64,000 nucleotides of DNA. Source: Sphaerobacter thermophilus DSM 20745 (GTDB lineage Bacteria > Chloroflexota > Chloroflexia > Thermomicrobiales > Thermomicrobiaceae). The stretch covers positions 744,001-808,000 of the forward strand of contig NC_013523.1 in NCBI RefSeq assembly GCF_000024985.1. The letters run 5' to 3'. The position numbers and the translations under genes are program-made. A model generated the notes under the pieces. The model had not been told where the DNA came from. It saw nothing but the letters and a program-made list of their open reading frames with translations, and searched no databases. Of this stretch, positions 1 to 64,000 are shown one piece after another (position 1 is the stretch's first letter; each line of letters opens with the position of its first letter).

Positions 1-797
1 ACGGCATAGGTGCGCTCACCGGCGAAGACCAACCCCACGTCGTTGCGGACGCCGCGGAGGGTGCCGGTCTTGTGGGCGGCCTTGACACCGAACGGAAGTT
101 GCTCGGGGATGATGGTGGTGTACTTCTGCCGCTTGAGGATGTCGATGACCGCCTCCCGCGACGCCGGGCTGAGTCCTTCCCCGCGGAAGATCGCTTCCAC
201 GAGGCGGAGCATGTCGCGCGGAGTGGAGACATCGTTGTCCGGCGTCTCACGCAGCGCCGCGCAGTCCCACGGGGCCGGCTTGGACGCCAACGCCTGCTTG
301 AGCCGGTCGTAGGTCAGCGTGGGGTCGGCAGGGTCGAGGTTGTGCAGTCCGGCCAGGATTTCCCACGTATCGAGCGGCAGGTGCGTATTGGTCATGCCGA
401 GCCGCTCTAGGGTGGTGGCCACGGCCTCACGACCGATCAGGTCATAGATCATGTCGGTGGCGGTGTTGTCGCTGACGGTGATCATGAGCGTGGCGACATC
501 TTTCACCGTCGGCGCGACGCCTGCATCGAGGTCCTGGAGCACGCCCGAACCGGGCACGCGATGTCGCTCCTCCAGGGTGATGCGCATCGCCGGGTCGATC
601 TGGCCGGCGTCGACCTGCCGGTACAGCTCGTAGAGGAGGACCGTCTTCATGGTGCTGGCGGTGGGGACGACGACGTCCGGGTTGTACATGACCTCGGTGC
701 CGGTATCCAGGTCGCGTGCCGCCACCCCGATCGTGCCCGCGAAGTCCTCCGCGAGCGCGCGGATGCGCTCAATCGTCTCCTTGGGATCGGTCGCCAT
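1..797 (-). CDS. Class A beta-lactamase-like serine hydrolase (3' end cut by window edge)
   Basis: The reverse strand reads open from an ATG at 795-797 to the left edge, so the C-terminus is missing. All three signature elements of the penicillin-binding serine hydrolase fold are visible in order: the nucleophile motif STMK near residue 49, an SDN triad near residue 105, and HKTG near residue 245. The start is preceded by GGAGGAGAAGGGA, a strong ribosome binding site. No signal peptide is visible in the N-terminus (MATDPKETIERIRALAEDF), so this copy looks cytoplasmic or is exported by an unknown route. Family knowledge allows either beta-lactam hydrolysis or peptidase/esterase activity. The sequence does not decide the substrate, and resistance should not be assumed. 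Confidence 0.85.
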   Translation of the reverse strand, partial: MATDPKETIERIRALAEDFAGTIGVAARDLDTGTEVMYNPDVVVPTASTMKTVLLYELYRQVDAGQIDPAMRITLEERHRVPGSGVLQDLDAGVAPTVKDVATLMITVSDNTATDMIYDLIGREAVATTLERLGMTNTHLPLDTWEILAGLHNLDPADPTLTYDRLKQALASKPAPWDCAALRETPDNDVSTPRDMLRLVEAIFRGEGLSPASREAVIDILKRQKYTTIIPEQLPFGVKAAHKTGTLRGVRNDVGLVFAGERTYA

Positions 798-882
798 TCC
801 CTTCTCCTCCCTGTGCTCACGCTGTGTCCGGATCGACAGCCCGCAGCACAATAGCATGACCGTACGGTGATCACAAACAGAC

Positions 883-907
883 GAGGGGGCCACGTGTTGG
901 CCCCCTC
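883..907 (-). terminator. Hairpin downstream of the MBL-rhodanese gene
   Basis: A perfect 10-bp stem (GAGGGGGCCA with TGGCCCCCTC) closes a 5-nt loop. It lies 40 bases past the stop of the leftward gene that ends at 946. On the minus strand it is followed by a weakly T-rich GTCTGTTTGTG, consistent with an intrinsic terminator of modest quality. Confidence 0.6.
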
Positions 908-945
908 TGGTGGTGACGCGTGGTGGGTTGTGCCGCGTGGGAGAG

Positions 946-2397
946 CTACGCTGCCCCGACGAGGCCCGCGCTTCGCTCGACCGGCCGGCCCTCGGCGGCC
1001 CAGGCGTTGATCCCACGGTCGAGATGGGTCACATCCTTGGCGCCGGCGGCGCGGAGCAGGCTGACTCCGATGGCCGATCGGGCTCCGCCCTGGCAGTAGA
1101 GGACGACGGGCGTCTCCCGTGGGATCTGGTCCAGCCGATCCATCAGGTAACCGAGCGGGATGTGGCGCGATCCGGGGATGTGCCCGGACTCCCACTCGAC
1201 CTTGCCCCGGATGTCCAGCACGGTCGCGCGCCCGCCCTGGAGCATCCCGTCGAGATCGGCCGGGGTCAATCCCTGGTACGACTCCAGCGCCCGACCACTC
1301 GCGGTCCAGGCAGCGAGCGCTTCCTGCACCGTGGCGATTCCCGCGACGCGGTCGAGTCCGATCGAGCGGAGGCTGCGCACCGCGCGGCCGGCGCAGTCCG
1401 GGCAGGCGTTGTCGACGAGCAGGACGATGTCGACATCGTAGCCGATCAGCCAACCGGCCCAGGTGGTAAACGCGTTGTCCAGCGGAATGTTGAGAGTCCC
1501 GGGGATGAACCCCTGGGCGTAGTCGTCCGCGCGGCGTGTGTCTACCACCACGGCCCCGGTGTCGAGCAGGGCTGGCACCTCGTGGCCGGTCAGCGTCCGG
1601 ATCGGCGGAAGCTCGCTCACCAGCGCCGGGCCGATCTTGTTGACCCGCTTCATCTCCGCGAAGTACTTCGGCGGCTCAGGCTGCCCTGACAGCACTGCCT
1701 TGACGAACTCGTCTTCGTCCGTGATCTGGAAGGCCCAGTTGAACAGGCGCTCGTAGCCGACCGTGCTCTGGGGAACGGCGCCCAGGGCCTTGCCGCAGGC
1801 GCTGCCCGCGCCGTGGGCCGGCCAGATCTGCACGTAGTCGGGCAGCTCCTTGAAGCGCTGCAGCGATCTGAACAACTGCCGTGCGCCCGGTTCCTTGGTG
1901 CCGCGGATCCCGGCGGCCTCTTCCAGAAGATCGGGCCGGCCGATGTCACCGACGAAGACGAAGTCGCCGGTGAAGATGCCCATCGGCTTGTCCGCGTTCG
2001 CCGTGTCCGTCACCAGGAAGGAGATGTGCTCGGGAGTATGGCCGGGCGTGTGCACCACGTCGATGCGGACGTTGCCGACCATGAACGAGTCGCCGTCCCG
2101 CACCAGGATGGCGCCGAGCTCGTCCGCGTAGGCGTACTTCCACTCCGCCGGGCCCTCATCCGAGAGGTAGAGCCGGGCGCCGGTACGGCGCGCCAACTCT
2201 CGCGCGCCGGAGACGAAGTCGGCGTGGATGTGCGTCTCGGTGATGGCGGTGATGCGGAGTCCCTCCCGCTCGGCCAGCTCGATGTACTGGTCGACGTTTC
2301 GGTCCGGATCGACGAGCAGCGCGTCGCCCGTGGCGGCGCAGCCGACCAGATAGCTCGCCTGTGCCAGCTCGGGGTTGTAGATGTGTCGCAGAATCAT
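946..2397 (-). CDS. MBL-fold persulfide dioxygenase fused to two rhodanese domains (CstB/ETHE1-like)
   Basis: 483 aa. The N-terminal metallo-beta-lactamase domain (about 1-250) has the ligand motif HIHADF near residue 57, then HTPGH near 117, TGDFVFVGD near 144 and PAHG near 192. This is the glyoxalase II/ETHE1 layout. A Cys in the following SACGKALG segment matches the position used by CstB-type enzymes. Two rhodanese domains follow. The first (about 270-365) lacks a normal active-site loop, while the second (about 375-475) has the loop YCQGGARS with its catalytic Cys. The family oxidises glutathione or low-molecular-weight persulfides to sulfite, or releases thiosulfate. The next gene upstream on the same strand is another rhodanese, which supports a role in sulfane-sulfur handling. 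The start ATG follows GGAGGACACC. Confidence 0.9.
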   Translation of the reverse strand: MILRHIYNPELAQASYLVGCAATGDALLVDPDRNVDQYIELAEREGLRITAITETHIHADFVSGARELARRTGARLYLSDEGPAEWKYAYADELGAILVRDGDSFMVGNVRIDVVHTPGHTPEHISFLVTDTANADKPMGIFTGDFVFVGDIGRPDLLEEAAGIRGTKEPGARQLFRSLQRFKELPDYVQIWPAHGAGSACGKALGAVPQSTVGYERLFNWAFQITDEDEFVKAVLSGQPEPPKYFAEMKRVNKIGPALVSELPPIRTLTGHEVPALLDTGAVVVDTRRADDYAQGFIPGTLNIPLDNAFTTWAGWLIGYDVDIVLLVDNACPDCAGRAVRSLRSIGLDRVAGIATVQEALAAWTASGRALESYQGLTPADLDGMLQGGRATVLDIRGKVEWESGHIPGSRHIPLGYLMDRLDQIPRETPVVLYCQGGARSAIGVSLLRAAGAKDVTHLDRGINAWAAEGRPVERSAGLVGAA

Positions 2398-2437
2398 GGT
2401 GTCCTCCTTACTCCTCCGGGTTGTCGCCCGGATACGG

Positions 2438-3034
2438 TCACGACGCCTGCTCTGCGTCCAGGCGTGCGATGACGTCCCGAATGTCGCATGTCGCGCCCTG
2501 GTTGTAGGGCAGCTTGCTGAGCAGAATCGCCAAGCCGCAGGTGTCGGTGACGGCCGAGAACGCCAGCGCGCCGCCGACGGCGGCCGCCAGGAGCGTCAGG
2601 GGTGACCAGAGCGTGAGCCCGCCGACGGCTCCGACGAAGACCAGTGTCCCGGCGACGCCGCGGACCTGTCGCTCGATCGACCACTTCTGACGCTTCCCGC
2701 GCGTCACGGGCTTCCCGGCGCGCTCCCAAGCGTTGAGACCCCCATCCAGGATATGGATGTGCGAGAGCCCGGCCTCGCTCAGGAGTTGTTCGGCCTGGCG
2801 TGCCCGCATCCCGCTCCGACACACGAGGATCACAGGATCCGCCAACGCGGAACGCAACTCGTTGCGGTACTCCGACAGCCGGTCCAACGGCACGTTGTAG
2901 CTGCCGGGGATGTGGACCGACTCGAACTCGGCTGGTGTCCGCACGTCGAGCAGCCGCACCCGTGAGTTCTCCGCGAGAAGGCGGGACGCGGTCTCGACGT
3001 CGATCGTCGTCGGCAACGTCGCTACGTCTAGCAT
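2438..3034 (-). CDS. Rhodanese domain plus DUF2892 membrane hairpin (YgaP-like)
   Basis: 198 aa from the ATG at 3032-3034; a GTG at 3061 would add nine residues. The rhodanese domain has the active-site loop VCRSGMRA near residue 80. The C-terminal third carries two hydrophobic segments (GTLVFVGAVGGLTL and LLAAAVGGALAFSAV) and the CGLAILLSKLPYN tail typical of DUF2892. YgaP-type proteins are membrane-anchored sulfurtransferases. AAGGAG lies 14 nt before the chosen ATG and nothing obvious precedes the GTG, so the start is uncertain. The gap to the MBL-rhodanese gene is 40 bases, and both are probably co-transcribed for persulfide metabolism. Confidence 0.88.
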   Translation of the reverse strand: MLDVATLPTTIDVETASRLLAENSRVRLLDVRTPAEFESVHIPGSYNVPLDRLSEYRNELRSALADPVILVCRSGMRARQAEQLLSEAGLSHIHILDGGLNAWERAGKPVTRGKRQKWSIERQVRGVAGTLVFVGAVGGLTLWSPLTLLAAAVGGALAFSAVTDTCGLAILLSKLPYNQGATCDIRDVIARLDAEQAS

Positions 3035-3321
3035 GCCCCTGTCACCCACTCCTTCGTTCACCGTTGATCGACTCGTGCCGGCCGCTCGACCGGCTTCGTG
3101 GGCTTAGATGCAGCCCCCTCGCGGCTGGTTACATCGGCGCGATTCGAAAACGCCGGCGTCGGACGGGGCCGCGCTGGCTCCCGCCCTGGCGTCGTGCCGA
3201 GCGCACGGGGGTCGGCGCGTCGACGGAGCGACCTGTAACCGAGTGGTCGGGGGACGCATCCAACCGATAGAGGCGGGTAAAGCCGCCGCGCGTAAGAACG
3301 ACGAATCGGACAGGGATCTCC

Positions 3322-5097
3322 GTGGTATCCGACGTTCAACCGAAGCAGACCCACACCGGCGCGGTGCGCGCCGGGGCGGGCGTGCATCTCGGCCGGTACG
3401 TTCCGATCATCGACTGGCTCGGTCGCTACCGCCGTGAGGACCTGATCGGCGACGTGATGGCCGGGGTGGTCGTGGCGATCATGCTCGTCCCTCAGAGCAT
3501 GGCCTACGCGATGCTCGCGGGCCTACCGCCCCAGGCCGGTCTCTACGCCAGCGTCCTGCCTCTCATCCTCTATGCCGTCTTCGGCACGAGCCGCACGCTG
3601 GCGGTCGGGCCAGTGGCGATCGTGTCCCTGATGACGGCGACGAGTGTCGGCGCGCTGGCTCCCCAGGGGACCGCCGAGTACGTGGCGCTGGCGCTGCTAT
3701 TGGCGCTGCTAGTCGGTGTCGTGCAGGTGGTGATGGGGGTTGCGCGCGTTGGGTTCCTGGTGAACTTCCTCAGCACCCCCGTCCTCTCCGGATTCACCAG
3801 CGCCGCCGCATTGGTGATCGGAGCGAGCCAGCTCGCGACCCTGCTGGGTCTGAGCATCCCAGGCGACTCCTTGCATCGGACCCTGCTCAATCTCGTGCGG
3901 CACCTCAGCGACGCGAACCCGGTCACCACTGCAATCGGCCTCGGCAGCATTCTCCTACTTGTCTTTGTACGCCGCGCCCTGGGGCGGCCGCTCGCGCGTT
4001 GGGGGGTGCCGCCTGCGGCCATTGGAGCGGTCACCAAGGCCGGCCCACTCATCGTCGTGGTAATGGGCACGCTGATCGTCTGGGGGCTGCGGCTGCATGC
4101 GACCGCGAGCGTGCAGGTGGTCGGCTCGATACCGGCCGGATTGCCACCGTTGACGGTGCCTCGCCTGGATCCCGACGCGGTCCGAGCACTCCTCCCGACG
4201 GCGATTGCAATCAGCTTTGTGAGCTTCATGGAGAGCGTCTCGGTCGCCAAGGCGCTGGCGAGCAAGCAGCGGCAGCGCATCGAGGCCAACCAGGAGTTGA
4301 TCGGCCTCGGCGCAGCCAACCTGGGTGCGGCGCTGACTGGCGGCTACCCGGTCACCGGGGGCTTCAGCCGCTCGGTCGTCAACTTCACGGCCGGCGCCAA
4401 CACGCAACTGGCATCGATCATCACGGCGGGGCTGGTTGCACTGACGGTGCTCTTCTTGACCCCGCTTTTCCAGTACCTGCCCCGGACAGTACTCGCGGCC
4501 ATCGTGATCGTGGCGGTGGCGTCACTGATCGACGTGGCCACGCTCACGCGCGTGTGGCGCTACGACAAGGCCGACGCAGTATCCCTGCTCGTCACCTTCA
4601 TGGCGGTGCTGGTGCGAGGCGTTGAGTTCGGAATCCTGGCCGGTATGGCTACCGCGATCTTCCTCCACTTGTGGCGCACGAGTCGCCCGCACATCGCGGT
4701 CGTCGGCCGTGTCGGGGAAAGCGAGACCTACCGCAACGTACTGCGCCACGAGACACGGACCTGCCCACGCGTCATGGCCGTCCGGGTCGACGAGAGCCTG
4801 TACTTCCCGAATACGCGGGCCCTCGAAGAGACGCTGCTCCGGCTGGTCGCCGAGCGGCCGGAGACCACGGACCTGGTCCTGATCGGCTCCGGCATCAACT
4901 TCATCGATGCCAGCGCGCTTGCGGTGCTGGAGTCGCTCCACGTCGAGCTGCGAGGCGCGGGAGTGACCCTGCACCTGGCTGAGTTCAAGGGGCCGGTCAT
5001 GGACCGACTCCGCGCGGCCGGGTTCATCGACCGGATCGGGCGAGACCGCGTCTTCCTCAGCACACACCAAGCGATGCAGTCGCTGGGATGCGCCTGA
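3322..5097 (+). CDS. SulP-family anion permease with C-terminal STAS domain
   Basis: 591 aa, starting at GTG behind CAGGGAT. The first 430 residues are strongly hydrophobic with multiple membrane helices. The SulP N-terminal signature is recognisable (VPQSMAYAMLAGLPPQAGLYAS near residue 60, quoted in part), as is the GGYPVTGGFSRSVVN stretch near residue 345. Residues about 470-580 form a STAS domain (VRVDESLYFPN, then FIDASALAVLE). SulP proteins carry sulfate, bicarbonate or other anions, and substrate cannot be assigned from sequence. Divergent orientation from two sulfurtransferase genes makes sulfate or thiosulfate export or import an attractive but unproven guess. Confidence 0.92.
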   Translation: MVSDVQPKQTHTGAVRAGAGVHLGRYVPIIDWLGRYRREDLIGDVMAGVVVAIMLVPQSMAYAMLAGLPPQAGLYASVLPLILYAVFGTSRTLAVGPVAIVSLMTATSVGALAPQGTAEYVALALLLALLVGVVQVVMGVARVGFLVNFLSTPVLSGFTSAAALVIGASQLATLLGLSIPGDSLHRTLLNLVRHLSDANPVTTAIGLGSILLLVFVRRALGRPLARWGVPPAAIGAVTKAGPLIVVVMGTLIVWGLRLHATASVQVVGSIPAGLPPLTVPRLDPDAVRALLPTAIAISFVSFMESVSVAKALASKQRQRIEANQELIGLGAANLGAALTGGYPVTGGFSRSVVNFTAGANTQLASIITAGLVALTVLFLTPLFQYLPRTVLAAIVIVAVASLIDVATLTRVWRYDKADAVSLLVTFMAVLVRGVEFGILAGMATAIFLHLWRTSRPHIAVVGRVGESETYRNVLRHETRTCPRVMAVRVDESLYFPNTRALEETLLRLVAERPETTDLVLIGSGINFIDASALAVLESLHVELRGAGVTLHLAEFKGPVMDRLRAAGFIDRIGRDRVFLSTHQAMQSLGCA

Positions 5098-5259
5098 CCG
5101 GTACGGGAGGGGGGAATGTCGTTGGAGACAGCGATCCGGCGCGGGTGGGGTTCGTTGGTTATCCCTGGCACTGCGCTAGACGCGGCGAGCCGTTCGGGCG
5201 GCGTGGGGTATGCTTCACGTGACACGGTCGCCTCGCACATGGCAGCCGCAGGAGCATCA

Positions 5260-5886
5260 ATGGTCAAGCCCTGGGAGATTGATCTCACCGTCTACGAGGA
5301 TGAACAGGCGCTGCTCGACGGGCTCCGTCGCCGGGAGCCGGTCGCCTGCACCTGCTTGCTCAAGCGCTTCGGGCCGCGTATGTACCAGCTCGCCATCCGG
5401 TTGATGGGTGACCCCGACGAGGCAGAGGGGGTGCTGCAGGAGGCGCTCATCCAGGCGTGTAGGCGTATTGAGGACTTCGAGGGACGCAGCGGGCTCGGTA
5501 CCTGGCTGCATCGGATCGTGACGAACACCGCGCTCATGCGCCTCCGGCGCCGGAAGCCGGTCACGGTCGACCTGCACGAGCAGTTGCAGAAGCGGGCCGC
5601 GGTACCGCCCGCACTCGTAGACGCCACGACGGAGCCGAGCGCCGAGGTGATGGGGGCCGAGCTGCGCGCGATGATCGACCGTGCGCTGGCGGATCTGCCC
5701 GACACGCTGCGGACGGCGTTCGTGTTGCGGGAGATCGAGGGGCTGAGCACGCGCGAGGCCGCGGCTGAGCTGGGCATCTCGGAGAGTGCGCTGAAGGTCC
5801 GTGTGCACCGCGCGCGTCTGGCCTTGCGCGCCGCACTCGCTCCGTACCTCGACGACACCGGCGCCGGCGGGAAGGAAGCGACCTGA
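5260..5886 (+). CDS. ECF-type RNA polymerase sigma factor
   Basis: 208 aa from ATG 5260, which has AGGAG five bases upstream. The open frame extends further 5' to 5116, but that part has no family resemblance. Region 2 is visible around residues 30-95 (FGPRMYQLAIRLMGDPDEAE, then GRSGLGTWLHRIVTN). Region 4 lies around 145-195 (LPDTLRTAFVLREIEGLSTREAA with the helix-turn-helix ISESALKVRVHRARLAL, quoted in parts). Group IV sigma factors direct RNA polymerase to stress promoters and are usually held by a partner encoded next door. The downstream gene starts on the last base of this stop codon, which fits translational coupling with an anti-sigma factor. Confidence 0.92.
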   Translation: MVKPWEIDLTVYEDEQALLDGLRRREPVACTCLLKRFGPRMYQLAIRLMGDPDEAEGVLQEALIQACRRIEDFEGRSGLGTWLHRIVTNTALMRLRRRKPVTVDLHEQLQKRAAVPPALVDATTEPSAEVMGAELRAMIDRALADLPDTLRTAFVLREIEGLSTREAAAELGISESALKVRVHRARLALRAALAPYLDDTGAGGKEAT

Positions 5887-6137
5887 TGGGCATCGAGCAT
5901 CTGGACGACGCGTGCCGGGCCTGGCTCGAACGGCTCGTCGACGGGAGCGAAGCCGAGAGCGATGAGGAGCTTGCTCGGATTATCGCTGAGCACATTGCGG
6001 AGTGCCCGACCTGTGCCGCATCAGAAGCGGCGCTGAGCGCGCTGATCGACCGCTACCGGCGCACCGACCAGCCCTCATTGCCGGAGCATCTCGAACGGCG
6101 CCTCCTAGCGTGCCTCACCGGCTCCGATCCATCATAG
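5886..6137 (+). CDS. Small zinc-binding anti-sigma factor candidate
   Basis: 83 aa. The ATG shares one base with the sigma factor stop (TGATG). It contains the H-x3-C-x2-C motif EHIAECPTC around residues 37-45, typical of zinc anti-sigma (ZAS/zf-HC2) domains, in a helical, acidic context. There is no membrane segment, so it would act in the cytoplasm. Soluble ZAS proteins in other bacteria release their sigma factor on thiol oxidation. That role here is inferred from the motif and the overlap with the sigma gene. Confidence 0.8.
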   Translation: MGIEHLDDACRAWLERLVDGSEAESDEELARIIAEHIAECPTCAASEAALSALIDRYRRTDQPSLPEHLERRLLACLTGSDPS

Positions 6138-6241
6138 TGCGGACCACCTGAGCGCCCCGCCCTGTGATGCCGGATCGGCGGCAGGGCCGGTCCCATTGTT
6201 GGGATTCGGCAGATCCTAGACGATTTCGCCGGCATCAGTGC

Positions 6242-6247
6242 TATACT
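6242..6247 (+). promoter_or_regulatory. Candidate -10 element before the aminotransferase
   Basis: TATACT lies 79 bases upstream of the ATG at 6326. No good -35 hexamer is seen at 16-18 bp spacing, so this is a weak call. Confidence 0.35.
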
Positions 6248-6325
6248 GCGCCCATCGGATTGAGTCGGATTCCGCCGCCGCGCCGCCGGTCGGAGCGGGC
6301 GGTTTGTGGAGGGAGTTGGGAACTC

Positions 6326-7717
6326 ATGGGTAACGGCGCTCAGGCCGCAGGGGTGGGGTCGGCTCAGGCTCTGGAAAAGGAAGCGCTGGACCACGTCTGG
6401 ATCCATTCCGCGGAGTGGGTCCGGCTCGCGGAGCAGAACGGCCTGCGTGTCTTCAAGAGCGCACACGGCAGCACGCTGGTGGACATCCACGGCCGTGAGT
6501 ACCTCGACGGTATCGCCGGGCTGTGGGTCGTGAACGCGGGCCATGGACGGACCGAGATCGGCGAGGCGATGGCCGCCCAGGCCGCTCAGGTGGCCTACGT
6601 CTCCAGCGCCAGCTACACCTCGGTGCCCGCCGTGCAGTTGGCGAACGTGCTGGCCGAGCTTACGCCGGGCGACCTGAACCGGATCTTCTTCTGCTCGGGC
6701 GGTTCGGAGGCGGTCGAGAGCGCGCTGAAGATCGCCAAGCAGGTGCAGGCGATGCGCGGCTTCCCCAAGCGGTACAAGATCATCGCGCGGCGGGGTAGCT
6801 ACCACGGCATGACCTTCGGCGCCATGAGCCTGACCGCCAGCCGCAACGAGACGTACTTCGGCCCGTTCATGTACGGTGTCATCCATGTCCCGTCGCCCAA
6901 CCGCTACCGCAACGACTTCGGCCTGGAGGGCGAAGAGGGCGACCTCATGTGCGCCGAGTACATCCGGCAGGAGATCGAGAACCAGGGGCCGGAGACGGTC
7001 GCCGCGGTGATCGGTGAGCCGATCTCCACCTCCAACGGGGTGCACGTCCCCTCGCCCAAGTATTGGCAGCGACTGCGAGAGATCTGCGACGAATACGGCG
7101 TGCTGCTGATTATGGACGAGGTGATCAACGGGTTTGGCCGGACCGGCAAGATGTTCGCGACCGAGCACTTCGGCATGCAGCCGGACCTGATGACGATGGC
7201 CAAGGGGATCACCTCCGGCTACGCGCCGCTGGCGGCGGTGGCGGTCAGCGAGAAGGTCTTTGAGATCTTCACCGAGAAGAAGGACGTGGCGCTGGGCCAC
7301 CTGCTCACCTTCGGCGGTCAGGCGGTTGCCGCGGCGGCGTCGCTGAAGAACATCGAGATCATCCAGCGCGAGGGCCTGGTCCAGCAGAGCGCGGAGAAGG
7401 GCGCCTACCTGCTGGAGCAGCTCAACAAGCTGCGGTCGCACCCGACGGTCGGCGACGTGCGCGGGCTGGGCCTCATGTGCGGCGTCGAAGTGGTCAGGAA
7501 CAAGGAGACCAAGGCCAAGTGGGGCCGGGACTCGCAGTTCCTCAAGCGGCTCGATCAGCTCATGAACGAGAAGGGGATGGTGACCCGCGTCTGGGACATC
7601 GTCCACTTCGCGCCGCCGCTGGTGGTGACCTACGAGGAAATCGACCGCATGGTCCAGATCTTCGACGAGGCCTTGACCGAGGTCGAGAACGAGTTCGCCA
7701 GCGAGATCGGGTCGTAG
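6326..7717 (+). CDS. Class III pyridoxal-phosphate aminotransferase (omega-aminotransferase type)
   Basis: 463 aa. The ATG at 6326 was chosen because GGAGGGAG lies about ten bases upstream; the frame is open further 5' without similarity. Class III features are clear: GSEAVESALKIAK near residue 132, the DEVINGFGRTGKMF segment near 267, and the PLP-binding lysine in MAKGITSGY near 292. Family members include beta-alanine/pyruvate, putrescine and taurine aminotransferases, and the exact amino donor cannot be read from sequence. It stands alone between the sigma/anti-sigma pair and a convergent ABC transporter operon. Confidence 0.9.
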   Translation: MGNGAQAAGVGSAQALEKEALDHVWIHSAEWVRLAEQNGLRVFKSAHGSTLVDIHGREYLDGIAGLWVVNAGHGRTEIGEAMAAQAAQVAYVSSASYTSVPAVQLANVLAELTPGDLNRIFFCSGGSEAVESALKIAKQVQAMRGFPKRYKIIARRGSYHGMTFGAMSLTASRNETYFGPFMYGVIHVPSPNRYRNDFGLEGEEGDLMCAEYIRQEIENQGPETVAAVIGEPISTSNGVHVPSPKYWQRLREICDEYGVLLIMDEVINGFGRTGKMFATEHFGMQPDLMTMAKGITSGYAPLAAVAVSEKVFEIFTEKKDVALGHLLTFGGQAVAAAASLKNIEIIQREGLVQQSAEKGAYLLEQLNKLRSHPTVGDVRGLGLMCGVEVVRNKETKAKWGRDSQFLKRLDQLMNEKGMVTRVWDIVHFAPPLVVTYEEIDRMVQIFDEALTEVENEFASEIGS

Positions 7718-7754
7718 CCCCGCGACGTTGGGTCGCTGATCAGGTGTCACTCCG

Positions 7755-7781
7755 CCGGGCGCCGCGATTCGCGGCGCCCGG
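7755..7781 (+). terminator. Intrinsic terminator after the aminotransferase
   Basis: A perfect 12-bp GC stem (CCGGGCGCCGCG with CGCGGCGCCCGG) has a 3-nt loop, followed by TCTGTTTGTGTG. It sits between convergent genes and may also block read-through from the opposite strand. Confidence 0.75.
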
Positions 7782-7800
7782 TCTGTTTGTGTGCTGTATG

Positions 7801-8742
7801 TCAGCGGTGGAGGTGTGGGTCGAGCGCGTCGCGGATGCCGTCACCGAGGAAGTTGAAGGCCAGGACGGTGATGAAGATGGCGGCGCCGGGGGCGATCGCC
7901 ATCCAGGGGGCGTGGTTCAGGTAATCCTTGCCGAAGGCGAGCATGGCACCCCAACTCGGCGTCGGCGGCTGCACGCCCAGCCCGAGGAAGGAGAGGCTGG
8001 CCTCGGATAGGATCGCGAACGCGACGCCGAGCGAGGCCTGCACGATCAGTGGCGCGGTCACGTTGGGCAGGATGTGCCGCAACATGATGCGCAGGTCCGA
8101 CACTCCGATCGTGCGTGCCGCCTCGATGAACTCCCGCTCGCGCACGGAGAGAACCTGTCCGCGCACCAGCCGCGCGTAGCCCGGGATGCCCACGATGCCG
8201 ACGGCGATCATGACGTTGGTGAGGCTGGGGCCGAGGGCGGCGGTGATGGCGAGGGCGAGGACCAGGGTTGGGAAGGCAAGCAGCGCGTCCATCGCTCGCA
8301 TGATGGTGCTCTCGAGCAGCCCGATCCGGGTGTACCCGGCGACCAGTCCGAATGCGGTCCCGATGATCATGGCGATGCCGACCGCGATCACCCCGACCTG
8401 CAGCGAGACGCGTGAGCCGTAGATAACGCGGCTGAAGATATCGCGGCCGAGGGTATCGGTTCCCATCAGATGCTCGCGGTTGGGGCGGGTCAGCGTGGCG
8501 GCAAAGTCGCCTTCCTCGACCCCGTAGGGGGCGATGATCGGTGCGAACACGGCAGTCAGGACGAGCAGCGCGATGATGAAGCTGGCGACCGGGGCCATCC
8601 GGGTGCCCATCAGACGGGCGAAGAAGGCCCGCAGGCCGGTCGCTCGACGCCGGGCCTGCTGCCCCAACGGGTCCGCGACGGGTGCCGCCGCGGTTCTGGT
8701 ACCTTGCATGCCTACGCCCCCTCGCTTGTAGTGCTCGCGCAT
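7801..8742 (-). CDS. ABC transporter permease, DppC/OppC type
   Basis: 313 aa. It has an N-terminal membrane helix, then a BPD_transp_1 domain with the EAA-like loop (EFIEAARTIGVSDLRIMLRH, near residue 200) that contacts the ATPase. Around residue 85 is the MGTDTLGRDIFSRVIYGSR stretch characteristic of DppC/OppC/NikC permeases. It is the last gene of the leftward operon regulator - binding protein - DppB-like - DppC-like, and starts 12 bases after the DppB-like gene. No ATPase gene follows before the convergent aminotransferase. Confidence 0.93.
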   Translation of the reverse strand: MREHYKRGGVGMQGTRTAAAPVADPLGQQARRRATGLRAFFARLMGTRMAPVASFIIALLVLTAVFAPIIAPYGVEEGDFAATLTRPNREHLMGTDTLGRDIFSRVIYGSRVSLQVGVIAVGIAMIIGTAFGLVAGYTRIGLLESTIMRAMDALLAFPTLVLALAITAALGPSLTNVMIAVGIVGIPGYARLVRGQVLSVREREFIEAARTIGVSDLRIMLRHILPNVTAPLIVQASLGVAFAILSEASLSFLGLGVQPPTPSWGAMLAFGKDYLNHAPWMAIAPGAAIFITVLAFNFLGDGIRDALDPHLHR

Positions 8743-8754
8743 GGCCCCACCATG

Positions 8755-9699
8755 TTAGCTGTAACGGATCCGCGGATCGAGGAACGCATATAGGAGGTCG
8801 ACGAGCAGGTTGACGACCAGGAACGCCAGGGAGGTGAAGAGCACGACTCCCTGCACCAGCGGGAAGTCCCGCTGGAAGATCGAGTCGACCAGCAGGCGCC
8901 CGATGCCCGGCAGCGCGAAGATTGTCTCGGTGATGATGGCCCCGCCGAGCAGGCCGCCAATCTGCAGGCCCACCACCGTGGCGACTGGAATCAGGGAGTT
9001 CTTCAGCGCGTGGACGCGGATCACGCGCATCTCGGCCAGGCCTTTCGCGCGGGCGGTTCGCACGTAGTCCTGGTCCAGCACTTCCAGCAACGATGAGCGG
9101 GTCATGCGCATGACGATCGCCGAGAGTGCGGTCCCCAGGGTGATGGCGGGCATCAGCATCCGTTTGAGGTTGTCAAGCACCCCGTCGGCGAGGGGCGTGT
9201 AGCCGATGGGTGGCAACCAGCGCAGGTGGACCGAGAAGATGAAGATCAACAAGATGGCCAGGAAGAAGTTGGGCAGCGACACGCCGAGCAGCGCCGCGCC
9301 GGTGGACGCCGTATCGAGCGGCGAGTTGCGCCGCATGGCCGACACGATTCCGACCGGGATCGCGATGGCGACGCCGATCAGCACGGAGAGGATGGCGAGT
9401 TCGAGCGTCACGGGCAGGCGCTGCGCGATCGCTTCACTGACCGGCTGGTTGGAGCGGATCGACCGGCCGAGGTCGCCCTGGAGAACGGAGCCCACCCAGC
9501 GCAGGTACTGGACAGGCAGCGGCTGGTCGAGCCCCAGCTTGGCGCGCAGCGCGGCGACCGCCTCGGGCGTCGCTTCCTCTCCCAGCATGGTGATGGCCGG
9601 GTCTCCCGGCGTGAGATGGATCAGCGAGAAGACGATCACGCTGACCAGAAACAGGACCGGCAGCATCGCCAGGATGCGCCGCACGATGTAGCGGAACAT
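8755..9699 (-). CDS. ABC transporter permease, DppB/OppB type
   Basis: 314 aa. The N-terminus MFRYIVRRILAMLPVLFLVS and the following PGDPA motif (HLTPGDPAITMLG) are hallmarks of the DppB/OppB family. The ATPase-contact loop (DYVRTARAKGLAEMRVI) lies near residue 215. About six membrane helices are expected. It works with the adjacent DppC-like permease as the channel of a peptide, nickel or sugar-oligomer importer. Operon position is between the binding-protein gene (57 bases upstream) and the second permease. Confidence 0.93.
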   Translation of the reverse strand: MFRYIVRRILAMLPVLFLVSVIVFSLIHLTPGDPAITMLGEEATPEAVAALRAKLGLDQPLPVQYLRWVGSVLQGDLGRSIRSNQPVSEAIAQRLPVTLELAILSVLIGVAIAIPVGIVSAMRRNSPLDTASTGAALLGVSLPNFFLAILLIFIFSVHLRWLPPIGYTPLADGVLDNLKRMLMPAITLGTALSAIVMRMTRSSLLEVLDQDYVRTARAKGLAEMRVIRVHALKNSLIPVATVVGLQIGGLLGGAIITETIFALPGIGRLLVDSIFQRDFPLVQGVVLFTSLAFLVVNLLVDLLYAFLDPRIRYS

Positions 9700-9717
9700 C
9701 TCGGAACCCCCGCCTCC

Positions 9718-9743
9718 GGGCGAGGGGCATCAGCCCCCCGCCC
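9718..9743 (-). other. Intercistronic hairpin between binding-protein and permease genes
   Basis: GC-rich arms GGGCGAGGGGC and GCCCCCCGCCC with one mismatch close a 4-nt loop in the 57-base gap. Such hairpins often stabilise the upstream binding-protein message or partly terminate transcription. The role here is inferred from location. Confidence 0.5.
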
Positions 9744-9756
9744 AGCGCTCTCGCGG

Positions 9757-11460
9757 CTACTGCTCCAGCCAGACCGTGTTCAGCCGCATCATACCGTCCG
9801 GGATGTGGACGAAGCCCTTGATGGCCGGCTGCCACACCTTGATCTCCGCCGGGAAGCGGATGAAGATCATCGGCGCGTCCTCCGCGATCAGGCGGCACAC
9901 TTCCGAATAGAGCTGCCGACGCTGGTCGGGATCCGACACGGCCCGGGTCTGGTTGAGCAGGTCGTCGACCTCGGGGTTGCTGTAGCCACCCCGGTTCAGC
10001 CCGCCGTCGGTGATGAAGTAGTTGTAGATGTTGCCGTCCGGGTCGGGGCGACCGCTCCACTGGAGGCTGACCGCTTCGAAGTCACCGGCATCGTTGCGGT
10101 CGAGCAGGGTGCCGAACTCCAGCAACTCCAGATTGGCGATGATGCCCACCTCGGCGAGCTGGGCGCGGTACGCCTCGGCGAGCTGGATGGCGTCCGGGCT
10201 ATTGGTGACGAGCATGGTGAACTCGAAGCCGTCGGGCATCCCGGCTGCCGCCAACAGCTCCCGGGCCTTGTCGTAGTCCTGCTGGTAGACCTGGACCGAC
10301 TCGTCGTAGGCCCATGAGCTGGGCGGAATCGGCGTCTGCGCCGGGGTACCGATGCCGAAGAAGATGGCCCGGATGATCGCCTCACGGTCGATACACCAGG
10401 CGACGGCCTGGCGCAGCTCCTTCTTGTCGAAGGGCGGGCGAGAGACGTTGAGCGAGATGTACTGGAAGGCCAGCCCGGGGATCTCGGAGTAGACGAGGGA
10501 GGGGTCGTTCTTGGTCGCCTCCACGTCCTTGGCCGAGATCTGGTCGATCATCTGCACCTCGTTGGTGCGAAGGCTCGTGAGGCGCACGGTGGCGTCGATC
10601 ACCGGCTTGTAGGTGACCTCATCGAGGTAGGGCAGGCCCTCCCGCCAGTAGTTCTCGTTCCGCCGGACGGTCAGGTGGTCGTCCTTGATCCACTCGACGA
10701 AGGTGAAGGCGCCGGTGCCCACCGGGTTGCGCGCGAGGTCGTCGCCCAGCTCCGCGATGGCCTTGGGCGAGATGATCATGCCCGCGCGGTCCGACAGGGT
10801 GGCCAGCAGCGGCGAATAGGGCTGGCTAAGGGTAAGGACGACGGTGGTGTCGTCGGGTGCCTCGACCTGGGTGACCTGCGCGACCTCGCTGCGGCGCGGC
10901 GAGGCCGTCTCCGGGTCGAGCATACGCTCGAAGTTGACCTTGACCGCCTCCGCGTTGAAGGGCTCACCGTCGTGGAAGGTCACGCCGGAGACCAGGGCGA
11001 AGGTGTACTGGGTGCCGTCGTCGGAGATCTCCCACTTCTGGGCGAGATACGGCACGATGTTCAACTGCTCGTCGATGTCGACCAGTTTGTCATAAATCAA
11101 CTGATAGACCTGACGGTCGACCGCCGCGGTTGACTTGTGCGGGTCCATGGTCGTGAGGTCGGAGTTGAGCGCGACGGTGATCTTGCCGCCCCGTTTCGGC
11201 TCGCCCTCGCCCGCCGGTTCGGTGGCTGCCGGGGTGCCGCCGGACGTCTCACTCGTGGCGGTTGAAGCCGCACCGCCATCGCCGGACGAGCCCGAAGGCG
11301 TGTCGTCGCCGCCGCCGCAGGCAGCGAGCAGGGCCATGCTGGCGCCGGCCAACCCCACGCCGGCTGCCCGGCGGAAGAGCGTGCGCCGGGTCATCGAGGT
11401 TCTGGTCACTGCGTCGACCGCTTCTTCGACGGTGTGCTCAACGTCCTCGTGCGAACGCAT
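9757..11460 (-). CDS. ABC transporter substrate-binding lipoprotein, SBP family 5
   Basis: 567 aa from the ATG at 11458-11460, which has GGGGGTGG just upstream; the frame continues to 11511. A twin-arginine-like signal (MTRRTLFRRAAGVGLAGAS) ends in the lipobox LLAAC near residue 48. A Ser/Thr/Gly-rich tether follows. The mature part has the family-5 pattern: TMDPHKS near the start, then FHDGEPFNAEAVKVNFER and the C-terminal hinge segments. Family 5 proteins bind di/oligopeptides, nickel, opines or oligosaccharides. Co-transcription with two permeases and a FadR-type regulator implies an inducible importer of unknown substrate. Confidence 0.93.
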   Translation of the reverse strand: MRSHEDVEHTVEEAVDAVTRTSMTRRTLFRRAAGVGLAGASMALLAACGGGDDTPSGSSGDGGAASTATSETSGGTPAATEPAGEGEPKRGGKITVALNSDLTTMDPHKSTAAVDRQVYQLIYDKLVDIDEQLNIVPYLAQKWEISDDGTQYTFALVSGVTFHDGEPFNAEAVKVNFERMLDPETASPRRSEVAQVTQVEAPDDTTVVLTLSQPYSPLLATLSDRAGMIISPKAIAELGDDLARNPVGTGAFTFVEWIKDDHLTVRRNENYWREGLPYLDEVTYKPVIDATVRLTSLRTNEVQMIDQISAKDVEATKNDPSLVYSEIPGLAFQYISLNVSRPPFDKKELRQAVAWCIDREAIIRAIFFGIGTPAQTPIPPSSWAYDESVQVYQQDYDKARELLAAAGMPDGFEFTMLVTNSPDAIQLAEAYRAQLAEVGIIANLELLEFGTLLDRNDAGDFEAVSLQWSGRPDPDGNIYNYFITDGGLNRGGYSNPEVDDLLNQTRAVSDPDQRRQLYSEVCRLIAEDAPMIFIRFPAEIKVWQPAIKGFVHIPDGMMRLNTVWLEQ

Positions 11461-11572
11461 GGTCCACCCCCTTGTCCCGAGGGACCGTTCCCCCGGAAAT
11501 ACGACTCTCATCTCCTCCGCGCTCCGGAGCGTCGGCGCCGCCAGGAAGGGCGCGTCACACGCTCTGCGGTAC

Positions 11573-12367
11573 TTACTCGGTCAGGTCTGGTCCTCTCCTC
11601 CTCCTCCTTACACTCGACCCTGATCGTGCGTGGCGTTCGGTTCGATGCGTCCGGTGGGTGTTGGCTTCCACCACGCTGCCGAGGATGAAGGACTCCACCT
11701 CGCGCAGGTGCTGGAGCATCTTGTCTCGCGCCTCATCGGGCTGGCGGGCGCGGACAGCGTCCAGGATCTCCTGATGCATCTGGTAGGCCCGCAGGTGCCG
11801 CTGGGGAGAGGCATGGTAGTGGCGACGCCCCTCCTGGAGCACCCGGTTGATCAACTGGATGACCTGCACGGCCACCTCGTTGCCGGATGCCTGTGCCAGC
11901 GCGACGTGGAACTGTCGGTCGAGATTGGGAGCGCGCTGCGGGACGGGGTGGTCCAGATCCTCTGCCTGCTGGCGGAGCACCTCCTCCAGCGTGGCCATGT
12001 CGGTGGGCGTCGCGCGCAGCGCCGCGAGTGCAGCCACGTCGGGCTCGACCATCAGGCGCACCTCCCAGAGGTCGCCGATCAGATCGCCGCTCGCCTCGAG
12101 AACTAGGGCCAGCGGCGAGATCAGCCCCTGGACGAACCCGTTGCGGACGTACGTCCCGCCACCGTGGTGGGACTCGACGATCCCCGCGATCTCCAGCCCG
12201 CGCAGCGCTTCACGCAGCGAGGCGCGGCTCACCTGGAGTTGCTCTGCCAAGTCGCGCTCAGCCGGAAGCCGGTCGCCCGGGCGGTAGTGTCCCTCCCGGA
12301 TCAACTGGCAGAGCTGAGCGGCGATCTGTTGGGAAAGTCTGCGCGGCCGGCGAATCGGCTCGACCAC
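11573..12367 (-). CDS. GntR-family regulator, FadR/FCD subfamily
   Basis: 264 aa if translation starts at the GTG at 12367, where GGAGG lies eight bases upstream. A TTG at 12403 would add 12 residues but has no ribosome binding site. The winged helix-turn-helix covers about residues 10-75 (RPGDRLPAERDLAEQLQVSR, SLREALRGLE, GGGTYV). An all-helical FCD ligand-binding domain follows (about 95-230), with the metal/ligand-site pattern DRQFHVALA and HQEILDAV. FadR-type proteins repress until a carboxylate ligand binds. As first gene of the ABC importer operon, and with operators inside its own leader, it probably controls that operon. The C-terminus ends in an unusual Arg-rich tail. Confidence 0.9.
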   Translation of the reverse strand: MVEPIRRPRRLSQQIAAQLCQLIREGHYRPGDRLPAERDLAEQLQVSRASLREALRGLEIAGIVESHHGGGTYVRNGFVQGLISPLALVLEASGDLIGDLWEVRLMVEPDVAALAALRATPTDMATLEEVLRQQAEDLDHPVPQRAPNLDRQFHVALAQASGNEVAVQVIQLINRVLQEGRRHYHASPQRHLRAYQMHQEILDAVRARQPDEARDKMLQHLREVESFILGSVVEANTHRTHRTERHARSGSSVRRRRRGPDLTE

Positions 12368-12394
12368 GGAGGGCGCCTCCAGATTGCACACCCC

Positions 12395-12424
12395 GTAGAC
12401 CAAAGAGGTCTACTGGTCATACCA
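12395..12424. promoter_or_regulatory. Two palindromic operator candidates for the FadR-type regulator
   Basis: 12395-12413 is a perfect inverted repeat, GTAGACC-N5-GGTCTAC. The second, at 12414-12424, is TGGT-CAT-ACCA, matching the TGGT-N3-ACCA type known for FadR-subfamily proteins. Both lie just downstream of the predicted start point of the leftward promoter, where a bound dimer would block transcription. Confidence 0.65.
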
Positions 12425-12439
12425 CTAGGTGATAGAGCC

Positions 12440-12468
12440 AGTATAGAGTTGACCTCTTTCCCTGTCAA
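12440..12468 (-). promoter_or_regulatory. Strong sigma-70-type promoter of the regulator/ABC importer operon
   Basis: Read leftward: TTGACA (12463-12468), a 17-bp spacer, TATACT (12440-12445). The -35 is a perfect match and the -10 is 5/6. Predicted start near 12433, directly ahead of the palindromes. Confidence 0.8.
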
Positions 12469-12594
12469 TCGTACGTGGGACGAATCGAAAGGGATGGCGG
12501 GGCGACCGTCGTCCACGGGCAAACGCCGCCAGGCCGGCTACCCGCCCCAGAGGAGGGGGCAACCGGCCGCATCGTGATCTGGGCCGGGTGGCCG

Positions 12595-12921
12595 TCAGTA
12601 CCGGGGGGTCAGGCGCTGGTAGCAGTCGCGGCAGTAGACCGGCCGGCCGTGGCGCGGCTCGAAGGGGACCATCGTGTCCTGACCGCACTCGGCGCACACC
12701 ACCGGGTAGAACCGGCGCTCGGGACGGGACGCGCTTAGCGCAACCGTGCCGGCGTCGTCGGGGTTCGCTGCCAGGCGGGCCTGGCGCCGCGCGGCCCGGC
12801 AGCTCGGGCAGCGAGCAGGATCGGTGAAGCCGCGTTCAGCGTAGAAGGCTTGCTCCCCTGCGGTGAAGACGAACTCGGCGCCGCAGTCGCGGCAGACCAG
12901 GACCTTATCCAGTTGTTCCAT
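12595..12921 (-). CDS. Double zinc-ribbon protein (zf-CxxC / CxxC-SSSS type)
   Basis: 108 aa from ATG 12921. There are two treble-clef-like modules. The first is VCRDCGAEF with a later CPSC pair (residues about 9-45), the probable zinc-ribbon form often called zf-trcl. The second is VCAECGQ with a YCRDCY pair (about 73-102), the module common in Chloroflexota of the form CxxC plus PxYCxxC. Such small proteins are thought to bind nucleic acid or to be structural; no function is established. A longer frame to 12966 lacks a ribosome binding site. Confidence 0.8.
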   Translation of the reverse strand: MEQLDKVLVCRDCGAEFVFTAGEQAFYAERGFTDPARCPSCRAARRQARLAANPDDAGTVALSASRPERRFYPVVCAECGQDTMVPFEPRHGRPVYCRDCYQRLTPRY

Positions 12922-13246
12922 GATGGGGCAACTCCCTCGCGGACGGGCGCGGTGGTGCGGCCGCACCTCGCGCCGCGGCTCGCGGTCAGTCCGCTGCCCA
13001 ACCGGCGATGTGTGGCGACCGCGCCGCGGCTCGCCGTCCCGGCACAGGGGAGCGGATCAGATACTACTAGCGAAACGTGCTCTCAGTATAGGGGGAGGTT
13101 ATCGCGATCGCAACAGGGGATCCGGCCTACTCGTGTCTCCCGTTAGGAATGGAGTGCGGTGTTGATGCGTCCGACGGCAAACGAGTGGTGGGGTAGCCCG
13201 ACGTGCTGCCGTGAGGTTGCTGCGTGGACGCATCCCGCACGACGTG
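12922..13246. other. 325-bp intergenic region with a leftward promoter
   Basis: Apart from the promoter at 13085-13113 and the GC-rich direct sequence similarity CGCGCCGCGGCTCG occurring twice (near 12969 and 13020), no gene or structured RNA was recognised. Confidence 0.5.
13085..13113 (-). promoter_or_regulatory. Candidate promoter of the zinc-ribbon gene
   Basis: Leftward TTGCGA (13108-13113), 17-bp spacer, TATACT (13085-13090). This implies a leader of about 155 nt before the ATG at 12921. A small palindrome GATCGCGATC overlaps the -35 side. Confidence 0.55.
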
Positions 13247-13708
13247 TCACGACAGCACGTCCTTCAACGCCCGAAGGTACTCCTGATCGTGGTCCTCGAT
13301 CCGGCGGACGAAGCTAGCCAGCGTGATCTCGCCCCACACTGGGTGTCGCCCCCGCCGCTCCCAGTCCGCTTCGTTGAGCGAGGAGAGCAGCCGGACAAGG
13401 CGCCCGCGGATCTCGCGGAAGGCGGCGAGTGCCTTGCGCGGGTCCTGAGCATGGTAGTCCCGCTCGATCGCCCAGAAGTCGGTATCGAAGTTCTCCAGGT
13501 TCGGGTTGTCTTCCTCCAGCATGCGGCGCACACGGTCGAGGTTCACCTCGTCCCAGTCACGGAGGTGGGCAAGGATCTCGACGGCGCCCCAGCCTCCGTC
13601 CGGACCTGCGCGTCGCAGCACTTCCACCGGCTGTGGCTCGATGATGCGGGCGACCCGGTCCGGGTACTGGAGAAGGCGTTCGAGCAATTCCTCACGTTCG
13701 GATGGCAT
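13247..13708 (-). CDS. DinB-like four-helix protein
   Basis: 153 aa. It shows the DinB/DUF664 pattern: N-terminal helix (LLERLLQYPDRVARIIE), a GWGAVEILAHLRDWDEV segment with a conserved His near residue 47, and a C-terminal RRIEDHDQEYLRAL segment with a metal-site His near 139. The family comprises putative metal-dependent enzymes, some of them thiol transferases; substrate is unknown. It overlaps the 3' end of the racemase gene by 17 bases and is the last gene of the JAMM-racemase-DinB operon. Confidence 0.8.
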   Translation of the reverse strand: MPSEREELLERLLQYPDRVARIIEPQPVEVLRRAGPDGGWGAVEILAHLRDWDEVNLDRVRRMLEEDNPNLENFDTDFWAIERDYHAQDPRKALAAFREIRGRLVRLLSSLNEADWERRGRHPVWGEITLASFVRRIEDHDQEYLRALKDVLS

Positions 13709-14435
13709 CGGGCGTCACTCCCTCAGGCAGTGAGCGGGCGGCGAGCGCCTCCCGTACGGCGGCGCGGGCCAGTACCGCGGTGGGGTCGATGAGTGGCACG
13801 GGAATGTCATTGGGCTGCAGGATCAGCGGCAGTTCGGTGCAGGCGGCCAGGAGCGCCCCGGCCCCTTGCTCGATAAGCTCGTACGCGGCGACCAGGGCTT
13901 TCTCTGTCGTGGCCCGGCTGAGGTCACCGGCCTTGACAGCCGCAATGGCGGCCATCACTTGAGCCTGCGCGTCCGGGCTGGGCACGAGGGCGCGCAGGCC
14001 GGCTGCCGCCAGGGCGTCCTGGTAGAGCCCGGCGCTCACGGTGCCGGAGGTAGCCAGGATGCCCGCAGCTGCGCCCCGGGGGAGCAGAGCGGCGACCTCG
14101 GCGGCGGTCTCATCGATCATGCTGATGATCGGGATCGCCACCGCGTCACGCACGGCGCCGAGGAAGGCGTGCGCCGTGTTGCACGGGATCACGATGAAGC
14201 TCGCCCCCGCCCCTTCAAGGCGCTGTGCCCCGGCAATGAGCCACGGCGTCGGGTCAGGACCGCCGTGGAGCAGGGCCTCGGTGCGATCGGGGACCGATGG
14301 ATCGGCGTCGATGATGACATGCAGGTGGTCCTGATCGCGACGTGCCGGTGTCGCCTCGATGATCTTGCGGTAAAGGTCTGCCGTGGCCAGCGGCCCCATG
14401 CCGCCGAGCACCCCGATCGTTCGCTTCGTTGTCAT
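13692..14435 (-). CDS. Aspartate/glutamate racemase family protein
   Basis: 247 aa. Two catalytic cysteines are in the expected settings: IPCNTAH near residue 90 and AACTELPLIL near residue 200. The N-terminus IGVLGGMGPLATADLYRKI is typical of the YgeA/RacX branch of cofactor-independent racemases. It interconverts L- and D-amino acids, with aspartate or a broad range as possible substrates. It starts in a four-base overlap (ATGA) with the JAMM peptidase stop and overlaps the DinB-like gene downstream. Confidence 0.9.
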   Translation of the reverse strand: MTTKRTIGVLGGMGPLATADLYRKIIEATPARRDQDHLHVIIDADPSVPDRTEALLHGGPDPTPWLIAGAQRLEGAGASFIVIPCNTAHAFLGAVRDAVAIPIISMIDETAAEVAALLPRGAAAGILATSGTVSAGLYQDALAAAGLRALVPSPDAQAQVMAAIAAVKAGDLSRATTEKALVAAYELIEQGAGALLAACTELPLILQPNDIPVPLIDPTAVLARAAVREALAARSLPEGVTPDAIRT

Positions 14436-14884
14436 GCCGTTGCTGCCGTCCCTTCCTCGGGGAGAACCCGGACCGGGACCTCACGGACTTCACCGTCGAC
14501 GCGGAAGGCGCGAACGGTGGGGGGATCAGTCAGGAGTGAGATGATGACCATCAGCGCGTCCGGGTAGTAGGCGTGGCGCAGGTCGGTCGGCGAGGGGGTT
14601 GCCTCGCTCCGCGGGTGGGAGTGGAAGATGGCGCCGAGGTACCATCCCTGGCGGTCGATCTCGTTCAGCGCGGCGATGACCTCGGCCGGGTCCATGTTGT
14701 AGCGGGTCGTGCTCTGCTCGGTGTTGGTGCCGGGATAGATCTTGACCGCGCGGGACCCGCTGAAGGCGATCAACCCGACTCCCTCGATCGGCGCAACCGA
14801 TCGGACGTGCTCGATCATCTGATGGTAGAGCGGGGCGCCGATGTTCAGCGCCTCGGGCGCGCCATTCTGCCTGTCTCGCGCCAT
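14432..14884 (-). CDS. JAMM/Mov34 (M67 family) metallopeptidase
   Basis: 150 aa from the ATG at 14884 (GGGAG ten bases upstream); the frame is open back to 14989. The JAMM zinc site is complete: Glu in PIEGVGLIAF near residue 32, and the motif FHSHPRSEATPSPTD near residue 85 (H-x-H, then S and D). Prokaryotic M67 enzymes remove ubiquitin-like or sulfur-carrier tails, or cleave cysteine from such proteins. No ubiquitin-like protein is encoded nearby. Its coupling to a racemase gene is unusual. Confidence 0.88.
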   Translation of the reverse strand: MARDRQNGAPEALNIGAPLYHQMIEHVRSVAPIEGVGLIAFSGSRAVKIYPGTNTEQSTTRYNMDPAEVIAALNEIDRQGWYLGAIFHSHPRSEATPSPTDLRHAYYPDALMVIISLLTDPPTVRAFRVDGEVREVPVRVLPEEGTAATA

Positions 14885-14963
14885 GACCGCGTCACTCCCG
14901 ATCGGCTCCGTGCGCGGGGAGCCTCGAACGAAGACCCGACACGGGTAGCCGTGCGCACCCTGC

Positions 14964-14992
14964 AGTATAACAGACGGCTCGCGAAGCACTAA
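14964..14992 (-). promoter_or_regulatory. Candidate promoter of the JAMM-racemase-DinB operon
   Basis: Leftward TTAGTG (14987-14992), 17-bp spacer, TATACT (14964-14969). The -10 is good and the -35 weak. Confidence 0.5.
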
Positions 14993-15096
14993 CGGACTGC
15001 GGGAGATGCCCGGCGCGACGAAAGGATGATAGGGTACACATTCAAGGTGGTGGGGAGCCTGGCCCCGACGTGCGCCGTAGCGGAGGAGGTGGGTCG

Positions 15097-15417
15097 ATGT
15101 TCGTCGACATCAGCGTCTTCGAAGTCGAGGAGGGAATGCAGGGCGTCTTCGAGCGCGACTTCCTCCCGGTGGTTGAGCGGGCGCGGGCGGAAGAGGGGTG
15201 CCTGTCGTCGGACCTGGTCCGGCTGGAAGAAGAGCGGCGCTACGCCTGGGTCGAGCGGTGGGAGAGCCGGGAGCAGCACAACGCCTTCAATGAGATCCTG
15301 TTCGGCCAGACCTTGCCGAACATGCCGGACATCGGTCGCTACTCCACACGGCTGGTCGAGCGCGAAGCTGAGGGCTACGTAGTCGACCGCACCTCACCCT
15401 TCGAGCACGCGTCGTAG
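15097..15417 (+). CDS. Antibiotic biosynthesis monooxygenase (ABM)-fold protein
   Basis: 106 aa from the ATG at 15097, which has GGAGGAGG seven to ten bases upstream. It has the short dimeric alpha-beta barrel pattern: MFVDISVFEVEEGMQGVFE, then EEGCLSSDLVR and YAWVERWESREQHNAF. ABM-fold proteins include heme-degrading and quinone monooxygenases as well as non-enzymatic stress proteins, so no reaction is assigned. Its 3' end overlaps the convergent dynamin gene by 24 bases. Confidence 0.75.
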   Translation: MFVDISVFEVEEGMQGVFERDFLPVVERARAEEGCLSSDLVRLEEERRYAWVERWESREQHNAFNEILFGQTLPNMPDIGRYSTRLVEREAEGYVVDRTSPFEHAS

Positions 15418-17160
15418 CTCGGTGATATCGGCGTCGACTGCCTCCAGGGCCTGGGCAAGGCGCTGGAAGCGGTCGCGCTCCGTCCGGACGAAGGTGGCGT
15501 AAGGCGAGAGCGCGTCGCGCACCCGCGCCGTCGAGCGCCTCACCTCGCGGTCGAACTGATCGCTCAGCGCCTCCGCCAGCCGCTCGCGCAACTCGACGGA
15601 GCGGCGCCGCAGCAGCTCCCGCGCGTGCCGCTTGCGCGCGGGAAGGATGAGCAGACCCAGCCCACCGACGGTCACGGCCGCCAGAATCCCGGTCACGTCC
15701 ATTGCCGCCGTCGTCGCGAGTGCGATCACCGCCGCTCCCAGGCCGATCGCGCCTACCTCGGCCACCGCGGTCTGCGTCACTGCACCGCGCAGTGCCTCGG
15801 CGATGACCTGCGCCTCTCGGCCGGGATCGAACTGCTCGACCACCTCCCCGGCCCGACGGGCAACCGCTCCGAGCAGCGCCTGGCGGTCGTAGGTGAACTG
15901 TGCGCCGCTCTCGCCGACCACCTCATCCTGGTGCCGGTCGAGCTGGCGGCGGTCGATGTACTCGGTGACGCTCTGCCACAGCCGCAGGTCGCGCTCGACC
16001 ATCCAGTCGATCATCTCCGCGACCGCCGCGTCGATCTGCTGCTCGGTGTCGGCGATCACCTCCTGCTCAAACTCGCGCTGGATGCGTTCGCGGTCGAGCA
16101 GGTCGAAGACGCGGCCAAGGCGGATGGTCCGGTCGAAGAAGCGGTCGGCACGCTCATTCATGCGATAGACGATGGCTTCGATGCGCGACAGGTACGCGGT
16201 GAAGTCGGCGCGCATTTCCGACTCGAAGACGGCGATCCGCTGCTCGATGCGCTCGATCGTCTGCAGGTCACGGTCGAGCAGATCGAGGCGCTCGGCCGCG
16301 ATGGCGCGGTAGCGACCGCCCACGCGGTCGGCGATGCCGAGCGGGTTGAGCAGCTTGAGGCGGATGCGCGTCTGCTCGTCGAGGGTGGAGAGGATGAACT
16401 CCTCCAGGGCGCCGAAGCGGCTGGCAGCCCACAGCCGCTCGCGCTCCTCCGGGGCCTCGGAGGTCTGCGCTTCGCGCGCAAGGCGCGCCGAGACGGGGAA
16501 GATCTGTGGCTCGAGCCCGAGCAAACGGACGCTGTTGGTGCGGATGAACTCGATGACCTCGGCGATCTCCTCATCGTTCCGCAGCAGGTCGATCTTGTTG
16601 AGCACGACGACGATCTTTTTCCCCCAGCCGCGGATCTCGGTCATGAACTGCCGCTCACTCTCGGTGAACGGGCGGTCGGCCGAGGTGACGAAGAGCACGA
16701 GATCGGCGCGGGGAACGAAGCGCTGGGAGAGCGCCTCGTGCTCACGGATGATGGCGTTGGTGCCGGGGGTGTCGACCAGGTTCACGTCGCGCAGGAAGTC
16801 CGCCGGGTACGTGTGCTCGACGATGCCGTCGATCCCCACGACCTCGTTCGTACTCGGCCCATAGCGCAGGATATGGATGGCACTGGTGGTCGGCGTGACG
16901 CCTTCGGGCATCACCGTGTCGTTGAGCAGGGCGTTGACGACGGCCGACTTGCCGGAGTTGAACTCCCCGGCGATGACGAGCAGGAAGAGGGCACCGAGGC
17001 GCTCGGCCGCGTCGCGCAGCAGGTCCAGGTCTTCGGCCTCGGCCGGGAACTGCCGGATAGTCCGGGCCAGCTCCTCGACGATGCCGGCGGCGCGCTGGCG
17101 CATCTCCTCCTCGCGGCCGGAGAGGATGCGATCTGGCGGCAACGCGGGGGTGTCGCTCAT
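15394..17160 (-). CDS. Bacterial dynamin-like GTPase
   Basis: 588 aa. The GTPase domain occupies about residues 55-240 with P-loop GEFNSGKSAVVNALL (near 63), switch II DTPGTNAI (near 127) and NKIDLL (near 191). A long helical stalk follows, and two hydrophobic helices near residues 470-505 (AIGLGAAVIALATTAAMDV and ILAAVTVGGLGLLIL) give a membrane paddle. A basic, helical C-terminus completes the layout of bacterial dynamins such as DynA or LeoA-type proteins. These remodel or protect membranes, including after phage or pore damage. It is a single gene, unlike the tandem pairs common in this family. Confidence 0.88.
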   Translation of the reverse strand: MSDTPALPPDRILSGREEEMRQRAAGIVEELARTIRQFPAEAEDLDLLRDAAERLGALFLLVIAGEFNSGKSAVVNALLNDTVMPEGVTPTTSAIHILRYGPSTNEVVGIDGIVEHTYPADFLRDVNLVDTPGTNAIIREHEALSQRFVPRADLVLFVTSADRPFTESERQFMTEIRGWGKKIVVVLNKIDLLRNDEEIAEVIEFIRTNSVRLLGLEPQIFPVSARLAREAQTSEAPEERERLWAASRFGALEEFILSTLDEQTRIRLKLLNPLGIADRVGGRYRAIAAERLDLLDRDLQTIERIEQRIAVFESEMRADFTAYLSRIEAIVYRMNERADRFFDRTIRLGRVFDLLDRERIQREFEQEVIADTEQQIDAAVAEMIDWMVERDLRLWQSVTEYIDRRQLDRHQDEVVGESGAQFTYDRQALLGAVARRAGEVVEQFDPGREAQVIAEALRGAVTQTAVAEVGAIGLGAAVIALATTAAMDVTGILAAVTVGGLGLLILPARKRHARELLRRRSVELRERLAEALSDQFDREVRRSTARVRDALSPYATFVRTERDRFQRLAQALEAVDADITELRRVLEG

Positions 17161-17317
17161 GACACGGCGCTCCTCGCGGATAGGCGATGCCTGCAGTTAC
17201 CTACGGGCATGCGTGTATTGTGGAGTATGCCGGTTACGGGCGGCCTCGGCAACTAGTGAGGGTTGCATGCTCTGCCCGGGCAGCACGCAGAGAGCCGAAT
17301 CAGGGATGCCCGAGCAC

Positions 17318-18526
17318 TCAGGCACGCAGGTAGGGGAGGTCGAGCAGGCGTGCGTAGGGCGGGAGCGGGCCGTCGATCAGTGGCAGCGCGTAGGTGCGGA
17401 AGGCATCGGTGACCGAGCGGCCGTCGGGGCCGATGAAGGCGTCCGGCATGCGGCGCTCTCGGTTGGCGACCTTGGCCGCGGCGATCACGCCGGTGGTGGC
17501 GGCGTATGGATCGTCGCTCACCCGTTCAAGCGTAACCATCACTTCCGACGCGCCCTCGACCAGCAGGCGGACCGCGGCGGCGCCGACTTCGTAGGCTTCC
17601 CGGCGATCGACCGACGAGACGCACGCGGCGAACATGCGCGCGATGGTGCCGGGCTTGTCGAACCGCGCACGCAGGCCGAGATGCTCCTCGACCGCTCGCG
17701 TGAGGGCCGGGCCGGGACTCGGGTAGTAGCGGTGACCGAACGGGTCGGTCCAGCTCAGGTCTTCGCCGGAAAGGGGGCGACCCTGAGCGTCCTTGAGCGT
17801 CTCCGGCACCACGGCGACGACCTGGCCGTGGCGGTCGTAGGCGCGCTGAACCTCTTCCAGCAGGCCGTGCAGGTCGCGGGGTGGCCGCTCCGGGAAGAAG
17901 ATCAGATGTGGGCCGTCGCCGTCGCCGTCCTGGCCGAGCGCGGTAGCCGCAGCAACCCACCCGGCGTTACGGCCCATGACCTCGATGAACTTGACCGGGT
18001 AGAGGGCGGCGGTGGCTTCGGTATCCCGCACGGCATCGCGCGCGGCGAGTGCGAGGAACCGGGCGATGGAGCCGTAGCCGGGGCAGTGGTCCGTGCCGGG
18101 CAGATCGTTGTCGATCGTCTTGGGGACGCTGACGACGCGCAGGTCATAGCCGGCATCACGAGCGGCCGCGGCCAGGCGCAGCGCGGTGTCGGCCGAGTCG
18201 TTGCCGCCGATGTAGGCCACCGCGCGGATGTCGTATTGGGCGAGGATGCGCACGGCCCGCGCCGCCGTCTCGTCGGTCAAGCGCCTTCGGGTCGTGCCCA
18301 GCGCCGCCGACGGGGTGGTAAGCAACTGGTCGAGGATCTCTGCTGGCTGGCGGCCCAGATCGACGAAGCGTTCCGTCAGAACGCCATCGATTCCGTGGCG
18401 AGCACCGATGATCGCGCCGAACTGGCGATGCTCCAGGGCTGCCCGGACGACGCCGGCCAGGCTGGCGTTGATGACTGCCGTCGCGCCGCCCGACTGCGCC
18501 ACTAAGAGGTTTCCGCCAGCTCCCAC
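17318..18526 (-). CDS. 6-phosphofructokinase family, pyrophosphate-dependent type
   Basis: 402 aa from a GTG with GGAG six bases before it. Family motifs are intact: AQSGGATAVINASL at the N-terminus, GGNDSADTA near residue 109, PKTIDND near 138, and MGRNAGW near 187. Two diagnostic positions favour pyrophosphate over ATP: Asp in GGNDS where ATP enzymes have Gly, and Lys in PKTIDND where ATP enzymes have Gly. It would convert fructose-6-phosphate and PPi to fructose-1,6-bisphosphate reversibly in glycolysis. It is monocistronic. Confidence 0.85.
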   Translation of the reverse strand: MGAGGNLLVAQSGGATAVINASLAGVVRAALEHRQFGAIIGARHGIDGVLTERFVDLGRQPAEILDQLLTTPSAALGTTRRRLTDETAARAVRILAQYDIRAVAYIGGNDSADTALRLAAAARDAGYDLRVVSVPKTIDNDLPGTDHCPGYGSIARFLALAARDAVRDTEATAALYPVKFIEVMGRNAGWVAAATALGQDGDGDGPHLIFFPERPPRDLHGLLEEVQRAYDRHGQVVAVVPETLKDAQGRPLSGEDLSWTDPFGHRYYPSPGPALTRAVEEHLGLRARFDKPGTIARMFAACVSSVDRREAYEVGAAAVRLLVEGASEVMVTLERVSDDPYAATTGVIAAAKVANRERRMPDAFIGPDGRSVTDAFRTYALPLIDGPLPPYARLLDLPYLRA

Positions 18527-18659
18527 TCCCTGCTCCGCTCCTCTGCCGACTATGCGATGTTTGCCATGCTGGGCATACGCGGCACGGCTGATGCGTTATA
18601 GCAATAGAGCGCGGGGACGAGCAACCGGCCGGCGAGCAGAGCAGAGAGGCAGCGTGTTG

Positions 18660-18791
18660 ATGTTGGATGCGATCCGCGACCTGATCCGGGACGGTGTGAA
18701 CCGGCTCCGCGACCTCCTGGACCCCTCACGACGGCTGCGCCCGCAGCCGGTCCCCGTTCCGGTTCGCGACGATACCCGCCCCCGGCGTTAG
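18660..18791 (+). CDS. Possible small amphipathic protein of 43 residues
   Basis: A short frame begins ATGTTGGATGCG behind GAGAGAGGCAG and ends at TAG 18789-18791. The first 25 residues form a regular amphipathic helix (MLDAIRDLIRDGVNRLRDLL), followed by an Arg/Pro-rich tail. It fills the gap between two leftward genes and is on the opposite strand. No homologue is recognised and it may be chance. Confidence 0.3.
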   Translation: MLDAIRDLIRDGVNRLRDLLDPSRRLRPQPVPVPVRDDTRPRR

Positions 18792-18799
18792 CCGGCTCG

Positions 18800-19510
18800 T
18801 TACCGCACGCGGAAGTCGCCGATCGGGATCTCCTCGCGGTCGCCGGTGATCAGCGTCGCCTCGGCGGACGACTGGCCGCCGGAGGCGGGTGCGGTACGCA
18901 CGAGAATTGGCCTCAACGTCAAGAGACTGAAGAAGCCGCGCGAGGTTGTCATGGGCTGCACCTCGACGCCGGTGATGATGAGGTCGCCCACGTCGGCGTC
19001 GGTGGTGACGTAGCGCTGCAGGATCGGGCTGAGCCGCGGCCCGAGCAGGACGGCGGCCACAATGCCGACGAGGAACGGCAGCAGCGTGAACTGCCGAATG
19101 ATGACGAGCGTGGCGATGAATGCCAGCGCCATCACGAGCTGGGCGGCGACGAGCGTGGTGCCGCAGCGCGGGTGAATTGCCAGCCGACGCTCCCCGGCCC
19201 GCAAACGGGCCAGTGCCTCCTGCGCCGCGTCCGCCACCAGTGCTGGTGGCGCGCCGCCCTGGATGATGAATCCCTCGGGCTTTGCCAGCCCGGCAAGGTG
19301 GGATCGGCCGTAGCGTTCCTCGATCACGTTGACGGTGGCGTGCTCCAGCGCGTGGTTGCGCCGAAGCGTGCGGTCGCGTAGCAGCCGCCAGAGCTGGCCG
19401 GGCGCGGTAACGAGCGTGACCAGCGAGGCGAGGGTTACCCCGACCGTGGTCAGGATCGCCAGGCCGGCCAGGCCGACGAAGAGCATGAAGACGAAGAGCA
19501 GAAAGAGCAT
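18800..19510 (-). CDS. DUF6391-like membrane protein
   Basis: 236 aa from the ATG at 19510. It has an N-terminal hydrophobic helix (LFLLFVFMLFVGLAGLAIL), then the distinctive RNHALEHATVNVIEERYG segment near residue 70. Further conserved-looking HPRCGTT leads into two membrane helices (LVAAQLVMALAFIATLVII and FLVGIVAAVLL). The His-rich ALEHAT motif with the later HPRCGT is typical of this uncharacterised family in Chloroflexota and cyanobacteria. No function is known. A 5' extension to 19567 lacks similarity. Confidence 0.7.
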   Translation of the reverse strand: MLFLLFVFMLFVGLAGLAILTTVGVTLASLVTLVTAPGQLWRLLRDRTLRRNHALEHATVNVIEERYGRSHLAGLAKPEGFIIQGGAPPALVADAAQEALARLRAGERRLAIHPRCGTTLVAAQLVMALAFIATLVIIRQFTLLPFLVGIVAAVLLGPRLSPILQRYVTTDADVGDLIITGVEVQPMTTSRGFFSLLTLRPILVRTAPASGGQSSAEATLITGDREEIPIGDFRVR

Positions 19511-19618
19511 GCGATTCCCACCTTGGTCTGCCGCCGAGCGAGCGCGGCGCTGGTGCAATTGTGCCACACCAGCGCCGCGCCGTGTTGACCCGTGTCACAA
19601 CTGCTACTATGACCCGGG

Positions 19619-20209
19619 TCAACCCTCGCGCTCGGTCCGTCCCGCGAGCCGCCGCCGGTACTCTTCCCGCGCCGCGAGCCACTCGTCCCGGAGCAAGTCG
19701 AACATCAGCCAATCGCGGTAGCGCCCGTCCCTCCGCGTCATGCCCTTGAACCGGCCGGCCTCTCGATAGCCCTGGCGGCGCACGGCGGCTGCGGAGCGGA
19801 AGTTCGGCTCCCAGACACAGGAGTAGACCATGTGCAATTGAATCCGGTCGAAGGCGTACTCCAGCAGGAGATGCTTTGCCTCCGGGCCGTAGCCCTTGCC
19901 CCGGAACTCAACGGGGCCGATGTAGCTCCCCGTCTCCGCCGTACGGTTGACCCAGTCGATGCTCCACAGGTCAACGGTGCCGATGAACTGGTCGTTCTCT
20001 TTGAGGCAGACGGCGAACGCGATGTGCTCGGGCGGCTCTTTCGTGTATGCGTCCCGGATCCAAGACGCGAACGCGATGGGGCTGAGGGGCATCCGGTGCT
20101 CCCAGAAGGGCTCGGGCTCCTGGGCCGCGAATTGTGCCAGCAGCTCCGCGTCACCCTCCTCCAAGGGGCGGAGATAGACGCGCTGGCCTACCATGATCGG
20201 ATTACGCAT
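19619..20209 (-). CDS. GNAT acetyltransferase, RimJ/RimL type
   Basis: 196 aa. It shows the GNAT core: VYLRPLEEGDAELLAQF at the N-terminus, FIGTVDLWSIDW near residue 80, the acetyl-CoA loop GPVEFRGKGYGPEAKHLLLEYAF near 100-120 (quoted in parts), and NFRSAAAVRRQGYREAGRF near 140. RimJ/RimL-type enzymes acetylate protein N-termini or small amines; the acceptor is unknown. It starts eight bases inside the 3' end of another GNAT gene, so the two are translationally linked. Confidence 0.88.
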   Translation of the reverse strand: MRNPIMVGQRVYLRPLEEGDAELLAQFAAQEPEPFWEHRMPLSPIAFASWIRDAYTKEPPEHIAFAVCLKENDQFIGTVDLWSIDWVNRTAETGSYIGPVEFRGKGYGPEAKHLLLEYAFDRIQLHMVYSCVWEPNFRSAAAVRRQGYREAGRFKGMTRRDGRYRDWLMFDLLRDEWLAAREEYRRRLAGRTEREG

Positions 20210-20723
20210 GATCTGCCTCCACCTTCGGGTCGACAGCCTGGTAGATCAGCAGGTCGACGCGGTGCCCGGCGCGGGCAATGGCCTCGCGCATGCGCACGGC
20301 AGCTTTGAGCCCCGCCGCCTCCGCCGCCGCCAGCGTCCGCTGCTCATCCGCGGCGATCTCGACCGTGATCACCAGCAACTCATGCTCGTCGCGTAGCCAG
20401 GGGACGACGAGCTCGAGCGCCTCGGCGCGCAGGACGTCGGCGTCGTCGAGCCAGGGCGCCATGTGAAAGCGGAGGGAAGCCGTCTGCTTCCCGAATTCGA
20501 TCCGGCAGCTCCCCACGACCGCCTCATCGCTCCGCCGCACGATCGCAAGGAGATGCCAGCGGGCGTCCCAGGGATCACCCTGGAGCTTCTCCTTGAGGAA
20601 CGCCTCGGCACGAGCGGCGTTGACCGGGAACCGGCTGTCGAACCACGCGGCTGCGTGATGCTTGTCGTCCTCCACCATGGCGCGGAGGTAGACGGTCGGA
20701 CCCGTCAGGTAGACGGCTTGCAT
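20202..20723 (-). CDS. Second GNAT-family acetyltransferase
   Basis: 173 aa. It begins VYLTGPTVYLRAMVEDD, the usual RimL-like strand, with VVGSCRIEFGKQTASLRFHM near residue 70 and a helix-rich C-terminus. The acetyl-CoA loop is less well conserved than in the neighbouring GNAT, so activity is less certain. The two genes overlap by eight bases and may be an old duplication or a heteromeric pair. Confidence 0.72.
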   Translation of the reverse strand: MQAVYLTGPTVYLRAMVEDDKHHAAAWFDSRFPVNAARAEAFLKEKLQGDPWDARWHLLAIVRRSDEAVVGSCRIEFGKQTASLRFHMAPWLDDADVLRAEALELVVPWLRDEHELLVITVEIAADEQRTLAAAEAAGLKAAVRMREAIARAGHRVDLLIYQAVDPKVEADHA

Positions 20724-20867
20724 TCAGCACTCTCCTCCACTCCGAGCCTGTCGTCTCGATCCATGCTCATCGGCTACTCCGCCCAACGAACGCGGTCCGA
20801 GCCGATGCCTCCTCTCGAACCGGGGCTCCTCCTCATGGCTTTGCCAATCCATCCTACCGCGCGCACG

Positions 20868-21707
20868 CTAGCCGCTGCGCTTCAGCCGGCCGGTGCGCTT
20901 GGCGTAGCGTTCGACCGCCGTGAAGATCGCCATGCCGAGGGGGATTGTCAGGAGTCCGATCACTCCCATCGGCAGCAGGTATTGCCCAAGTTCGGACGTG
21001 GCCCGGCCGTCGAGCACGGTCGCGCGCATGCCCTCCAGCACATAGGTGGCGGGGGACACGCGGGCCAGACCCTGCATCCAGCCGGGCAACACCGAGATCG
21101 GGTAGTAGACGCCGGAGACCAGCAGCAACACCGACGAGATGATGAACGTCATCTCTTCCCCGCGCTCGGTGAACAGCAGCGGGAGGATGGCCGCCATGAT
21201 CCCGACGCCGATGAAGCTCAGGCTGCCGAAGAGGATCACCACCAGCGCGCCGCCTAGATTCGCGTTCGCCAGGTTCACGTCGAAGAACACCGCCAGCGTG
21301 ATGAACAGGATCGCCGTCCGGGCGATGCCGTAGAGCACGCTGAAGAGCGAGACGCCGAGCATGTGCGTCAGCCGCGACACGGGCGCCATCATGGTGTACT
21401 CGATCGTGCCCTCCCAGCGCTCCCACGCGATCATCTCGCTGATGTTGGCGAAGACGGAGCGCAGGTAGGACCAGACCAGCGTGCCGATGCCCAGGTAGAG
21501 GATCAGATCCTGGCCAGGCAACTGCTGGGCCTTCCCGATGTACATTACGCTCAGCGACGAGGTGACGTTGTAGATCAGGAAGGCGATCTCCCAGCCCCAG
21601 TAGCGTCGCACCAGAAAGAAGTTGCGCTCAACGAAGGCGTACGACGCGAGGGCCTCGTGCCGAAGCCACCTTCGGCTTAGGGGACGCACCTGAGTTGATT
21701 GAGCCAT
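20868..21707 (-). CDS. ABC-2 type transporter permease
   Basis: 279 aa with six predicted helices. The C-terminal part has the ABC-2 signature region (LLLVSGVYYPISVLPGWMQ, followed by SPATYVLEGMR). The family exports drugs, polysaccharides or lipids. It pairs with the ATPase gene 55 bases upstream. The start ATG follows GGGAGATAGC. Confidence 0.88.
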   Translation of the reverse strand: MAQSTQVRPLSRRWLRHEALASYAFVERNFFLVRRYWGWEIAFLIYNVTSSLSVMYIGKAQQLPGQDLILYLGIGTLVWSYLRSVFANISEMIAWERWEGTIEYTMMAPVSRLTHMLGVSLFSVLYGIARTAILFITLAVFFDVNLANANLGGALVVILFGSLSFIGVGIMAAILPLLFTERGEEMTFIISSVLLLVSGVYYPISVLPGWMQGLARVSPATYVLEGMRATVLDGRATSELGQYLLPMGVIGLLTIPLGMAIFTAVERYAKRTGRLKRSG

Positions 21708-21762
21708 GCTATCTCCCTAATTCGTCCGCCCGCGCGTCCGTCTCTGCGCCGGCCGCCGCGGG

Positions 21763-22626
21763 TTAGTCCACCTCGCTGGGCGCTTCGTCCTCGTGGAGGT
21801 CCCGCCCTGTGAGGTGAAAGAACGCTTCCTCTAGCGTGTCGACCGGCATCCCGGCGATAGCCGCCGCCCGCCGCTTCAACCCTTCGGCGTCGTCGACGGC
21901 GATCAACCGGCCGCTGTCGATCACGGCGATCCGGTCACACAGCCGCTCAGCTTCGGCCATGTCGTGGGTGCACAGGATGATCGTCGCGTCGTGCTCGTTG
22001 CGGAGCTGCAGGATGAACTCCTGCACGTCCCGCTTCGAGCGCGGGTCGAGGCCGGTGGTGGGCTCGTCCAGGAGCAGGAGCACCGGAGACGTCAGGAAGG
22101 CTCGCGCGATGGCGACCTTCTGCTGCATCCCGCGAGAAAGCTGCTCCAGCGGCTGATTGACCCGGCTGCGATCCAGCCCGAGCCGCTCCAGGATCTCGAC
22201 GATGTCGGTGCGCAACCCGCCGCCGGCCCGGCCGTAGAGCCGCAGTGCGTACAGCAGGTTCTCCATGGCCGAGAGCTTCTTGAAGAAGGAGGCCTCGACC
22301 GAGACCCGGTTGATCAACCGCTTGATCTGCGCTTCATCCTTGCGCAGGTCGAGCCCGAAGATGCGGACGGTGCCGGCGTCCGGGATCAGGAGCGTCGAGA
22401 GGACGCGGATCAGCGTCGACTTGCCCGAGCCGTTAACGCCGAGGATGCCGAAGATCTCCTTGCGGTGGACATCGAAGCTGACGTCATCCAGGGCGTGCAC
22501 CGTCTGCAGCGGCCGGCGACGCACCAGCGAGTAGCGCACGAACACCTTGGACAGGTGCTCGACGGTGACGGCCGGGACCGAAGCGGTGGGTCGTCGGGTG
22601 GCCGGTGACTGCACGGTAACGCTCAT
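21763..22626 (-). CDS. ABC-2 type transporter ATP-binding protein
   Basis: 287 aa from the ATG at 22626 (AGAGGA upstream); the frame opens earlier at 22656. Walker A is GVNGSGKST near residue 64, the signature is LSRGMQQKVAIARAF near 160, and Walker B is LLLLDEPTTGLD near 183, followed by a D-loop and the switch His in LCTHDM. It is the ATPase for the adjacent ABC-2 permease, and the pair is a DrrA/DrrB-like or NodI/NodJ-like exporter of unknown substrate. Expression appears to pass through a terminator in the leader. Confidence 0.92.
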   Translation of the reverse strand: MSVTVQSPATRRPTASVPAVTVEHLSKVFVRYSLVRRRPLQTVHALDDVSFDVHRKEIFGILGVNGSGKSTLIRVLSTLLIPDAGTVRIFGLDLRKDEAQIKRLINRVSVEASFFKKLSAMENLLYALRLYGRAGGGLRTDIVEILERLGLDRSRVNQPLEQLSRGMQQKVAIARAFLTSPVLLLLDEPTTGLDPRSKRDVQEFILQLRNEHDATIILCTHDMAEAERLCDRIAVIDSGRLIAVDDAEGLKRRAAAIAGMPVDTLEEAFFHLTGRDLHEDEAPSEVD

Positions 22627-22669
22627 CGGGTGTCCTCTCTGCCTGACACGTTTCATGAACGGCCGGGAG

Positions 22670-22712
22670 AAACAAAACCGCGGGCGAGACGACGGAGTCT
22701 CTCTGCCCGCGG
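22670..22712 (-). terminator. Intrinsic terminator inside the ABC exporter leader (attenuator candidate)
   Basis: Reading leftward, arms CCGCGGGC and GCCCGCGG (8 bp) enclose a second paired element GAGAC/GTCTC, followed by TTTTGTTT. It lies only 44 bases before the ABC ATPase start and about 190 nt after a strong promoter. Full-length transcripts must therefore read through it. Confidence 0.75.
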
Positions 22713-22898
22713 TGGGATACTCTGGACTCTAGAACGTTAGCTCAAGGCTCCCCCGACGCGGGCACACTCCGACCCAGCACACCAGCCAGCACGCTACCGC
22801 CCTGGCAGCAGCTCACTCCCTGGCTGATGTTTGCGGCCAAGCGGTTCAACACCCGCGTCCTCCTGGCACGTCACGTTAGCGCGACCCTAGGGGTCAAC
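22713..22898 (-). ncRNA. Structured 5' leader of the ABC exporter operon, class unknown
   Basis: About 186 nt between the predicted start point and the terminator. It is GC-rich with several self-complementary stretches and no good open frame. Length and terminator placement resemble T-box or riboswitch leaders. The T-box antiterminator signature UGGNACCGCG is not present; the closest sequence is UCCCACCGCG. No other known riboswitch signature was recognised. Confidence 0.45.
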
Positions 22899-22904
22899 GT
22901 TGCC

Positions 22905-22933
22905 ATTCTAGGGCCGTTGCAGGTCGCTGTCAA
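22905..22933 (-). promoter_or_regulatory. Strong promoter of the ABC exporter operon
   Basis: Leftward TTGACA (22928-22933), 17-bp spacer, TAGAAT (22905-22910). Near-consensus sigma-70-type promoter. Confidence 0.8.
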
Positions 22934-23080
22934 GGAGGGGGAGGTGGTCACGTGTGGAGTCGGGCGGTAGTCGGGTGGGGATCCGAGCCGGCGGGCCATG
23001 TCCCTCCGAGGTTGGCGGGTGTTGAAACGTTCCGGTAGAACGGAATCGAGTGGTGCGAGCCGCGGGCGGCGTCATGGCTT

Positions 23081-23109
23081 TTGCATTGCCCGGCTTCGTC
23101 TGCTATACT
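23081..23109 (+). promoter_or_regulatory. Promoter of tRNA-Pro
   Basis: TTGCAT, 17-bp spacer, TATACT, ending 11 bases before the mature tRNA 5' end. Confidence 0.65.
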
Positions 23110-23119
23110 CCAACTGTTT

Positions 23120-23352
<233 letters not shown>

Positions 23353-23374
23353 GGAGCCGCAAGGCTCCTTTTTT
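23353..23374 (+). terminator. Intrinsic terminator of the tRNA-Pro transcript
   Basis: Stem GGAGCC/GGCTCC with loop GCAA followed by six T residues. A textbook terminator. Confidence 0.9.
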
Positions 23375-23442
23375 CGTGCCCTGCAACTCCCGCGGGTGGC
23401 TCTCCCGAATGCTATGATCCGGGCCGGAGGTGGAAGCGAGTC

Positions 23443-24879
23443 ATGGGGCAGGGTGACGGCGTGGAGAGCAGCATCGACTACCAGGCGCTCCGGCGGTTGC
23501 CGTCCATCGCGGCCGTGACGGCGGACCCGACGGTGGCGGACGTCGCGCGTGGGCTGCGGCCGGAGATCGTCACGGCCGTCGCGCAGCGGGTGGTGGAGCG
23601 GGTGCGACGGGCCATCCTCGCCGGTGAGGAGGGCGCCGACCCGGAGCAGGTGATCCCGGAGGTGCGGGCGGAGCTGGCGCGGCTGCTGGAGCCGAGGCTG
23701 GCGACCGTCATCAACGGCACAGGCGTCGTCATCCACACCAACCTGGGTCGAGCGCCGGTCAGCGCGGAGACCGCGCAGGCGATGCTGGACGCGGCCACCA
23801 CCTACACGCCGCTCGAGTTGCAGATCGAGACGGGCCGCCGTGGGGGTCGGATGGACGAGGTGACCCGGCTGATGCGGGCACTCACCGGCGCTGAGGCGAC
23901 ACTGGTGGTGAACAACAACGCCGCGGCGATCCTCCTGACCCTGAGCGCGCTCTGTGCCGGGCGCGAGGTGATTCTCTCCCGCGGGCAGGCGGTCGAGATC
24001 GGCGGCGGCTTCCGCGTGCCGGACGTGATGGCGCAGAGTGGCGCGCGGCTGGTTGAGGTGGGTACCACCAACCGGACCTACGCGCGCGACTATGAGGCCG
24101 CCATCACGGAGGAGACCGCGGCCCTGCTGGCGGTGCATTGGAGCAACTTCCGCATCATCGGTTTCACCACCCAGCCCTCGCTGGAGGAGCTGTCGGAGAT
24201 CGCACGGCGGCGGGGGCTGGTGCTGATCGAAGATCTGGGGAGCGGCTGCCTGATCGACACGGCACCCTACGGGCTGGCGCACGAGCCGACAGTGGGAGAG
24301 AGCCTCGCTGCCGGGGTGGACGTGGTGTGCTTCTCCGGCGACAAGCTGCTCGGCGGCCCGCAGGCGGGGATCATCAGTGGCCGGGCAGACCTGATCCGCC
24401 GGATCGCGGCGCATCCCCTCGCACGGGCGGTCCGGGCAGACAAGACGGCACTGGCCGGCGTGGCGGCCACACTGCGGCACTACCTGCGCGGGGACGTGAC
24501 CGAGACGGTGCCGATCTGGCGCATGATCGCGGCGCCGGTCGAGGCGCTGGAGGAGCGATGTCGCGCCTGGGCGGCCGCGCTGGAGGCGGCCGGGCCGCTG
24601 CGGGTGGTGCCGAGCCGGGCGGCGGTCGGTGGCGGCTCACTCCCGGGTGAGACGCTCGAGAGCCGGGCACTGGCGATCGACGCTGCGGTGGCGGCCCGGC
24701 ACGGACTGACGCTTGACGCCCTCGCGGCCCGCCTGCGCACCGGGTCACCCTCCCTCATGCCCCACGTGGCCGAGGATCACCTGCTCATCGACGCGCGCAC
24801 CGTGCTGCCGGACCAGGACGCCGGCGTGGTGCGGGCGGTGGCGACGGCGCTCGGCGTGGTGGTTCCCAGCATGAATTGA
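23443..24879 (+). CDS. selA: L-seryl-tRNA(Sec) selenium transferase (SelA)
   Basis: 478 aa from the ATG at 23443 (GGAGG upstream). A 5' open frame crosses the tRNA terminator and is not coding. SelA is a PLP enzyme converting seryl-tRNA(Sec) to selenocysteyl-tRNA(Sec) with selenophosphate. Visible features are the N-terminal RRLPSIAAV tRNA-binding segment, NGTGVVIHTNLGRAP near residue 88, NNNAAAILL near 155, and the PLP lysine in FSGDKLLGGPQAG near residue 301. Length matches the family (about 460-480). selB, selD and the Sec tRNA are not in the window, so they must lie elsewhere if the pathway works. Confidence 0.95.
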   Translation: MGQGDGVESSIDYQALRRLPSIAAVTADPTVADVARGLRPEIVTAVAQRVVERVRRAILAGEEGADPEQVIPEVRAELARLLEPRLATVINGTGVVIHTNLGRAPVSAETAQAMLDAATTYTPLELQIETGRRGGRMDEVTRLMRALTGAEATLVVNNNAAAILLTLSALCAGREVILSRGQAVEIGGGFRVPDVMAQSGARLVEVGTTNRTYARDYEAAITEETAALLAVHWSNFRIIGFTTQPSLEELSEIARRRGLVLIEDLGSGCLIDTAPYGLAHEPTVGESLAAGVDVVCFSGDKLLGGPQAGIISGRADLIRRIAAHPLARAVRADKTALAGVAATLRHYLRGDVTETVPIWRMIAAPVEALEERCRAWAAALEAAGPLRVVPSRAAVGGGSLPGETLESRALAIDAAVAARHGLTLDALAARLRTGSPSLMPHVAEDHLLIDARTVLPDQDAGVVRAVATALGVVVPSMN

Positions 24880-25184
24880 CAGAAGCTGCTGAGGGCGGCT
24901 CGCATCCTTGTCCCGCTCCACGGAGGGGGAAGGGGCTTCTCGTCTCTGCTACCGGTCGCGGAGCGTTGTTGACCGGCTTCCTGTGTCCATCGTAGGATGG
25001 CCTTGCGGCGGTGTACCGGTGGTCCGGACGCCAGCCGCAGGTGATCCGTGCATCGCGCTGCTCACTCCGCTTGGATCCTTGGTGACCGAGACGGAGGAAT
25101 AGGGAAGCCTGCCTCCGCCCTCCTGAGTGGGAGGGCACATCGGCGCCTGGCCGGTGGAGGAGCCGCGCCTAGCTGGGAGGCAGG
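24880..25184. other. 305-bp gap between selA and coaX
   Basis: It holds a candidate rightward promoter at 24969-24998 and a roughly 180-nt leader containing a small hairpin (CCCTCC/GGAGGG at about 25116-25133). No gene and no Sec tRNA was found here. Confidence 0.5.
24969..24998 (+). promoter_or_regulatory. Candidate promoter of the pantothenate/CoA cluster
   Basis: TTGACC, 18-bp spacer, TAGGAT. Confidence 0.5.
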
Positions 25185-25961
25185 ATGCTTCTCGTCCTCG
25201 ATGTCTCCAACCGGCAGACCGCGGTCGCCCTCTTCGACGCGGACCGGTCCGGCCCCTGGTGGATCAGCACCGACCCCAACCGAACAGCCGATGAGGTCGG
25301 CCTCCTGCTGGAGACGTTGCTGCGGCACCGTGGCGTCGATCCTACCCGGCTGCGCGGTGCGGTCCTGGGCTCGGTCGTGCCCGCGCTGACGCGGACGGTC
25401 AGCCAGGCGTGCGCCCGCTACCTGGGACTGGAGCCGCTCGTGGTCGGGCCGGGGGTGCGGACGGGCGTGCGGGTGCGCACCGACAACCCGCGCGAGGTCG
25501 GTCCCGACCGGATCGCCAACGCGCTGGCAGCCTTCCGCCGCTACGGTGGGCCGGCGGTGGTGGTCGATTTCAGCTCGACGACAACGTTCGACGCCGTCTC
25601 CGCCCAAGGGGACTACCTCGGGTCGGCCATCGCCCCGGGGCTGGACATGGCATCAGGCGCGCTGGCACAGCGGGCGGCGCAGTTGCGTGAGGTGGAGTTG
25701 CTCCGGCCGGAGCGGGTTATCGGCCGGAACACCGTGGCTGCCATCCAGTCGGGGCTGGTCTTCGGGTTCGCCGCGCTGGTCGACGGAATCGCCGAGCGGA
25801 TGAAGTCGGAGCTGGGCGGCGGGCGCGTGATCGCCACCGGGCCGGACGTGGGGCCGGTCCAGGCGGAAGCGCGGAGCATCGACGTGGTCGACCCGATGCT
25901 CACGCTCGACGGGCTGCACCTGATCTGGGAGTTGAACGCGGGGGAAGGATCGTCGCGGTGA
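25185..25961 (+). CDS. coaX: Type III pantothenate kinase (CoaX)
   Basis: 258 aa starting at ATG behind GGGAGGCAGG. CoaX phosphorylates pantothenate, the first step of CoA synthesis. The family GxDR motif with the catalytic Asp is present (VGPDRIANA near residue 105), as is the two-domain ASKHA layout. The phosphate-binding motifs deviate: the N-terminus reads DVSNRQT rather than the usual DxGNT, the second motif reads DFSSTTTFD rather than DxGTATTFD, and the third reads ATGPDVG rather than TGGLA. The pantothenate-synthesis genes follow directly, so activity is likely but altered kinetics are possible. The next gene overlaps by four bases. Confidence 0.88.
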   Translation: MLLVLDVSNRQTAVALFDADRSGPWWISTDPNRTADEVGLLLETLLRHRGVDPTRLRGAVLGSVVPALTRTVSQACARYLGLEPLVVGPGVRTGVRVRTDNPREVGPDRIANALAAFRRYGGPAVVVDFSSTTTFDAVSAQGDYLGSAIAPGLDMASGALAQRAAQLREVELLRPERVIGRNTVAAIQSGLVFGFAALVDGIAERMKSELGGGRVIATGPDVGPVQAEARSIDVVDPMLTLDGLHLIWELNAGEGSSR

Positions 25962-26836
25962 AGGTCGGGTTTGTCGGCGCCGGGGCGGCCGGAGGCGCAC
26001 TGGCCAGGGCGCTGGCCGCGGCGGGCGTGCCGGTGGTGGCCGTGACCGGGAAAGGCCCGGAGCGGGCGCACACACTCGCAGCCGCGATCCCCGAGTGCGC
26101 CGCCGTGCCGACCGCGCAAGATGTCGCGGATCGCGCCGACCTCGTTGTGCTGGCGGTGCCCGATCGGGCCATCGCGGAGGTGTGCGCCTCGGTGCGGTGG
26201 CGTGCGGACGCGGCGGTCGTCCACTGCAGCGGCGCGCACTCGCTCGACGTGCTGGAGCCGGCCCGGGCAGCGGGAGCGCTGGTCGGCGGCTGCCACCCCT
26301 TGCAGACCCTCACCGGCGCCCCGGAGGACGCTGCCCGATTGGCTGGCAGCGTCTTCGGGATCGAGGCGGAAGAGCCGCTCCGCGGGATGCTGGCGGACCT
26401 GGTGGAGCGCATCGGCGGGCGGCCGGTGTTCCTGTCGGCGCGGGATAAGGCGCTCTACCACGCATCGGCGGTGCTGATCTCGAACTACACCGTGACGCTG
26501 GCGGCAACGGCCGCCGGGCTGTGGGAGGCATTCGGGGTGGACCGCCGGGACGGACTCCGGGCGCTGTTGCCTCTGCTGCAGGGCACGGTTGCGAACCTGG
26601 AGCAGCATGGAGTCCCGAACGCATTGACCGGGCCCATTGCCCGGGGCGACGCCGGGACGCTCGAGCGGCACCTGAACGTGTTGGCGGACTATCGGCCGGA
26701 CCTGTTGCCGCTCTATCGGGAACTGGGGCGGCATACCGTGCCGCTGGCACGGGAGCGCGACCCCGGCGGCGCGGCGGATAGGATGGCGGACGCCCTCCTC
26801 GCTCTCCTCGATGGGTGCGGCGAGGGTGGGGAATGA
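25958..26836 (+). CDS. Rossmann-fold plus DUF2520 dehydrogenase, candidate ketopantoate reductase
   Basis: 292 aa, GTG start overlapping the coaX stop by four bases. The N-terminal Rossmann domain has GFVGAGAAGGALARAL, then VLAVPDRAI near residue 65. The DUF2520 half carries VHCSGAHSLD near 88, CHPLQT near 111, DKALYHASAVLISNY near 165 and LTGPIARGD near 225. DUF2520 proteins resemble ketopantoate reductase and related dehydrogenases. Here the gene sits between coaX and panB with no panE visible, which suggests it supplies the NADPH-dependent ketopantoate reduction step. That role is inferred from context. Confidence 0.85.
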   Translation: MKVGFVGAGAAGGALARALAAAGVPVVAVTGKGPERAHTLAAAIPECAAVPTAQDVADRADLVVLAVPDRAIAEVCASVRWRADAAVVHCSGAHSLDVLEPARAAGALVGGCHPLQTLTGAPEDAARLAGSVFGIEAEEPLRGMLADLVERIGGRPVFLSARDKALYHASAVLISNYTVTLAATAAGLWEAFGVDRRDGLRALLPLLQGTVANLEQHGVPNALTGPIARGDAGTLERHLNVLADYRPDLLPLYRELGRHTVPLARERDPGGAADRMADALLALLDGCGEGGE

Positions 26837-26848
26837 GAGGACCGGAAC

Positions 26849-27718
26849 ATGAAGGACGCGCGGGTCACCATCGCGGACCTGAAGGCCATGAAGGCGCGCG
26901 GCGAGCGCTTCGCCATGCTCACCGCCTACGACTACGCCACGGCGCGCCTGCTCGATGAGGCGGGCATCCCCGCCCTGCTGGTGGGTGACTCCTTCGGCAT
27001 GGTCGTGCTCGGGTACGACACGACGTTGCCGGTGACCCTCGACGACATGCTGCACCATGTCAAGGCGGTGGTGCGTGGCACCAAGCGCGCTCTCGTCGTG
27101 GCCGACATGCCCTTCCTCACCTACCAGGTAAGCGTCGAAGAGGCGCTGCGCAACGCCGGGAAGCTGATTCAGGAGGGCGGCGCGCAAGCGGTCAAAGTCG
27201 AGGGTGGTGCCGACGTTGTGCCGACCGTGAGGCGGCTGACCTCGGCCGGTATCCCGGTGATGGGCCACCTGGGGCTCACGCCGCAGTCGGTCCACCAGTT
27301 CGGCGGGTTCAAGGTGCAGGCGCGGACGCTTGAGGCGATCGAGCAGTTGATCGCCGACGCGAAGACGTTGGCGGAGGCCGGGGCGTTCGCGGTGGTGCTG
27401 GAGTGCATCCCGGCTCCGGTCGCCAAGGTGGTGACGAAGTCCCTCTCGATCCCGACTATCGGCATCGGTGCCGGACCGGACTGCGACGCCCAGGTGCAGG
27501 TGATCCATGACCTGCTCCACCTCATTCCGGGCCCGCTGCCGAAGCATGCCAAGGCGTACGCCAACGTCGGAGAGATGATCCAGCAGGCGGTCGCCCAGTA
27601 CGCGGCGGACGTCGCCTCGGGCACATTCCCGACGGAACAGGAGAGTTTCCGGCTGCCGAAGGGGGTGACGCCCGACGATGTTGCGGCGCTGGGCGCCGCG
27701 GCGGGTGGCGAGGACTAG
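26849..27718 (+). CDS. panB: 3-methyl-2-oxobutanoate hydroxymethyltransferase (PanB)
   Basis: 289 aa. PanB makes ketopantoate from alpha-ketoisovalerate and methylene-tetrahydrofolate. Characteristic stretches are AMLTAYDYATARLLDEAG near residue 22, LLVGDSFGMVVLGYDTTLPV near 40, GGAQAVKVEGG near 110, MGHLGLTPQS near 137, and VVLECIPAPVA with IPTIGIGAGPDCDAQ near 185-210. The metal-binding Asp in VGDS and the catalytic Glu in LECIP are present. It is 12 bases after the DUF2520 gene and 16 before panC, so one operon is likely. Confidence 0.96.
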   Translation: MKDARVTIADLKAMKARGERFAMLTAYDYATARLLDEAGIPALLVGDSFGMVVLGYDTTLPVTLDDMLHHVKAVVRGTKRALVVADMPFLTYQVSVEEALRNAGKLIQEGGAQAVKVEGGADVVPTVRRLTSAGIPVMGHLGLTPQSVHQFGGFKVQARTLEAIEQLIADAKTLAEAGAFAVVLECIPAPVAKVVTKSLSIPTIGIGAGPDCDAQVQVIHDLLHLIPGPLPKHAKAYANVGEMIQQAVAQYAADVASGTFPTEQESFRLPKGVTPDDVAALGAAAGGED

Positions 27719-27734
27719 CGAGGGGAACCAGGCC

Positions 27735-28577
<843 letters not shown>

Positions 28578-28583
28578 GAGGGG

Positions 28584-28651
28584 GCGTCAGGCGTCATGCG
28601 TCATACGTCCCCCTCACCCCCCGGCCCCCTCTCCCCTGGTGGGAGAGGGGG
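28584..28651. repeat. Short tandem GCGTCAT units and GC palindrome (dispersed-repeat candidate)
   Basis: Three 7-bp units (GCGTCAG, GCGTCAT, GCGTCAT) at 28584-28604 precede C-rich sequence and an 11-bp hairpin, CCCCCTCTCCC/GGGAGAGGGGG, at 28625-28651. The 13-mer GGCCCCCTCTCCC recurs at 45171-45183. It may also terminate panC transcription. Confidence 0.6.
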
Positions 28652-28678
28652 AGAGTTCTCCAAGTGGGTGGTGTTGGA

Positions 28679-28951
28679 TCAGGCGACGAGCATGAGGGCG
28701 CGGCGGCGGAGCTGGTAGAGGTTGATAGCCCAGCCGACGCCGAAGGCGCGGGGCGTGATGATGCGCTCGTCGTCCGGGTTCCACCAGGCGGCCTTGATGC
28801 GCTCCAGCGTGGGGATCCGGAAGTCATAGGGCACGAAGGCGACGTTCCCGTGCCACGTGCGCTCGCTCGCCGGGCGTCGGAGCTGCTGCGCGATAGCCGC
28901 GACAACCAAGCCGAACATGATCCAGGAGATCAGCTTGCGGACTCGCTCCAT
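28679..28951 (-). CDS. DUF5808-like small membrane protein
   Basis: 90 aa from the ATG at 28951 (AGGGAGGG upstream). It has one hydrophobic N-terminal segment (LISWIMFGLVVAAIA) followed by the conserved-looking core FVPYDFRIPTLERI, WWNPDDERI and FGVGWAINL. This matches the pattern of DUF5808, a small family without a known role, and similar segments occur in larger membrane proteins. A 5' extension to 29029 would overlap the amidohydrolase 3' end and has no ribosome binding site. Confidence 0.72.
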   Translation of the reverse strand: MERVRKLISWIMFGLVVAAIAQQLRRPASERTWHGNVAFVPYDFRIPTLERIKAAWWNPDDERIITPRAFGVGWAINLYQLRRRALMLVA

Positions 28952-29025
28952 TGTGTCCCTCCCTACCTGTATGGTGCCGTCGATCGCTTCGTCAACCAGC
29001 ATGGTAACGCGCGTGCCGAACCGCG

Positions 29026-30675
29026 TCACCCGGTGCGTTCCCAGACCCAGCGACCACCGACCATGGTGCGCAGCACCTGCGTGTCGCGCAGCTCCTCGTC
29101 GGAGACGGTCAGCGGGTCGCGGTCGACGACGATCAGATCCGCGAGCTTCCCAGGCTCGATCGAACCGCGGGTGGCTGCGTCGCTGGTGGCGGCCGCTGCC
29201 CAGATTGTATAGCTGCGCAGCGCGTCGGCACGGCTGATCCGCTCGGCCGGGGCCAGGTCGCGCCCGACCACGGTACGGCGGGCGACGGCGGCGTACATCC
29301 CGACGAAGGGGTTGAAGTCGGCAATCGGCGAGTCGGATGTCCCGGCCAAGGGCACGCCTGCCCGCAGGTAGCTGGCCATCGGCATGGCCCGCGCGGCGCG
29401 ATCCGACCCGACGCTGGCAACGAAGCTCTCGCCCAGGTGGACGAGGAACGGATTACTCACGAGGGCCGGGATGCGGTGCCGGGCCATGAGCGCGATGGCG
29501 TCGGCGCTCGGGAAGTAGGCGTGGTGCACCCGGTGGTGGATCCGCTCGTTGGGCGCGGCCTCGAGTGCTGAGGAATAGGCTCGCACGGCGAGGTCCTGCG
29601 CCGCAATGCCACAGGTGTGGGTGTCGATCGAGTAGCCGAGGTCGTGTACCCAGCGGACCAGGTGGGGGTACTCCTCGGGGTCGACGACCCACTGGCCGAC
29701 ATTGTCCGGCTCGTCCATGTAGGGGACGTCCATGCGGGCAGTGCGGTCGCCGATGCCGCCGTCGAGCATGAACTTGACGCCGTCGATCCGCAGGAGATCG
29801 TCGGCCTCGTCGGGCCGGGACCGGACGTCGGCGATCCAGCTCTTCAGATCCGCCTCACGCTCCGCCGGGACGTAGCCCCAGGCGCCGAGGAGCATCAGCG
29901 TGCGGACGGTCAGCTCGCCCTGTTCGCGCAGTGTCCGGAACGCGGCGATCCCGTCGTCGTCGAGACCCGGTTCGGCGACACCGACCAGCCCGACCGCGTT
30001 GTAGGCGCGGCAGGCTGCGGCGACAGCCGCCACCAGCTCGTCGGCGGTGGGTGCTGGGATGGCGTTGAGGATGAGGTCCTTGGCACGGTCGCGGAAGAGC
30101 CCGGTGGGCTCGCCGGTGGACGGGTCCCGCTCGAAACTGCCGCTGTAGCGCTGGTCGCTAGGCGGGTCGGGGGTCTCACGGGTGATGCCCGCTGCGGCGA
30201 GAGCGGCGCTGTTGGCGACGAGCTTGTTCCACACTCGGTGGAGGACGACGGGGTGGTCCGGCGCCGCGCGGTCGAGTTCCCATCGGGTCGGGTGGCGCCC
30301 CTCGGCGAGCAGGCTTTCGTCCCATCCCCGTCCAATGATCCAGGTTCCAGGGCGGATCGTGCGTGCCCGGTCAGCGACGCGATCCAGGATCTCGGGGATG
30401 GAGCGGCAGTCGTAGAGCGTGACCTGCTGTAAGACCTGTCCGGTCGACAGCAGGTGGTTGTGTGCGTCGATCAGCCCCGGCAACACGCCTGCACCGCCCA
30501 GGTCTTCTATGGTGGTGTCGGGACCCGCCAGCGCGCGGATCTCGCTGGACGGCCCGGTCGCCAGGATGCGATCGCCACGGATCGCCACAGCCTCGACGAC
30601 CTGGAACTGCGGATCGACGCAGAGAATGTGGCCGTTGACGAGGATACGATCCGGGGCGCTCGGTGACGTGCCCAT
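29026..30675 (-). CDS. Amidohydrolase family protein, YtcJ-like
   Basis: 549 aa; ATG behind AAGGGAGCGGGC. It shows the amidohydrolase-3 layout: an N-terminal beta sandwich with ILVNGHILCVD, the metal motif LPGLIDAHNHLL near residue 67, a TIM barrel with IDTHTCGIAAQDLAV near 335, and the final Asp in AGTSDSPI near 447. The C-terminus GSIEPGKLADLIVVDRDP is diagnostic. YtcJ-type proteins hydrolyse N-acyl or amide bonds with zinc. Substrate is unknown. It is followed downstream by the DUF5808-like gene on the same strand. Confidence 0.9.
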   Translation of the reverse strand: MGTSPSAPDRILVNGHILCVDPQFQVVEAVAIRGDRILATGPSSEIRALAGPDTTIEDLGGAGVLPGLIDAHNHLLSTGQVLQQVTLYDCRSIPEILDRVADRARTIRPGTWIIGRGWDESLLAEGRHPTRWELDRAAPDHPVVLHRVWNKLVANSAALAAAGITRETPDPPSDQRYSGSFERDPSTGEPTGLFRDRAKDLILNAIPAPTADELVAAVAAACRAYNAVGLVGVAEPGLDDDGIAAFRTLREQGELTVRTLMLLGAWGYVPAEREADLKSWIADVRSRPDEADDLLRIDGVKFMLDGGIGDRTARMDVPYMDEPDNVGQWVVDPEEYPHLVRWVHDLGYSIDTHTCGIAAQDLAVRAYSSALEAAPNERIHHRVHHAYFPSADAIALMARHRIPALVSNPFLVHLGESFVASVGSDRAARAMPMASYLRAGVPLAGTSDSPIADFNPFVGMYAAVARRTVVGRDLAPAERISRADALRSYTIWAAAATSDAATRGSIEPGKLADLIVVDRDPLTVSDEELRDTQVLRTMVGGRWVWERTG

Positions 30676-30740
30676 GCCCGCTCCCTTTCCTGCACTGGTT
30701 GGCTTTGCGGGGACATGGTAGCCGATGGCGGACGTGGCCG

Positions 30741-31412
30741 CTACCAGTTGTGCTCGTCCTCCTCCGGCCGGGGAGCGCCGGGCACGAGCGGGACAAAGCG
30801 GACGGGGCCGAGGCTATGGCGATGGAAGCGCCCCTCGCGGCGCTCGATGACGAGCAGTTCCTGCTCGTCGGGCGGGCCAACCGGGATCACCAGGCGTGCG
30901 CCGTCGTCGGGGGATAGTTGCTCCAGCAGAGCTGCGGGGACCTCCCGCGCGGCCGCGGTGACCAGAATGCGGTCAAACGGCGCGGCTGGCGGCCAGCCCT
31001 CGGACCCGTCGGCCACAATGATCGCGACGTTCCGGTAGCCGAGCGCGTCGAGCCGCCGGCGTGCCTGGATCGCCAGCGACGTGTGGCGCTCAATGCTCAG
31101 GACCCACCGTGCCAGCTCGCATAGGATAGCGGTCTGGTAGCCGGAGCCGGTACCGATCTCGAGCACGCGCTCGGTGCCAGTCAGTCGCAGCGCCTGGGTC
31201 ATCAGACCCACCACCAGCGGCTGGGAGATCGTCTGACCGGCGCCGATCGGCAGCGCGTGGTCGGTCCAGGCGACGGGGCGGAGAGACGGGGCGACGAAAT
31301 ACTCCCGCGGGACGGTGGCGATCGCCAGAAGCACGTCTCGATCGCGTACCCCGGCCCGGTTGAGCGAGCGGAGGAGGTCCTTGATCTGCCTCGTGCGCGG
31401 TGAGTCGGACAT
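30741..31412 (-). CDS. pcm: Protein-L-isoaspartate O-methyltransferase (Pcm)
   Basis: 223 aa from the ATG at 31412 with AAGGA nine bases upstream. It uses S-adenosylmethionine to methylate isoaspartyl residues in aged proteins. Family segments are VPREYFVAPSLRPVAWTDHALPIG near residue 35 (quoted as VPREYF and ALPIGAGQTIS), motif I LEIGTGSGYQTAIL near 82, and GWPPAAPFDRILVTAAA near 135. Protein repair is plausible in a thermophile. It shares direction with the amidohydrolase 65 bases downstream. Confidence 0.92.
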   Translation of the reverse strand: MSDSPRTRQIKDLLRSLNRAGVRDRDVLLAIATVPREYFVAPSLRPVAWTDHALPIGAGQTISQPLVVGLMTQALRLTGTERVLEIGTGSGYQTAILCELARWVLSIERHTSLAIQARRRLDALGYRNVAIIVADGSEGWPPAAPFDRILVTAAAREVPAALLEQLSPDDGARLVIPVGPPDEQELLVIERREGRFHRHSLGPVRFVPLVPGAPRPEEDEHNW

Positions 31413-31720
31413 CGCCAGGTTTCCTTGGTTGCGCTGAGCGTCGCCGGTAGCGTGCCATGATGTCACGGAACCGGCAAGGGGCGGCTCTGCTGATCGGACT
31501 TACGCGCAATAATTGTCCAAGTGCGTGGGGTGTGCGCAGGGCGTCGGGGCGCGATTTTCCTTGACATCGCTGGAAGCCGCCATCTATGATTCGGGAGGAT
31601 CTGCGCTCAGGGAGAGAGGTCCCTCGCGACGCGGCGCACGACAGGCGAGCCGCGCTCGTGGCGCAGAACTTTTTGGAACCTTAACAACCGAACGGTCCAA
31701 CGAGACGAGGAGTGTACCGT
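31413..31720 (+). other. 308-bp region with the rny promoter and leader
   Basis: Holds the promoter at 31561-31590 and a leader of about 124 nt. In the leader, an imperfect stem (GCGCACGA at 31634 with TCGTGGCGC at 31656) is followed by TTTTT at 31670-31674. This could be a weak attenuator or an RNase-sensitive element. Confidence 0.4.
31561..31590 (+). promoter_or_regulatory. Promoter of rny
   Basis: Perfect TTGACA, 18-bp spacer, TATGAT. Confidence 0.7.
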
Positions 31721-33253
31721 ATGCTGACCGAAATCCTGGTCCTCCTCGCGGCGCTCGTCGTTGGCATCCTCGCCGCAGTCGCGACGCACCTCTACCTGCG
31801 CTCGACCGCGATGTCGAAGGTGCATCAGGCTGAGGCAGAGGTCCAGCGACGACTCGACGAGGCAGAGGCCCGGCGCCGGGAGATGATCCTCGAGGCCAAG
31901 GACGAAGCAATCCGTCTGAGGGATGAGCTGGAGCGGGAGTACAACCAACGCCGCAAGGAGTTGGAGCGTATCGAGCGCAGGCTCCAGCAGAAAGAAGAGC
32001 AACTCGACCGGCGACTGGAAGGGCTCGAGCGGCGTGAGCGCCGGGCACAGGCGCGAGAGCGCGAGCTCGAAGAGGCGCGAGAGAAGCTGCAGGACATCGA
32101 AGCGGAGCGCCGAGCCGAGCTGGAGCGCGTCGCGCAACTGACGACGGACGAAGCGCGCAGCTTGATCCTCGAGCAGACCGAGCGCGAGATGCGCGAGCAG
32201 ATGAACCGGATGGTTCGCGAGATGGAAGCCGAGGCCCGGGCGGAAGCCCAGCGGCGCGCGCAGAACATCCTCGCCACTGCAATCCAGCGCATCGCGTCCG
32301 ACTACGTAGCCGAAACCACCGTCTCCGTCGTCTCCCTTCCAAGCGACGACATGAAGGGTCGCATCATCGGGCGTGAGGGTCGCAACATCCGCGCGCTCGA
32401 ACAGGCCACCGGTGTCGATCTCATCGTCGACGACACGCCGGAGGCCGTCACGCTCTCATCCTTCGATCCAGTGCGGCGTGAGATCGCGCGCCGTGCCCTG
32501 ACCAAACTCATCCAGGACGGCCGCATCCACCCGGCGCGCATCGAAGAGGTCGTCAACAAGACGCGCCAAGAGGTGGAGCAGATCATCCGCGAAGAGGGGG
32601 AGCGGGTGGCCCTGGAGGCCAACGTGCAGGGCTTGCATCCCGATCTGATCAAGCTCCTGGGTCGCCTGAAGTACCGCACAAGCTACGGACAGAACGTTCT
32701 GCAGCACTCGCTTGAAGTATCCCTAATCGCTGGTGCGTTGGCCGCCGAGCTGGGTGCCGACGTCAACGTGTGCAAGACGGCGGCTTTGCTCCATGACATC
32801 GGTAAGGCAGTCGACCATGAGGTCGACGGACCCCACGCACTGATCGGCGCCGACATCGCCCGCCGTCTGGGGCGGTCGGCAAAGATCGTGCACGCGATCG
32901 CCGCTCACCACGGTGAGGAGGAGCCGCAGACCGTCGAGGCATTCATCGTCGCCACGGCGGACGCCATCAGCGGCGCGCGCCCCGGTGCGCGGCGTGAGAT
33001 GGTTGAGGCATACATCAAGCGACTGGAGGCGCTGGAGGGGGTGGCCAACTCCTTCCAGGGGGTCGAGAAGGCCTATGCCATCCAGGCCGGGCGCGAGGTC
33101 CGTATCCTGGTCCAGCCGGACAAGGTCGACGACCTCGGTGCGATGCGCCTGGCACGCGACATCGTCAAGAAGATCCAGGAGAGCCTGGAGTACCCCGGTC
33201 AGATCAAGGTCACGGTCATTCGGGAGACGCGCGCCGTCGAGTACGCGCGTTGA
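31721..33253 (+). CDS. rny: Ribonuclease Y
   Basis: 510 aa from the ATG at 31721, which has AGGAG eight bases upstream. This is the membrane-anchored endoribonuclease that initiates mRNA decay. Order of parts: an N-terminal membrane helix ([19 protein letters not shown]), a long charged coiled coil (about 30-190), a KH domain ([19 protein letters not shown] near 215), and an HD domain with [11 protein letters not shown] near residue 350 and the second His in [10 protein letters not shown] near 390. The SpoVS-like gene follows after a terminator, as in several Gram-positive genomes where rny and spoVS are close neighbours. Confidence 0.96.
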
Positions 33254-33280
33254 CCGGGGCATTGTGATCCCGTAGCAAAC

Positions 33281-33326
33281 AAACGCCGGGATCGGGCATG
33301 TCTTGTGTCCGATCCCGGCGTTTTCC
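33281..33326 (+). terminator. Intrinsic terminator after rny
   Basis: A 15-bp perfect stem (arms 33281-33295 and 33309-33323, core GCCGGGATCGG) with a 13-nt loop, ending in TTTTCC. Confidence 0.85.
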
Positions 33327-33681
33327 GTTCTAAGAACGGATGCCGGCTGCCGCACCAGGAGATTTCCCGGCTTGGGCCGGTTGACGGGCTCTCAAAGGCT
33401 GTGGTAAGCCTTTTCCGGGAAACGTCTGGGGTGGGCCCATGTGTGCCTGCGTCAGGCCGGGAGAAGGCGGCACGACCCGCCGGGCGACGGCGACGCAGCC
33501 GGCCCAGCGATCGCATGCGGGGACCCGCGCTCTTCGACCGCGGTGGCCGTCTTCCCAGCCGGGTGATGTTCAACGGACAATCGTGGGAGGGTTGCGAGCG
33601 ACAGAAGCAGCACGACGTCACCTCGTTAGAGCTACGGTACACTGGGCAGGGCGACTCCTGTCGCTCTGATGGAGGAGCAGG
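33327..33681. other. 355-bp gap before the SpoVS-like gene
   Basis: Apart from a small hairpin AAAGGCT/AGCCTTT with trailing T at 33394-33414, no gene or recognised RNA is seen. A TACACT at about 33638 might be a -10 element, without a convincing -35. Confidence 0.4.
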
Positions 33682-34101
33682 ATGGATCGGTTCTTCAGCA
33701 AACTCGATCTGCGCGATATCAAGATCGATCCCGAGGCGAGCTTTCCGCCGGACGAGGATGCGTACGAGTCCACGGAGTCGGTGAGCACCTGGGACGGGGA
33801 AACGGGTGACTCGACCGCGGTGGCGACGGAGACTCGGCGCAGCGACGTTCTGAAGGTGTCGGCCCGGTCTCGGCCGAGCGCGGTTGCCGGAGCGATCGCC
33901 GGCGTCGTGCGGGAGTCGGGGCGTGCCGAGGTCCAGGCCATCGGGGCCGGCGCGACCAACCAGGCCGTGAAGGCGGTTGCCATCGCGCGGGACTACCTGG
34001 CTGAGACCGGCATTGAGGCCGTCTGCCTGCCGGCGTTTATCGATGTGACCATCGACGAGGAGAACCGGACCGCCATCCGGCTCATCGTTGAGCCGCGCTA
34101 G
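33682..34101 (+). CDS. spoVS: Stage V sporulation protein S-like protein with N-terminal extension
   Basis: 139 aa; ATG directly behind GGAGGAGCAGG. Residues about 54-139 match SpoVS/Alba-like proteins: SDVLKVSARSRPSAVAGAIAG, then AIGAGATNQAVKAVAIARDYL (quoted in part) and the C-terminal PAFIDVTIDEENRTAIRLIVE. SpoVS is usually about 86 aa. This version carries an extra acidic 53-residue N-terminus without recognised domain. SpoVS acts in sporulation in Bacillus, but homologues are common in non-sporulating thermophiles, so the name does not imply spores. The position after rny parallels Bacillus. Confidence 0.88.
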   Translation: MDRFFSKLDLRDIKIDPEASFPPDEDAYESTESVSTWDGETGDSTAVATETRRSDVLKVSARSRPSAVAGAIAGVVRESGRAEVQAIGAGATNQAVKAVAIARDYLAETGIEAVCLPAFIDVTIDEENRTAIRLIVEPR

Positions 34102-34170
34102 GGCCGAGCGCCCGCGTGGCGTCTCGTCCGCCGTGCTGCCCATCGCCTGAGCGCAACCGGATCGGACTTG

Positions 34171-35052
34171 ATGGGCGCTAACGTAGGGTACCGACACCAG
34201 ATGGCAGCGACGGGCGAGTCACTCTCCACGGTTGATCTTCACACACATACCACCGCATCCGACGGTGTCATATCCCCCGCTGAGCTGGTCGAACTGGCCA
34301 GCCAGCGGGGGCTTCGTGTTCTCGCCGTGACCGACCACGATTCCACCGACGGCATCGATGAGGCGATCGCTGCGGGGCAGCGGCTGGGAGTGACGGTCAT
34401 CCCGGGTATCGAGCTGGGCACCGAGACCGAGCACGGCGAGGTGCACCTGCTTGGATACTTCATCGACCACCGCGACCCGGCGCTCCAGGCACGTCTGACG
34501 GAGTTCCGCGAGGGGCGGGAGCGCCGGGTCGCACGGATCGTGGAACGCCTCGGCGAACTCGGTATGCCGATCGACCTCGCGGAGGTGCAACGGCTGGCCG
34601 CCGGTGGCTCGATTGGGCGCGCCCACGTGGCGCGCGTTATGGTGGCCGCCAGGTACGTAGACTCGGTTGACGACGCCTTCGCGCGCTTCCTGGCGTTCGG
34701 GCGCCCGGCCTACGTGCCGCGGCCCCGGCTGACCCCGCGTGAGGCGGTGGCGCTCGTCCATCGGGCCGGCGGGGCGGCGGTTCTGGCTCACCCGTATACC
34801 GTGGCTGACCTGGACGAGACGCTGGCCGACCTCGTTGACGCGGGTCTGGATGGGCTTGAGGTGTACTACGCCATCTACAGCGACGAGCAGCGCGACGCAC
34901 TGCGTGACCTGGCGGATCATTACGGCCTGATCCCGACCGGAGGGAGCGATTACCACGGTCCAGGCCAGCAGGAAGGGCGCGAGCTGGGGACGGCGCCGGT
35001 GCCGATGGAGACAGTCGAGCGGCTGCGGCAGGCAGCGCGCCGGGCGCGTTGA
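34171..35052 (+). CDS. PHP-domain phosphoesterase (RNase AM / nucleoside 3',5'-bisphosphate phosphatase type)
   Basis: 293 aa from the ATG at 34171; the ATG at 34201 is an equally possible start and would give 283 aa. All PHP metal motifs are present: DLHTHTTASDG, then LAVTDHDSTDG, IPGIELGTETEHGEVHLLGYF (in part), HPYT and the final TGGSDYHGP. This pattern fits the YciV/TrpH group, which removes 3'-phosphate from nucleoside bisphosphates and trims short RNA 5' ends. Its place after RNase Y and SpoVS fits RNA turnover. Confidence 0.88.
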   Translation: MGANVGYRHQMAATGESLSTVDLHTHTTASDGVISPAELVELASQRGLRVLAVTDHDSTDGIDEAIAAGQRLGVTVIPGIELGTETEHGEVHLLGYFIDHRDPALQARLTEFREGRERRVARIVERLGELGMPIDLAEVQRLAAGGSIGRAHVARVMVAARYVDSVDDAFARFLAFGRPAYVPRPRLTPREAVALVHRAGGAAVLAHPYTVADLDETLADLVDAGLDGLEVYYAIYSDEQRDALRDLADHYGLIPTGGSDYHGPGQQEGRELGTAPVPMETVERLRQAARRAR

Positions 35053-35078
35053 CCGTCGCGACGGCCAGGTGCTACACT
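35049..35078 (+). promoter_or_regulatory. Candidate promoter of the PIN-TRAM/ispD/ispF/dtd operon
   Basis: TTGACC, 18-bp spacer, TACACT. The -35 hexamer contains the TGA stop codon of the PHP gene. Confidence 0.55.
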
Positions 35079-35244
35079 GCCATCCGGGGTGCACGTATCA
35101 CCTGGGAGCGTTGTTCCGAGGCCGGCAACGACCCGCTCCCTGCGTGGCAGAGCCTTTCCTCCTGTCCGGTCTCGGTGCGCAGAGCGCCGGCCGGAGTCGC
35201 CTGGCCGCTCGGCCGGGGCATTTCTAGCATTGAGGGTGCGCGTC

Positions 35245-36342
35245 ATGGCTGACCGACGCAGCCGCGTGCAGCGCGCGAATTCGACGCTAGGTCGCGTTCT
35301 GCGGTACTTGGGGCTGCTCGTCGGTATCGCCGTCGGCTGGCAGGTCGGCTCGCTCCTCCGGCCGGAGGGCCCGCTGGCCGACTACTACGGGATGCCCATC
35401 CTCTTCGCCGCGTCCTTTGGTGCGCTCCTCTTCCTGGTTGCTCCCTACGTGACGCTCGGATTCTTTGGCTGGCTGCGGCGTGAGATCCGCGGTCTGCCGG
35501 CGATCGACCTGGTCGCGGCCGGGGGAGGGCTGCTCGTCGGCGGTTTCCTCTCCTCGCTGCTGGCCTGGCCGATCTCCTTGCTGCCGAACCCATGGGGCCA
35601 GGTGCTGCCGTCGCTGGCGGCCGTGCTGATCTGCTCGCTCACGGTCGTCGCATTCGTCACCAAGAAGCGGGAGATCCTTGGGATCTTCAGCAGGCGCTTT
35701 CACCAGGCCGACAAGGTGGGCGAGCCGATCGAACGCGGCCGGATGTTGCTCGACACCAGTGCCATTATCGACGGCCGGGTGGCTGAGCTGGCCCACCTGG
35801 GGTTCTTCCGTGATGACCTGGTCGTCCCGCACTTCGTCCTGCGCGAACTGCAACTTGTCGCCGACTCCTCCGAACCGTCCCGGCGGGTCCGCGGGCGGCG
35901 TGGGCTCGACATCCTGGAGCGCATGCGGCGCGACGAGCGGGTGCGGCTCGAGATCAGCGACCTCGACGCTCCGGAGGAGCCCGACGTCGATAGTAAGCTG
36001 GTCAAGCTGGCCGCGATGTACGGCTTCACCATCCTCACCGGCGACCAGAATCTGGACCGGGTCGCGGGGCTGCACGGGGTCACCGTGCTGAACCTGCACG
36101 AGCTTGCCCGCGCCTTGCGGCCTGCGATCGTGGCCGGGGAGGAGATCCCGATCAAGATCATCCAGCCGGGCCGGGAGTACGGCCAGGGGATCGGCTTCCT
36201 CGAAGACGGCACGATGGTGGTGGTCGAGGAGGGGAAGAGCTACATCGGACAGGATGTGACGGTCGTGGTGACGCGGACGTTGCAGACCGGAGCCGGGCGC
36301 ATGGCTTTCGCCCAGCTCAAGCCGGTGGAGACCACCTCGTGA
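35245..36342 (+). CDS. PIN-TRAM membrane protein, YacL type
   Basis: 365 aa from the ATG at 35245 (GAGG nine bases upstream). Four membrane helices fill about residues 18-145. A PIN nuclease domain follows (LLDTSAIIDGRVAEL near 168, with acidic residues continuing at DSKLVKLA and LTGDQNLDRVA). A TRAM RNA-binding domain ends the protein (REYGQGIGFLEDGTMVVVEEG near 312). YacL-like proteins are putative membrane-bound RNases. It sits directly upstream of ispD in a four-base overlap, an arrangement common in Firmicutes and relatives. Confidence 0.9.
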   Translation: MADRRSRVQRANSTLGRVLRYLGLLVGIAVGWQVGSLLRPEGPLADYYGMPILFAASFGALLFLVAPYVTLGFFGWLRREIRGLPAIDLVAAGGGLLVGGFLSSLLAWPISLLPNPWGQVLPSLAAVLICSLTVVAFVTKKREILGIFSRRFHQADKVGEPIERGRMLLDTSAIIDGRVAELAHLGFFRDDLVVPHFVLRELQLVADSSEPSRRVRGRRGLDILERMRRDERVRLEISDLDAPEEPDVDSKLVKLAAMYGFTILTGDQNLDRVAGLHGVTVLNLHELARALRPAIVAGEEIPIKIIQPGREYGQGIGFLEDGTMVVVEEGKSYIGQDVTVVVTRTLQTGAGRMAFAQLKPVETTS

Positions 36343-37043
36343 GCCGCTGCGGGGCGGTGATTGCAGCCGCCGGGCGCAGCCAGCGTATGGGTGCCGCACT
36401 CGATAAGACGGTCTGGCCCCTGGCGGGACGCCCGGTTATTGGCTGGGTGCTGGATGCCTTCGCAGCAGCGCGCGGCATCGATGAGATCGTTGTGGTCGCC
36501 AGCCCGGACAACCTGGAGGCGGTCCGCCGCGAGATCGCCGCTCGGCCGGAACTGCCACCGGCCACTGCCTGCCTGGGCGGCGCGACGCGCGCGGAGTCGG
36601 TGGCCGCCGGAGTCGCTCGTCTCAGCCCCGACGTGGACCTGGTGATGATCCACGATGCGGCTCGGCCGCTGGTCACGCCTGAACTGATCGAGAATGGGAT
36701 CGCCGCGGCAGAGCGCTGGGGGGCTGCCGTCGCGGCTGTCCCGGTTGCCGACACGATCAAGCAGGTTGGACCCGATGGGGAGATCGTGGCGACGCTCCCA
36801 CGCGATGATCTCCGGGCGGCCCAAACGCCGCAGGTCTTCAGGCGTGACTGGCTGCTGTCCGCCTATGCCGATGTCGGGGACGATCTGTCCGCCTTCACCG
36901 ACGAAGCCAGCCTGCTCGAACGTGCCGGGCGGGTGGTCCACGTCTACCCCGGGAGCTACGAGAACCTGAAGCTGACCACGCCAGCCGACCTGGCACTGGC
37001 CGAAGCGATCGTGCGCCGTCGCCTCGATGAGGTGGTGCGATGA
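36339..37043 (+). CDS. ispD: 2-C-methyl-D-erythritol 4-phosphate cytidylyltransferase (IspD)
   Basis: 234 aa, GTG start overlapping the PIN-TRAM stop by four bases. The third step of the MEP isoprenoid pathway: MEP plus CTP gives CDP-ME. Motifs seen are [17 protein letters not shown] at the N-terminus, [14 protein letters not shown] near residue 105, [14 protein letters not shown] near 163, and [12 protein letters not shown] near 193. The nucleotide loop has DK where PK is usual. It overlaps ispF by four bases. Confidence 0.95.
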
Positions 37044-37513
37044 TCCGAACCGGCATCGGCTACGACGTGCACCCCTTCTCGGAGGGGCGGCGGCTGGTGC
37101 TCGGTGGCGTCGAGATCCCGGCGGAGCGCGGACTTGCCGGGCACTCCGACGCCGACGTGGTGCTGCACGCCATCGCCGACGCGCTGCTCGGCGCGGCCGG
37201 GTTGGGGGACATCGGCCTGCACTTCCCGCCTTCGGAGCCACGCTGGCGCGACGCCGACAGCCGCGACCTGCTGCGCCGGGTTGTGCAGCTGCTTGGCGAG
37301 CAATGGGTCATCGCCAATGTCGATGCCACCGTCATCGCCGAGTGGCCGCGCATCGGGCCGCACCGGGAGGCGATGCGCGCGGCGATCGCCGCCACGCTTC
37401 GGATCGAGCCGGGGCGCGTCAACGTCAAAGCGACGACCAACGAGGCGCTGGGCTTCATCGGGCGCGGGGAAGGGATCGCGGCTCTGGCGATCGCGACGCT
37501 GCAGCAGCGGTAA
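37040..37513 (+). CDS. ispF: 2-C-methyl-D-erythritol 2,4-cyclodiphosphate synthase (IspF)
   Basis: 157 aa. Zinc-site and substrate motifs are intact: [19 protein letters not shown] (residues 4-22), [29 protein letters not shown] (in part) near residue 33, and the C-terminal [21 protein letters not shown] near 131. It cyclises CDP-ME-2-phosphate in the MEP pathway. It is coupled to ispD by an ATGA overlap. Confidence 0.96.
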
Positions 37514-37546
37514 CGGCCAGGCCGTGGACTGCGGAGAGGGAGAGGA

Positions 37547-37996
37547 ATGCGGGTACTGATTCAGCGGGTGAGCGAGGCCGCGGTGCGCGTCGACGACCGG
37601 GTCGTCGGGGAGATCGGCCCGGGTCTGCTGCTCCTCGTCGGCGTAACGGATGGGGACACTGAGGAGGAGGCCACCTTCCTCGCCAATAAGGTGGCCAACC
37701 TGCGTATCTTCGAGGACGAGGAAGGCAAGATGAACCGCTCGGCCCTCGAGCTGGGGCTGAGCGCGCTGGTTGTCTCGCAGTTCACCCTGTACGCCGACAC
37801 CCGCAAGGGCCGACGCCCCAGCTTCATCCGAGCCGCCGCGCCGGAGGTTGCCAGTCCCCTGGTCGACTATCTGGCCCAGCAGCTCCGCGAGCTCGGCTTG
37901 AATGTGGCCACCGGCGAGTTCGGAGCCCATATGCACGTCTCGCTGGTCAATGACGGCCCGGTCACCATCTGGCTCGACACGGACGAGCTTCGCTAA
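37547..37996 (+). CDS. dtd: D-aminoacyl-tRNA deacylase
   Basis: 149 aa. DTD removes D-amino acids mischarged on tRNA. The two substrate-gripping motifs are present: [17 protein letters not shown] near residue 78 and [11 protein letters not shown] near 137, and the N-terminus [17 protein letters not shown] is typical. It is 33 bases after ispF, probably in the same operon. An amino-acid racemase elsewhere in the window could be a source of D-amino acids. Confidence 0.95.
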
Positions 37997-38201
37997 TACC
38001 CAGCCAACCGGCTCGCGGTACCTTCGTCCCGCCTCCTTGGCCGGCCGGACCTGCACGTCGGAACGATCGGCCCTCTGAGATTGGACTGATGTCCCTCCGG
38101 TACCGCGCTCCGTACCGTGTATTTTCCCGCTGGAGCCGCAGACACGTGGTATCGTCCGGCGCGTCATCGCAGCCGGGCCGAACTGGGTACGGGGGTGGCG
38201 A

Positions 38202-41030
38202 TTGGACGAGGGAGGCTGGGCCCGCCCAAGGGCTCTGGGCGCGGATCTCGGACGCGCAAGGTCAGCGAGGAGCCGCGCATGGTCTGGGCGCCTCCGCACC
38301 ATCGGTCCGCGCGAGTGGTCCCGGCGTGTCCAACTTGCGCTGCTCGTCGTCATCGGTGTCCTCGCCCTGGGTCTCACGCTGACGACTGCGCTTCTCCCCG
38401 TTTCGGCGACCAGCCCCCTTGCGCCCATCTTCGCCGGGCTCGGAGCCGCCAGTTTCGTCTACCGCTGGCTGCGGCGATACCGGGGCGTGCCGCCGCGGCC
38501 CCTCTGGACCGTCCTCGAAGCCTTCGCCGTGTTGCTCGTGACCGCTGCCGGTGGCGGGTGGCTGTCGCCCCAGGGGTTGCTGGCGCTGGCGCTGATCTAC
38601 GCGGGGTTGTGCTACCGCTCGCTGGGTGCGTCATGGCCGCAAGTCGTCGGAGGGGTGGTGCTCTACCTGGTGGCGCACGTGGCGGGAGTCATCGCCGCAG
38701 CGTCAGGACATCCGGCAGACCAGGAGTTGCTCGCTGGGGTGTTGCAGGCGCCGGGATTCGCCGTTTCGGCGGTGGTGTCCCGGGTGTTGGCCGAGGTGCT
38801 GGAGCGGCACGAGCGTGCCGCGGCCGGGGAGCGGGTTCTGCTGCGTGCCGGGAAGACGCTGGCGGGCATGTCGAGCGCCGAGCAGGTCCTGGAGTCGGTC
38901 GTGGAGGCGCTCCAGAGCATTGCGGACCAGGCTTCCGTGGCGGTGCGGGCTGTTGCGGCGGTGAGGGGCGGCCGTTGGATCGAAGCGGTTGCCGGTCCGG
39001 GAAGGACTGTGCGCCTTGGCCCGGCCGAACCACCCTCGCTCCCCTGGACGTATGCGGCCGACCTCCAGAGCGGGCGGGTCGTCGAGTGTGCCCTTGGAGA
39101 GGCCGATCGAGGGGCATTCGGGATCGAGGAGGAGGCCGAACAGGCCGTCGTGGTGCCGCTGGTCCACGGGAGTCGCCTCGCCGGGCTGATCGTCGTAGCC
39201 GCCAGCCCGAAAGTGCCGGACGGACTGCGTTACGCCGCCGAGGCCCTCGCCCAGCCGGCCCTGGTGGCGCTCAACCGGCTGGCGTCGACCGACGACCTGC
39301 GACGTCGGGAAGCCTCCTTCCGGGCGTTGGTGCAGCATTCGTCCGACATGCTCCTGATCGTCGGCCTGGACTCCCGCATCCGATACCAGACGCCCGCAGT
39401 GGAGCGACTGCTCGGCTACCGCTCTGCCGAGCTGGTGGGACGGCGGCTGGTTGAGCTGGTTCACCCAGATGACGCACAGACGGTTGCCGCGTTCATCGAC
39501 AGGGTGGCAGCGACGCAAAGACGCTTAGGGCCGGCCGAGTGGCGCTTCCGGTGCGCCGACGGCTCGTGGCTCCACGCAGAAACGGTCGCCACCAACCTGC
39601 TGCGCGACGCGCATGTCGGCGGGATCGTGCTCACGACCCGCGATGTCACGGAGCGGAAGCGCGCCGAGGCCGAGTGGCGGCACCGGGCATATCACGATCC
39701 GCTCACGAACCTCCCGAATCGCGCGTTCTTCATGGATCGCCTCCAGTCCTCGCTCGCAGCGGGACAGCGCCGGAGCGACGCGGTGGCGGTCCTCTTCGTG
39801 GACCTGGATGGGTTCAAAGAGGTCAACGACACCCTCGGCCATGAGGCAGGGGACCGGCTACTGGTCGAGCTCGCGGACCGACTCCGTCGCGCCCTGCGCG
39901 AACAGGACGTGATCGCGCGCCTGGGCGGCGACGAGTTCGCCATCGTCCTCGTCGATGTGGTGGAACCGAATGACGCCGTGCAGACGGCCGAGCGGATCCT
40001 GGACCGCCTGCGGGAGCCGGTCCTGCTGGACGGCCAGCCCATCCCGATCCGCGCCAGCATCGGCATCGCGCTTGGGACGCCCGGTCGCGATCGGCCGGAC
40101 ACCGTTCTCCGGCAAGCCGACAGCGCGCTGTACGCTGCGAAGCGGGCCGGCAAGTCCTGCTATGCCCTTTACGACGAACAACTGGCGAGACCGGCGCTGG
40201 AGCAGGGAGAACTGGCTCGGGAGCTGCGGGCCGCGCTCGAGTCCGGCAGGCTCACGCTCTACTACCAGCCCCTCGTCGTGCTGCTCGATGGGCGGATCGG
40301 GGAAGTCGAAGCCCTCTTGCGCTGGGATCACCCGCAGCGCGGCCTGCTCCTGCCCTCCCAGTTCCTCGACCTGGCCGAGGAGACGGGTTTGATCTTGCCG
40401 ATCGGCTACTGGGCGTTGGAGGAGGCATGCCGGCAGGTGCGGTCCTGGCAGAAAAAGCGCCCGAGCACGCTGCCGCTCACGCTGGCGGTGAACCTGTCTG
40501 CCCGGCAACTGCGGGAGCCGGGTGTCGCGGCCGCGATCGGGCGAGTGCTGGCGCGGACCGACTTTGACCCGCGCCACCTCAGGGTGGAGGTCAGCGAGGC
40601 CGTCGTCCTGGCCGAGCCGGAAGCGGTGAAGACGCTGCAGGCGCTGCGAGCGCTCGGTGTCCGCATCGCCATCGATGACTTCGGTGCAACCGCGGCGGCG
40701 CTAACACCCCTGACCCAACTGCCGGTCGACGCGCTGAAGATCGACGGAGTCTGGGTGGCCACTCTCGGGGAGGGAGCACGCGAGTCGGCTCTGGTGCGCG
40801 GCGCTGTGGCCTTCGCCAAGGCCAAGGGTCTGACCATCATCGCTGAAGGGGTGGAGACGGCGGCACAGGCGCGCCAGCTCCGGGAACTTGGCTTCGACCG
40901 GGGGCAGGGGTATTACTTCTCCGGTCCGCTGACCGGTGACGCCATCTACCGCTTGCTCCGCGGCGAGACGTGTGGCGCCTCCCGAGGGAACGACGGCACT
41001 ACGGAGATGCTGATCGTGCACGACGCCTAG
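38202..41030 (+). CDS. Membrane PAS-GGDEF-EAL cyclic-di-GMP protein
   Basis: 942 aa from a TTG preceded by GGGGGTGG; no better start is visible. Order: N-terminal membrane region of about five helices (residues 43-175), a GAF-like stretch (about 200-355), a PAS domain (about 370-485), GGDEF (about 500-660) and EAL (about 675-930). The cyclase motif is intact (RLGGDEFAIVL), with the inhibitory RxxD (REQD) five residues before it. EAL catalytic residues appear intact: EVEALLRWDHP, NLSARQL, EVSEAV, LKIDGVW and IAEGVE. Loop 6 reads DDFGATAAAL rather than DDFGTGYSSL. It may do both, or be mainly one activity. Confidence 0.92.
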   Translation: MDEGGWARPRALGADLGRARSARSRAWSGRLRTIGPREWSRRVQLALLVVIGVLALGLTLTTALLPVSATSPLAPIFAGLGAASFVYRWLRRYRGVPPRPLWTVLEAFAVLLVTAAGGGWLSPQGLLALALIYAGLCYRSLGASWPQVVGGVVLYLVAHVAGVIAAASGHPADQELLAGVLQAPGFAVSAVVSRVLAEVLERHERAAAGERVLLRAGKTLAGMSSAEQVLESVVEALQSIADQASVAVRAVAAVRGGRWIEAVAGPGRTVRLGPAEPPSLPWTYAADLQSGRVVECALGEADRGAFGIEEEAEQAVVVPLVHGSRLAGLIVVAASPKVPDGLRYAAEALAQPALVALNRLASTDDLRRREASFRALVQHSSDMLLIVGLDSRIRYQTPAVERLLGYRSAELVGRRLVELVHPDDAQTVAAFIDRVAATQRRLGPAEWRFRCADGSWLHAETVATNLLRDAHVGGIVLTTRDVTERKRAEAEWRHRAYHDPLTNLPNRAFFMDRLQSSLAAGQRRSDAVAVLFVDLDGFKEVNDTLGHEAGDRLLVELADRLRRALREQDVIARLGGDEFAIVLVDVVEPNDAVQTAERILDRLREPVLLDGQPIPIRASIGIALGTPGRDRPDTVLRQADSALYAAKRAGKSCYALYDEQLARPALEQGELARELRAALESGRLTLYYQPLVVLLDGRIGEVEALLRWDHPQRGLLLPSQFLDLAEETGLILPIGYWALEEACRQVRSWQKKRPSTLPLTLAVNLSARQLREPGVAAAIGRVLARTDFDPRHLRVEVSEAVVLAEPEAVKTLQALRALGVRIAIDDFGATAAALTPLTQLPVDALKIDGVWVATLGEGARESALVRGAVAFAKAKGLTIIAEGVETAAQARQLRELGFDRGQGYYFSGPLTGDAIYRLLRGETCGASRGNDGTTEMLIVHDA

Positions 41031-41306
41031 ACCAGCCCCCGCCGCGGATCACTGACGCGGAACTCGTGACAACAAGTCACACGCAACGCGCAAGGCACCG
41101 AGCCGGGGTGGGCCCGCTTCGGCGGACGGATCTCGGTGCTTCATACCCGAATTCTCCCGTTTCAGGACTTCTAGGCTAACGTGCCAATCTCCTGTCCAAT
41201 GATAGACTCGGATCGCGAAGGGACAGGCTCGACGCCCCGACGACCCGGTACTCCGCCGGGGCGCGGCGAGAGCAACGGGCGGCTTCGAAGGTAACGGGAG
41301 GTCCAG

Positions 41307-42170
41307 GTGTATTGCGCACAGTGCGGTACGAGCAATGACCCCGGTGGCGACACCTGCGATGTGTGTGGTGCCCCGCTGACGGCTGGAGCCGGCCCGGAGC
41401 GCTGCCCGTCGTGCGACGCACTGATCTCCGTTCATGACCGCTACTGCGGGTCGTGTGGGGCGTCGCTCGTCGGGCCGGAAGCCGCACGGTACGAGCCGGG
41501 GCCGAGCTTTGTTGACGACTCCAACCTGGAGGTCGATCCGGCGACGCTTCCGCCCTGGCTGCGGGACGTGGTCGACGGCTCACCCGCCACCGTCCAGCCG
41601 GCGACCGAGTCGCTGAATGGCGAGCAGATGCCGGAATGGCTCCGGGCGACGCGGCCCGATTTCGGACCGTCCGCGGCGCCGGTCCCGCCGGGCGCGGAGA
41701 CGAGCAGCGAGCCGGTCGGGGCGGCAGGAGGCTTCTCCCTGATCGGTGAGGATGACCTGCCGGAGTGGCTACGCGCGCTGGGCGAGGAAGAGACCGATGC
41801 CCCGGCGTCCCCGATGCGCGACGAGTCGCCCGCTCCCGTGGCCGCGGTGGCGGAGGTGCCGCGCGTTAGTCGCGCCTGGCTCGAGCGGCCGCGGACGATC
41901 GACCCGGCAGCGGAGGCGTCGGCGCGCCAGCAGTTCGCTCCCCTTGAAGGTGAGTCCGTCGCGGGGAGTGTCGCTCTTGGGGCCGTGCCCGCGGCAGCGC
42001 CCGCATCCGTGAGTCCCGTGGAGCCGGTACCCGCGGAGCCGGTTGGTGTAGTGCCGCCCAAGAACGACGCCGAGCGGCGGAAGCGCCGGGTGCGCATCCT
42101 GATTCTGCTGCTGGCGCTGGCGGTCCTGGCTCTCCTGCTGGTGCTCTACACGGAAGGCAGCCTGGCATGA
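41307..42170 (+). CDS. Zinc-ribbon protein with repeated PxWLR motifs and C-terminal membrane anchor
   Basis: 287 aa; GTG start behind GGGAGGTCCAG. Two zinc ribbons open the protein (Cys 3, 6, 17, 20 and Cys 33, 36, 47, 50). A low-complexity Pro/Ala/Glu-rich region of about 200 residues follows. In it the motif LPPWLR (81-86), MPEWLR (108-113) and LPEWLR (151-156), plus a degenerate SRAWLER near 190, recur in acidic surroundings. A basic stretch RRKRRVR precedes one helix (about 258-280), leaving a cytoplasmic protein with a tail anchor. Its function is unknown. It is translationally coupled (four-base overlap) to the MutL-like gene. Confidence 0.8.
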   Translation: MYCAQCGTSNDPGGDTCDVCGAPLTAGAGPERCPSCDALISVHDRYCGSCGASLVGPEAARYEPGPSFVDDSNLEVDPATLPPWLRDVVDGSPATVQPATESLNGEQMPEWLRATRPDFGPSAAPVPPGAETSSEPVGAAGGFSLIGEDDLPEWLRALGEEETDAPASPMRDESPAPVAAVAEVPRVSRAWLERPRTIDPAAEASARQQFAPLEGESVAGSVALGAVPAAAPASVSPVEPVPAEPVGVVPPKNDAERRKRRVRILILLLALAVLALLLVLYTEGSLA

Positions 42171-43948
42171 CAGGGATCAACGTGGAGCGCTCGAGCGACG
42201 CCAGCAGCGGCGTCGAGACATTCCCGACGCAGGCAGGGGTGAATGGCCCGCAGACGCGCGACGCGGTCCTGGTGGTGGACGTCGACGGGGCCGCAGCCAG
42301 GGCGCTGTTATTCGACATGGTCGAGGGCTCGCCGCGCTTCGTCGCGGTGGGGGTGAGCCGTTCGACAGCGGTACCGCCGCTGGATGACCCCGCTCCTGGG
42401 ATCGTCCGCGCTATCCGCGACCTGGAGGAGCAGACCGGGCGCGCATTGATCGACGGCGAGCAGCTCATCACCCCGCAGCGCCCGAACGGTGACGGGATCG
42501 ACGCCTGCTTCGTGACCGGAATGCCTGTGCCGCCGCTGCGCACCGCGCTGATCACCGTCGGCCAATCCGACCTGCGCCGGGAGCTGGCGTCTGCGGCTCG
42601 GCGGACGACGACCATTCTGGCCGACTCAACTGAGGATCTGCCCGAAGGGGACGGAACCGTCTCGTCGACGGCCCTGCGCGAATGGCTGGCGCTGGCACGA
42701 CCGGAGACCGTCGTACTGCTCTGCGCGGGCGGCACGCCGGACGATTGGACGGTGGTGCTCGACGCGGTGGCCGACCTGGCGCGGGACGGTGTGGTCCGGT
42801 CGGGGATCGTCGTCAGCGACGACGCACACCAGCAGCAGGCAGCGGCTGCGCTCGGCAGCATCCTCGATCTCAGCGGGACGGATCCGAGCACGGTCGACGC
42901 GCGCGAGATCGCGAGCGCGCTGGAGTCGGAGCTGCGCGCCGCCTACGCTCGGCGGGTGAGTGAGGCGTCCAGCGGGCGGTTGCTGGCGGCCGCCCGATTC
43001 GTGGATCGGCCGCATGCGGTGCAGTCGGTCACCGCCTTCCTCAACCGGCGCATGGGCAGGAATGTCCTGGCCATATCGATGAGCGAGGGCACTGTCCTCC
43101 AGGCGGCGCTGGAAGGCCGTGGTGCAGCGGTGCATCGCGCCGAGCGCGACCTTGGCAGCGGGGTGCGCTCGCTGCTGGCGATCCCGCCTGAAGAAGTGCT
43201 GCGCTGGCTGCCGGCTCGGACCTCCACCGAGGATGTCACCCAGTGGATCCTCAACCGTGCCCTTCGCCCGTTCACGGTCATGGAATCCCAGGCCGATCGC
43301 CTGATGGCCGCCGCGCTGCAGCGGGAGTTGTTGGTGCGGCTGGTCCGTGAGGCCGGGCTGCCAGAGCAACCGGACGTGGATCTGATCGCGGCGGGGCCGG
43401 CGTCCCCCGGCGAGTCCCTCATGCTGACCGTTCTCACGCTGCTCGATGGAATTCAGCCGACCCCCGCTGCGGGCGTGGTGTCGGTGGCGGCGGATCTGGA
43501 GGGGATGATGGTATCCGCGGGCGCCATCGCCGGCAGCGACCCGGCCTACGCCCGCGATGTCCTGGAGCAGGACTTCCTCACACCGCTTGCGACCTGCATC
43601 GTGATCACCGGGAGCGCCCCCGAAGGCGCGCTGGCGGTGCGCGGCGAACTGCGGCGCGAGGGCGGCGAGTCCACCCGCTTCAGCGTTCCGGCCGGGAGCC
43701 TGCACCGGCTACCGTTGCCCGAGGGGGAAACTGCTACCTTGATCCTGGAGCCGGAGCCGGGCTTCGCCGTCGGGAAGCGCGAGCCGGGCGAGGTAGTGCG
43801 GCTGGAAGGTGAGCAGCAGGTCTTCGGGGCAGAGCTGGGCGTGATCATCGACGCCCGCGGCCGGCCGATCAGCCTGCCGGACGACCGCGAGGCACGCGTG
43901 GCACGGCTGCAGTCCTGGCTCGCAGACCTCGGTGTACCGGCGGAATAG
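42167..43948 (+). CDS. MutL/GlmL-like ASKHA-fold protein, degenerate
   Basis: 593 aa, ATG overlapping the previous stop. The N-terminal half follows the glutamate mutase L family pattern: VLVVDVDGAAARALLFDMVEG near residue 34, then GIVRAIRDLEEQTGRALID and FVTGMPVPPLRTAL. The first phosphate motif, DFGST in active members, reads DVDGA here. The second half adds a segment with VSVAADLEGMMVSAGAIA and a beta-rich tail. GlmL proteins are thought to reactivate or chaperone B12 mutases. No mutase gene is near, so a non-canonical scaffold role is likely. Confidence 0.65.
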   Translation: MTGINVERSSDASSGVETFPTQAGVNGPQTRDAVLVVDVDGAAARALLFDMVEGSPRFVAVGVSRSTAVPPLDDPAPGIVRAIRDLEEQTGRALIDGEQLITPQRPNGDGIDACFVTGMPVPPLRTALITVGQSDLRRELASAARRTTTILADSTEDLPEGDGTVSSTALREWLALARPETVVLLCAGGTPDDWTVVLDAVADLARDGVVRSGIVVSDDAHQQQAAAALGSILDLSGTDPSTVDAREIASALESELRAAYARRVSEASSGRLLAAARFVDRPHAVQSVTAFLNRRMGRNVLAISMSEGTVLQAALEGRGAAVHRAERDLGSGVRSLLAIPPEEVLRWLPARTSTEDVTQWILNRALRPFTVMESQADRLMAAALQRELLVRLVREAGLPEQPDVDLIAAGPASPGESLMLTVLTLLDGIQPTPAAGVVSVAADLEGMMVSAGAIAGSDPAYARDVLEQDFLTPLATCIVITGSAPEGALAVRGELRREGGESTRFSVPAGSLHRLPLPEGETATLILEPEPGFAVGKREPGEVVRLEGEQQVFGAELGVIIDARGRPISLPDDREARVARLQSWLADLGVPAE

Positions 43949-43965
43949 ACGGAGGAAGCGGCCGA

Positions 43966-45132
43966 ATGGCGCTGCAGGTGACGACCTTCGAGCCCGTCAT
44001 CGTCGAGGACGCGGTCTTTCTCATTGAACGGGTAGTCAGGACCGCGGGCGAGGTCACGGCGCGCGTGAACGACCTGGTCGAGCCGGAGACGAAGCTGGCA
44101 ACTGAGTCCAGTGAGGCCGGTCGGACCTTGACGCTCCACCTGGCGCGCGAACTGGGCGTCGCGCCCAACACGGTATCGCGCTACCTGACCAAGCCGATCG
44201 GTTCGGCCTTCCAGGCCGGCGAGGCCGTGGCCCGAACGCGGCGCGGGTTGCGCGTCATCACCGCCTCAGCGCCGAGCGCGGGGACGCTGACGGCGGTCGA
44301 CGAGGCGACCGGGACGGCAACCCTGGCGCCGGAGGCTCCGACCAGGGAGTTGCCGGCCCTGGTCTACGGTCAGGTGGACACGGTGCTGGAAGGGCGCGGC
44401 GCGCTAATCCGCGCCAGCGGTGCCCGGCTGCGCGGCACATTCGCCGTGGGAGGCGAGGTCTGGGGCCCGCTGAAGGTGGCGATCGACCGCCCCGACCGGG
44501 AGCTGACCCCGGACGCCATTACGCCCGACCTTTCCGGGGCGGTGGTGCTGGGCGGGATGACCCTCGGTGCCGCGGCCATGCGCCGATTGGCCGAGGTCAG
44601 TGCCCGGGCCGTCATCGTCGGCAGCGTCAGCGAGGCCGAGGTGCGCAGGGTGCTCTCTCCGTCGGAGGTGCTGCCGCCTGCGGGAGTGTGGCGGTCTCTC
44701 GGCCGCGGTCGCGCCCTGGCGGCCGGTTCCGAACGGGCACCGGTGACCGTCTTCGTCACCGAGGGCTTCGGCCGCTGGCCGATGGCGGCGCCGATCTTCG
44801 ACTTCCTGGCGCGCCGGGAGGGCCAGGTCGCCAGTCTGCTGGTACCGCGGGACGGCGCGGCACCCGAAGCGCCGCCGGAACTGTATTTCACAGTGGCGAC
44901 GGTTGAGGACGACGCGAGCATCCAGCGCATCGAGCCGGCCGACGGCGTGGTTGCGCGGCTGGTTGACCCGACACACCTCGGCACGGTCGTGACCTGCCGC
45001 GGCGGCGTGCTGCTCGAGCGCGGGCCGTTCGGTGCCCAGGAGGTGGTGGAGGTCGAGTTCACCACGGGCACCCGCCGTCGCGTTCCTCTGGCGAATCTGG
45101 AACTGCTCACCGCCGAGGCGCAGTCGAGCTAA
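43966..45132 (+). CDS. Uncharacterised beta-rich protein of the MutL-like operon
   Basis: 388 aa, 17 bases after the MutL-like gene. The family is not recognised by eye. The N-terminal 85 residues contain acidic strands and GVAPNTVSRYLTKPIGSAFQAGEAVA, which resembles lipoyl/biotinyl-type barrels or RnfC-like hairpins. The middle has LSGAVVLGGMTLGAAAMRRL and RAVIVGSVSE, consistent with an alpha/beta domain. A FVTEGFGRWPMAAPIFDFL segment lies near residue 262, and the end is a beta domain. No signal peptide, membrane helix or catalytic motif is evident. Co-transcription with the zinc-ribbon and MutL-like genes suggests a common complex. Confidence 0.7.
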   Translation: MALQVTTFEPVIVEDAVFLIERVVRTAGEVTARVNDLVEPETKLATESSEAGRTLTLHLARELGVAPNTVSRYLTKPIGSAFQAGEAVARTRRGLRVITASAPSAGTLTAVDEATGTATLAPEAPTRELPALVYGQVDTVLEGRGALIRASGARLRGTFAVGGEVWGPLKVAIDRPDRELTPDAITPDLSGAVVLGGMTLGAAAMRRLAEVSARAVIVGSVSEAEVRRVLSPSEVLPPAGVWRSLGRGRALAAGSERAPVTVFVTEGFGRWPMAAPIFDFLARREGQVASLLVPRDGAAPEAPPELYFTVATVEDDASIQRIEPADGVVARLVDPTHLGTVVTCRGGVLLERGPFGAQEVVEVEFTTGTRRRVPLANLELLTAEAQSS

Positions 45133-45155
45133 GGCTTTGTTCTTGAGCGGTCCGA

Positions 45156-45216
45156 GCCCCGTCACCCTCTGGCCCCCTCTCCCGCTGCAGGAGAGGGGGC
45201 CAGAGGGTGACGGGGC
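45156..45216. repeat. 27-bp perfect palindrome, dispersed-repeat candidate
   Basis: Arms 45156-45182 and 45190-45216 are perfectly complementary with a seven-base loop. The core GGCCCCCTCTCCC is shared with the hairpin at 28623-28635. It lies right after a convergent gene end and resembles REP-like elements. Confidence 0.7.
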
Positions 45217-45240
45217 ACGACCACGAGCGCGGCGTCCGCG

Positions 45241-45287
45241 CCACACGAAACGAGCCGGAGCGCAACGCTCCGGCTCGTTTCGTGTGG
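45241..45287. terminator. 22-bp perfect hairpin between convergent transcripts
   Basis: Arms 45241-45262 and 45266-45287 pair perfectly around a 3-nt loop (core GAGCCGGAGCG). There is no T-run beyond the arm, but placement between the MutL-like operon and dnaK suggests a bidirectional terminator. Confidence 0.7.
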
Positions 45288-45310
45288 CGTTCGGCGTTGG
45301 CCGCGGGGAT

Positions 45311-47227
<1,917 letters not shown>

Positions 47228-47269
47228 GCTGCAGTCCTCCGTCACACTCGAACGTCCGCGCGACCCGCG

Positions 47270-47857
47270 TTACGCATCCGTGGGGGCCCGCCCATCTCCA
47301 CTGGTCGCCTGCCCGACCTTCACGATCGCGGGGCGTAGGACGCGGTCGTGCAGCAGATAGCCGCGTTGGAACTCCTGGACCACGGTGTCGGCCGACTCTG
47401 CGCCCTCCTCGACGGTCACGGCCTCGTGCAGCGCCGGGTCGAACGGCTTGCCCACCGCTTCGATCGGGCGGACGCCTTCTGCCTCGAGGATCGACCAGAG
47501 CTTCCGCTCGATCAGCAGAATCCCCTGAATCCACGGGTCGTCGCGGTGCTCGGCGGGCACCGACTCCACAGCGCGGTTCAAGTCATCCAGTACCGGGAGC
47601 AGGCGAGCGATCAGGTTCTCACTAGCATGCTTGCGGATCTCCTGGACCTCCTGCTCGGTGCGGCGCCGGAAGTTGATGAGTTCGGCGCGCGCGCGCTGTG
47701 CCTGCTCCAGGTACTCCGCGGCTCGCGCGCGCTCCTGCTCAAGCAGGTTCTGCAGTTCCTGCGCGCTGGGTTCTTCCGTCGGTGGTGCTTCTGCCTGGTC
47801 GTCGCCGGTCGTAGTGGTCTCGTCCGGCGCCGGGGTTGGATCCTGTCGCTCGTCCAT
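47270..47857 (-). CDS. grpE: Nucleotide exchange factor GrpE
   Basis: 195 aa. It releases ADP from DnaK. There is an acidic, disordered N-terminus of about 35 residues, then a long coiled coil (ELQNLLEQERARAAEYLEQ, LINFRRRTEQEVQEIRKHA). The beta-domain has signature-like LLPVLDDLNRAVE near residue 85 and VVQEFQRGYLLHDRVLRPAIVKVG near 162 (in part). It is between hrcA and dnaK with short gaps of about 30-45 bases. Confidence 0.96.
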   Translation of the reverse strand: MDERQDPTPAPDETTTTGDDQAEAPPTEEPSAQELQNLLEQERARAAEYLEQAQRARAELINFRRRTEQEVQEIRKHASENLIARLLPVLDDLNRAVESVPAEHRDDPWIQGILLIERKLWSILEAEGVRPIEAVGKPFDPALHEAVTVEEGAESADTVVQEFQRGYLLHDRVLRPAIVKVGQATSGDGRAPTDA

Positions 47858-47887
47858 AACGTTCAGCGGCCCTCCACGTCGCGCGAC

Positions 47888-48931
47888 TTAGTCTTCGTCT
47901 TCCTCTGCGTCGTAGATATCTCGCAAGAGATTGGTCATGACCTGCGCGATGTAGCGCACGGTCGAGATCGAGCGCCCATACGGCATGCGCGTTGGACCGA
48001 CAACCCCGAGGAGCCCCGCCACCTGGTTTCGCGCCCCGTAACTCGCGGCCACGACCGCGAACGGGTGAAGGTCGGCCGCCCGGTGCTCCTTCCCGATAAT
48101 GACCTGGACATCGTCGCCGGGTTGGAGTTGCGGCAGCAGCAGCGACAGGATGGCGCCGCCCCGCAGGAGTTCGAGGAGACGCTGGGCGATCGGCCCGCCC
48201 TCGATCTCCGGCTGCTGCAGCACGTAGTCGAGCCCCTCAGCGAAGAATTCGGTCTGCGACTCCTGCTCGGTCAGGCGCAGCAGGTCGGCCAGTTGCTCCA
48301 GGATGAACGAGGCCAGGCCACCTGCACCCGGGGCGAGTTGCCGGATCTGCTCGTGTGTCAGATCGCGGATCTCGGGGTTGAGCCGCTGGCTGAGGGCGCT
48401 CAGTTCCTCCTGGCTGACCTCGTCCTGGAGCTGGAGGACCACCTCCCGCACCGTGCCGGTCTGTGTGACCGCGACCAGGAGGACGACTCGCCCGCGCAGG
48501 TTGATCAACTCAAAGTGGCGCATGCGCTCCACGCTGCTGCGCGGGGGCGTCACCAGCGACAGGTTGCCGCTCATGTCGGCCAGCACCACCGCGGCCAGCT
48601 TGGCCCAGCTTTCGATCTGAGCCTCCACCTGGCGGAACTGGTGGCTGATCGTGATCTGCTCGGGGATCGGCAGCCGTGCCTCATCGAGCAGGTACTCGAC
48701 ATAGTAGCGGTAGCCACGATCCGTCGGGACGCGGCCCGCCGAGGTGTGGGGATGCGCCAGGTACTCATGCTCCTCAAGCTCGCCCATCTCGCTCCGCACG
48801 GTGGCAGGGCTGATCCCCAGGTCATAGCGCTCGATCAGGCTTTTTGAGCCCACCGCGCGCCCCGTGCGGATGTACTCCTGCACGATGAGCTTGAGAATCG
48901 TCTGCTGCCGTTGACTCAGTTCTGGCTGCAC
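47888..48931 (-). CDS. hrcA: Heat-inducible transcription repressor HrcA
   Basis: 347 aa with a GTG start behind GAGGTGAACG. It represses class I heat-shock genes by binding CIRCE and needs GroEL to fold. The N-terminal winged helix contains SQRQQTILKLIVQEYIRTG, then VGSKSLIERYDLGISPATVRSEMGELE (in part) and HPHTSAGRVPTDRGYRYYV near residue 60. A GAF-like dimer domain follows. It is first gene of the operon and is preceded by its own CIRCE, so the operon is autoregulated. Confidence 0.96.
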   Translation of the reverse strand: MQPELSQRQQTILKLIVQEYIRTGRAVGSKSLIERYDLGISPATVRSEMGELEEHEYLAHPHTSAGRVPTDRGYRYYVEYLLDEARLPIPEQITISHQFRQVEAQIESWAKLAAVVLADMSGNLSLVTPPRSSVERMRHFELINLRGRVVLLVAVTQTGTVREVVLQLQDEVSQEELSALSQRLNPEIRDLTHEQIRQLAPGAGGLASFILEQLADLLRLTEQESQTEFFAEGLDYVLQQPEIEGGPIAQRLLELLRGGAILSLLLPQLQPGDDVQVIIGKEHRAADLHPFAVVAASYGARNQVAGLLGVVGPTRMPYGRSISTVRYIAQVMTNLLRDIYDAEEDED

Positions 48932-48943
48932 CGTTCACCTCGG

Positions 48944-48970
48944 TTAGCACTCCTAGTTGCCGAGTGCCAA
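48944..48970. promoter_or_regulatory. CIRCE operator
   Basis: TTAGCACTC, nine bases, GAGTGCCAA, one mismatch from the consensus. It sits between the hrcA promoter and the hrcA start, so HrcA bound here would block the operon. Confidence 0.95.
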
Positions 48971-48978
48971 CTCAGCGT

Positions 48979-49007
48979 AGGATACCAGTTGATACTACTT
49001 GTGTCAA
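48979..49007 (-). promoter_or_regulatory. Promoter of hrcA-grpE-dnaK
   Basis: Leftward TTGACA (49002-49007), 17-bp spacer, TATCCT (48979-48984), just upstream of CIRCE. Confidence 0.85.
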
Positions 49008-49156
49008 GGTTCCCGGGCGCTGAGCCAGGGGAGTTTCGGCACGGCGCCTCGGTTCGCTTGCTCCCAGCGCCCCCAGGCCGTAGGCTAGACCCTGCCGGGG
49101 TGACTTGCATGGTGGGTCGATCTCCCTCGTGGCTGGGGCAGGGGAATGAGTTGACG

Positions 49157-49699
49157 ATGGCGTTATCGCCGCCCGGACGGCCGCCTCGATCCTGGTTGGA
49201 CGGCGTGGGCTACGCAGCCTGTGCCTGGGCGCTCATCTTCTCGGCGCAGAGCTTCTACCACGCGGCAGGCGGGACGGCGGGAGCGGAGACGATCGGGCCG
49301 GCCATCGCCGAACCCGTGCTGGCGCGTGAGCCGCTGTGGGTCGCGGCCATGTGGATCACCGGCGGGTTGAAGGTCGCCGCGGCGCTGCTGGCGCTGGCCC
49401 TGGTGCGTCCGTGGGGCCGGCTCCTCCCGCGCCGCCTGCTCCTGATGGCGGGGTGGGGCGCGGTCGCGGTGATGGCCGTCTACGAGGGAGCTGCGAGCCT
49501 GGTGCAGCATGCGCTGATGGTGGCCGGGGTGATCGACATCCCGGCTGGCCTCGGCGCGACGGCCGCCCGTTGGCACCTCGCCCTCTGGGACCCGTGGTGG
49601 CTGCTCGGCGGGATCCTCTTCGGCCTGGCCACCTGGCGCTACCAGCGCCGCGACCAGGACGGCTCGGCGCCTGTTCCACCCGGGCCTCATTCCGAGTAG
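49157..49699 (+). CDS. Small integral membrane protein (DUF3995-like)
   Basis: 180 aa from the ATG at 49157; the start could also lie at ATG 49109. Four membrane helices are expected: about residues 17-33, 60-82, 92-112 and 143-160. The layout and the WDPWWLLGGILFGLATW final helix resemble DUF3995 membrane proteins, whose function is unknown. It is followed after 30 bases by an RDD-family gene, and the pair may be co-transcribed. Confidence 0.7.
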   Translation: MALSPPGRPPRSWLDGVGYAACAWALIFSAQSFYHAAGGTAGAETIGPAIAEPVLAREPLWVAAMWITGGLKVAAALLALALVRPWGRLLPRRLLLMAGWGAVAVMAVYEGAASLVQHALMVAGVIDIPAGLGATAARWHLALWDPWWLLGGILFGLATWRYQRRDQDGSAPVPPGPHSE

Positions 49700-49729
49700 C
49701 CGGGCCACGCCCGGGGATGAGGGGGACTC

Positions 49730-50323
49730 ATGACCATCTCCGTACCGACCGCACTGCCTGCCCGGATCGTGCTTCGGCGGTGCCTCGCCTACGCAATCGA
49801 CGTCGCGCTCGCCTACGGGGTGTTTGTGGGCGTCCAAACGGCGCTCACCCCCATTCGCAACCGGCTTGACCCGGTGTGGATGACATCGGGCCCGCGCCTC
49901 GAAGGGTATATCTTCCTCACCATCTCGCTACCCGTCTGGTGCTACTTCACGCTCTGCGAGGGATCGCGGTGGCAGGCGACGGTCGGCAAGCGGCTCCTGG
50001 GATTACGCGTCGTCACTGCGACCGGAGAGCGCGTGGGGTGGGGGCGGGCGCTCCTCCGCACGGTGGTGAAGTTGCTCCCCTGGGACATTGCCCACGTGAC
50101 GGTTGCTTTGCCGAGGCCACTCTTCATTGACCCGAACACCGGCGCGCTCGACTGGACGCGGGGTGACTTCCGTCCTGGATTCCTGCTCGCGTATGCGGTG
50201 CTCGCGCTCACGCTGGTAGCCGTGGTTCGTACTCCGCGCCGGCAGGCGCTGCACGATCTGGCCGCCGGGACGGTCGTGGTGCCGGAGCCGAGGCGCGGCG
50301 AGCGTGCAGAGATACCAAGTTAG
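49730..50323 (+). CDS. RDD-family membrane protein
   Basis: 197 aa. It opens with RRCLAYAIDVALAYGVFVGV, the Arg-Asp-containing first helix of RDD proteins, and has the conserved GSRWQATVGKRLLGLRVVTATG near residue 78 and a final RQALHDLAAGTVVV. Three to four membrane helices. The family is implicated in sodium/proton exchange or in quality control, without a settled function. Probably co-transcribed with the DUF3995-like gene. Confidence 0.88.
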   Translation: MTISVPTALPARIVLRRCLAYAIDVALAYGVFVGVQTALTPIRNRLDPVWMTSGPRLEGYIFLTISLPVWCYFTLCEGSRWQATVGKRLLGLRVVTATGERVGWGRALLRTVVKLLPWDIAHVTVALPRPLFIDPNTGALDWTRGDFRPGFLLAYAVLALTLVAVVRTPRRQALHDLAAGTVVVPEPRRGERAEIPS

Positions 50324-50345
50324 AGAGAAGGTCCGCTCGCGTGGA

Positions 50346-51455
50346 TCAGGCGTCACCCGGGTAGCCGAGCCAGGCTTTCCACTCCTGGTCGAGCTCGTCG
50401 AGGCTGATGCCGAGCGCGCGCTGGACGGCCTCGTCGTAGGAGACACCCTCGCGGAAGACGTTGATGAGATCGGCCATCGCGTCGGTTCCCTTCTCCTCGA
50501 TGATGAAGCGCGCGATGCTTTCGCTCTCGGCGTAGGCCAGGATGGCGGCCGCAGGGTCCGCCGGGAAAGCGGAGTTGAGCGCGCGGACGGTGTCGAGCCG
50601 CCCTTCTCGCGCGGCGCGCTGGATCACCGGCGCGAAGCGATCGTCCGGCACCTCTTGGTAGTAGCTCGCGATCCCCTCGTTGAGCCAGGGCGGCGGCGCA
50701 TTGTAGGGGTTGGCGGTCGCCTGAGCCATGACGACGTGGACGACCTCGTGGCTCAGCATGCGGGCGACCTCGCCGGTGTCGCCGGGCTGGATCGCCACGA
50801 CGATCAGGCCGAGGTCAGGCTCGGCGAAACCTCCCACCCAGTCGTCGCTGCCGACCGGGAGCGCGGCGCGAAAGTCACGGTCGTTGGCGTACATGACGAC
50901 TCGGATCGGGCCTTCGGTGGTGACGCCGAAGGCGCGATCGAACCGTTCGATTGCCCGGACGGTGATGTCGAGGGCCTGCTGGGCGAAACTCTGGTTGCCC
51001 GCGTAGTAGTAGAGGGTGACGATTCCGTCCTGGAGCGACTTCCAGTCGTGCTGCTCATCCATGTAGAAGAGGCGCTGCTCGGGCGTCCTGACCGACTCGC
51101 CACTTGCCAGCGTGAGTTGCCAGTAGTAGCGCACATCGACTGCGGGTGGCAGGTAATCAAGCAGCAGGTCCACGGTGTGTGTCACATCGACGTGGGTGCC
51201 TGTGCGGGTCTGAGGACGGGCGACGTTGATGACCGGAACTCCGTCGGGGAAGTAGCGCAACTCCACCCGGGTGACCGGATCGGAGACATCGGCCTGCAGG
51301 CGGAAGGTGATTCCATTCGGAAAGTCCGGGATCGCTTCGCTCAGGTGCACGGTGAGCGTCGCGGCGCCGGCCGTGCTGAAGAGGGCCGACGCCGCGAGGG
51401 CCACGAGCGCCAAGATCAGCGCGAGGCTGAGCCGGGCGCGCGTGCTACTGCTCAT
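50346..51455 (-). CDS. Secreted gluzincin metallopeptidase (peptidase MA-like)
   Basis: 369 aa from the ATG at 51455, which overlaps the prfB stop by eleven bases. A signal peptide is evident (RLSLALILALVALAASALFSTAGA). A beta-sandwich-like region follows (about 30-130), then the peptidase domain with zinc motif HEVVH near residue 240 and the downstream Glu in PPWLNEGIASYY near 257. This is the peptidase MA superfamily layout. It is therefore an extracytoplasmic protease of unknown substrate. Downstream partner genes are absent; it ends at 50346 near the convergent RDD gene. Confidence 0.88.
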   Translation of the reverse strand: MSSSTRARLSLALILALVALAASALFSTAGAATLTVHLSEAIPDFPNGITFRLQADVSDPVTRVELRYFPDGVPVINVARPQTRTGTHVDVTHTVDLLLDYLPPAVDVRYYWQLTLASGESVRTPEQRLFYMDEQHDWKSLQDGIVTLYYYAGNQSFAQQALDITVRAIERFDRAFGVTTEGPIRVVMYANDRDFRAALPVGSDDWVGGFAEPDLGLIVVAIQPGDTGEVARMLSHEVVHVVMAQATANPYNAPPPWLNEGIASYYQEVPDDRFAPVIQRAAREGRLDTVRALNSAFPADPAAAILAYAESESIARFIIEEKGTDAMADLINVFREGVSYDEAVQRALGISLDELDQEWKAWLGYPGDA

Positions 51456-52555
51456 CGGCAGCACCGAGTTGCTGGTGGAGGTAGGCCTCGATGAAGGGGT
51501 CAATTTCCCCCTCAAACACCGCCTGGACATTGCTGGTGCTGTACTCGGTCCGGTGGTCGGTCACCATGGTGTAGGGCTGGAGCACGTAGGAGCGAATCCG
51601 GTTGCCCCAGCCGACGGCGACGTGCTCTCCCTTGAGCTTCGCCTGCTCCTCCTCGCGCTTGCGGATGGCGAGCTCGGTCAGGCGGGCGCGCAGGATCTTC
51701 ATCGCCGTCTCGCGGTTCTGGATCTGGGACCGCTCGTTCTGACAGGTGACCACGATCCCGGTCGGCAGGTGGGTGATGCGCACCGCCGAGTCCGTCTTGT
51801 TGACGTGCTGGCCGCCGGCACCGGAGGAGCGGTAGGTGTCGATGCGGATCTCATCGTCGCGGATGACGATTTCGGTATCCTCCTCGACCTGGGGCAAGAC
51901 CTCAACCAGCGCGAAGGCCGTGTGCCGCCGGTGGGCCTGATCGAACGGCGAGAGCCGCACGAGCCGGTGGGTTCCGGCCTCACCCTTGGTGTACCCGTAG
52001 GCATACGGGCCCCGGATCTCAATCGTTGCGCTCTTGATCCCGGCCTCTTCCCCCTCGGTAACGTCGAGCACCTGAGCCTGGAATCCCCGGTTGCTCGCCC
52101 AGCGCAGGTACATACGCATCAGCATCTCGGCCCAGTCCTGGGCGTCGACGCCACCGGTCCCGGCGTGGATCGCCATGATGGCGTCGTGCTCGTCGTACTG
52201 GCCGCTGAGCAGGAGGTTCAATTCGAGTTGCTCGACGCCGCGAAGGACACGCTCGGTCTCGGCCGCGATCTCGTCGCGGAGGTCGTCGTCTGCTTCAGCC
52301 AGGTCGATGAGTTCACGCAGGTCGGCGGCCTGCTGGTGGAGCTCCGTCCAGGTTTCAACCTGGTTACGGAGCGCGCCGAGGCGGCGCATCACGCGCTGTG
52401 CGCCTGCGCCGTCGTTCCAGAACTCGGGGTCCGCGGAGCGAGCTTCCAGTTCTTCAATCTCGCGCTGCTTGGCAGGCAAGTCAAAGACGCACCCCGATCC
52501 GGTCGAGGCGCTCAAGCATCCCAGTGACAGTGGCTTCCAGGTTCTCGATCGTCAT
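51445..52555 (-). CDS. prfB: Peptide chain release factor 2, with programmed +1 frameshift
   Basis: RF2 reads UGA and UAA stop codons. Translation starts at ATG 52555 (GGGAG seven bases upstream) and runs 24 codons (MTIENLEATVTGMLERLDRI then GVRL) to an in-frame UGA at 52481-52483. A +1 shift at CUU-UGA continues as DLPAKQREIEEL to the stop at 51445, giving about 369 aa. The shift site CGTCTTTGAC with the upstream GGGG stimulator is the classical autoregulatory signal. The SPF-equivalent tripeptide region, the GGQ motif (SSGAGGQHVNKTDSAVRITH, in part, near residue 250) and the C-terminal domain are intact. The window's open frame starts later only because of the shift. Confidence 0.95.
52476..52490 (-). 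promoter_or_regulatory. prfB programmed frameshift site
   Basis: Sense strand reads CGT-CTT-TGA-C. The CTTTGA slippery stop, preceded by GGGG, matches the prfB recoding site known from many bacteria. RF2 abundance sets the balance between termination and shift. Confidence 0.92.
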
Positions 52556-52697
52556 GCATCAGCTCCCGAATGACGCGCGAACATCCTGACAGCTATCCCC
52601 CGCGCGTCGTGCTTCACAGTATCCGATCAAGTATAGCATCGCCCGCGCGGTTTCAGGGAGGCCGCGTCGAGCTGCTGACAGAACAGGGATGCGTAGA

Positions 52698-52735
52698 TGA
52701 CATGTTCGTCATCCAAGGATTTATTGACATGTTCG
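52698..52735. promoter_or_regulatory. Two direct copies of TGACATGTTCG upstream of the FAH pseudogene
   Basis: Identical 11-mers start at 52698 and 52725. The first is also inside the inverted repeat GATGAC-N6-GTCATC. The second overlaps the TTGACA -35 hexamer. They look like binding sites for a transcription factor. Confidence 0.5.
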
Positions 52736-52752
52736 CGTGTACAAGTGATGAT
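52724..52752 (+). promoter_or_regulatory. Candidate promoter of the FAH-family pseudogene
   Basis: TTGACA, 17-bp spacer, GATGAT. The surroundings are notably more AT-rich than the rest of the window. Confidence 0.5.
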
Positions 52753-52816
52753 ACGAGTATCGCAGCTAAGGATTCCTGCTAAGTGAATAGGCGCCGCGTG
52801 CGTGTGAGGAGGCGCC

Positions 52817-53407
52817 ATGCGCATCGCTATGGCCGATGGCAGTCGGATCGGCGTCATCGCGGTTGACAGTTCTTTCGTCGATGTCGGCGATCTCTTGCAA
52901 CAGTTCGATCCGCTCGGTCCCGAGGACCTCCTGCCGGACCTCATCACCCACTTCCAGGAGCTGCGGGACACCCTCTCACAGCGAGTCGCAGCCGGGGGCG
53001 GGGTACCACTCGAGCGTGTGAGGCTTCGGTCGCCGGTGGTGCGCCCGTCGAAGATCATCTGCCTGATCGGCAACTACCGTGAGGGCACCGATCGTCCGCC
53101 GCAAATTCTCGACATCTTCTTCAAGTCGCCGGAGGGGATCGTGGGGCCTGGCGACACGGTAATCCTCCCGCCGCACCCCGCCACGATCTTCCACCATGAG
53201 GCCGAGCTGGCGGTCATCGTCGGCCGCGAGGCGAAGGACCTCGCGGCCGACGAGGCGATGGACGCGGTCTTTGGCTACACGGTGTTCAACGATGTGTCCG
53301 CCCGTGGGCTGGGCCGCTAGGGGATCAATAGTTTTCTCGGCAAGTCGTTCGACACCTTCGCGGGTTTCGGGCCGATGCATCAGGGGGCCGGCGCTAGCTC
53401 CCGGTAG
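52817..53407 (+). pseudogene. Fumarylacetoacetate hydrolase-family protein, interrupted and truncated
   Basis: The ATG at 52817 follows GAGGAGGCGCC. The frame reads 167 aa with an N-terminal cap and the start of the FAH core: ICLIGNYREGTD, FFKSPEGIVGPGD, HHEAELAVIVGREAKDL (metal-binding Glu pair) and FNDVSARGLGR. A TAG at 53318-53320 breaks it. The same frame continues after the stop with SFLGKSFDTFAGFGPM, recognisable FAH sequence, before ending at 53405-53407. About the last 90-100 residues of a normal FAH core are missing. The end lies against the convergent acyltransferase gene. Regulatory sequences upstream still look intact, so decay may be recent. Confidence 0.82.
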
Positions 53408-55442
53408 ACGGCGCGGGCGGCGGGATGATCTGCTCGCGGATCAGCTCGGCGAAGCGGCGGGCGCCTTCGGGGCGCAGGTGGATGCCGTCTCCCCAGAAGT
53501 ACTCCGGGTGGTCGACGCTGGCGGCGTGCCAGTCGACCAGGACGGCGTTCGGGTGGCGGGCGACACCGTCGGCGATGGTGGCGTTGTTGACCCCCTCCCA
53601 CGGGCGCGGGACTTTCAAGTTGACGAAGATCGCGCGGCGCTCCGGCCCGATAACCTGCATGATCTGCTCGAACTCCTCAGGCGTGAAGAGCCCGTTGTTG
53701 CCCATGTGCACGACGACGACGTCGCCGAGGCTGCCCGCGGCCTGATGGGCCTGGAGCGCCTGGATCGCGGCGGTGGGCGCCATGCCGACGGCCGCGTCGA
53801 TGCTCAGGTTGGGAATCTGTTCCTGCAGCGCCTGCGCGGCGCCGATCATGACCGAATCGCCGACAGCGGTCACGCGCGGCTCCGGGATGGGCGTCGGGGT
53901 CGGCGTCGGCTCGGGCGTCGGCGTGACGGTGGGCAAGACCGTCGGCGCGGGCGGGCCGGGCAGGATGTCGTCGAGCGTCGGTCCCATCGCGGTTGTCGGG
54001 GATGGTGTCGGGGTCGGCGATGGGGCCGGCGTGGCGTGGATTTCGCTGACGGGCAGGAAGGACGGTGGCCCGGGCGGCTGTGCGCGCACCACCATGACCC
54101 CCAGGACCAGCATAGCCACGCCCACGGTGCTGCCGAAGACGGCCCAACGCGCTGGCAGGGTCTGGCGCCAGGCGCCGTCGGCATCGCGCAGGCTGCGCCA
54201 GACGCGTCCCGCGGCACCATTGCGGAACGGCGTCTCGACGTAGCGATAGGAGATTTCGGCCAGAAGGAACGTCAATCCGAGCCGTAGTCCGACGACCGGG
54301 AGGCCGTCCAACGCGATGTCGAGGTGCGGCCGTGTGAGCATGAAGATCGGCCAGTGCCAGAGGTAGATGCTGTAGGAGCGCAGCCCCATCCACTTGAGCG
54401 GCTGCCGGCCGAGCACCCCCGGCACCATCCGGGCACGTGGATGTGCTACCACTGCAACCAGCAGCGCCGTGGCGAGGGCGACGCCCAGAAATCCGCCCCG
54501 GTAGAGGTAGGGATCGTACTCTCCGAACTGCCAGAAAGCGATGCACAGGGCGACGATGGCGGCCACGCCGGCCCCGTCGAGCAGGAGTGGCGCGCGGCGA
54601 TACGCATCGAGCCAGCGGATCGGGCGGGCGGCCTGCTCAAGCCCAGAGCGAAGCGTGTCAGGCTCCCAGACGAAGGCCAAGGCGGCGCCGAACAGGAGCT
54701 CGGCGGCGCGGGTGTCGGTGCCGTAGTAAACGCGCGAGGGGTCGACGCTCGGGTCGTACAGGAGCCACATCAGGGCGGTCGAGCCGACGGCACCGCCCAG
54801 CGTGATGGCCAGCGCCACCCAACGCCGCCCGAGCTTCAGCGCGACGAGCATCGCCCCGAAGAAGACGAGCGGCCACAGCAGGTAGAACTGCTCTTCGACG
54901 GCCAGTGACCAGAGGTGCTGCAGCAGTTGAGGCCGGCCGATCGCTTCGAAATACGACTCCTGCTGGTACACCAGGTACCAGTTGGTGACGTACGCGGCAG
55001 CGGCCAGCGCAGCAGACCGGGTGCGCGCCACCTCCTCCGGTGCGACGACGACAGCGAGGGCGAGCGTGCCGATCAGGAGGAAGACGACGGCCGGCAGGAG
55101 CCGTCGCGCCCGGCGCAGCCAGAACGCGACCAGATCGATCCGCTCGCGCTGCCGCCATTCCGCCAGGAGGAGCGCGGTGATGAGATAGCCGCTCAGGACG
55201 AAGAAGACCTCGACGCCGAGGAAGCCGCCGGGCAGCCAGGCGACATCGAGGTGGTAGAGGAGCACTGCGAGCACGGCGATGGCCCGCACGCCGTCGAGCC
55301 CGGCCAGATACGGGAGCCGTGGCCCGCGCGTCCCGGATGAAGGGGGCGACGATCGCGCGGCCGAGGAGTCCGCCGCAGCGCTGTAGCGCTCCCAGAAGGC
55401 TGGACTTGACGCTCGCAGGCGCCGCAAATCGGGCGGCTGCAC
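53394..55442 (-). CDS. Acyltransferase-3 membrane protein fused to an SGNH domain (OafA-like)
   Basis: 682 aa, GTG start behind GGGGAGGATCC. Residues about 45-420 form the acyltransferase-3 domain with ten or so helices: YLAGLDGVRAIAVLAVLLYH (the family Arg), FFVLSGYLITALLL, HLWSLAVEEQFYLLWPL (His-Ser-Glu motif) and WHWPIFMLTR. A linker of about 50 residues is rich in Pro-Thr repeats. The SGNH-like domain (about 530-680) has GDSVMIG, HMGNNG and DGIHLRPEG. The family O-acetylates cell-surface glycans or peptidoglycan, with the SGNH part outside. It is monocistronic. Confidence 0.93.
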   Translation of the reverse strand: MQPPDLRRLRASSPAFWERYSAAADSSAARSSPPSSGTRGPRLPYLAGLDGVRAIAVLAVLLYHLDVAWLPGGFLGVEVFFVLSGYLITALLLAEWRQRERIDLVAFWLRRARRLLPAVVFLLIGTLALAVVVAPEEVARTRSAALAAAAYVTNWYLVYQQESYFEAIGRPQLLQHLWSLAVEEQFYLLWPLVFFGAMLVALKLGRRWVALAITLGGAVGSTALMWLLYDPSVDPSRVYYGTDTRAAELLFGAALAFVWEPDTLRSGLEQAARPIRWLDAYRRAPLLLDGAGVAAIVALCIAFWQFGEYDPYLYRGGFLGVALATALLVAVVAHPRARMVPGVLGRQPLKWMGLRSYSIYLWHWPIFMLTRPHLDIALDGLPVVGLRLGLTFLLAEISYRYVETPFRNGAAGRVWRSLRDADGAWRQTLPARWAVFGSTVGVAMLVLGVMVVRAQPPGPPSFLPVSEIHATPAPSPTPTPSPTTAMGPTLDDILPGPPAPTVLPTVTPTPEPTPTPTPIPEPRVTAVGDSVMIGAAQALQEQIPNLSIDAAVGMAPTAAIQALQAHQAAGSLGDVVVVHMGNNGLFTPEEFEQIMQVIGPERRAIFVNLKVPRPWEGVNNATIADGVARHPNAVLVDWHAASVDHPEYFWGDGIHLRPEGARRFAELIREQIIPPPAPSTGS

Positions 55443-55746
55443 GCAGGATCCTCCCCTGGCCTCACGCCGAGCCGGTAGCCGAACGCCACCGGCGCCACCA
55501 CCGGCAGACGGCCATCACCGGATCGCTGATGATACCATGCATGCGGAGCGTGCGGCGTGGGGAGTGTCGCATCACCGTTAACCTAGGCCGGAGTAGGATT
55601 CGCCTCGCTCCGTCGTTCCTCACTAGATTCAACGATGTCCATCGCGTTTCGTTACCCGTCCGTACGTACAGTGGTCGTGAGACGGGTGTGGCGGTATCAT
55701 CCGGCGCCGCGGGCGTCGTCAGACTCCGTCGGGGGGCAGGGGGAGC
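55443..55746. other. Divergent 304-bp region between the acyltransferase and MFS genes
   Basis: It must hold promoters for both genes. TATCAT hexamers occur on each strand, but neither has a good -35, so none is called. Nothing else was recognised. Confidence 0.4.
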
Positions 55747-56961
55747 GTGCAGACGCTGAGACAACTGATGCGTAATCGGGCGCTCCTCACCTTCATGCTG
55801 GGCCACTTCACGGTGGACATGTATGGAGGTTTGCTGCCGGTCCTTTACCCCCTGATGGCGCTCGAGTTCAGCCTGACCAAGGAAGCCGTCGGCCTCGTAG
55901 CGCTGGCCTTCACCGCGACCTCGTCGATCGTCCAACCGATCTTCGGCTACCTGGCCGACCGCTTCGGCAGCCGGGTGCTGGCCCCGGCGAGCGTCGCCTG
56001 GGCGGCACTGATGGTGGCCGTAGCCGGCCTGGCACCAACCCTTGGCTTCCTGATGCTGGCCGCGTCGCTTGCGGGACTGGGCTCGGGTGCCTACCACCCC
56101 CTTGGCGCCGCCAGTGCATCGGCTGTGACCGGGGACCTCCAGAAGAACACCGCGATGTCGATCTACACCGTGGGCGGCTCGGTGGGCTACGCCCTCGGAC
56201 CGCTCCTCGGCGCGCTGGCCTTCGGCGCGATTGGGCCTGCCGGGTCGGTGTTCATGCTGCCGATCGGACTGGTTTCGGCGCTGCTGATCGCGCGCTCGCT
56301 GCGGGGGTTGCCCGCGCGAGTGGCCGGGCGTGGGGGTTCGGTCGCAGACGCGTCCCACGGGCGCGAGCGCATTGCCTGGCGCGGGCTGTTGCCGGTGGTG
56401 GGGGTGACGATGCTGCGCTCGTGGGTCACCCTGTCCCTGATCACGTTCATCCCGCTGTGGTATGCCGACCTGGGCTACAGTGCGAGCTTCTACGGGCCGC
56501 TGACGACGCTGGTGATCGGGGCTGGGGCGCTCGGGACGCTGCTGGGCGGACTGCTGGCGGACCGCTTCGGCCAGCGGCGCGTGTTGATGCTCTCGCTGGT
56601 GGGGGCGCTCCCCGCGCTGCTTCTCTTCGTCGGCGTGCCCGGGCCGATCGCGCTGCTAACCGGCGCGCTGTACGGCATGCTGGCCGACTCGTCGTTGTCG
56701 ATTACGCTGGTGATGGCCCAACGGGCGCTGCCGGGGCGGACCGGAATGGCCTCCGGGTTCATTCTGGGACTCGGGTTCGTGACCGGAGGGATCGGCGTCC
56801 CGCTCGTCGGCCGGTTGGCCGATCAGGTTGGGATGCCCATGGCGCTGTCGTCCCTGTCGGTGCTGCTGGTCCTGGCGGTGGCGTTGGCGCTGCTCATTCC
56901 GCGTGACGCATCGCAGCGTGCCGCCGTCCCGCAGGCGGCGGGAGCCCGCGGCGACGACTAG
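55747..56961 (+). CDS. MFS transporter, Fsr (fosmidomycin resistance)-like
   Basis: 404 aa with twelve helices in two halves. The N-terminal half has HFTVDMYGGLLPVLYPLM and the loop motif YLADRFGSRVLAP. GLGSGAYHPLGAASAS near residue 112 is the AYHP-type stretch typical of the Fsr/YfnC branch. GGLLADRFGQRRVLML appears in the second half. Known members export fosmidomycin or other small molecules. The substrate here is not determined. Confidence 0.87.
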   Translation: MQTLRQLMRNRALLTFMLGHFTVDMYGGLLPVLYPLMALEFSLTKEAVGLVALAFTATSSIVQPIFGYLADRFGSRVLAPASVAWAALMVAVAGLAPTLGFLMLAASLAGLGSGAYHPLGAASASAVTGDLQKNTAMSIYTVGGSVGYALGPLLGALAFGAIGPAGSVFMLPIGLVSALLIARSLRGLPARVAGRGGSVADASHGRERIAWRGLLPVVGVTMLRSWVTLSLITFIPLWYADLGYSASFYGPLTTLVIGAGALGTLLGGLLADRFGQRRVLMLSLVGALPALLLFVGVPGPIALLTGALYGMLADSSLSITLVMAQRALPGRTGMASGFILGLGFVTGGIGVPLVGRLADQVGMPMALSSLSVLLVLAVALALLIPRDASQRAAVPQAAGARGDD

Positions 56962-56976
56962 CCGCTGCGGGCTGCG

Positions 56977-58158
56977 TCACATGGCCGGGCCGTGCTCGTG
57001 TTCGCGTCCGGCGCCGGGCACCGGCTCTCGCGGCTGGACCGCCGACTCGGGCAGTTCATCCCGCAGTTGCATGTAGCGGATAACCGCGCTCCGGGTCAGC
57101 AGGCCGACCAGCGTATTGCCCTCGATGACCGGGATCTGGTGGATGTCTTTGGCCGAGAGCGCCTTGAGGGCGTCGGTCAGCTCGCTGTCGGGGCCGAGCG
57201 TGATCAACTCCTGGCGTGGGGTCATCCGCTCGCGCACCGTAATGTGACCCCAGTCCTCGCGCGGGATCTCCCGCAGGTCGGTCAGGGTGATGATCCCGAC
57301 CAGATACCCGTTGTCGACGACGGGAAGTCCACGGACGTTGCGAGCCAGCACGTAGCGATCGACCAGGTCGTCCAGCGTGACCTCAGGCCGGACCACGACG
57401 GGGTTCGGGTCCATGATCGTTCCGACGCGCACGCCGGAGAAGGCTCGCTCGAGTCGCATCTGCCGGTACGATTGCTCGGCCGCACTCTGGAGGAACCAGC
57501 CGATGGCGATCAGCCAGATGCCCTGGATCGGGGAGGCAAACACATAGAAGATGCCCGCGACGATGAAGAGATAGCCGATGATGACGCCCACGGTCGCCGC
57601 GATCTTCGTGGCGCGTTCCAGGCTGTTGGTGATACCCCAGACGATGGCCCGGAAGACGCGTCCGCCGTCGAGCGGGAAGCCTGGAATCAGGTTGAAGGCC
57701 ACCAGGATGACGTTCGCCACTCCCAGGTAGAACAGGATGGCGGCCGCGAACGTGTTCACCCCGCGAACGAGCCACCACAGGGCCAGTGACCCGAGCCCGA
57801 TCACAAGACTCACCGCGGGCCCGGCGATGGCGATCCGGAACTCATCTCCGGCCGTCTCCGATTCCTGGCTGAGCTGGGCTACGCCGCCGAAGATAAAGAG
57901 GGTGATCGACCGGACCGGGATGCCTCGAGACTGTGCGACGAGCGCGTGTCCCAACTCGTGAGCCAAGACCGAGGCGAACAGGAGAATCGTCGCGAGCGCC
58001 CCGGCAAGCCAATAACGGGTGGTGGACCATGCCTCGTACAGGGAAGGGAAGAACCCGACGGCCAGCGAGTAGGTCAACAGGCCGAAGACGATCAGCCACG
58101 TGTAGTGGATCCCGATAACGATGCCGCGCACGCGGCCGAGTCGAATTGAGGCTTCCAT
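56977..58158 (-). CDS. Site-2 protease family M50 peptidase with two CBS domains
   Basis: 393 aa. The zinc motif HELGHALVA lies near residue 67 and the third ligand in NLIPGFPLDGGRVFRA near 160, each inside membrane helices. About six helices cover residues 15-225. The C-terminal part holds two CBS modules (VGTIMDPNPVVVRPEVTLDDLVDRYV and the repeat ITVRERMTPRQELITLGPDSELTDAL, in parts), which usually sense adenine nucleotides. This M50B form occurs in Chloroflexota, archaea and cyanobacteria; substrates are generally membrane-anchored regulators such as anti-sigma factors. It is convergent with the MFS gene. Confidence 0.92.
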   Translation of the reverse strand: MEASIRLGRVRGIVIGIHYTWLIVFGLLTYSLAVGFFPSLYEAWSTTRYWLAGALATILLFASVLAHELGHALVAQSRGIPVRSITLFIFGGVAQLSQESETAGDEFRIAIAGPAVSLVIGLGSLALWWLVRGVNTFAAAILFYLGVANVILVAFNLIPGFPLDGGRVFRAIVWGITNSLERATKIAATVGVIIGYLFIVAGIFYVFASPIQGIWLIAIGWFLQSAAEQSYRQMRLERAFSGVRVGTIMDPNPVVVRPEVTLDDLVDRYVLARNVRGLPVVDNGYLVGIITLTDLREIPREDWGHITVRERMTPRQELITLGPDSELTDALKALSAKDIHQIPVIEGNTLVGLLTRSAVIRYMQLRDELPESAVQPREPVPGAGREHEHGPAM

Positions 58159-58458
58159 GGGCTTTGGCCCTCCTGTTGCGGGTTCGTTTGGCGTTCGTCC
58201 TGCGGATTCGGCCCGCAGGTCACCGCTACGCTACCAGCGGAACGGCCCCAACGGCGTTACACGGCCGGGGTGCAGCGTATCAACCGCGTCACGATTGGAG
58301 TCTCGGCCAACATGTCTCATGCACCCGGCGCGAGCACGGCGTGTTGGGTCCGGGTGTGCAAACCCTGTGCCGACAGCACGGTGCCTGGTCCCTCCGTTGG
58401 TATGATACCTCTCAAACAGTGTAGCCCACCGGACCAACCGCACGAGGGGAGAGCGCCC

Positions 58459-59229
58459 ATGAGCCTCGACGACGCTCCGGTCCTGCTCGCGTTCGACGGC
58501 GACACTGCCACGCTCACGCTCAACCGCCCGCGCTACCGCAACGCCGCCGACCTGGCCTTGCTTGAGGCGCTCATCGAGGCGGCGGAACGTCTCGAGCGGG
58601 AACGCCCGCGTGTGGTATTGCTGCGCGGCGCCGGACCCGCCTTCTGCGCCGGGATCGACTTGCGAGCGATGCAAGCGGCCGACACACCTGCCGCGACCCG
58701 GCACCTGATCGCGACGATGCACCGGGCGCTGAGCGACCTGCGGGCGTTGACGGTGCCCGTCGTCGCCGTGATTCAGGGGGCGTGCGTCGGGCTCGGCGTG
58801 GAGCTGGCCATCTCGGCCGATCTCCGGATAGCGGCACCGACGGCGCGATTCAGCTACCGCGAGCCGGCGGTCGCCGTCCCCTCACCCGCCTGGCACCTGA
58901 TCCAGGTGGTGGGCCTTGCCCGCGCACAGGACCTGCTCCTGACCGCGCGCTGGGTCGACGCTGAAGAGGCGCTCGCGCTCGGCCTGGTAAGTCGGGTGGC
59001 TGAGGACGCGGAAGCTTCGGCCGGGGAGGTGGCGGAGCAGATCGCGGCGCTCGCGCCGCTGGCAGTGGTCGAGACCAAGCGCAACATCGCCCTCTCGCTG
59101 AATCAGGGCACCGTAGCCGCGGCCCAGCATCACGTCGACGCAGTTGTTGCGGCCAGGCAGACCGAAGACGGTCACGAGGCGCTCGCGGCCTTCGCCGAGA
59201 AGCGGGAGCCACGGTTTGTCGGAAGGTAG
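58459..59229 (+). CDS. Enoyl-CoA hydratase/isomerase (crotonase) family protein
   Basis: 256 aa from the ATG at 58459 (GAGGGGAG upstream); the frame opens earlier. The crotonase fold is clear: LTLNRPRYRNAAD, the oxyanion segment AGPAFCAGIDLRAMQ near residue 60, and IQGACVGLGVELAISADLRIAA near 108. The first catalytic Glu position is read in the GxGxE context (GLGVELA). The second, often at SYREPAVAVPSP, offers another Glu. The family hydrates enoyl-CoA in fatty-acid or amino-acid breakdown. Monocistronic. Confidence 0.9.
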   Translation: MSLDDAPVLLAFDGDTATLTLNRPRYRNAADLALLEALIEAAERLERERPRVVLLRGAGPAFCAGIDLRAMQAADTPAATRHLIATMHRALSDLRALTVPVVAVIQGACVGLGVELAISADLRIAAPTARFSYREPAVAVPSPAWHLIQVVGLARAQDLLLTARWVDAEEALALGLVSRVAEDAEASAGEVAEQIAALAPLAVVETKRNIALSLNQGTVAAAQHHVDAVVAARQTEDGHEALAAFAEKREPRFVGR

Positions 59230-59345
59230 GGCCTGGGCGAGCGTCACCGGGGGCGTGGCGGCTCCTCCAGACACTTGTGATCCCTCATGCTGGTGTCAAC
59301 CTGGGCGACGCGATATCCATCGCGTCGGACCGGTCGTGCACCGGG

Positions 59346-59404
59346 GAGATCCTTCGCTCCGCCGAGGGCGGCTCTCGCTGCCCCCAGCTCCGCTCAGGAT
59401 GACA
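59346..59404. repeat. Candidate dispersed intergenic repeat
   Basis: The stretch containing CTTCGCTCCGCCGAGGGCGG and ending TCCGCTCAGGATGACA resembles short GC-rich intergenic repeats often scattered in bacterial genomes. Only one copy is in this window, so the call rests on general resemblance. Confidence 0.35.
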
Positions 59405-59463
59405 GCAACCGGGCAACAGGTCGGCGCCGGTGTAGCACGGCAATTCGTCAAGCTTTATTCAAG

Positions 59464-60084
59464 TCAAGAGGTGATCCGCTGCCGCACCTCGGCGGGGAGA
59501 GCGTCCCAGGCGGCCTTGACCTGGGCCACGGTGTCCTCGACGGTCCCGCTGTTGTCGATGACGCGGTCGGCCCGGCGGACCTTCTCCTCCTGCGGTGGCT
59601 GGGCCTGGATGCGGCGCAAGGCTTCCTCGCGGTCGAAGCCGTTTCGCCGCATCAGGCGCTCGACCTGCTGCTCCGGCGTGCAGGTCACGACCCAGACCTC
59701 GTCGCAGTCCTCGGCGACGCCAGCCTCGAAGAGCTTGATCGCATCGATGGCGACCACGGCGGCCGTGGAGGCGGCCACGCGCTCGCGGATGGCGGCCACT
59801 GTGGGCGGGTGCGCCAGTGAATCCAGCAGCGCGAGCTTGTCCGGGTCGCGGAAGACGATCGCGCCGAGCGCGCGCCGGTTGATGCCACCGTCCGGCCCGC
59901 GGATCTCCTCACCGAACGCGGCGATGACCCGCTCCGCCGTCGGGGTGCCCGGCGCCATGACCTCATGGGCGACGCGGTCCGCGTCGATCGTCTCGGCTCC
60001 CAGCTTGGCCAGGGTGTCGAGCACGAGGGACTTGCCACAGGCGATGTTCCCGGTCACCCCGATGACGTATGGTCGCCGGCTCAT
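59464..60084 (-). CDS. coaE: Dephospho-CoA kinase (CoaE)
   Basis: 206 aa. It makes CoA from dephospho-CoA and ATP in the last step of the pathway begun by CoaX. The P-loop reads GVTGNIACGKSLV (residues 9-21). DADRVAHEVMAPG near residue 34 and the lid segment RLMRRNGFDREEALRRIQAQ near 142 are typical, as is RADRVIDNSGTVE near 170. It is translationally coupled to the ABC-F gene (four-base overlap). Confidence 0.96.
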   Translation of the reverse strand: MSRRPYVIGVTGNIACGKSLVLDTLAKLGAETIDADRVAHEVMAPGTPTAERVIAAFGEEIRGPDGGINRRALGAIVFRDPDKLALLDSLAHPPTVAAIRERVAASTAAVVAIDAIKLFEAGVAEDCDEVWVVTCTPEQQVERLMRRNGFDREEALRRIQAQPPQEEKVRRADRVIDNSGTVEDTVAQVKAAWDALPAEVRQRITS

Positions 60085-62045
60085 GAGCGCACCGCCTCCG
60101 TCGCTTCATCCAGTCGCCTGCCGAGGTTCTCCCACTCGGCGTAGGCCGCGTCCAACTCTGCCTGTACGGCTTCGTACTCGTTGCCGAGCCGGGTAATGGC
60201 CTCGATGTCCTGCTCAATCGTCGCGAGCGCCAGGTCGTCGTTCAATTCGTTCAGCCGTTGCTCCAGCCGGCTGATCGTGCGCTCGGCAGCCGACAGCTCC
60301 TGCTGCAGGCGACGCCGCTCCCGGTCGGAGAGACGGTCACCCTGGCGCGGCGCCGGGGAGGGCGTGCTCGCACGCGCGGACTTGGCGGGCTGCGCCGGTT
60401 CGACCGCTTCCGGCTGCGGGATGGCGCGCTCCCGCTGGCGCAGGTAGTCGCCGTAGTTGCCCTGGTAGACCTTGATGGTCCCGTCCTCGACGGCCCAGAC
60501 GCGGGTCGCCAGCCGGTCGATCAGGTAGCGGTCGTGGGACACGAAGAGGATCGCGCCCTCATAGTCGCTCAGCACCCCTTCCAGCGCCTCGCGCGAGGAG
60601 ATGTCGAGGTGGTTGGTCGGCTCGTCGAGGACCAGGAAGTTGGCCCGCTCCAGTGTCAGCGTCGCCAGCGCCAGGCGGCTCCGCTCGCCGCCGGACAGCG
60701 AACCGACGGTCTTGAACACATCGTCCCCGCTGAAGAGGAAGCGGCCGAGCAGGGTACGGGCGCCCTCCTCGCTCATCGGGTATTTCTCCACGAGCGTAGC
60801 AAGGACCGTCTTGCGGGGGTCTAGCCCCTCGTGCCCCTGAGCGTAGTAGGCGGGCTTGACGTTCACGCCGAACTCGATCCGCCCGGCGAGCGGTTTGATC
60901 TCGCCGACGATGGTACGGAGCAGACTCGTCTTGCCGATGCCGTTCGGGCCGATGAGTGCGACCCGGTCCCCGCGCTCGATCGTCAGGTCCGGAACGGTCA
61001 GCAGGACCTCCGGCTCCTTGCTCCCGTCCCGCGGGGGATAGCCGACCTGGAGTCGATGGGTGCTGAGCACGATGCGGCCGCTGCGCAGCCCGGCGGTCAG
61101 CCGGACGTTGAGCGTCTCGTGCTCTCGCGGCTTCTCGATGCGCTCGAGCCGGGCCAGACGGGTCTCCCGCCCGCGGGCCTCTTTCGCACGCTGCCCCGCC
61201 TTGTAACGTCGGATGAACTCCTCCGTGCGGGCGATGAACTCCTGCTGCGCCTCGTACTCCTTGAGCTGGCGAGCGCGGCGCTCTTCACGCAGGACGAGGT
61301 AGCGGCTGTAGGGCGCCGGGTAGTCCTCCAGCGTGCCGAAGCTCAGGTCGAGCGTGCGCTCGGTGACCCGGTCGAGGAAGTAGCGGTCGTGTGACACGAC
61401 AATGACCGCACGGTTCCAGGAGCGCAGGAAGCCTTCAAGCCACTCCAGGGCAGCCAGGTCGAGGTGGTTCGTCGGCTCGTCGAGCAGGAGCAGATCCGGG
61501 TCGCTCAGCAGCGCGCAGGCCAGAGCCAGTCGTGTCTTCTGGCCGCCGCTCAGGTGCGTCACCGGCGTCGCGAAGTCCTCTTCGGCGAAGCCGAGCCCGG
61601 TCAGCACCTGCTCGGTGCGATATTCCATCTCGTAGCCACCAGCGGCCTCGAACCGGGTGCTCAACTCCCCGTACTGCTCCAGGAGCTCGTCGAGCTCCTC
61701 CCCTTGGGCGTCGCTCATGCGCGCCTCGATCGCGGCCATCTCCTCGGCCAGACGGCGCGCCTCGCGGAAAGCGTCCAGGGCTGCCTCGCGCACGGTGTGG
61801 TCGGGGTCGAACGTCGCCTCCTGTGCCTGGTAGGTGATGCGCAGGCCGGAGAGGGTGGTGATGGTCCCGGCGTCCGGTTCCTCTTTACCGGCGAGCACGC
61901 GCAAGAGCGTGCTCTTCCCGGCGCCGTTGACGCCCACCAGTGCAACGCGCTGGCGCTCTTCTACCTGGAATGTGACCCCGCTGAAGATTTGCTCGGAGCC
62001 GTAGTTCTTGGTCAGATCGTGAACTGACAGAATTGTAACCGGCAT
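60081..62045 (-). CDS. ABC-F family ATPase
   Basis: 654 aa with two ATP-binding cassettes and no membrane segment. The first has VGVNGAGKSTLLRVLAG near residue 36, LSGGQKTRLALACAL near 165 and LLLLDEPTNHLD near 187. The second has IGPNGIGKTSLLR near 352, LSGGERSRLALATL near 447 and LVLDEPTNHLD near 470. The linker between them carries RAKEARGRETRLARLERIEKPR (in parts), and a coiled-coil C-terminus follows. ABC-F proteins act on the ribosome, aiding stalled or antibiotic-blocked translation; the subfamily is not determined. It is first in a leftward operon with coaE. Confidence 0.93.
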   Translation of the reverse strand: MPVTILSVHDLTKNYGSEQIFSGVTFQVEERQRVALVGVNGAGKSTLLRVLAGKEEPDAGTITTLSGLRITYQAQEATFDPDHTVREAALDAFREARRLAEEMAAIEARMSDAQGEELDELLEQYGELSTRFEAAGGYEMEYRTEQVLTGLGFAEEDFATPVTHLSGGQKTRLALACALLSDPDLLLLDEPTNHLDLAALEWLEGFLRSWNRAVIVVSHDRYFLDRVTERTLDLSFGTLEDYPAPYSRYLVLREERRARQLKEYEAQQEFIARTEEFIRRYKAGQRAKEARGRETRLARLERIEKPREHETLNVRLTAGLRSGRIVLSTHRLQVGYPPRDGSKEPEVLLTVPDLTIERGDRVALIGPNGIGKTSLLRTIVGEIKPLAGRIEFGVNVKPAYYAQGHEGLDPRKTVLATLVEKYPMSEEGARTLLGRFLFSGDDVFKTVGSLSGGERSRLALATLTLERANFLVLDEPTNHLDISSREALEGVLSDYEGAILFVSHDRYLIDRLATRVWAVEDGTIKVYQGNYGDYLRQRERAIPQPEAVEPAQPAKSARASTPSPAPRQGDRLSDRERRRLQQELSAAERTISRLEQRLNELNDDLALATIEQDIEAITRLGNEYEAVQAELDAAYAEWENLGRRLDEATEAVRS

Positions 62046-62453
62046 GCTGCTTCTTCCTCATACTCGATCCCGCGTGTCTAGTGTTCACTTTCCAGGGCGC
62101 GGGGCACAATAACCCCTTCGCCCGGCTAGACCGCGGTTCTGAGGATCAGCGGCCGGTTCACTGGAAGGTACGGGTCGCGGCCGTGGCAGGGGAACGCGCG
62201 GACGGACGCACCCCACGGCGGTGCGCCTGCCACACATGATCCATCGTACCGGTTCGATTCGTACGCGATCATGCCGATAGCTTACACGGTCGTCACCGAC
62301 ATGCCAAGGTGGGCGTTCTACCGTTGGATGGTGGCGGTATCCGGGAGTTGTGGCCCTCTTTGTCGGCGCGTGCTGGCACCGTATAATCCCGGAGCGATCA
62401 GTATGGTGTAGGAGTGCAGCGCGCCCCGGCGGTCCGAAGCGGAAGGGAAGTCG
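62046..62453. other. 408-bp divergent region between ABC-F and lysA
   Basis: The lysA promoter lies at 62359-62387. The remaining 300 bases include no credible gene. A leftward promoter for the ABC-F gene was not recognised. Confidence 0.45.
62359..62387 (+). promoter_or_regulatory. Promoter of lysA
   Basis: TTTGTC, 17-bp spacer, perfect TATAAT (62382-62387), predicted start near 62394 and a leader of about 60 nt. Confidence 0.7.
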
Positions 62454-63779
62454 ATGGTCTGGCCGGTCACGACCGAGCGCGATGGCTCGGGTCAGTTGAT
62501 CATCGGCGGGGTACCGGTATCCCAGCTAGCCGATGAATATGGAACCCCGCTCTACATCTACGATGAGGCGACCCTGCGCCAGCGTGCGGATGCCTATCGC
62601 CAGGCCTTCGAGCGCCACTACCCGCGGGCGCGCGTCGTGTACGCCGGAAAGGCGTATCTGGCGACGTGGCTGCTGCCGCTCCTCGACGAGGCGGGGCTGT
62701 GGCTGGACGTGGTGTCGGGTGGGGAACTCTACCTGGCCGTGCGCGGCGGGTTCCCGGCCGAGCGTATCGTCTTCCACGGCAACAACAAGACGCCGGAGGA
62801 ACTGGCACTGGCGCTCGAGCTGGGCGTCGGCGAGGTGGTCATCGACAACCACTACGAAATCGAGTTGCTGGCCCAGTTGACCGCCGAGCGCCAGGTCGCG
62901 CTCGACGTCCTGCTCCGGGTGAACCCGGGAGTGGATGCCCACACCCACGAGTACCGGAAGACCGGCATCGTCGATTCGAAGTTCGGGCTGTTGATCCAGT
63001 CGGGTGACGCGGCGCGAGCGGTTGAACGGATCCGCGCGGTGCCGGGCCTGCGCCTGCGTGGCTACCACGCGCACATCGGCTCGCAAATCGCGGAGACGGA
63101 GCCGTTCGCGACGACGATCAACGTGCTCTTCGCCTTTGCTGCCGAGATGCGGGACCGTTTCGGCGTGGTGCCGGATCAGATCAGCCCTGGCGGTGGGTGG
63201 GCGATCCCGTACGAGAGCGACGATCCCGACGCCGCGATCGAGCCCTACGCCGCCGCCGTGGCGGGGAGCGCGCTGCAGGCAGCCGAACGTTGGGGGTTCG
63301 ACCCGCCGGTGCTCACGGTCGAACCGGGGCGCTCGATCGTCGGCCCTGCCGGGGTGGCGGTCTACCGCGTCGGGGCGATCAAGGATATTCCGGGCGTGCG
63401 CCGCTACGTTTGCGTCGACGGCGGGATGGCAGACAACATCCGACCCCCGCTCTACGGGGCGCGCTACACCGCGGCTCTGGCCAACCGGGATGGCGCCGGA
63501 AGCGACCACGCCGTGGTGACCATCGCCGGGAAGTACTGCGAGTCGGGCGACGTGCTCATCCGGGATGTGGAGCTGCCGACCGTGGAGCCGGGCGATCTGC
63601 TCGCGCTCCCAGCGGCGGGCGCCTACTGCCTGGCGATGGCGAGCAACTACAACCTGGCGCTCCGGCCGGCCGTGGTGGCCGTCGCGGATGGCCGGGCGCG
63701 GCTCGTGCAGCGGCGCGAGCGCTACGAGGACCTGCTGGCGCGGGAGGTGGTGGTGGTCCCGAATCAGACCGGTGAATGA
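62454..63779 (+). CDS. lysA: Diaminopimelate decarboxylase (LysA)
   Basis: 441 aa; ATG behind GGAAGGGAAG. It converts meso-diaminopimelate to lysine in the last step of lysine synthesis, with PLP. The PLP lysine is in RVVYAGKAYLATWLLP near residue 64, and the barrel motifs GNNKTPEELALAL near 103, LRVNPGVDAHTH near 156 and GYHAHIGSQIAETEPF near 203 are visible. SPGGGWAIPY near 243 and EPGRSIVGPAG near 283 follow, and KYCESGDVLIRDVELP near 360 is the substrate-binding partner segment. Length fits the family. Confidence 0.96.
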   Translation: MVWPVTTERDGSGQLIIGGVPVSQLADEYGTPLYIYDEATLRQRADAYRQAFERHYPRARVVYAGKAYLATWLLPLLDEAGLWLDVVSGGELYLAVRGGFPAERIVFHGNNKTPEELALALELGVGEVVIDNHYEIELLAQLTAERQVALDVLLRVNPGVDAHTHEYRKTGIVDSKFGLLIQSGDAARAVERIRAVPGLRLRGYHAHIGSQIAETEPFATTINVLFAFAAEMRDRFGVVPDQISPGGGWAIPYESDDPDAAIEPYAAAVAGSALQAAERWGFDPPVLTVEPGRSIVGPAGVAVYRVGAIKDIPGVRRYVCVDGGMADNIRPPLYGARYTAALANRDGAGSDHAVVTIAGKYCESGDVLIRDVELPTVEPGDLLALPAAGAYCLAMASNYNLALRPAVVAVADGRARLVQRRERYEDLLAREVVVVPNQTGE

Positions 63780-63789
63780 GCGTGGGCGT

Positions 63790-63818
63790 TTGCATTTTGG
63801 TATTCGGCGTAGTATCAC
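63790..63818 (+). promoter_or_regulatory. Candidate promoter of the right-edge gene
   Basis: TTGCAT, 17-bp spacer, TATCAC. The same -35 hexamer is used before tRNA-Pro. Confidence 0.45.
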
Positions 63819-63872
63819 TGCGACACCGCTCCAGACCAGTGCTCGTCCCGTGGACTGGGGAGAGCGTCTAGC

Positions 63873-64000
63873 GTGGCTGAGGCGATGAGATTCCGCTATT
63901 CGGCTGACGGATTTGAAGACCCCGTGGACCCGGTGTCTATGAGCGGCGAGGGTGCCGACGGTATCTCCGGCGATGACCGTGCCGATGAGCTGGCCATCCG
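63873..64000 (+). CDS. 5' end of an unrecognised gene (cut by window edge)
   Basis: A GTG at 63873 (or ATG at 63885) follows GGGGAGAGCGTC and opens a frame through the window end. The visible 42 residues (MRFRYSADGFEDPVDPVS and onwards) are acidic, probably disordered and Gly/Asp-rich, without signal peptide. Too little is present to identify it. Confidence 0.55.
   Translation, partial: MAEAMRFRYSADGFEDPVDPVSMSGEGADGISGDDRADELAI

Follow-up and report, generated by a model that had tools for sequence, protein, structure and literature searches.

The window, the 64-kb stretch of the Sphaerobacter thermophilus DSM 20745 genome analysed here, carries a three-gene operon encoding a zinc-ribbon protein (ZR), a MutL/GlmL-like ASKHA protein (P2), and a third protein (P3). 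Taken whole, our results are best explained if this trio forms one membrane-tethered complex, which is likely a reduced, pseudo-ATPase form of a widespread ASKHA switch system. The supporting evidence comes from the architecture of the three proteins, their co-occurrence within Chloroflexota, and a larger gene cluster that recurs across phyla.

The operon and its proteins

The ZR, P2, and P3 genes are co-directional and constitute one operon. Their spacing (four-base ZR/P2 overlap, 17-base P2/P3 gap; Table 1) is exactly that from which an earlier note on this DNA had proposed a single transcription unit. For all three genes, dN/dS against two congeners is 0.11-0.35, which signifies purifying selection; thus, none of them is decaying. 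No Rfam RNA families were found in 38-49 kb of the window, and an anti-phage defence role for the trio was rejected because PADLOC gave no match.

Table 1. Features of the ZR-P2-P3 operon; positions are counted from the first base of the window.
Feature	Position	Strand	Details
ZR gene	41307..42170	+	287 aa; GTG start, GGGAGG 5 bases upstream
Double zinc ribbon, four CxxC (ZR)	41313..41459	+	PF12773 E=1.1e-9
TLPPWLR short linear motif, copy 1 (ZR)	41544..41564	+	P-x-W-L-R
QMPEWLR short linear motif, copy 2 (ZR)	41625..41645	+	P-x-W-L-R
DLPEWLR short linear motif, copy 3 (ZR)	41754..41774	+	P-x-W-L-R
Single C-terminal transmembrane segment, tail anchor (ZR)	42090..42146	+	Residues 262-280, hydropathy 3.18; RRKRRVR just before
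MutL/GlmL-like ASKHA protein (P2) gene	42167..43948	+	593 aa; ATGA overlap with ZR gene
Degenerate phosphate-1 region VLVVDVDGAAARA (P2)	42266..42304	+	Motif comparison
Rossmann-like insert domain, residues 120-264 (P2)	42524..42958	+	VIA alignment to Rossmann folds, Z about 10-11.5
Degenerate phosphate-2 region RNVLAISMSEGTVLQ (P2)	43058..43102	+	Motif comparison
Degenerate adenosine region PDVDLIAAGPASPGE (P2)	43370..43414	+	Motif comparison
C-terminal module with LGVIIDARGRPISL (P2)	43580..43945	+	Absent from true GlmL; D562, R564 invariant
P3 gene	43966..45132	+	388 aa; 17-base gap after P2 gene
Barrel-sandwich hybrid (BSH) domain, RnfC_N-like (P3)	43999..44355	+	Sequence/structure matches
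Swivel-like beta/alpha domain (RraA, aconitase-X, pyruvate-kinase C-terminal type), contains TEGFGRWPM (P3)	44365..44898	+	Structure only
KOW/SH3-like C-terminal domain (P3)	44929..45123	+	Sequence and fold

As the earlier note had proposed, ZR is a tail-anchored zinc-ribbon protein: its double zinc ribbon is followed by a disordered linker bearing the W-L-R motifs and then by the membrane segment. PxWL is found three times against 0.046 expected, a count not reached in any shuffle (0/20000). In 30 neighbourhoods, a ZR gene with P-x-W-L motifs (1-49 copies) lies one or two genes upstream. The type of anchor varies by lineage and can be a transmembrane tail, a basic/amphipathic ZR tail, or a basic MutL tail.

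P2 has the duplicated RNase-H-like actin fold of ASKHA proteins (AlphaFold pLDDT 92). Its structural matches by VIA include FtsA (Z 11.7-12.8), PilM (11-11.5), and ParM (10.8); DnaK and acetone carboxylase are further structural matches. The window P2 itself has no Pfam or NCBIfam match at E<=1, and a search of PDB sequences with the P2 profile returned chance-level matches only; among its relatives, 34/48 match PF13941 (E<=0.01), and the GlmL-like fold claimed earlier is upheld. The first phosphate motif, VVDVDGAAAR compared with LIDFGSTYTK in true GlmL, is degenerate as had been noticed, and so are the two other nucleotide motifs. With all three ATP motifs (DFGST.T, DVGGATTD, GTGG) lost, the window P2 is predicted not to bind nucleotide. 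This loss agrees with the suggestion of a repurposed ASKHA scaffold, but it is largely specific to Thermomicrobia, and most relatives elsewhere keep the motifs intact. The C-terminal module (motif LGxxIDARGRPLxL), in contrast, is retained in nearly all relatives.

P2 is therefore like MutL/GlmL (PF13941; TIGR01319, NF040745), the glutamate mutase accessory, in its ASKHA fold, detectable homology, and core of ~450 residues. It differs in its additional ~120-residue C-terminal module, in scores below the NCBIfam cut-offs, in a P3 gene that is nearly always present in P2 genomes and usually adjoins, in the lack of a mutase alongside, and, within Thermomicrobia, in the missing nucleotide motifs.

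P3 has no Pfam match, in keeping with the earlier view that it belongs to no recognised family; however, its predicted structure is confident and comprises a BSH, a swivel-like domain, and a KOW domain, an architecture found in many phyla. Structural matches of the single domains are middling (Z 7-9). The BSH domain is supported by PF13375 in 9/42 relatives and by an RNF structural match (Z 8.1). While this N-terminal domain resembles RnfC_N/NqrA_N BSH proteins, P3 has no detected electron-transfer (FMN/Fe-S) domains, and its BSH is instead followed by the swivel-like and KOW domains. The KOW domain, backed by both sequence and fold, resembles that of NusG/Spt5 proteins, but no NGN domain is recognised in P3 among the matches listed, which does not exclude one, and the neighbours of P3 are membrane proteins.

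Co-occurrence and the cross-phylum membrane cluster

In a sample of 151 Chloroflexota genomes, P2 and P3 are both present in 86, only one is present in nine, and neither in 56 (Fisher p=2e-30, no phylogenetic correction). The two genes are adjacent in conserved order in 70/86 genomes, and together with the uncorrected Fisher test, this shows that the trio is not a chance arrangement; the possibility that the genes rarely stand together was not borne out. Tight P2-P3 linkage is not essential, since 15 genomes from the class of the window (Chloroflexia type) have P3 unlinked. The genes around P3 in genomes of this type, such as response regulators and ATP synthase, indicate no function.

Outside Thermomicrobia and Ktedonobacteria, the P2 and P3 genes are part of a larger gene cluster that also encodes four membrane proteins, namely DUF6754 (PF20539) and three unnamed families, in the order DUF6754-C9-C2c-C6. 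Together with MutL and P3, this cluster recurs in >15 phyla; those with the system include WOR-3, Riflebacteria, Latescibacterota, Zixibacteria, and Cloacimonadota. Among 46 genomes selected by the presence of one of the quartet membrane proteins, 44 have P2 and 42 have P3. In Anaerolineae, Chloroflexia, and numerous further phyla, DUF6754 adjoins the genes for the GlmL-like protein and P3, but it is missing from the Thermomicrobia genomes examined (G000, G007), and 14 genomes from the order to which the window belongs lack C6. The window itself has the P3 and the GlmL-like protein with C-terminal module that mark the DUF6754 system, but not the membrane quartet. Its trio is best read as a reduced variant of the six-gene system, whose membrane module has four proteins. 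Hence, the earlier picture of an undescribed membrane-associated trio is right as to a conserved unit, which is nevertheless a pared-down version of a multi-phylum system and not confined to Chloroflexota.

Natural MutL-P3 fusions are present in four genomes. One of them, at a Cloacimonadota locus (L268), joins zinc ribbon, MutL, and P3 in an order identical to the window operon, although the Pfam family of its zinc ribbon (PF12674) is not the one found in the window ZR (PF12773). At least some of the fusions are paralogues whose host genomes also hold separate copies. Because such fusions exist, a physical complex and tethering are likely.

Proposed complex and its evolution

In the complex that we propose, ZR would be anchored in the membrane through its tail, and its zinc ribbons and P-x-W-L-R repeats would hold P2 and P3, directly or via a chain. 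P2 would provide the actin-like body, with the C-terminal module as its constant working part, and would bind P3 with its BSH, swivel-like, and KOW domains. The widespread, putatively ancestral form has an ASKHA protein that retains its ATP motifs and may serve as a nucleotide-driven switch on the four-protein membrane module; Thermomicrobia would have lost both the module and the ATP site, leaving a static scaffold. We regard as evenly balanced the broader scenario that a new membrane machine, found in >15 phyla with near-constant gene order, anciently recruited a GlmL-type ASKHA ATPase as its cytoplasmic motor or switch and became a static scaffold in Thermomicrobia through these losses.

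Conservation of the proteins over wide evolutionary distances makes it probable that the system has a basic function at the envelope. In most genomes sampled, a family that carries the annotation of a B12-enzyme accessory is located in an undescribed membrane system of many little-studied phyla; annotations of the "glutamate mutase L" type are misleading, and this system corrects them. Searchable literature on DUF6754, PF13941, and GlmL, from which subscription journals are mostly missing, contained nothing on this system and no mention of DUF6754; on the best reading, the trio derives from a widespread ASKHA-based envelope complex without a description in those sources. The analysis defines a concrete six-gene set for testing, and the window may show how, in nature, an actin-like ATPase turns into a pseudo-ATPase while its partners stay.

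Alternative readings

It is unlikely that the trio is an FtsA-like division factor, in which P2 would act like FtsA and the P-x-W-L-R motifs like the FtsZ tail, making ZR a multivalent mimic of that tail. The best P2 VIA matches do include FtsA, also FtsA bound to an FtsZ peptide; FtsZ tails of the same phylum read DIPxFLR, similar to P-x-W-L-R; and Thermomicrobia (G000, G007) yielded no match near the FtsA cut-off (TIGR01174). However, 146/151 genomes have a match above this cut-off, including nearly all trio-bearing ones, and replacement of FtsA by P2 is therefore rejected for the phylum. The motifs differ consistently (W vs F). The FtsZ tail of Thermomicrobia has diverged (SEPAILRFLRER) but their W-L-R motif is unaltered, and the two therefore seem to have no common binding partner there, which weakens the idea of a mimic for the same partner. 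By analogy, P2 may still resemble FtsA and PilM, ASKHA scaffolds linked to the membrane that recognise partner proteins through short peptides, in having an actin-like body at the membrane and probable short-peptide docking, but it lacks sequence membership, coexists with FtsA, and has different partners.

The mur genes lie beside ftsA in 20/20 trio-bearing genomes checked; of the trio-less genomes, 7/20 have lost them from this position (mraZ-mraW-ftsA-ftsZ directly joined) and 12 keep them. Because of these 12, and because the losses probably go back to a single event in one lineage (PMC10608941), a link between the trio and peptidoglycan is a hint at most.

We also find it improbable that the proteins form a transcription- or RNA-associated complex, in which KOW and BSH domains and zinc ribbons would act on ribosomes or RNA polymerase, with only an incidental membrane anchor. 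The best Foldseek match of P3 is NusG, a profile of P3 hits Thermus RNA polymerase beta-prime (E=1.3e-4) and, more weakly, the KOW domains of NusG/Spt5, and the Thermomicrobia locus is near an rny-like gene and dnaK-grpE-hrcA. Yet the polymerase match spans a short BSH stretch only, BSH and KOW folds are common to many unrelated proteins, the constant neighbours outside Thermomicrobia and Ktedonobacteria are the four membrane proteins, and anchors are maintained by different means across lineages.

That P2 is a diverged GlmL which, with P3 and ZR as accessories, reactivates a mutase whose gene lies elsewhere seems distinctly doubtful. One paper describes GlmL as a chaperone that reactivates glutamate mutase (PMC4682846), and P2 shares its fold and detectable homology with PF13941. 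However, when the window and the neighbourhoods were searched for GlmS/GlmE, the only B12 mutase subunits adjoined true GlmL genes (L108-L110); the trio and the 80 loci from other phyla had none. No link to B12 mutases was found, and the earlier note was correct that no such mutase is nearby. Nor did profile searches place P2 next to mutases in most genomes. Moreover, the ATP motifs that a reactivase needs are lost in the window P2, and true GlmL has no C-terminal module. Even a well-conserved P2 copy (L234) scores 229/475, 213/600, and 167/204 against the NCBIfam cut-offs (score/cut-off), far below those for GlmL and Or-4 and also below that for the GlmL family. One stray B12-binding ORF was seen at another locus (L116).

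Finally, the Chloroflexia-type genomes that split P3 from the other genes would fit conserved neighbours without a common function, but this is very improbable given that P2/P3 co-occurrence is near-perfect even where P3 is unlinked and that the two proteins are fused in nature.

Organization and conservation of the operon

The Sphaerobacter thermophilus genome (3,993,764 bases, two contigs) encodes a zinc-ribbon protein (protein 1), a GlmL-like protein (P2), and a third protein (P3) in three closely packed genes, with a four-base ATGA overlap between the first two and a 17-base gap before the last. The frames, spacing, and coordinates agree with the earlier note, which had read the trio as one operon. 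The dN/dS values against two congeners are 0.21/0.35 for protein 1, 0.11/0.34 for P2, and 0.11/0.32 for P3; all three genes are therefore maintained.

Positions of the operon genes and neighboring features in the window
Feature	Position	Strand
Protein 1 gene (zinc ribbon)	41307-42170	+
Protein 2 gene (P2, GlmL-like)	42167-43948	+
Protein 3 gene (P3)	43966-45132	+
PAS/GGDEF/EAL gene	38202-41030	
Hairpin 1	45156-45217	
Hairpin 2	45243-45294	
Open frame antisense to dnaK	45032-47338	

Just 5' of the operon, the PAS/GGDEF/EAL gene (cluster C23) occupies that place only in the window's genus and is probably a recent insertion between a conserved upstream block and the operon. The interval between the P3 gene and the convergent dnaK holds two long GC-rich hairpins, both near-perfect (fold z-score -13.9), which may be a double terminator or a palindromic element that inserted there. 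The 768-codon frame antisense to dnaK is most likely a high-GC artefact.

Across 151 Chloroflexota genomes, P3 was present in 90 and P2 in 91, with both in 86 and neither in 56 (Fisher p=2e-30, uncorrected for phylogeny). The two genes are adjacent in 70 of the 86; among the 16 remaining genomes, 15 are of the window's class (Chloroflexia type) and one has the genes at contig ends. In the neighborhoods searched, GlmS/GlmE genes occur only beside true GlmL genes (L108-L110). The genes are therefore neither rarely together nor typically placed beside intact mutases, and the earlier reading, a coupled three-gene unit with no B12 mutase nearby, withstands both checks.

Predicted folds and motifs of the three proteins

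P2 alone matched no family in Pfam or NCBIfam; phmmer links it to proteins that score strongly against PF13941, a family matched by 34 of 48 relatives. Its AlphaFold model (pLDDT 92, pTM 0.91) has an ASKHA fold, with structural matches to FtsA (Z 11.7-12.8), PilM (Z ~11), and acetone carboxylase (Z 12.9), and DnaK/Hsp70 as the top Foldseek match. An insert spanning residues 120-264 is Rossmann-like, and residues 472-593 form a C-terminal module. In alignments with true GlmL references (L108 and L109, genes beside GlmS or GlmE), Thermomicrobia have lost the phosphate-1, phosphate-2, and adenosine motifs throughout, and most other relatives keep them intact; here and below, the labels Thermomicrobia, Chloroflexia, Anaerolineae, and Ktedonobacteria are inferred from kinship labels and gene content. 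Nearly all P2 relatives keep a C-terminal signature, LGxxIDARGRPLxL, and 48 sequences show no variation at D562 and R564; true GlmL, in contrast, lacks this module. Since the signature is kept where the ATP motifs are lost, the constant function of the family looks to be that of the C-terminal module, not ATP.

P3 has no Pfam match, and its model (pLDDT 90, pTM 0.86) contains three domains, whose assignments are suggestive, based on single-domain Z values near 8. These are a barrel-sandwich hybrid (RNF subunit, Z 8.1; PF13375 in 9 of 42 relatives), a swivel-like domain recognized by structure only (RraA, Z 9.3; aconitase-X, Z 8.0; pyruvate kinase, Z 8.3), and a KOW/SH3 domain (NusG/Spt5/ribosomal proteins, Z 7-8; PF00467 in four relatives). 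Sequence profiles agree with structure for the first and third.

In protein 1, the double zinc ribbon (PF12773, E=1.1e-9) leads into a linker that looks disordered and bears three P-x-W-L-R motifs; the chain ends in a single membrane segment, a tail anchor. Shuffles predict 0.046 P-x-W-L motifs, and 0 of 20,000 reach the observed three; zinc-ribbon or related proteins of 30 neighborhoods across Chloroflexota carry 1-49 copies. The Anaerolineae and Chloroflexia zinc-ribbon protein is longer, with two membrane segments on either side of an extracytoplasmic domain; the Ktedonobacteria-like form has a basic or amphipathic terminal stretch (GLFEAIREWLSR), and some Chloroflexia GlmL-like proteins carry terminal W-L-R motifs and a basic tail of their own. 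The way in which the assembly could reach the membrane differs among lineages, and this variety of anchors suggests that membrane attachment matters. The 49-copy protein, a relative of the zinc-ribbon proteins (L111:11394-15836, minus strand; 1480 residues), has many motifs in nearly identical units (PAWLREEAAPAAGSDV), apparently a recently expanded repeat.

A larger membrane system

Upstream of the genes, Anaerolineae- and Chloroflexia-type loci carry DUF6754 (PF20539), C9 (a five-segment membrane protein), C2 (a long zinc-ribbon protein with an extracytoplasmic domain at its end), and C6 (a polytopic membrane protein). A single-pass scan of 84,980 species genomes found 452 C6 relatives, and the best 80, by the phylum names in record titles, include Latescibacterota, Cloacimonadota, WOR-3, Zixibacteria, Gemmatimonadota, Armatimonadota, Eisenbacteria, Riflebacteria, Poribacteria, Planctomycetota, Bdellovibrionota, Calditrichota, Eremiobacterota, and others. 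Across the C6 loci, the order DUF6754-C9-C2c-C6 hardly varies. Of 46 genomes selected by C6 alone, 44 encode a GlmL-like protein and 42 encode P3; 41 have both, side by side in 26 of them, and the GlmL-like copies whose sequence was read keep DCGSTTTK or DxGSTTTK. A ~98-residue small protein and a YcxB-like protein are further recurrent partners. Fourteen genomes of the window's order lack C6, and both genomes tested from the window's family lack DUF6754; thus, the window trio appears to be a reduced form of the larger system.

Two or three copies of the quartet lie in tandem at L276, L271, L254, L253, L251, L209, and L200 (WOR-3, others), with DUF6754 N-terminal extensions of varying length. 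At L198, L201, L206, and L227 (Latescibacterota, one Gemmatimonadota MAG), P3 directly precedes DUF6754, and the GlmL-like gene is elsewhere or was not found.

GlmL-like and P3 sequences are joined in a single ORF in four genomes (L268/L280, L281, L282, L283), and at least some of these fusions are paralogues beside separate copies. The Cloacimonadota ORF at L268 comprises a zinc ribbon (PF12674, versus PF12773 in the window), GlmL-like, and P3 domains, followed by DUF6754-C9-C2c-C6. Its domain order equals the gene order of the window operon, which is the best indirect pointer to a physical complex. In the family tree, Chloroflexota stand apart from other phyla, except for two MAGs from the C6 scan that group with the latter. 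Members of the window's order cluster in one supported group on long branches, and many members from distant non-Chloroflexota phyla are strikingly close (end branches ~0.1-0.35). True GlmL falls inside the family on a long branch, so the tree gives no order of origin for GlmL and GlmL-like proteins.

Proposed mechanism and division genes

The data show the folds, motif losses, gene orders, co-occurrences, and fusions; we infer contacts among the proteins, switching, and a role in the envelope. The hub is most likely the ASKHA protein, which in full systems would be an ATP-dependent switch working with P3 on the membrane quartet. Its Thermomicrobia form would serve as a fixed scaffold, with the zinc-ribbon protein keeping it at the membrane. 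A tie to peptidoglycan is possible but weak. The parts have known folds, and within the open-access literature searched, we found no description of the assembly and no mention of DUF6754 or PF13941; GlmL appears there only as a mutase chaperone (PMC4682846).

In two Thermomicrobia genomes (G000, G007), nothing comes close to the FtsA cut-off: their best E values are 9e-29 and 7e-18, compared with ~1e-120 for most other genomes. The Thermomicrobia FtsZ C-terminal peptide (L182, L186, L189, L190) is SEPAILRFLRER, not DIPxFLR; FtsA has apparently been lost and the FtsZ tail changed. In seven Chloroflexota lacking the trio (L287, L290, L293, L295, L298, L300, L302), mraZ-mraW-ftsA-ftsZ are joined without mur genes, which matches the cell-wall gene loss described for Dehalococcoidales/SAR202 (PMC10608941).
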